Shown: piece by piece, positions 1 to 6,569 of the stretch
Position numbering within the stretch: the first letter of the stretch is position 1
Layout of the letters: each line of letters begins with the position of its first letter
Assembly (NCBI GenBank): GCA_001824455.1
Contig: MHXL01000111.1
Location: forward strand, 6,385 to 12,953
Source of the DNA: Desulfuromonadaceae bacterium GWB2_53_15
GTDB lineage: Bacteria; Desulfobacterota; Desulfuromonadia; Geobacterales; Pseudopelobacteraceae
DNA length: 6,569 nt
Reading direction: 5' to 3'
Made by a program: the position numbers and the translations under genes
The notes under the pieces: model-generated
What the model was told of the DNA's origin: nothing
The model's database searches: none
Seen by the model: only the letters and a program-made list of their open reading frames with translations

Positions 1-148
1 GCTGTTCCGGCATGTCACCGTTGAACGAGTGAAAAAGCAGAAAGAACACCAGAACGGAAAGAACATCCAGCATCGGTATCAGGTTCAGACTTGCATGATG
101 AGTTTTGTTGTTACGCTCCATCCGTTTCATACGTCTGCTTTCTCTCAT
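1..148 (-). CDS. ExbD/TolR-family protein, second copy (partial, C-terminus outside window)
   Basis: The first 49 codons are visible before the left edge. The start ATG at 148-146 overlaps the preceding stop (ATGA), and AGGAGA (155-160, minus strand) lies 6 bases upstream, inside the previous gene. The N-terminus is strongly basic (MRESRRMKRMERNNKTHH), followed by the membrane segment SLNLIPMLDVLSVLVFFLLF. Asp28 sits at the conserved proton-relay position of ExbD/TolR. The periplasmic domain is cut off. It is clearly a paralogue of the adjacent copy but diverged outside the N-P-M-D-V core, so it is not a recent duplication. Two tandem TolR-like genes after one TolQ-like gene is the pattern known from AglR/AglQ/AglS of Myxococcus, where the two TolR-type proteins act in one motor. 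Confidence 0.9.
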   Translation of the reverse strand, partial: MRESRRMKRMERNNKTHHASLNLIPMLDVLSVLVFFLLFHSFNGDMPEQ

Positions 149-651
149 GGCGCGTCTCCTATGGATATCTTCGGGAAGAGAACTGTATTCTCAACCTCTT
201 GGCTCCCTTCCGGCCGCACGGAGGCCCCGCGAACCGTATCCATGACCTGGATCAGATGATCGTATTCGACCTTCGGCTCCATCAGAACCGTCGCCTCTTC
301 CTTCTCCGGATACTGGGCTTTCAGCTGAACGAGCATTTCGGACAGCTTCTTAAGATCGTATTTATCGTCTTTTTTGGGAATCGTGGCCTCCACGGTCCTC
401 CCGTTGGCAATTTCCAGCCCCGCTTTGCGGACAATCACCTCAATGGCAAAATTCGGCCTGTTGGAATCAGGTCCGCCGGCGCTGGTCGGAACGCTCAGGT
501 CCATGATCGTAATGCTCGTAAAGACGGCAGTGATGAGCAGAAAAACCACCAAAACAGTAAAAACATCCATCATCGGTGTCAGGTTCAGGATCTCCATGAT
601 ATCCGTCCCGGCTGTCAACGACTCTTTTTTTCTCCATCGACGTCTTGCCAT
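145..651 (-). CDS. ExbD/TolR-family protein, first copy (168 aa)
   Basis: This is the membrane-anchored partner of the ExbB-type channel. It has a short basic cytoplasmic N-terminus (MARRRWRKK), then a single membrane segment, with LNLTPMMDVFTVLVVFLLIT spanning about residues 22-41. Asp29 matches the essential membrane aspartate of the family (Asp25 in E. coli ExbD, Asp23 in TolR). Residues about 60-168 form the periplasmic domain; the segment TVLMEPKVEYDHLIQVMDTV matches the typical C-terminal ExbD/TolR pattern. The ATG at 651 has a CAGGAG ribosome site 6 bases upstream, located in the 12-base gap after the ExbB-type gene. Its stop overlaps the start of the second ExbD-type gene (ATGA). The length is somewhat above the usual 140-150 residues, with the extra sequence at the C-terminus (about 145-168). 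Confidence 0.95.
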   Translation of the reverse strand: MARRRWRKKESLTAGTDIMEILNLTPMMDVFTVLVVFLLITAVFTSITIMDLSVPTSAGGPDSNRPNFAIEVIVRKAGLEIANGRTVEATIPKKDDKYDLKKLSEMLVQLKAQYPEKEEATVLMEPKVEYDHLIQVMDTVRGASVRPEGSQEVENTVLFPKISIGDAP

Positions 652-663
652 GGCCCGCTCCTG

Positions 664-1299
664 TCAGTATTGGCGCTTAGTGAAATTCGAGATAGTGTTG
701 AGTGCCTTTACCGATGCCATCTCCAGGCTGTTCACAATCTGCCCCGTGGTTGTTGTCAGGCGGGCATGGAGCAGCAGAAGCGGGATTGCGGTCATCAGAC
801 CGAACGCCGTGCAGTTCATGGCCTCCGAGATGCTGGCCGCGAGCAGGGCGGCCTTTTCGGCAGGGCTCGCACTGGCAACCGCGGCAAAGGCCGTGATAAG
901 ACCCATGATGGTGCCGAGCAGACCTAACAGAGTGGCCATATTTGCGAGTAACGCCAGGTACGGTGTGCGCTTTTCCAGTTGAGGAACTATCTCCATCATG
1001 CTCTCTTCCATGGCGATCTCTATGTCCTCCCGTCGTCTAACCGCCCCCTGACGCGCCAACCCCATCGACAGCATCTGCGAGAGGGCTGATGTGTCCTCGT
1101 TGACTATTTCCCTGGCCTTGTCGAAATCCCCCTCAGCCAGCACCGGATGCACCTCGTCCCACATCTTGCGGTTTTCCTTCGTAACTCGCTTCAGGTGGAT
1201 CCACCGCTCGACCGCAATGGCGACTCCGACCGCAAGCACGATCAAAATAGGAAACATGAAGAACCCGCCCATCTGAAAAAACCTTACTAATCCGTACAT
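664..1299 (-). CDS. MotA/TolQ/ExbB-family proton channel protein (211 aa)
   Basis: This is an inner-membrane subunit of a proton-driven energy-transducing complex, expected to form a pentamer around two ExbD-type subunits. Three membrane segments are visible: about 11-31, 113-137 and 160-179, with a charged cytoplasmic loop (about 35-110) between the first two, as in ExbB and TolQ. Residues matching the family's channel positions are present: Thr130 in LLGLLGTIMGL, and Glu159 and Thr164 in ISEAMNCTAFGL. The Glu-Thr spacing of five equals that of Glu176 and Thr181 in E. coli ExbB. Length is close to the usual 210-245. The start has a near-ideal ribosome site, and the ExbD-type gene follows 12 bases after the stop. 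Whether it serves Tol-, Ton- or Agl-type work cannot be settled from this protein alone. A flagellar MotA role is unlikely given its small size and ExbD-type partners. Confidence 0.95.
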   Translation of the reverse strand: MYGLVRFFQMGGFFMFPILIVLAVGVAIAVERWIHLKRVTKENRKMWDEVHPVLAEGDFDKAREIVNEDTSALSQMLSMGLARQGAVRRREDIEIAMEESMMEIVPQLEKRTPYLALLANMATLLGLLGTIMGLITAFAAVASASPAEKAALLAASISEAMNCTAFGLMTAIPLLLLHARLTTTTGQIVNSLEMASVKALNTISNFTKRQY

Positions 1300-1414
1300 C
1301 TTTTGCCTCCTTGGCTTTTTGTTGACCTTGTTGGTCGGATTGATCCGCAGAATGCGGTGTTTTGGTTATTATCTGCCCTGTATTGTTCTAATCCACCGTA
1401 AAGACTGATAAACA
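1300..1414 (-). promoter_or_regulatory. Leader region before the ExbB-type gene
   Basis: About 115 bases lie between repeat copy A and the ExbB-type start, with no convincing gene. Two small overlapping palindromes are visible: CGGAT-TG-ATCCG (1336-1347) and CCGCA-GAA-TGCGG (1345-1357). On the minus strand GATAAT (near 1372-1367) resembles a -10 box, but no good -35 box is at the right distance. The region could hold an internal promoter or simply be untranslated leader. This is the only gap in the cluster longer than 12 bases, which makes separate control of the channel genes possible. Confidence 0.3.
1306..1312 (-). promoter_or_regulatory. Strong ribosome binding site for the ExbB-type gene
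   Basis: AAGGAGG on the minus strand, 6 bases before the ATG at 1299, a near-ideal Shine-Dalgarno sequence. It supports independent initiation for the channel genes and fixes the start codon. Confidence 0.85.
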
Positions 1415-1416
1415 GT

Positions 1417-1526
1417 CCCCTCTCCCTGAGGGAGAGGGCTAGGGTGAGGGGGGAAAGTTGCAATATATGCTCTGTTGCCACCCCCCTCATCCGGCCTTCG
1501 GCCACCTTCTCCCTCAGGGAGAAGGG
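1417..1526. repeat. Palindromic repeat, copy A (intergenic)
   Basis: A composite inverted repeat of about 110 bases. The left palindrome (1418-1438) has arm CCCTCTCCCT, a one-base centre and a perfect complementary arm. The right palindrome (1505-1525) has arm CCTTCTCCCT, a one-base centre and a perfect complementary arm. Inside them, GGGTGAGGGGGG (1442-1453) faces CCCCCCTCATCC (1481-1492), and a small GGCC-TTC-GGCC hairpin sits at 1493-1503. The middle (about 1454-1480) is unrelated AT-richer sequence. Two further copies occur in this window (5564-5669 and 6413-6541). The element begins 3 bases after the stop of the 114-residue gene. No transposase is present, so if mobile it is non-autonomous. 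I know this kind of sequence as a dispersed proteobacterial repeat but cannot name the family. Confidence 0.9.
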
Positions 1527-1528
1527 AT

Positions 1529-1873
1529 TTATTTAGTCTTCCCGACGCTGACCAGATAGAAGTCCAGCTCCCGCATGAAAACCTCCCGATCCACCGGAGC
1601 ATCGCGCTCGTTCAACGTCCTGCTCAGATTCGCCTCCACGCCCAGCTGGGAACTTTTCCAGGGAACGATGAAAAGCGACATCGGAGCATCGTCGTTGCCG
1701 AGCACCGACATGCCCCTGAGGGTCTTGGCTTGCGAAGCGACAGGTTCATTGGCTGCATCGGGTCCAGCCTGTACATTCGACCCATTGGATGCACTGGGCG
1801 CATTCTCTTCCGCCACGGCCAGGGCGCCCGATAGCAGAACCAGACACAGACTGAAAATCAAGGTTCGGTACAT
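1529..1873 (-). CDS. Small exported protein of unknown function (114 aa)
   Basis: A Sec signal peptide is clear: MYR, a hydrophobic core at about residues 4-16, and a probable cleavage after ALA (19) or AVA (21). Residues 22-50 are an Ala/Asn/Ser/Pro-rich linker. The C-terminal half (about 51-114) looks like a compact domain, with the run LRGMSVLGNDDAPMSLFIVP followed by WKSS, and later DREVFMRELDFYLV. I do not recognise a named family. I have an unverified impression that similar 'LGN...P...IVPWK' proteins accompany ExbB/ExbD-TPR clusters. The ATG at 1873 is 3 bases after the preceding stop, and a GGAG overlapping that stop lies 6 bases upstream, so translation is probably coupled. There is no Cys after the signal sequence that would make it a lipoprotein, so it is expected to be soluble in the periplasm. 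The stop codon is followed within 3 bases by a palindromic repeat. Confidence 0.85.
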   Translation of the reverse strand: MYRTLIFSLCLVLLSGALAVAEENAPSASNGSNVQAGPDAANEPVASQAKTLRGMSVLGNDDAPMSLFIVPWKSSQLGVEANLSRTLNERDAPVDREVFMRELDFYLVSVGKTK

Positions 1874-1876
1874 GGC

Positions 1877-2641
1877 TTACTCCGTGGGGCGGGGACTGGT
1901 TAAGCTGGCAACATGTCCCGACCTGGTATGCAGGTCGACCAGCCATAACTTCACCTGCTGGTCCTTGGTCATCGCCTTGCCGTAAACCTCGTAATGCTCA
2001 ATGGCGCAGGCCGAGTCTCTCAAATACAGATCACAAAGAATTCCGAGATTTTTGTGGACCGGATAGTACTCGGGAAAAACGGAGAGCGATTTTTCATAGA
2101 TCAGCCGGCTCTCTGCGAATCGCCCCGCCTTACGCAGCAGCAGACCGTATTCGTTGCTCGCCAGCGGATGCCCGGGGATCAACTCCAGCGCCTTTTTCAG
2201 ATGCAGCTCGGCCTGCTCCGGTTTATCGATGCGCCCATAGGCAATGGCGACATTGATGTGGGGCGCGGTCATATCCGCTGACTTTGCAATGACCTTTTCC
2301 AGCAACTCGATAGCCTGGTCATGCTTCCCTTCCTTGATCATCACGCCGGCCTGATCGAAGTCTGACTGCGCCTGGCTATCCATCCGCAAAGGTTCCGTAA
2401 TCACGAAACCTTCACGCCCGTCGGTGAAATGGGCCACCGATGGTCCTGCCGGAGGAGGCGGTTCTGCCGCTACGACCGGTTTGGATTCAACGGTTGCCAC
2501 CTTGGCTGTCTGCGTGCTGGCGCATCCTGCCATCAGCAGGAGCCCTGCCGCCAACAGCAGGTAAACGGTAATCGCTACCTTGCGAGCCCCATTACCCTGC
2601 CCTCTTAGCCTGATTACCTCATTTTTCGGTGCGCTTTCCAT
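1877..2641 (-). CDS. TPR-repeat lipoprotein (254 aa)
   Basis: The start is set at the ATG at 2641 because a near-perfect AAAGGAGGT lies 5 bases upstream. The same frame stays open to 2836, but the added N-terminus is Arg/Gln-rich shadow sequence of the upstream gene. The protein has a 21-residue polar, basic N-region, a hydrophobic stretch (about 22-39) and a lipobox-like L-M-A-G-C ending at Cys40; Met at the -3 position is less common than Leu. Residues 41-90 are a Pro/Ala/Val-rich linker. Residues about 91-226 contain about four TPR-like helical pairs, for example DQAIELLEKVIAKS, EQAELHLKKALELIPGHP and AESRLIYEKSLSVFPEYYP. It overlaps the preceding gene by 23 bases, and its stop is 3 bases before the next start, so it is translated within the operon. 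It is probably a periplasm-facing lipoprotein that mediates protein contacts, in the manner of small TPR lipoproteins such as PilF or GltE. That comparison is general and not an orthology claim. Confidence 0.9.
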   Translation of the reverse strand: MESAPKNEVIRLRGQGNGARKVAITVYLLLAAGLLLMAGCASTQTAKVATVESKPVVAAEPPPPAGPSVAHFTDGREGFVITEPLRMDSQAQSDFDQAGVMIKEGKHDQAIELLEKVIAKSADMTAPHINVAIAYGRIDKPEQAELHLKKALELIPGHPLASNEYGLLLRKAGRFAESRLIYEKSLSVFPEYYPVHKNLGILCDLYLRDSACAIEHYEVYGKAMTKDQQVKLWLVDLHTRSGHVASLTSPRPTE

Positions 2642-5600
2642 TTTTGACCTCCTTTGCCCGTGGGGTTGCCACTGGGGTCTTTTTAGACACGCCCTTTTTC
2701 GACACGCCCTTCTTGGCCGCTGTCTTTTTAGGCGGTACTGCCTTGGATGCCGGTTTTTCATTCTTCGCTGCAGGAAGGACGCTTGATGCAGGGGCTTGGT
2801 CTGCAGCTGGCGCCTCCACCTTGACCTCCGCTGCAACCGCTACCTCCTCTTTGACCTCCGCTGCAGCACTCCCTTCCACCTTGGCCTCCGGAACAGCCAT
2901 TGAATACACAGGTGCCGGCCTTGCCAGTTCAAAGGTAAAGGCCTGCAGCGAAGCGACGATCTCAGTGGGAACCTCCGGCTTGTCATAGCGGACAGGCACG
3001 AACTTGGCCAGGCGTCCCAGGCTCTTGTCGATCCAGGGGTTGTAGATACCAATGGTGATCAACTCCAGATTCTTCTCGTGGACATTGATGGCCTTTTCTT
3101 CGAAAGGAAAGGCCTGCTCTTCGATTGCCAGCTCGTAATCCTGCATTTCCTGGGCGTCCAGGCCCTCCGGACGCTCCGACTCGGTCAGTGCCTTGCTGAA
3201 ACGGGCGTAGGTTTCACCGAGATAGAATGTCGCCGCGGCCGTGACCTCACCGACTTCATATTCCACCAGCTGGTTGAATTCCTGGGTTGTGGCCTTCATC
3301 AGCTCTTTCTTTTTGGCTAGATTGTCTTTGAATGGTTTAACGAGCCGGACTTCCGCAAAGCGGTCAAAGGTCTGCTCGGCAAGCACCAGTGCGGCCTTCC
3401 CAGCCAGGTAGCGGGTCCGCGGGCTGCGCGCCTCGCCGGCCGAGGCCTCGATCGCCACCATCTCGCGAAGCTCGTGCAGATAATTTACCCGATCATTATC
3501 CTTCTTCAGGATTTCTACGATCTTGTTACGGATTTCCAGGTTACCCTCGACCGGTTGGGCAAAGTACCCGACGAACCGGCGGTATACCGCCAGGGTCTGT
3601 TTGCTGTTGCCGGTCTGCTGATGCAGCTCTGCCGCAAGCAAGAGAGCCCCCCTCCGTACCTCCTCATCCTTGGACTCCTGCTCTACCCGCTCATATTCAT
3701 TGGCGGCCAGGGCAAGCTGCCCGTCTTCCTTGTAGACATGGGCGATCTTCCTGGTGACCTCCGGCTGCAGCTCATGATCTGGGAAGAGTTCTCTGAATCC
3801 GGCCAGGACCGTCGCCGCAGTTTTCCACTCCTTGAGTTCGATGAGGGCGGCTGCGGCGTCGTACTCCGCGTTCACCCGCATCTTGGAAGAGGAAGCCATG
3901 CGGCCGACGCGCAGGAAGTGGTCTGCAGCTGCCCGATAATCCTTCTGGGCATTGGCCTGCTCCCCTTGTTTGTAGATCGATGCTGCCAGATTGTCGATGA
4001 AGCCCGGCCGGCTTTTATCCTCCGCGGGAAGCAGCGCCAGAACCTTGGTGTAGGCGGTCTCGGCTTCGGGGTAATGCTGGAGTTCATAGTTGGCATGGCC
4101 GACAACGATCACAGCCGATCTGACCACCTCCCGGTCCGCTTCCGGGAAGGCTTCGATGAGCTTGCTGGCGGCGGCCAGCGCCGGTTGGTACTCCTTCATC
4201 TCGTACAGGTCATCCGCGGCCGCGCCGAGGACGATGGCCGCCTTCTCGTGCTTCGGGAAGGTCTCGGCGAATTTGAGCGAGCTGGCCACTGTCTCGCGCT
4301 TGACCGTGTCTTTCTCGTCGGCCCCCACGGCGGCTAAATGCTGCCGATAAGCATGAATGGCGGCAAAGCCCGCAGCGGACGCCTTTTCGTGACTCGGGTA
4401 GCTATAGGCGGTTTTTTCGTATTCTTGCGCCGCCCTGGCAAAGGAGCGATTTTCAAGCAGCAGGTCGGCCAACTGGTAGTTGATGACCGGCGATTCGCCA
4501 TCCTGTGGGAAGGAATCCAGGAACTCCTCATACCAGTGCAGGGCTTCCTGGAAGTTTTCCCCCTTCACCTTGAGATGCTCCCGATCCTGGTACAGCGAGT
4601 GGTAGTGATGGGCCAGGTCGGTAAAGTTGCTCTTCAGGTAGCCAAGAACCTCGGGGCGCTTGGCCGGATCGAAATGTTTCCAGTATTCGGCCTTGAGCCC
4701 GTAATTCCTGGCGAACTGTTTCTTGGCATCGATCACGACACTGGGGAAGCCGCCGGCCATCTGGATGTCGATGACGCGCATATGGAACTGGGGCGCGACC
4801 TGGTGGAACGGGTTACGTTTGACGAATGCGTTGTAAGCTGCCGCTGCGTCGCTGTAGCGGCGCTTTTCGAAATAGAATTCGCCCAGGTTGCCGTAGACGC
4901 GGTCCTCGTAGCTGCGTTTGCCTTTGGCGTCGAAGAACTCCATGACCGATTCGGCGCCGCGCAGATAAGAGAAGCTCTGGCTGATGACCCGGAAGGTGTC
5001 GTCGATCCGCTTGCGCTCCAGATCGTCTTTTGTCTGGCTAAAGTCATAGCCCGTGGCCACCTTCTTATCCAACAGCGTGATGAACCGCTGCAGACCCTCC
5101 TCGTAGAGCTCCTCCTTGTAGAAGGTCCAACCGAGCTTGTACAGGGCCAGCTCGTAGTAGGATGATCCGTCACCGGCGTCCACGATGCTTTTGTAGGCTG
5201 ATTCCGCATCCAGGTACCGCTTGCGGGTAAAGAAGTATTCGGCCCGCCTAAACCGCACCTCATCCAGGTAGCGGGAAGTGGGGAAATCGCGGACCATGCG
5301 GTTCATGACCGCCATGGCATCCTCGGTCTGCCCCAGTTCCTCGTAGGCCCGGGTCATCTGGTACATAACCTGGTCGTTCCCCTCGTAAAGCGGGTATTTG
5401 TCCAGCAGCTTGCTGTAGAGCGCGATCGCCTCCCGGGCCCCGGCCCGTTCGAGCTCTTCGGCATCGGCCTCGGTCTGCCCGGCCTGGCTGGGGAGCTGCT
5501 GGCTTTGGAGCGCCCTTTTTTCAAAATCAGCCTGGGATTCGTTCAGGTTGGGTTGCGGCACCGCCCCCCTCACCCGGCCTTCGGCCACCCTCTCCCCGAG

Positions 5601-5945
5601 GGAGAGGGGTTTTCCCCCCTCGCCCTGAGGACCCGCAGGGCCTGAAGAAGAAGGAGCGGGGGTGAGGGGCTTGGTGGCCGCCGAGGCGGTCAGCAATCCG
5701 TATTCCCTCTCGATCTTTAGGTCGGCCAGACGACGGATTGCCGCAGGGGTCAGCCCTGATTCGGGCGTCTCATCGAGGAAGCGCTGGTAACTGTGCATGG
5801 CCTTCTCCAGCCCACCTTCAATGGTTTCCTCTTTGACCTCGATCTTCATGTTCCGCAACTGGGCGATGGTGTCCCTGCTGCCGCCCGTTTGACAGGCGCT
5901 AAGGAACGCTGGAACTGCAAAGACTAGAAGTATTATTCGCTTCAT
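2619..5945 (-). CDS. Large TPR-repeat lipoprotein (1108 aa)
   Basis: Residues 1-18 form a lipoprotein signal peptide: basic MKR, a hydrophobic core, and the lipobox L-S-A-C with Cys18 as the lipid-attachment site. Most of residues 165-900 is helical repeat sequence of tetratricopeptide type, with recurring pairs such as EAIALYSKLLDKYP, RYLDAESAYKSIVD and HYPEAETAYTKVLALLP, typical of scaffolds that bind other proteins. Residues about 93-128 are encoded by a palindromic DNA repeat and read as a Pro/Gly/Ser-rich insert (contains KPLSLGERVAEGRVRG). It sits between a short N-terminal helical segment and the TPR array, so it probably acts as a disordered linker. Residues about 1014-1108 form a low-complexity Ala/Val/Glu then Lys/Pro tail. 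The ATG at 5945 overlaps the upstream TGA (ATGA) and has only a weak ribosome site, so coupling is likely. Location is probably periplasmic, anchored to a membrane by lipid. The exact role is unknown; a scaffold for the ExbB/ExbD machine is inferred from context. Confidence 0.93.
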   Translation of the reverse strand: MKRIILLVFAVPAFLSACQTGGSRDTIAQLRNMKIEVKEETIEGGLEKAMHSYQRFLDETPESGLTPAAIRRLADLKIEREYGLLTASAATKPLTPAPSSSGPAGPQGEGGKPLSLGERVAEGRVRGAVPQPNLNESQADFEKRALQSQQLPSQAGQTEADAEELERAGAREAIALYSKLLDKYPLYEGNDQVMYQMTRAYEELGQTEDAMAVMNRMVRDFPTSRYLDEVRFRRAEYFFTRKRYLDAESAYKSIVDAGDGSSYYELALYKLGWTFYKEELYEEGLQRFITLLDKKVATGYDFSQTKDDLERKRIDDTFRVISQSFSYLRGAESVMEFFDAKGKRSYEDRVYGNLGEFYFEKRRYSDAAAAYNAFVKRNPFHQVAPQFHMRVIDIQMAGGFPSVVIDAKKQFARNYGLKAEYWKHFDPAKRPEVLGYLKSNFTDLAHHYHSLYQDREHLKVKGENFQEALHWYEEFLDSFPQDGESPVINYQLADLLLENRSFARAAQEYEKTAYSYPSHEKASAAGFAAIHAYRQHLAAVGADEKDTVKRETVASSLKFAETFPKHEKAAIVLGAAADDLYEMKEYQPALAAASKLIEAFPEADREVVRSAVIVVGHANYELQHYPEAETAYTKVLALLPAEDKSRPGFIDNLAASIYKQGEQANAQKDYRAAADHFLRVGRMASSSKMRVNAEYDAAAALIELKEWKTAATVLAGFRELFPDHELQPEVTRKIAHVYKEDGQLALAANEYERVEQESKDEEVRRGALLLAAELHQQTGNSKQTLAVYRRFVGYFAQPVEGNLEIRNKIVEILKKDNDRVNYLHELREMVAIEASAGEARSPRTRYLAGKAALVLAEQTFDRFAEVRLVKPFKDNLAKKKELMKATTQEFNQLVEYEVGEVTAAATFYLGETYARFSKALTESERPEGLDAQEMQDYELAIEEQAFPFEEKAINVHEKNLELITIGIYNPWIDKSLGRLAKFVPVRYDKPEVPTEIVASLQAFTFELARPAPVYSMAVPEAKVEGSAAAEVKEEVAVAAEVKVEAPAADQAPASSVLPAAKNEKPASKAVPPKKTAAKKGVSKKGVSKKTPVATPRAKEVKNGKRTEK
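2647..2655 (-). promoter_or_regulatory. Ribosome binding site for the 254-aa TPR lipoprotein, inside the upstream coding region
   Basis: AAAGGAGGT on the minus strand, 5 bases before the ATG at 2641. It lies within the last codons of the 1108-residue gene, where it encodes part of the Lys-rich tail. It decides the start of the downstream gene against the longer open frame that extends to 2836. Confidence 0.85.
2680..2709. repeat. 15-base tandem repeat in the lipoprotein tail
   Basis: Two adjacent 15-base units (TTTTTAGACACGCCC and TTTTTCGACACGCCC, plus strand) differ at one base. On the coding strand they give the KKGVSKKGVSKK part of the Lys-rich C-terminal tail of the 1108-residue lipoprotein. 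Confidence 0.8.
2821..2865. repeat. Direct repeat with 30-base period in the lipoprotein tail
   Basis: TTGACCTCCGCTGCA occurs exactly at 2821-2835 and 2851-2865, and a related TTGGCCTCCG follows near 2880. On the coding strand these give AAEVK-type units (AAEVKEEVAVAAEVKVE). The period is a multiple of three, so copy-number change keeps the frame. Confidence 0.7.
5564..5669. repeat. Palindromic repeat, copy C (inside the large lipoprotein gene)
   Basis: CCCCCCTCACCC (5564-5575), the GGCC-TTC-GGCC hairpin (5576-5586) and a palindrome with 9-base arms CCCTCTCCC (5588-5608) reproduce the right half of copy A closely. The other end is GGGGGTGAGGGG (5658-5669). Between them is sequence containing CCTGAGGACCC and GCAGGGCC. 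The CCCCTCACCC-type ends are on the outside and the palindrome is inside, the reverse of copies A and B. The element is read in frame as residues about 93-128 of the 1108-residue protein, with no stop or frame change. Confidence 0.85.
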
Positions 5946-6569
5946 TTGACGACACTCTTTTCAGTCTGGTTGCCAACACTCTTTTCAGCCTGGGCCCTGG
6001 AGGCGCGGTCGTAACTGTCGGCTATGGCGTAACGCGCGGTGATCCGGTACTGTTCCAGCCGTTCGCGGCGTTTGGTCAGTTCATTGACCGCCATAGTTTC
6101 AAGCATGCTTCCCTGACGCAGCGTCAGGGGCTTCACTTTTTCCTGGGCCGACGCAATCAGGGTACGCTGGTCCCGGATCTTTTCGTCATAGCCTTCATAG
6201 CTTTGGGTGGCGGCCTGGCGGGTGCGGACAAAGGCGTTGTACTGTTTCTTCATCCGGTCCACCTCCTCGTTCAGGTCGGCCAGATGCTTATAGGCGTCGG
6301 TGAGACGCTGGTCGTACTCGGTCGAGATATTCCAGGCCAGTGCCCCTCGCAAGCGGCTGATCCGGTCCCTGGTGTCATCGGACACCAATCCTCCATTGCG
6401 ACTTCCCATAATCCCCTCTCCCTGAGGGAGAGGGTTAGGGTGAGGGGGAAATGGTGGCATCAATTGAGTTGCGCCCCCCTCATCCGGCCTTCGGCCACCT
6501 TCTCCTTTAGGCCCGTCTTTTGGGTCCTCAAGGTAGAAGGGTTTTGATTGAACATAGACACCGCTAACA
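5942..6569 (-). CDS. C-terminal part of a charged, probably coiled-coil protein (5'-truncated by window edge), with in-frame palindromic repeat
   Basis: The frame ends with TGA at 5944-5942 and stays open to the right edge (about 208 codons), so the gene probably begins outside the window. Three parts are visible: about 9 residues at the edge; about 43 residues encoded by a palindromic repeat (contains PHPNPLPQGEG); then about 155 residues rich in Arg, Lys, Glu, Gln and Ala, with heptad-like stretches such as HLADLNEEVDRMKKQYNAF and ELTKRRERLEQYRITARYAI, suggesting long helices or coiled coil. No membrane segment or signal peptide is visible in this part. From memory, the GLVSDDTRDRISRLRGAL stretch resembles C-termini of TPR proteins encoded beside ExbB/ExbD genes; this is unchecked. 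The next gene starts on its stop codon (ATGA overlap), implying one operon. Alternative: translation starts at the ATG at 6409, just after the repeat, giving a 155-residue protein; an AGGGAG-like sequence from the repeat lies upstream. I favour the read-through version. Confidence 0.6.
   Translation of the reverse strand, partial: VSGVYVQSKPFYLEDPKDGPKGEGGRRPDEGGATQLMPPFPPHPNPLPQGEGIMGSRNGGLVSDDTRDRISRLRGALAWNISTEYDQRLTDAYKHLADLNEEVDRMKKQYNAFVRTRQAATQSYEGYDEKIRDQRTLIASAQEKVKPLTLRQGSMLETMAVNELTKRRERLEQYRITARYAIADSYDRASRAQAEKSVGNQTEKSVVK
5952..5993. repeat. 24-base-period direct repeat at the end of the right-edge gene
   Basis: ACACTCTTTTCAGTCTGG (5952-5969) and ACACTCTTTTCAGCCTGG (5976-5993) match at 17 of 18 bases with a period of 24, or eight codons. 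They encode the repeated EKSV in the last residues of the partial coiled-coil protein. Confidence 0.8.
6413..6541. repeat. Palindromic repeat, copy B (in frame at the right edge)
   Basis: The left palindrome (6414-6434) is identical to that of copy A, followed by GGGTGAGGGGG, a different spacer, CCCCCCTCATCC (6474-6485) and the GGCC-TTC-GGCC hairpin (6486-6496). The right palindrome is expanded: CCTTCT (6498-6503) and AGAAGG (6535-6540) enclose about 31 bases that pair imperfectly through CCTT, AGG and CCC against GGG, TCCT and AAGG. The whole element is open in the frame of the partial gene at 5942-6569. Confidence 0.85.

Follow-up and report, generated by a model that had tools for sequence, protein, structure and literature searches.

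How a dispersed palindromic repeat came to be read in frame inside a gene for a TPR lipoprotein, and what happened to the protein at the site of entry, is the question raised by a stretch of 6,569 nucleotides from Desulfuromonadaceae bacterium GWB2_53_15 (the whole of this stretch is referred to here as the window). The window lies on contig C111 of a 1.83-Mb MAG that is 52% complete. Its TPR lipoprotein gene (2619-5945, minus strand) is an open reading frame of 1108 codons with 0 internal stops. A profile search of the 1108-residue product placed TPR families and YfiO above cut-off, and NCBIfam tol_pal_ybgF was likewise above cut-off. The lipobox Cys, assigned by reading the sequence, is residue 18, and C18 is invariant among 60 aligned sequences. 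ExbB- and ExbD-like genes are found near the lipoprotein gene, and a protein with an AgmX/PglI C-terminal domain is encoded farther along the contig. The next gene (5942-6409, minus strand) has a likely ATG at 6409, the mechanical ORF start being a TTG farther upstream. Three palindromic repeat copies were found in the window: an intergenic inverted dimer (1416-1530, plus strand), the in-gene copy (5561-5669) and a copy directly upstream of the likely ATG of the next gene (6410-6540, plus strand).

The in-gene copy (the KPLTPAPSSSGPAGPQGEGGKPLSLGERVAEGRVRGA region; 5561-5669, minus strand) was compared with the other copies. The preliminary description had assigned the repeat to residues 93-128 and placed its peptide just ahead of the TPR array, and both assignments hold: positions 5669-5564 encode residues 93-128 in an open frame, and the repeat-derived peptide directly precedes the array. 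The match that it had reported to the intergenic copy was recovered (5561-5613 against 1478-1530, 87% identity over 53 nt), with an E value of 2.9e-11 in a search of the whole own genome. Among the retrieved contigs, 5558-5612 matched 17 other places (82 to 94% over 30 to 52 nt, E up to 3e-5). The remainder, 5609-5672, had no full-length match to the intergenic copies of the window; it matched, at 83% over 52 nt (E 1.4e-8), a variant copy from a different contig of this genome (L093), one with an extra GGACCC...GGGCC palindrome at the hairpin tip. Since one half matches many copies and the other matches the L093 variant, both halves of the in-gene copy are repeat-derived.

Two units were delineated within the in-gene copy, both on the minus strand. 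The first (5565-5609) contains the blocks CCCTCTCCC, GGGAGAGGG and GGGTGAGGG with a second loop of 12 nt and fits only a loose pattern; the second (5614-5669), which carries the L093 match, is the variant with the nested GGACCC...GGGCC tip. By eye, the order of the units is opposite to that in most copies, with the CCCTCA ends outward and the hairpins inward, and L102, and L101 in part, resemble the in-gene copy in this respect. On such a reading by eye, the in-gene copy appears to be a degenerate chimera of two variants. The nested-tip unit is also dispersed in the 5.1-Mb single-contig genome G082.

The copy at 6410-6540 places the repeat in a known family. Its 34 nt at 6414-6447 (plus strand) are letter-identical to TM_ECO no. 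17 of E. coli K-12 in Table 1 of PMC4666352, in which BoxC and PIT elements, described earlier, are treated as members of the triplex motif (TM) family (Holder et al. 2015). The 41 nt around this segment have matches in 3273 of 5426 E. coli genomes, and among the matches listed (25 of the 3273, taken across the ranking) 25/25 lie outside annotated features in E. coli. A strict TM pattern, our own approximation of the published rule, was satisfied by 1417-1451 within the intergenic dimer, by 6413-6447 and by stretches in L098, L100 and L101. The published ITxF rule (three blocks, loops of 1 to 6 nt, at most one mismatch) is violated by the in-gene segment 5565-5609, owing to its long second loop. 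The repeat occurs at 24 places on 18 of the 20 own-genome contig stretches examined (those with stronger matches) and matches 43 of 57 genomes, own included (E up to 1e-6, with at most 15 candidates scored per genome). No Rfam family matched the window at gathering scores.

Identity with the GTAG/CGTC REPs was rejected for want of a consistent tag: GTAG/CTAC lies inside or within 10 nt of 6/24 copies, and CGTC/GACG of 4/24. A Y1/RAYT transposase of the REPIN type was likewise rejected as mobilizer, as it showed no consistent link to the repeat. The own genome, 52% complete, has two Y1_Tnp genes with no repeat on their contigs. A Y1 search gave 62 matches in 10 genomes; among the 30 loci examined for repeats, weak repeat-like matches were seen in 2 (L189 and L206) and a bare CCCTCNCCC motif once each in L190 and L209. 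No mobilizing enzyme was found for the repeat. Coding preadaptation also failed as a candidate: in 14 full copies, the five in-gene places set aside, a mean of 1.9 of 6 frames was open, about as many as chance gives by a hand estimate for random DNA of the same GC content.

On another reading, the peptide would be a by-product and the repeat would be kept for an action at the mRNA or DNA level (as an attenuator, a triplex or a regulator site). Folded as RNA, the intergenic copy at 1416-1530 is far better than its shuffles (z -7.89), and a CCYTC repeat class has been proposed as regulator sites in Geobacter metallireducens (PMC2700814, in its passages on that class). The in-gene copy, however, is not unusually stable (z -1.39, with 15/200 shuffles equally good) and has a second loop that breaks the TM rule, and Holder et al., in their passages on the matter, found nothing to suggest that TM_ECO acts generally in regulation (PMC4666352). 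We give a nucleic acid function of the in-gene copy very little credence.

The preliminary description had further named, as support for insertion, orthologues that lack residues 93-128 and otherwise align continuously. Of 57 relatives (own genome included), 5 have a strong orthologue, as do 14 of 48 family f3 genomes and 7 named contigs with Geobacter, Geomonas, Citrifermentans, Geobacteraceae and Desulfuromonadaceae labels. The best 120 of 3864 protein database matches and 12 window and locus rows gave 132 rows, of which 126 were left after removal of 6 letter-identical ones; P0001 is the window protein again, leaving 125 orthologue rows, none letter-identical and some close. Eleven loci had been omitted beforehand as duplicates of listed rows; one of them (L006 = L067, Geomonas diazotrophica), which differs slightly from every listed row, has no repeat-like stretch and a motif-like LSKPEP.

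In the linker that joins the N-terminal helices to the TPR array, 15 of the 125 rows, most of them called by peptide pattern alone, carry a repeat-like peptide. The predicted simple gap was not observed in the others: under the same parse, the linker of noncarriers has a median of 82 residues, against 88 here. Their linker is a different one. An APALSAPERA-type motif, counted with our own strict regular expression (a looser version was discarded; one row, P0066, failed to parse), is present in 97 of 109 parsed noncarriers and 6 of 15 carriers and is absent from the window protein (Fisher p 5.7e-5, with rows treated as independent of relatedness); motif-less noncarriers also exist (12/109). In the interval from AAA/AAT to VAPQ/VPQ, L062 has 26 APALSAPERA-type residues where the window protein has about 37 repeat-encoded ones. 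Because noncarrier linkers are about equally long and mostly contain APALSAPERA-type sequence that is missing here, this protein has undergone a replacement, or else an insertion combined with a deletion. Thus, of the original proposal that the repeat was acquired by insertion, the repeat-derived in-frame peptide stands, and simple insertion gives way to replacement of about 26 residues.

The affected region was modeled with AlphaFold2 on 60 sequences. Residues 86-136 (5538-5690, minus strand) have a pLDDT of <50, as expected for a disordered linker; the low score points to predicted disorder and is not proof of it. Used as the query of a structure search, the TPR model retrieved many other TPR-type proteins with low TM scores (among the best 50 of 341 matches with E up to 0.001). 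A word-based protein search with the residues of the window insert returned P0001, the window protein, alone.

A junction of this kind could also arise by misjoining through a repeat, or by misbinning, in a fragmented MAG of 189 contigs that is only about half complete. No strong orthologue was found in the 35 other family f1 genomes searched, several of them incomplete, so contig C111 could be misbinned. Composition does not discriminate, as C111 correlates at 0.935 with other own contigs and at 0.936 and 0.928 with L062 and L063 from other genomes. Nevertheless, the frame is intact on both sides of the repeat, the protein is listed as a 7-member cluster (whose members are not necessarily independent assemblies), and the same pattern occurs in the single-contig genome G082. 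An assembly or binning artifact seems hardly credible, and misbinning would change the name of the host and leave the finding standing.

The 15 carriers were sorted by their peptides. Type A reads PLTPAPLPQGARGETLSP.ERVAEGRVRG plus a nested-tip form, type B reads QPSPNPS...ERGLGR, and type C reads TPPPLQGEGRGGDG...SSPLKGEGR; A is combined with C in two carriers and with B in one. Types A and B, both of CCCTCNCCC-type units, may be frames of related repeats, and type C looks like a different repeat. The linker DNA of three carriers was searched, each time against the genome of the carrier itself. In G082, two separate segments of the linker DNA matched 25 further rows at 23 places (40 of 43 candidates scored). 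The type C segment of G077 matched 46 further rows (40 of 197 scored), and the type C segment of G084 matched 67 rows in other places, counted on both strands (40 of 101 scored). No second match to the type A segment of G084 turned up in the 40 candidates scored of 101, and this copy may therefore be an old relic. The remaining carriers, L063 and L073 included, were identified by eye or pattern.

Carrier status was then placed on a tree (one FastTree, linker columns removed), across which the carriers are scattered. The fewest presence/absence changes were 15 overall (A, 9; B, 4; C, 5), counts that are blind to gain versus loss. Several carriers have an empty nearest row (P0023 and L062, tree distance 0.07; P0048 and P0057, 0.082; L070 and P0056, 0.089), and by eye P0023/L062 and P0048/P0057 show clean insertions against empty sites. 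Others lie near one another (L063, P0027 and L069 together; P0039 beside P0040), and one ancestral insertion may be common to some carriers. The nearest other rows to the window protein are 0.35 away, which leaves no close empty relative to date the event in the window or to show an intermediate.

Repeated capture has to be weighed here against a single old insertion in a common ancestor followed by many losses or erosions. The latter would account for a P(L/F)TPAP-type start soon after the AAT region that is common to the window protein, P0018, P0027, L068, L069 and P0013, and both the unmatched type A DNA of G084, within the candidates scored, and the blindness of the change counts to direction are compatible with it. 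It is at odds with the three repeat types distinguished by pattern, with the retention of the ancestral linker in six carriers and its absence from nine, with insert positions that vary by eye (downstream of the motif in P0040, upstream in P0048) and with the empty close relatives. We regard a single ancestral insertion as unlikely, and the linker is likely a recurrent landing site for repeats.

Reading of the repeat as protein extends beyond this gene. In the own genome, 5 of the 24 repeat places are in frame within four recognizable genes, encoding the TPR lipoprotein, UvrB, PurL (two places) and a FabA-domain protein; an Eco57I-like methylase in G082 also reads a repeat in frame. UvrB has a 59-residue insert between the residues corresponding to 425 and 428 of a solved UvrB (9gy7_E). 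The same site is empty in congener G002 and has 7 and 23 other residues in congeners G003 and G004. Among 20 parsed rows, own included (L118 failed to parse), five are shortest, five have 6 to 8 more residues, and nine are longer, two of the nine longer stretches (L104 and L109) reading as palindromic DNA. A word-based search with the UvrB insert peptide returned one protein, P0124, 100% identical over the insert; as each insert-restricted search of this kind returned one protein, the UvrB and lipoprotein insert peptides were not found elsewhere. PurL carries two inserts, one about 27 and the other about 14 residues long. Apart from the own row, 20 of 22 rows are short at the first site; at the second, a different long insert is found in one further row (L228). 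By eye, GCGGCAAC-like DNA context precedes the inserts in two genes and is missing at the PurL sites.

Taken together, 5561-5669 is probably a degenerate BoxC/TM-type dispersed repeat that is read in frame and that, once inserted, replaced about 26 residues of a linker predicted to be disordered. Judged from the sequence, the repeat-encoded stretch would be translated and would form part of a flexible linker. In the sequence of events that we envisage, a repeat unit would be copied into the linker DNA. A Pro/Gly-rich flexible linker would tolerate nearly any sequence, so that only in-frame, stop-free events would survive, and small deletions beside the repeat would later remove the old linker; TM sites in E. 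coli have been tied to local instability with small deletions around them, according to the passages on these sites in PMC4666352. Such a survival filter, restricted to loops and linkers, would explain both the repeated captures of various repeat types at the lipoprotein linker and the insertions in UvrB and PurL. More tentatively, and short of an even chance in our estimation, this one linker could be a landing pad where palindromic repeats enter in frame and overwrite the native sequence, with repeat-driven instability as a standing source of new linkers in Geobacter-like bacteria, in envelope proteins as well as in core enzymes such as UvrB and PurL. The findings also suggest that a linker can turn over through replacement in one or two steps and not by point mutation.

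The kind of event is already known, from in-frame palindromes in Rickettsia and from intragenic REPs. Rickettsia palindromic elements (RPEs; Ogata et al. 2000, 2002), as described in PMC10969869 and PMC3733652, are palindromic repeats that have inserted into protein genes in frame. The likeness in kind that the preliminary description had drawn to them is borne out by a palindromic repeat in an open frame within a gene and, for the other genes, by the empty or short sites of UvrB and PurL. Compared by description, RPEs occupy many Rickettsia genes, whereas here several repeat types occur at one linker and the old linker is replaced. Outside Rickettsia, GTAG/CGTC REPs have been reported in frame within genes, uvrA included (Di Nocera et al. 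2013, PMC3733652). In its passages on such hosts, the same source lists uvrB of R. conorii among the genes with in-frame palindromes and describes two Xanthomonas in which distinct REPs occupy nearly the same position in recB; its main text does not mention Geobacter. Those REPs are tagged, in contrast to the repeats described here, which have no consistent GTAG/CGTC tag. In Geobacter metallireducens, Class 4 CCYTC multicopy sequences were described, and multicopy sequences were noted inside genes as well (Aklujkar et al. 2009, PMC2700814). By its description, the CCYTC class is likely the same repeat, and the passages on it contain no linker analysis, unlike the linker focus here. We found no report, in the open-licence literature, of in-frame BoxC/TM elements or of repeats at this linker. 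New here are the presence of BoxC/TM-type repeats within genes, the sharing of one linker by several types of repeat, and a change by replacement in place of insertion. With close empty-site relatives, several types and housekeeping hosts, this lineage allows in-frame capture of palindromes to be counted and tested. Like TM_ECO as presented in PMC4666352, the repeats described here are dispersed, form inverted pairs and include an identical copy close by; TM_ECO is intergenic without exception in E. coli K-12 in that account, whereas the copies here are in frame in four genes, and the in-gene copy of the window departs from the loop rule, which suggests that BoxC/TM-type elements also remodel proteins.

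Repeat-like inserts that differ from those of the genome under study were present in six UvrB loci of other genomes (L104, L105, L106, L109, L120, and L122) at the site of the UvrB insert, and a different, repeat-like insert likewise occupied the site of a PurL insert in another genome (L228). These shared positions suggest that the UvrB and PurL loops are landing sites as well.

A strong orthologue of the lipoprotein was not found among the 35 other family f1 genomes searched. Lipoprotein orthologues occur in family f3, whereas the MAG that contains contig G000:C111 is assigned to f1; thus, the contig could reflect either horizontal transfer or misbinning, and its composition fits both.

Within the window, two genes have short tandem repeats in their coding ends, with 30-nt units at 2801-2890 and 24-nt units at 5946-5993. 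The 53-nt stretches at 36-88 and 536-588 are 85% identical and appear to be the start regions of two adjacent ExbD-like paralogues.

The single-contig genome G082 carries a dispersed element (L137-L155). In many of these loci, the element has a nested GGACCC...GGGCC hairpin together with a flank that resembles AGGGGAGCTTTAAAG. In the same genome, an Eco57I-like methylase contains the in-frame repeat PSPRPSPTGGEGVIPPPLMGGGKGEG (L158).
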